Shown here: positions 1 to 9,627 of the stretch, in pieces | Position numbering within the stretch: the stretch's first letter is position 1 | Layout: every line of letters starts with the position of its first letter | Source: an uncultured beta proteobacterium | Lineage (GTDB): Bacteria; Pseudomonadota; Gammaproteobacteria; Burkholderiales; Rhodocyclaceae | Direction: 5' to 3' | Length of the DNA: 9,627 nt | Assembly: GCA_903917505.1 (NCBI GenBank) | Contig: CAIXAY010000118.1 | Coordinates: forward strand, 1 to 9,627 | The notes under the pieces: generated by a model | What the model saw: only the letters and a program-made list of their open reading frames with translations | What the model was told of the DNA's origin: nothing | The model's database searches: none | Translations under genes and position numbers: made by a program

Positions 1-125
1 AATTCCGCGCCATTCACATCATCGACGTATTGAGCGGCCATGGCGATCTGCTCGGCGACCTCTGGTCTTATTCCGGCGGCGCGCGCAATTGCGTATGTGC
101 CGTAGAAGTGCATATCGGTTTGCAT
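1..125 (-). CDS. DUF6765-like protein, N-terminal fragment
   Basis: Reading leftward from the ATG at 125-123 gives 41 codons that run off the window edge. The protein begins MQTDMHFYGTYAIARAAG and continues to a segment ending AAQYVDD. This arrangement (M-x-x-D-x-H-x-Y near the start, then an alanine-rich helix and an S/A-Q-Y/F-V-D-D motif) is what I recall from the N terminus of the DUF6765 family, whose function is unknown to me. The start is supported by an AGGA ribosome-binding site at 132-135 (complement), 6 nt from the ATG, and by a good promoter further upstream (157-185). It is transcribed divergently from the TIGR04255 gene and shares its control region. Whether it belongs to that module functionally cannot be told from 41 residues. 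The family call rests on memory of the motif alone. Confidence 0.6.
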   Translation of the reverse strand, partial: MQTDMHFYGTYAIARAAGIRPEVAEQIAMAAQYVDDVNGAE

Positions 126-138
126 TTTTAATCCTAAA

Positions 139-197
139 TGTAAAGTAACGTGTAAAATAGTAACCGCACCGTTCCTTTTTGTCAATTAGTGTGTAAA
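139..197. repeat. three TGTAAA repeats in the divergent promoter region
   Basis: TGTAAA occurs at 139-144, 151-156 and 192-197. The first two begin 12 bp apart and are each followed by a GTAAC (145-149 and 160-164). The second and third are both preceded by G, giving GTGTAAA, and begin 41 bp apart, close to four helical turns. They lie around the leftward start site and -35. The spacing suggests protein-binding sites, perhaps for the helix-turn-helix protein encoded downstream, but in an AT-rich gap chance recurrence of a 6-mer is possible. Confidence 0.35.
157..185 (-). promoter_or_regulatory. sigma70-type promoter for the leftward gene
   Basis: On the minus strand a perfect TTGACA (complement of 180-185) is followed after exactly 17 nt by TACTAT (complement of 157-162), a 4/6 match to the -10 consensus. 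Transcription would start near 150, giving a leader of about 25 nt before the ATG at 125. The site lies in the only gap between the two divergent genes. Seen directly as a sequence match; activity is inferred. Confidence 0.55.
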
Positions 198-208
198 CTA
201 ATTATTAA
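179..208 (+). promoter_or_regulatory. candidate promoter of the TIGR04255-HTH-kinase operon
   Basis: TTGTCA (179-184, 5/6 to the -35 consensus) and TATTAA (203-208, 4/6 to the -10) are separated by 18 nt, with a start expected near 215, about 60 nt before the TTG start codon. Its -35 is offset by one base from the -35 of the leftward promoter, because TTGTCAA reads as TTGACAA on the other strand. The 184-203 inverted repeat fills the spacer, so a bound repressor would block it. This is a weaker match than the leftward promoter. Confidence 0.35.
184..203. promoter_or_regulatory. candidate operator, 7-bp inverted repeat
   Basis: AATTAGT (184-190) and ACTAATT (197-203) are perfect inverted arms around a 6-nt centre, 20 bp overall. 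The palindrome starts inside the shared -35 element and ends at the rightward -10, a typical place for an autorepressor operator. The natural candidate ligand is the helix-turn-helix protein of the operon; that link is inference. Confidence 0.45.
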
Positions 209-225
209 GTCGGTGTCTAACCGAC
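209..225. promoter_or_regulatory. second inverted repeat (6-bp arms) at the operon start
   Basis: GTCGGT (209-214) and ACCGAC (220-225) are perfect inverted arms around a 5-nt loop. The element lies across the predicted rightward transcription start, so it could be a second operator or a small 5' hairpin in the mRNA. Its sequence differs from the 184-203 palindrome, so the two need not bind the same protein. Confidence 0.4.
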
Positions 226-265
226 CGTATCCAACAAGGCAATTTCGCCTTTATTTTTCTTGACC

Positions 266-270
266 GGAGA
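266..270 (+). promoter_or_regulatory. ribosome-binding site deciding the TTG start
   Basis: GGAGA at 266-270 is 5 nt upstream of the TTG at 276. The next in-frame ATG lies well inside the protein, so this site supports TTG as the start of the TIGR04255 gene. Confidence 0.65.
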
Positions 271-275
271 TTAAA

Positions 276-1097
276 TTGGCTGACACCACCAGGGCGCAGG
301 GCCGTTGGCCCAACGCGCCTTTGGCGCTTGTTTTGGCGCAAGTGCGCTTTGAACCGTCTCCCGAGACGGGTACCGATTCCGTCGTTCACCGCCTCAATGA
401 GCAGATTGGCAACGAGTTCACACGCAACAACACGTTGCAGCAGTTCTCTCTCGTGCTGGGCGATGGTAAGCCGCAGCAATTCGTGCCCTCTCCTGAAACC
501 GTGGGGAACGATCTGCTTACAGAGGATGGATCCCGGGTGTTGCGCGTGCAATCGGGCGCTCTGACCTACATCACATCGTCGTACCACAATTTTCCGGCGT
601 TTTTGGCCCAATGGAGCGGTTACATTCAGGCGCTATGCGGCGCGGAATCAATCCGGGCGCTGCGACTTGGGCTTCGCTATGTTGATTTCATTATTCCCAG
701 TGACGGCCACATCCCTGAGAACTACCTTGTGGAAGGATTTGGTCGCTCCCCAAGTGTGCTTGGTGCGCAATCGCCGATCAGCTGGAATCTCTTCGATTAC
801 GAACGCGAGGCTGGTGGGCGGTTGCGTATTCAGTACGGTCGCGGCTTTGGACCTCCCTCACTGCCGCCCGATCTTATGGGTACCGTTCCTCCGCCGGGAA
901 GCCTTACACAACAGTATGCCGAAGGGTTGTCTGGCGTTCTGGATATGGACTGCTGGCGCCCGGCAAATGAAGCGATGTCGGCGGATGACATCGCCGGGGA
1001 GTTTTCTGCTCTGCGCGATGATATTGCCACAGCATTCCGGGCTATCATCACTCCTCTGGCCACCCGAGAGTGGCAAACCGCGCTGCCCAAAGGATAG
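276..1097 (+). CDS. TIGR04255 family protein
   Basis: A 273-residue protein of the sporadically distributed TIGR04255 family, whose biochemical role I do not know. The N terminus (about residues 12-30) carries the proline-rich start and beta-strand usual for the family (PNAPLALVLAQVRFEP). Around residues 126-139 is the family's hallmark segment, a GLRYVDFI-type motif following a leucine/arginine-rich strand. No signal peptide or membrane segment is seen, so it should be cytosolic. The start is TTG at 276, chosen because GGAGA (266-270) stands 5 nt before it and the family's N terminus begins soon after. It is the first gene of the cluster and is followed after 3 nt by the helix-turn-helix gene, so the two are almost certainly co-transcribed. 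Members are commonly found in accessory regions, which fits the integrase downstream. The family call is from motif memory. Confidence 0.75.
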   Translation: MADTTRAQGRWPNAPLALVLAQVRFEPSPETGTDSVVHRLNEQIGNEFTRNNTLQQFSLVLGDGKPQQFVPSPETVGNDLLTEDGSRVLRVQSGALTYITSSYHNFPAFLAQWSGYIQALCGAESIRALRLGLRYVDFIIPSDGHIPENYLVEGFGRSPSVLGAQSPISWNLFDYEREAGGRLRIQYGRGFGPPSLPPDLMGTVPPPGSLTQQYAEGLSGVLDMDCWRPANEAMSADDIAGEFSALRDDIATAFRAIITPLATREWQTALPKG

Positions 1098-1100
1098 GTA

Positions 1101-1829
1101 ATGGAAATCAACAGGAATGAAGGTCGGCGGGAACTTCTGGCGCGCCTCGGTACGAGCGGATCGTGGCCACAGCAGCAGACTTGGTATAACACCGGTTGGA
1201 CGGCGTCGTTGGCTAATGCGATGCAGTATGCCCAGTACCTGAATATTGGTTTTGGGGTTGCGCAATCGGGAGCCGTAACACAACTACTTGAGCCTTTTCA
1301 TGCATTCGAGACGACAGGCGGGCGCTTGATCGTACATGCTGTCAGAATTTCTCAGACCGCCTCGGCAACTATTGACTCCGATGACGTGATTTCACCGGCC
1401 ACAATGGTGTCGTTGGTGCGTTCGGTGTTCTCCCTGAATGTCAGTGATGCAGCATCGGCATTCTGTGTCAGTCGCCCTACCATTTACCAGTGGGGCTCGT
1501 TGTCCAGCTTCGAGATGATCCGTTCCAACAAGGTTCGCGAGCGCATCAAGTCACTCTACCGATTGGCCAAAGCCTGGGAATCGTTTGGGCCGTTGCAGGG
1601 CCGATGGCAAAAAGCGGTTCTGTCGGACGGGTCGAGTCTGTTCGAACTGTTGTGTGCTAATGAAATCGACTCAAAACGGATACAGAAGTTGCATTCGACG
1701 TTTGTCGCGCAACAGTCACGCCTAAAACAGGAAGAGCATCAGCGCGCAGTACGCGCCGTCTCCAAGCTAGGATCTTCGTTTGCGAAGCTTGCAGCAAACG
1801 AGAAGGCACGGGGCAAGGGGGGCATCTGA
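1101..1829 (+). CDS. helix-turn-helix protein, possible antitoxin/regulator
   Basis: A 242-residue protein. Residues about 100-131 form a helix-turn-helix: a helical lead, then NVSDAASAFCVSRPTIYQW (113-131), matching the common 'AA..F.VSRPTIY.W' recognition-helix pattern. Downstream, a helical stretch (about 140-160) and a segment around 175-190 with a W...SLFELL pattern faintly recall the Xre/MbcA/ParS (DUF2384-like) antitoxins, in which such a C-terminal part contacts the toxin. The first 95 residues match nothing I recognise. The C-terminal 45 residues are highly charged and probably helical. The ATG at 1101 follows AAGGATAGG in the end of the previous gene, so translation is likely coupled. 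By position it may autoregulate the operon through the palindromes at 184-225 and neutralise the kinase encoded next. The DNA-binding call is good; the antitoxin role is inference. The last codons contain a run of six G (1817-1822) that matters for the next gene. Confidence 0.7.
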   Translation: MEINRNEGRRELLARLGTSGSWPQQQTWYNTGWTASLANAMQYAQYLNIGFGVAQSGAVTQLLEPFHAFETTGGRLIVHAVRISQTASATIDSDDVISPATMVSLVRSVFSLNVSDAASAFCVSRPTIYQWGSLSSFEMIRSNKVRERIKSLYRLAKAWESFGPLQGRWQKAVLSDGSSLFELLCANEIDSKRIQKLHSTFVAQQSRLKQEEHQRAVRAVSKLGSSFAKLAANEKARGKGGI

Positions 1830-2527
1830 GTCTTTTTGAGTCCTTTTTCGAGCGCCTCCGTTTCGCAATTGAAAATACCGATGGACCGCTGATGGTTATG
1901 ATTGCCGGCATGAATGGTGCGGGCAAGTCGACGTGTTACCGAGTGTATCTAGCTGAAGCGCTCACCGGCGAACTGGACGAACATATTGATCCGGATGTCA
2001 TTGAGAAAGCCTTGCGGGCTGACTGTATAAACTTTCCCCCCAACGCCAAAAGTTGGTCGGCCCTCGCACAAGAAGAAAGCAACCAACGTCGAATCAACTG
2101 TCTGAAAGACGGCGTTAGTTTCAGCTTCGAGACCGTGTTTTCAGACAATGTCGGTGACAAACTGAGGTTTATGAAGGAAGCGCGCGATCGAGGCTATTTT
2201 GTCGTGTTGCTTGGTGTTGGGCTGTGTTCCGCTGAAAAGTCCGAAGAACGTGTCGCATTGCGCGTCACGCGCGGCGGGCATTCCGTCCCGGTAAAAGCCA
2301 TCCTCGAACGATACCCTCGCGTACTCAAGAATCTGGATGAAGGTGTGAAGATCGCATCGCTCGCGCTGTTGGTCGACAATAGTGAGGATGTGCTTGACCA
2401 TGATGGGGCCGCGTATAAGGCATTCGCGATTTTTGAGGATGGTGTGTTGGTTGAACAGACGACGTTCCCCGCGTGGTGGCCTGTTACGCATGATCACTCA
2501 TCCGAAAAGACTGAGTATGACGATTAG
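1826..2527 (+). CDS. zeta-toxin/COG4185-like P-loop kinase
   Basis: The core (from the first ATG at 1892, 211 residues) has a Walker A motif GMNGAGKST at residues 6-14, a DPDVIEKALR segment at 33-42 like the zeta-family substrate loop, FSFETVFS at 77-84, and an R-x-x-RGGHSVP...ERYPRVLKNL segment at 124-148. All are typical of the zeta toxin / COG4185 group of small kinases; characterised zeta toxins phosphorylate UDP-N-acetylglucosamine. It should be cytosolic. The frame stays open and coding-like for 22 codons before ATG 1892 (reading SLFESFFERLRF and so on to DGPL), with no ATG, GTG or TTG among them and only a poor ribosome-binding site before 1892. I therefore place the likely start at CTG 1826, which overlaps the TGA of the preceding gene and follows AAGGGGGG. 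A -1 frameshift fusion, or simple use of ATG 1892, are the alternatives. The product is probably the active (toxic) part of the cassette. Substrate unknown. Confidence 0.72.
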   Translation: MSLFESFFERLRFAIENTDGPLMVMIAGMNGAGKSTCYRVYLAEALTGELDEHIDPDVIEKALRADCINFPPNAKSWSALAQEESNQRRINCLKDGVSFSFETVFSDNVGDKLRFMKEARDRGYFVVLLGVGLCSAEKSEERVALRVTRGGHSVPVKAILERYPRVLKNLDEGVKIASLALLVDNSEDVLDHDGAAYKAFAIFEDGVLVEQTTFPAWWPVTHDHSSEKTEYDD

Positions 2528-2640
2528 ACTCAAGCCGCGTATTTTGGTCTATCTAAGTGCGTTCAATAGCCAGTTACGGTGTCAATAGGCGATCACGACC
2601 ATCGAATTCCGCCATAAACGCGTCGTAGATGGCAGGTTTC

Positions 2641-2668
2641 CCTGACCGGCAGTGCACTACCGGTCAGG
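2641..2668. repeat. perfect 9-bp inverted repeat with palindromic loop
   Basis: CCTGACCGG (2641-2649) pairs with CCGGTCAGG (2660-2668). The 10-nt loop itself contains the 8-bp palindrome AGTGCACT (2651-2658), so the whole can fold into a long, nearly continuous cruciform. It shares its core with the next palindrome. Confidence 0.65.
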
Positions 2669-2675
2669 AGCGCAT

Positions 2676-2698
2676 GGGGTGCACTAAAAGTGCACCCC
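2676..2698. repeat. perfect 10-bp inverted repeat with AAA loop
   Basis: GGGGTGCACT (2676-2685) pairs with AGTGCACCCC (2689-2698) across an AAA loop. Both arms contain GTGCACT or its complement, as in the loop of the palindrome 8 bp upstream. A stem this strong could act as a bidirectional terminator, a recombinase binding site or a mobile-element end; the sequence does not decide between them. Confidence 0.65.
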
Positions 2699-2724
2699 GA
2701 TGCAAGGGCTCAAGTTCAGGGACG

Positions 2725-3711
2725 CTACCCAAGTTTCCGAACCAGGTCGGCCGTGTCCTCTTTGTAGTAGCGCATTACCGAACGCGGTGACCGATGCCCG
2801 GCAACCTTGGCCAGCTCATGCATTGCGAGCACCTTGGCCATCCGCGACACGGCAACGTGTCGCAGGTCGTGGAAGCGGATGTCGGCTAGCTTTGCGCGTT
2901 GCGCGGCGCGCTGGAAGCCCTCTGTCACGGCAGTTTCACTGGACTTGAACACCCTGCCGCCGGCGATGTCGCGCGGAAGCGATTGGAGTACCGCAACCGC
3001 GCGGCTCGATAGAGGGACCGTCCGCGAGTCACCGTTCTTGGTCCGTGGCAAATACGCCATCTGGCGCTTTAGATCGACGTGCTCCCAAATCAGTCCCAAG
3101 ATCTCCCCGCGCCGCATGGCGGTCTCGAGCGCGAGGCGGACGATGGCTTTGAGATGCTTGCTGCGGCTTTGATCCAGCGCTTCCATGAGCCTCTCTTCTT
3201 CGTCCGTGTCCAAGCCTCGGTCGCGTTCGTTGCGGATCGAAGGTTTGCGCACGCTCTCGACAGGGTTGCCCAGGGGGAGAGGAATTCCGAAATCAACAGT
3301 CGCCGCTTTGTATAGGCGGCCAAGAACGGCGAGATAATGCTGCACGGTTTGCGGGCCGATCATTTTCCCTAAGTCGTCGCGCCACCCGGCAACCATGGCC
3401 GGGGTCAAGGCGGAGAGGTTGTACTTGCCGAATTTCTCAATAATCGCGCGAACGCGCTGCGACTCCTGCCGCACGCTGCGTATTCTGTTTTCGACGCGCT
3501 CAGCCAAGTAACGGTCAGCCAATTCGTTGATCGTCGTCCGCATCGCCGCACTGCGCGGTATGAATGATCCGGTGTCCATCTCGCGCTCGATGGCGGTCAC
3601 CCATTTTTGCGCGTCTTTGCGGGTCTCGAAAGTTGCTGACTGCGCCGGATATCCCAGTCGCCTAACCTGGGCTTGAAACTGGTAATCTCCTCTTTTACGG
3701 ATTGTGCCCAT
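2725..3711 (-). CDS. tyrosine recombinase (phage-type integrase)
   Basis: A complete 328-residue site-specific integrase. Residues 1-50 form the arm-type N-terminal domain often seen in short phage-like integrases ([18 protein letters not shown]). Residues about 60-140 are the core-binding SAM-like domain. Residues about 165-328 are the catalytic domain with every expected residue: R200 ([10 protein letters not shown]), K225 ([12 protein letters not shown]), H281 and R284 (HDLRH), H306 (AGHRS) and the nucleophile Y315 (MRYYKE). It should therefore be active. An AGGAGA ribosome-binding site (complement of 3723-3728) lies 11 nt before the ATG. The gene points into the island and away from ubiA, with only 27 bp between the two proposed start codons. 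A TATATT -10-like hexamer (complement of 3745-3750) lies inside the first ubiA codons, suggesting its promoter overlaps that gene. It most likely integrated the accessory region to its left, with one attachment site near 3712-3780. Confidence 0.93.
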
Positions 3712-3738
3712 TATTTTTTGCTCTCCTGTGACGCCATT

Positions 3739-4620
3739 GTGACAAATATAACAGAAATCCGCGACAAGATAGAGTTATACGAGCGTCTGATGCGGCTCGA
3801 CAAGCCGATCGGCATTCTGCTGCTGCTCTGGCCGACGCTCTGGGCGCTGTGGTTTTCCGCGTACGGGACGCCGGACTGGCGCGTCGTGTGGATCTTCGTG
3901 CTCGGCACCGTACTGATGCGCTCGGCCGGCTGCGTGATGAACGACATCGCCGACCGCGACTTCGATCCGCAAGTGGCGCGCACGCGCGCCCGCCCGCTGG
4001 CTACCGGCGAGGCGTCGGTCAAGGAAGCATTGATCCTGTCCGGCGTGCTGGTTCTCTTGTCGTTCATCCTGATCCTGCCGTTTCGCAGCTGGCACCTGAT
4101 CGGCTGGTCGGCCGTCGCGCTGTTTCTCGCTGCGACCTATCCGCTGACCAAGCGTTTCTTCGCCGTGCCGCAGGCCTATCTCGGCATCGCTTTCGGCTTC
4201 GGCATTCCGATGGCCTACGTCGCGCAGATCGACATGGTCCCCCGTGTCGGCTGGTGGCTGCTGCTCGCCAACATCTTCTGGGCGATGGCTTACGATACCG
4301 AATACGCAATGGTTGATCGCGCCGACGATCTGCGCACCGGCATCAAGACCTCGGCGATCACCTTCGGCCGCTTCGATGTCGCCGCGGTCATGCTCTGCTA
4401 CACCGTGACGCTGGCGCTGATCGCCTGGGTCGGCCATCTGCTGCACATGGGCGGGGTGTTTTGCGCCGGACTGGTCGGCGCGGCGGCGATCGCCGGCTAT
4501 CACTACACGCTGATCCGCCGGCGCGAGCCGGCGCGCTGCTTCAAGGCCTTCCTGCACAACAACTGGTTCGGCGCGGCGGTCTTCGCCGGCATCGCGCTCG
4601 ATTACTTGAGGCAGACTTGA
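3739..4620 (+). CDS. ubiA: 4-hydroxybenzoate polyprenyltransferase
   Basis: Integral membrane prenyltransferase that attaches the polyprenyl tail to 4-hydroxybenzoate in ubiquinone synthesis. With the GTG at 3739 as start it has 293 residues, close to the 290 of E. coli UbiA, and the same order of motifs: [19 protein letters not shown] near the N terminus, the first Asp motif NDIADRDFD (residues 68-76) and the second, DRADD (193-197), followed by LRTGIKT. Both bind the Mg-diphosphate. Multiple hydrophobic helices fill the rest, and the C-terminal [12 protein letters not shown] matches the family. Start choice is uncertain: GTG 3739 fits the family length, but no ribosome-binding site precedes it, and an ATG at 3673 would overlap the integrase and add an unfamiliar N terminus. 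The first dozen codons are AT-rich, unlike the rest. It lies upstream of ubiD on the same strand, which performs the next kind of step in the pathway. Confidence 0.93.
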
Positions 4621-4669
4621 AAGACATCTAAGCTCGCCGAACAGGGAGCCCGGTATTAAAGTTCCACAT

Positions 4670-4694
4670 CGTCATTCCGGCGAAAGCCGGAATC
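4670..4694. repeat. REP-like hairpin, first copy
   Basis: ATTCCGGC (4674-4681) pairs perfectly with GCCGGAAT (4686-4693) across a GAAA tetraloop, preceded by CGTC. This form (CGTCATTCC..GCGAAAGC..GGAATC) resembles short extragenic palindromes scattered in many proteobacterial genomes, as I remember them. It sits 50 bp after the ubiA stop. Confidence 0.7.
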
Positions 4695-4734
4695 TGACCA
4701 ACGGGAATGCAGAGCCAGAACAGAGGGTCACTGG

Positions 4735-4757
4735 ACAGCGGCTTTCGCCGGTGTGAC
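4735..4757. repeat. REP-like hairpin, inverted diverged copy
   Basis: The reverse complement begins CGTCA and contains CCGGCGAAAGCCG, matching the copy at 4670-4694 apart from changes in the stem base. The two face each other about 40 bp apart, as in a BIME or REPIN-type pair. The copy ends 20 bp before the ubiD start codon, so it lies in or beside the ubiD leader. Confidence 0.6.
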
Positions 4758-4764
4758 GACCGCC

Positions 4765-4770
4765 AAGGAA
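4765..4770 (+). promoter_or_regulatory. ribosome-binding site fixing the ubiD start
   Basis: AAGGAA at 4765-4770 lies 6 nt before ATG 4777. It excludes the in-frame GTG at 4753, which falls within the REP-like repeat and would add eight residues not found in UbiD proteins. Confidence 0.75.
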
Positions 4771-4776
4771 TTAAGA

Positions 4777-6252
4777 ATGAACTATCTCGACCTGCGCGAT
4801 TTCATCGCGCAACTGGAAAGCATGGGCGAACTCAAGCGCGTCGCCGTCGAGATCGACACGCGCTTCGAGATGACCGAAATCTGCGACCGCGTTTTGCGTG
4901 CCGGCGGCCCGGCGATTCTGTTCGAGCATCCGAAGGGCGCGGCTGGGCCAAACTCGATGCCGGTCCTTTGCAACCTGTTCGGCACGCCGCGCCGCGTTGC
5001 GCTCGGCATGGGGCAGGAATCGGTGAGCGCCTTGCGCGAAGTCGGCAAGCTGCTCGCCTACCTCAAGGAACCCGAACCGCCCAAGGGTCTCAAGGACGCC
5101 TGGGACAAGCTGCCGATCCTGAAACAGGTGCTCAACATGGCGCCGAAAATCGTCTCTTCGGCGCCGTGCCAGGAGATCGTCTGGGAAGGCCGCGACGTCG
5201 ACCTCGCGCGCCTGCCGATCCAGCATTGCTGGCCGGGCGACGTCGCGCCGCTGATCACCTGGGGCCTGACCGTGACGCGCGGGCCGCACAAGGCGCGGCA
5301 GAATCTCGGCATTTACCGGCAACAGGTAATCGGGGCCAACAAGGTGATCATGCGCTGGCTTGCGCAGCGCGGCGGCGCGCTCGATTTCCGCGATCACTGC
5401 CTGGCGAATCCGGGGCAGCCTTTCCCGGTCGCGGTCGCCCTCGGCGCCGATCCGGCGACCATCCTGGCGGCGGTCACGCCGGTGCCCGACAATCTCTCCG
5501 AGTACCAGTTCGCGGGTCTCTTGCGCGGCGGCAAGAGCGAGGTCGTCAAGTGCTTCGGTTCCGACCTGCAGGTGCCGGCTTCGGCCGAAATCGTTCTCGA
5601 AGGCTTCATCGATCCGGCCGAGACCGCGCTCGAGGGCCCTTACGGCGACCACACCGGCTATTACAACGAGCAGGCGCATTTTCCAGTGTTCACGATAACG
5701 CGCATCAGCATGCGCAAAGATCCGATCTACCACAGCACCTACACCGGCAAGCCGCCGGACGAGCCGGCGATGCTCGGCGTCGCCCTCAACGAAGTGTTCG
5801 TGCCGCTCCTGCAAAAACAGTTTCCCGAGATCGTCGATTTCTACCTGCCGCCCGAAGGCTGCTCGTACCGCCTGGCGACGGTGAGCATCCGCAAGCAGTA
5901 TCCCGGCCACGCCAAGCGCGTGATGTTCGGCATCTGGAGCTTTCTGCGCCAGTTCATGTACACCAAGTTCATCGTCGTCGTCGACGACGACGTCGATATC
6001 CGCGACTGGAAGGAAGTCATCTGGGCGATGACTACCCGCGTCGATGCGGCGCGCGACACGCTGATCGCCGAGAACACGCCGATCGATTACCTGGATTTCG
6101 CGAGCCCGGTCAGCGGCCTGGGCAGCAAGATGGGCATCGACGCGACCAGCAAGTGGCCGGGCGAGACGAGCCGCACCTGGGGCACCCCGATCGCCAAGGA
6201 CGCCGCGGTCAAAGCGCGCGTCGATGCGCTGTGGCAGGATCTCGGACTTTAG
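4777..6252 (+). CDS. ubiD: 3-polyprenyl-4-hydroxybenzoate decarboxylase
   Basis: UbiD removes the carboxylate from 3-polyprenyl-4-hydroxybenzoate in ubiquinone synthesis. It uses prenylated FMN supplied by UbiX, plus Mn and K ions. The 491-residue product is nearly the length of the E. coli enzyme (about 497) and collinear with it. The N terminus [21 protein letters not shown] is typical. Segments [22 protein letters not shown] (ending at R181) and [13 protein letters not shown] (from E286) form the cofactor and active-site region; by comparison with Fdc1, N176, R181, E286 and D291 are likely metal-binding or catalytic positions. LPPEGCSYR and the C-terminal [16 protein letters not shown] also match. 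The start is ATG 4777, set by AAGGAA 6 nt upstream. It follows ubiA by 156 bp containing a REP-like pair, so the two may share transcription but could be differentially expressed. No UbiX gene is in the window. The gene looks intact and its codon use agrees with its right-hand neighbour. Confidence 0.96.
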
Positions 6253-6334
6253 GCCTCCTGCCGGCGAGGCGCAGGATTCTTTGCGGCGCCGCTTTGGCGT
6301 ACGATGGGCGTCGGCGAAAGTGACGAAAGTGTCG

Positions 6335-9300
6335 ATGAACCAAGCTGCTGATCCCGCGAAGATTTGGCGACTGACCCCCGCCCGGCTGGCGCTGCTTTAC
6401 GCGGCCTTCGCCGGCTTGTGGATCGTCGCCTCGGGCGCCTTGCTGATCCTCAACGTCGATGACCCGGTCTGGCGCGGCCGGATCGAACTCGGCAAGGGCC
6501 TGCTTTTCGTCGCGGTGACCAGCAGCCTGCTCTACCTCCTGCTCAAGCATTGGCGCGAGCCCCTGCCGGTCGCTTCGCCGGCGCTGTTCGGCCAGCAACT
6601 GGTGCCGCGCCGCAAGCGCCGCTGGCGAGCCCTGGTCCTGATGGTGCTGCTGGCGCTGGTGCCGTTCGCCGGCCTGCTGGTCATCGAGGTGCATGGCCCG
6701 CAGATCGAGCGCGAGGCCCTGGCCAACCTGGAAGCCATCGCGGACCTCAAGACCAGCCAGATCGAAAACTGGCTCGATGAGCGTGACAACGACGGCACCG
6801 TCATCATGTCCAGCGCCAGCTTCGTCAGTCAGGTCGAGATCTTGCAGCGAGCCGGCGGCGGGCGGGTGCGGGCCGACGTGCAAACGCGGCTCAACGAAAT
6901 CATGGCTGCGCTGCATTATGACGAGGCCATTCTGGTCGATGCGCTCGGGCGGTCGCTGATCACCCAGGGCCAATTTCCCGACTTGCCGCCGCTGACCCTG
7001 GCGCTGCTGCCGAAGGCGCTGGCGACCGAGCAGACGCAGAAAAGCGAAATCGTCGCCGATGCGCAGGGTGAATTGCATTTCGATCTCGTCGTGCCCCTGC
7101 TCAAGTTCGAGAATGGCTGGCGGCAGGCCGTGGGCGCCGTGGTTCTGCGCGTCTCGCCGCAGCGCTTTCTGTTCCCCTATATCCAGCATTGGCCGACCGC
7201 GAGCGCGCCCGGCGAAGCGGTGCTGTTGCGGCGCGACGGCGACGCCGTGGTGTTCATCAACGAACTGCGCCACCGCCAAGGCCGCGGCCTGTCGCTGCGT
7301 TTGCCGACCGGCGACACCAGCGTGGCCGCCCGCGCCGTCGCGGCAGTCGCCTCGTCGCAGCGGCCGGGAACGCTGCAGGGTCGCGATTACCGCGGCGTGC
7401 CTGTACTGGCGGCCTATCGGCCGGTGCTCGGAACCGACTGGGTATTCATCGCCAAGGTCGATCGCGACGAAGTGCGGGCGCCCTTGCGCGCGCTGGCCTT
7501 CTGGGTCAGCCTGATCGCCCTGCTGGCCATCGCCGCCGTCAGCGCGCTGATGCTCGTGCTCTGGCGCCAGAGCGCGCGCGCCTTGAAACTCGAGATGCAG
7601 GCACAGTCGGACAAGCTGGTGCGGCAGTTCTACGATCTGCCCTTCATCGGCATTGCGATCAGTTCGCCGAAGACCAAGCACTGGCTGAAGTTCAACGACC
7701 GCCTGTGCGAAATCCTCGGCTATTCGCGCCAGGAAATGGCCACGGTCAGTTGGGCGGACATGACCCATCCCGATGATCTGACGACGAATCTTGCCGAGTT
7801 CGATCGCGTCATGCGCGGCGAGTCCGAAGGCTACACCCTGGACAAGCGTTTCATCCGCAAGGACGGCACGACCGTATACACCACGCTCGATGTCAAGTGC
7901 GTGCGCGCTGCCGACGGCAGCGTCGAGTACATGTTCGCGACGACGCAGGACATCAGCGAACGCAAGGAGGCGGAGGCGAAGATTCAGCGCCTGACCCAGC
8001 TCCACGCCGCCTTGAGCGAATGCAATCAGGCCATCGTGCGCTGCTCGAGCGAGGCCGAACTGTTTCCGCAAATCTGCCGCATCGCCGTGCAGATCGGCGG
8101 CATGACGATGGCCTGGGTCGGATTCGTCGATCCGGAAACGCTGCGTGTCCGGCCGGTGGCCTCTTACGGCGACGCGACGAATTTTCTCGCCACCGGCGAA
8201 ATCAGTGCGGATGCCGCGAGTCCCTATGGCCAGGGCGCGGCCGGCACGGCCATCCGCGGCGGCAAACCGGTGTGGATCCCGGACTACCTCGACGATCCGC
8301 GCACCCTGGCCTGGCGCGCACCGGCCGCGCTGGCCGGCTGGAAAGCGACGGCCGCCTTGCCCCTGGTCAGGAACGAACAGGTGCTCGGCGTGTTCGTGCT
8401 CAATGCCAGCGTGGCCAACCCCTTCGACGAAGCGGTGTGCACCGTGCTCAGCCAGATGGCGGCGGACATCAGCTATGCGCTGAGCGCCTTCGCCAGGGAG
8501 GCTGAACGCCAGCAGACGGAAATCGCGCTGCGCGAGAGCGAAAGCCGCTTCCGCGATCTTTATGAAAAAGCGCCGCTGGCCTATCAGTCGCTGGATATCG
8601 AGGGAAGAATCCTGGAAGTGAACGAAGCCTGGCTGGCCTTGCTCGGGCGCTCGCGCGACGAAGTCATCGGACGCTTCATCGGCGATTTCTTGACCGAAGC
8701 TTCGCTCACGACTTTGCAGGACGAATTCCCGCGCTTCCAGCGGCACGGACGCGTCGATGGCGTGCTTTTCCAGTTCGTGCAGAAGGACGGCTCGCTGCGC
8801 TTGCTGATGGTCAACGGGCAGGCCGCGCGCGACCAGGACGGCAATTTCCTGCGCTCGCACTGCATCCTGACCGATCTCACCGAGCGCCTGCAAGCGGAGG
8901 AGAAACTCAAGCTGGCGGCCAAGGTCTTCGAACAGAGCGCCGAAGGCATCATCATCACCGACGCCGCGCGCAATATCGTGATGGTCAATCAGGCCTTCAG
9001 CACTATCACCGGCTACAGTGCCGCCGACGCCCTGAACCGCAATCCGCACATGCTCTCCTCGGGATATCACGACGCTCATTTCTACGAGGCGATGTGGGCG
9101 GCCGTGCACACCGGCGGTCACTGGTACGGCGAAATGTGGAACCGGCGCAAGAACGGCGACATCTATCCGGAACTCGTGTCGATCAGCCAGGTGCTCGATG
9201 GCAATGGCGCGGTGACGCACTATGTCGGCATCTTCAGCGATATCTCGGAACACAAGGCCAATGAAGAGCGCATTCAGTACCTCGCGCACTTCGACGCGCT

Positions 9301-9627
9301 CACTGGCTTGCCCAATCGCAGCCTGCTGGCCGACCGCGTCGGCCAGGCGCTCTCCCGGGTCGAGCGCAACCGCGAACCGCTGGGGCTGGTCTTCCTCGAT
9401 CTTGACCGCTTCAAGAACGTCAATGATTCGCTCGGGCATCGCATCGGCGACGAACTGCTGATCCAGGTCGCCGAGCGCCTGCGCTCGGCCCTGCGCGAGG
9501 AGGACACCGTTTCGCGCCTGGACGGCGACGAATTCATCCTGGTCCTGCCCGGCACCGACGCCGACGGCGTCGCCCACGTCGCCGAAAAACTGCTCAAGAC
9601 CATTTCGACGCCTTACACGATCGCGCC
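6335..9627 (+). CDS. membrane PAS/GAF/GGDEF sensor, 3' end beyond window
   Basis: From ATG 6335 the frame is open for 1097 codons to the window edge. Order: hydrophobic segments at about 18-39, 54-70 and 98-117; a region of some 270 residues, probably periplasmic and Cache-like (its ANLEAIADLKTSQIENWL start is typical); a fourth membrane segment at about 387-411; PAS at 431-545; GAF at about 550-728; PAS at about 732-855; PAS at about 859-975; and a GGDEF domain from HFDALTGLPNR onward. The GGDEF core has LDLDRFKNVNDSLGHRIGDELL, an RxxD inhibitory c-di-GMP site (R1054-D1057) and the signature DGDEF (1063-1067) in place of GGDEF. It is therefore a likely c-di-GMP signalling receptor, and an EAL domain may follow beyond the edge. 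The start could also be GTG 6329 or 6320; ribosome-binding sequence is weak (GAAAG, 6325-6329). No ligand can be inferred. Confidence 0.93.
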   Translation, partial: MNQAADPAKIWRLTPARLALLYAAFAGLWIVASGALLILNVDDPVWRGRIELGKGLLFVAVTSSLLYLLLKHWREPLPVASPALFGQQLVPRRKRRWRALVLMVLLALVPFAGLLVIEVHGPQIEREALANLEAIADLKTSQIENWLDERDNDGTVIMSSASFVSQVEILQRAGGGRVRADVQTRLNEIMAALHYDEAILVDALGRSLITQGQFPDLPPLTLALLPKALATEQTQKSEIVADAQGELHFDLVVPLLKFENGWRQAVGAVVLRVSPQRFLFPYIQHWPTASAPGEAVLLRRDGDAVVFINELRHRQGRGLSLRLPTGDTSVAARAVAAVASSQRPGTLQGRDYRGVPVLAAYRPVLGTDWVFIAKVDRDEVRAPLRALAFWVSLIALLAIAAVSALMLVLWRQSARALKLEMQAQSDKLVRQFYDLPFIGIAISSPKTKHWLKFNDRLCEILGYSRQEMATVSWADMTHPDDLTTNLAEFDRVMRGESEGYTLDKRFIRKDGTTVYTTLDVKCVRAADGSVEYMFATTQDISERKEAEAKIQRLTQLHAALSECNQAIVRCSSEAELFPQICRIAVQIGGMTMAWVGFVDPETLRVRPVASYGDATNFLATGEISADAASPYGQGAAGTAIRGGKPVWIPDYLDDPRTLAWRAPAALAGWKATAALPLVRNEQVLGVFVLNASVANPFDEAVCTVLSQMAADISYALSAFAREAERQQTEIALRESESRFRDLYEKAPLAYQSLDIEGRILEVNEAWLALLGRSRDEVIGRFIGDFLTEASLTTLQDEFPRFQRHGRVDGVLFQFVQKDGSLRLLMVNGQAARDQDGNFLRSHCILTDLTERLQAEEKLKLAAKVFEQSAEGIIITDAARNIVMVNQAFSTITGYSAADALNRNPHMLSSGYHDAHFYEAMWAAVHTGGHWYGEMWNRRKNGDIYPELVSISQVLDGNGAVTHYVGIFSDISEHKANEERIQYLAHFDALTGLPNRSLLADRVGQALSRVERNREPLGLVFLDLDRFKNVNDSLGHRIGDELLIQVAERLRSALREEDTVSRLDGDEFILVLPGTDADGVAHVAEKLLKTISTPYTIA

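Follow-up and report, generated by a model that had tools for sequence, protein, structure and literature searches.

The window, by which we mean the whole stretch of 9,627 nucleotides that was analysed, carries three closely packed rightward genes, encoding a TIGR04255 protein, an HTH protein and a zeta-family kinase. On balance, we favour reading this trio as a tripartite toxin-antitoxin module that sits on an integrase-bearing island, with the TIGR04255 protein as the controller of the antitoxin and with a toxin that can be exchanged. That the genes form a toxin-antitoxin module of some kind is the most likely interpretation of their sequences, because toxin families occupy some of the third slots of related operons, the second gene is antitoxin-like, and the operon is tight. 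The order and families of the genes in the window, as well as the exchange of gene 3 at other loci, are read directly from the sequences.

Gene layout and the zeta-family kinase

The first-pass annotation described three rightward genes separated by a 3-nt gap and then by an overlap or close junction, and this layout was confirmed. The TIGR04255 gene (276..1097, + strand) encodes 273 aa from a TTG start and is followed, after a gap of 3 nt, by the gene of the HTH protein (1101..1829, + strand; 242 aa); the second junction is a CTGA overlap if the kinase starts at a CTG codon. The kinase gene (1826..2527, + strand) encodes 233 aa from CTG 1826 or 211 aa from ATG 1892, the latter being the mechanical ORF start. 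Upstream of this ATG the frame is open and encodes SLFESFFERLRFAIENTDGPL, and N-terminal extensions of at least 12 residues are found in 12 of the 65 aligned kinase relatives, several of them alike (similar extensions include MTLFEAFGKRL in P0009, ...LSLFESFSQRL in P0011 and ...LSLFHDF in P0033); in the other aligned relatives the annotated start lies at the P-loop or close to it. Because of the open upstream frame and these extensions, the kinase start is probably CTG 1826, which would place it inside the HTH stop in a 4-nt CTGA overlap (1826..1829, + strand, preceded by AAGGGGGG) rather than behind a 62-nt gap. A slippery-type heptamer, G GGG GGC, lies at 1817-1823, three bases 5' of the HTH stop and placed such that a -1 shift would lead into the frame of the kinase, so that a frameshifted HTH-kinase fusion is conceivable.

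The kinase matches the Pfam family PF06414 (Zeta_toxin) with 36.7 bits against a cut-off of 22.3. Within its Walker A motif or P-loop (GMNGAGKS, 1907..1930, + strand), residues G27, N29, G30, A31, G32 and K33 are invariant in 66 aligned sequences, as are H52 and D56 of its HIDPD motif (1982..1996, + strand), and the window kinase keeps the residues that are invariant in its clade, the P-loop Lys included. By analogy with zeta, we take Asp56 to be the likely catalytic base. Toxins of the zeta family phosphorylate UDP-sugars; judged from its sequence, the window kinase is a probable toxin.

The HTH protein as a probable antitoxin

According to its AF2 model, the HTH protein consists of a disordered N-terminus, an HTH and a long C-terminal helix, with extensions flanking the core on both sides, either of which might correspond to the chaperone-addiction extension of TAC antitoxins. 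The model of the folded part (residues about 92-207; 1374..1721, + strand) resembles the antitoxins NatR, MbcA and VPA0769, the four best matches covering 102-109 residues and the remaining listed structure matches 54-73. At the sequence level, a profile of 16 gene-2 proteins finds MbcA at E 0.00029 and NatR at E 0.015; PezA and epsilon are absent among the matches listed for gene 2, at the top of which NatR and MbcA stand. The predicted structure has the HTH plus toxin-binding domain fold of the Xre/MbcA/ParS antitoxins. The Xre/MbcA/ParS toxin-binding Pfam domain, which we take to be PF09722, gave no match in window gene 2 at E 1 or below, and for this reason we call the protein similar to the Xre/MbcA/ParS antitoxins rather than a member of the group.

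The Pfam HTH matches of gene 2 are sub-threshold only (HTH_23, 17 bits against a cut-off of 24.6), and its identity as an HTH protein finds support in the predicted structure together with the profile matches. An HMM of 17 other TIGR04255-linked gene-2 proteins, from whose seed window gene 2 was kept out, scores the window protein at 81.4 bits (E 5.5e-24), and this sequence comparison makes it a homologue of the second gene in the TIGR04255-HTH-CD operons described below. We read the HTH protein as a probable antitoxin and autoregulator because its core is NatR/MbcA-like and its N-terminal 94 residues are predicted to be disordered.

The TIGR04255 protein

Gene 1 is a clear member of the NCBIfam family TIGR04255, scoring 105.8 bits against a cut-off of 30 over model positions 1-251 of 252. 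The name of the NCBIfam model carries no function, and the operon pattern of the family is described here. A search of the open-access literature for the word 'TIGR04255', with most subscription papers and all preprints outside its scope, returned no paper, and within the same scope none of the open-access titles and abstract openings among the matches listed mentions the set of TIGR04255, HTH and zeta kinase.

The AF2 model of the protein is confident (pLDDT 88.9, pTM 0.87), and its predicted fold is TBP/helix-grip-like. Among the PDB matches listed, which are weak or middling, are TBP, a Rep initiator, AdoMetDC, guanidino kinases, Mediator heads and others. A SecB-like chaperone was considered as an identity by fold and set aside, SecB being absent among the Foldseek and VIA PDB matches listed, though the protein may still be of this kind. 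Separately, the model matches that of an unnamed 202-aa viral protein, A0A515MGR4 (E 3.6e-7, TM 0.61 by target length), better than it does the PDB entries.

The recurrence of TBP entries in the Foldseek list (1ais at E 1.8e-3, 7o4i and 7z0o) would suit a transcription co-regulator, comparable to omega, that works together with the HTH protein on the promoter of the operon by way of a TBP-like sheet and is no partner of the antitoxin; the three-gene layout with the kinase last likewise resembles omega-epsilon-zeta, a three-gene system in which the zeta kinase also stands last. We regard this account as doubtful, and prefer to see in TIGR04255 a controller of the antitoxin: being the constant part of these operons, it has gene 2 or the complex as its most likely target.

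Genomic surroundings of the trio

The trio adjoins the gene of a tyrosine integrase (2725..3711, - strand), whose match to PF00589 spans model positions 3-169 of 172 with 92 bits; further to the right lie ubiA, ubiD and then a long gene that, judged from its translation, encodes a putative PAS/GGDEF protein. At the left edge of the window is a fragment of a DUF6765 gene (3-185, - strand; PF20551, 56.9 bits), with a divergent start beside TIGR04255. The first-pass annotation placed the trio beside an intact integrase in lower-GC DNA, and the figures agree: GC is 52-58% in the trio and 60% in the integrase gene, against 64-65% across the three right-hand genes. In GC3 the integrase (0.64) groups with the trio (0.56-0.62) and not with the right-hand genes (0.84-0.88), and because of these low values trio and integrase look, by composition, like a foreign, integrase-bearing island.

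An empty insertion site was sought in the L003 genome (Gallionellales), chosen for the best UbiD match (82%) among the 229 genomes searched, and the DNA upstream of ubiD there is unlike the window. Flanking repeats were sought over window positions 1-4200, where only one 70% pair was found, itself inside the trio; upstream of TIGR04255 there are one 71% direct repeat pair (132-159 and 173-200) and one inverted pair (237-245 and 273-281). Over window positions 1-3800, promoter-like sites number zero on the + strand and one on the - strand (1.8 in shuffles). A search against Rfam gave no match, and nothing in the E. coli genomes matched window positions 2500-9627. DUF6765 is also present near TIGR04255 in L035 (58% identity over 36 residues, two ORFs upstream), which makes one of the 90 loci other than the window.

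An integrase-linked island, and the restriction-modification-type genes that lie beside some related loci, could point to abortive-infection defence, in which TIGR04255 would sense a phage product and activate the kinase directly while the HTH protein served only as a repressor. Such a scheme is unlikely in our view, since gene 2 resembles whole antitoxins, beyond the HTH alone, and in known zeta toxins it is binding by the antitoxin that keeps the enzyme inactive. When the neighbours of related loci were scanned with PADLOC (114 of 116 proteins, two of L165 being left out), no family among the first 25 of 259 was found in more than 2 of the 114 proteins.

Recurrence of TIGR04255 with a kinase clade

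A protein search with the kinase found 499 relatives, of which the best 120 were considered; within these we defined a clade (P0007-P0078, 70 to 41% identity) that extends up to a drop in score, the border being our own. The corresponding search with the TIGR04255 protein found 286, and again the best 120, the window's own included, were considered. Co-occurrence was read as a fingerprint, namely as proteins whose longest carrying contigs have exactly the same length, and not from the DNA itself. Among the matches listed, 20 of the 72 clade kinases share the size of their longest contig with one of 119 TIGR04255 homologues; an offset control, with lengths shifted by 1 to 200 either way, gave a mean of 0.62 and a maximum of 4, and the same sharing was found for 1 of 46 kinases outside the clade. 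Set against the control, this count therefore indicates that TIGR04255 and the kinase clade recur together, a recurrence that is seen in contig sizes only.

The HTH-protein search returned only four relatives besides the window's own. Three of the four share a contig size with a TIGR04255 homologue, and none of their sizes occurs among the best 120 of the 499 kinases; the middle gene, these figures suggest, diverges fastest or differs where TIGR04255 and the kinase recur.

A scan of genome contigs for the clade kinase found at least four remote relatives. The kinase matched 3 phage and 496 plasmid records, none of them at 60% identity or more and the listed ones at 31-40%; TIGR04255 had no match in 50,697 phage records, and the HTH protein had none in plasmids. 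Scans of viral contigs with HTH, kinase and TIGR04255 queries, which rely on short peptide patterns, found no relative; a DNA pattern for HIDPD hit two contigs, in both of which the motif lies inside an ORF of ~595 aa without a match to our profiles.

TIGR04255 loci in other genomes

In three samples of genomes, TIGR04255 is present in 15 of 190, 27 of 274 and 22 of 149; among 14 well-known genomes taken as controls, it is present in none. We assembled 91 loci, comprising 82 genome places, 5 plasmid records, the window and 3 from another search; two short TIGR04255 fragments, the second pieces in G366 and G219, were left out as separate places. The next genes were assigned by profile, with the names WDG and CD-motif coined here, and because the profiles were seeded from the same loci the resulting tally only describes these loci. 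A recognised downstream partner is present in 62 of the 91: a WDG gene plus a ~150-aa gene in 21, an HTH gene plus a CD-motif gene in 15, a CD-motif gene, with the linker gene short or absent, in 9, WDG only in 5, the ~150-aa gene only in 3, HTH only in 3, a PIN gene in 4, a PemK/MazF gene in 1, and HTH plus zeta kinase in 1, which is the window. The other 29 have no recognised partner, some lying at contig ends or having stops in TIGR04255.

Of the 19 loci in which TIGR04255 is followed by an HTH gene, 15 have as their third gene a member of the CD-motif family, to which no curated model of Pfam or NCBIfam could be assigned. In all five plasmid records the order is TIGR04255, HTH-like gene, CD-motif gene. 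The proteins of the CD-motif family are of ~280 aa with the motifs W.QG, CD and RY.R..FPD (for example L009:6408-7244, L085:5447-6256 and L098:5486-6331). The PIN and PemK genes behind TIGR04255 exceed their Pfam cut-offs; toxin families among 57 scanned genes (mostly third, three of them second) are PIN (4), PemK (1) and zeta (1), and the same genes also include a DHO dehydrogenase and a metallo-beta-lactamase-type protein, both probably outside the operon. At L131:5154-5609 the third gene behind TIGR04255 encodes a DUF7689 protein (137 bits), a possible further module.

Two features of the gene-2 proteins were observed alongside. Their first 75 residues often include a hydrophobic stretch that looks like a signal peptide (for example in L164, L135, L085, L013, L137, L093 and L092): the maximum 15-residue hydropathy is at least 1.6 in 9 of 19 HTH-type, 3 of 4 PIN-type, 2 of 7 short-CD-type and 0 of 29 type-2 proteins, and the stretch in the window protein is weak (1.15). 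The short gene-2 proteins of L087, L137 and L139 (PIN loci) and of L149 (gene 3 unrecognised) have a common C-terminal tail with RGE or GGE near the end; its sequence recurs in three of four PIN loci, as if the gene-2 C-terminus were toxin-specific.

Because several other genes can take the place of the kinase behind TIGR04255, what is fixed is a unit of TIGR04255, a second gene and a third that can be exchanged. The first-pass annotation had proposed a toxin-antitoxin or defence cassette of TIGR04255, HTH protein and kinase, and had named rare co-occurrence of the homologues as grounds for abandoning it. The contig sizes, of clade kinases and of HTH-protein relatives, speak for co-occurrence instead. 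The proposal is supported in part: a toxin-antitoxin-like cassette, an antitoxin-like HTH protein and TIGR04255 as a recurring third component stand, but the kinase proves not to be a fixed partner, since gene 3 varies.

The loci without a recognised partner mean that TIGR04255 may act alone in some places, and would agree with a two-gene HTH-kinase toxin-antitoxin pair that shares its mobile island with TIGR04255 as a mere passenger, unrelated to it. We find this quite unlikely, as 50 of the 51 loci whose third gene is a recognised gene 3 have at most 25 nt at the junction of genes 1 and 2 (46 of them at that of genes 2 and 3), and the clade kinases share contig sizes with TIGR04255 homologues. 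It is very improbable that the kinase, as a P-loop enzyme, serves metabolism or regulation in an operon unrelated to toxicity, given its zeta-family match over the cut-off, the PIN or PemK toxins in the same slot at 5 other loci, and its antitoxin-like neighbour. Found elsewhere in front of other toxin genes, TIGR04255 probably serves toxin-antitoxin systems as their common controller.

Comparison with known systems and proposed mechanism

With the zeta/PezT systems (epsilon-zeta, omega-epsilon-zeta and PezAT) the trio has in common a zeta-family P-loop kinase in last place and an adjoining HTH or antitoxin gene; it differs from them in its first gene, a 273-aa TIGR04255 protein, in the predicted NatR/MbcA-like core of its antitoxin, and in a kinase that belongs to a group with an HIDPD-type motif. 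Antitoxins of the Xre/MbcA/ParS type (NatR, MbcA, VPA0769) pair with RES-domain toxins, whereas the partner in the window is a zeta-type kinase and not a RES enzyme, and window gene 2 has in addition the disordered N-terminus and the long C-terminal helix, and is without the PF09722 match. NatR itself is the antitoxin of the NatRT system (PMC11535050). TAC and CmdTAC consist of three genes that include an extra antitoxin-controlling component, TAC antitoxins being chaperone-dependent (PMC5105189) and CmdC sensing a capsid protein, upon which the toxin is released (PMC11618068). The layout of three genes with such a component is thus shown there and proposed for the window, in which, unlike in TAC and CmdTAC, the controller has no SecB-like match among those listed.

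The steps that we infer are toxicity, neutralisation, repression, the binding of TIGR04255 to the antitoxin, and the trigger. In the tripartite module that we favour, the zeta-type kinase would be the toxin and the HTH protein its antitoxin, probably also the repressor of the operon; TIGR04255 would act as a dedicated third component by binding the antitoxin, probably at its variable N-terminal part, and keeping it competent. Were TIGR04255 drawn away or the antitoxin degraded, for instance on infection or loss of the island, the kinase would be released and would phosphorylate a small-molecule substrate, and growth would stop. Elsewhere the TIGR04255 controller would be paired with other toxins.

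A broader idea, which we offer tentatively and think may well be wrong, is that TIGR04255 is the shared TBP-fold controller of a widespread, unnamed three-gene toxin-antitoxin or defence superfamily, that it binds the variable N-terminus of gene 2, and that the C-terminus of gene 2 is exchanged along with the toxin, be this a zeta kinase or a PIN, MazF, CD-motif or ~150-aa protein. If this is true, the CD-motif and ~150-aa families would be new toxins, so that toxin status is predicted for two uncharacterised third-gene families. Placed at the head of operons that in some genomes end in PIN, MazF or zeta genes, a family name without a function gains a testable role, and the arrangement suggests that one controller may be combined with several unrelated toxins.
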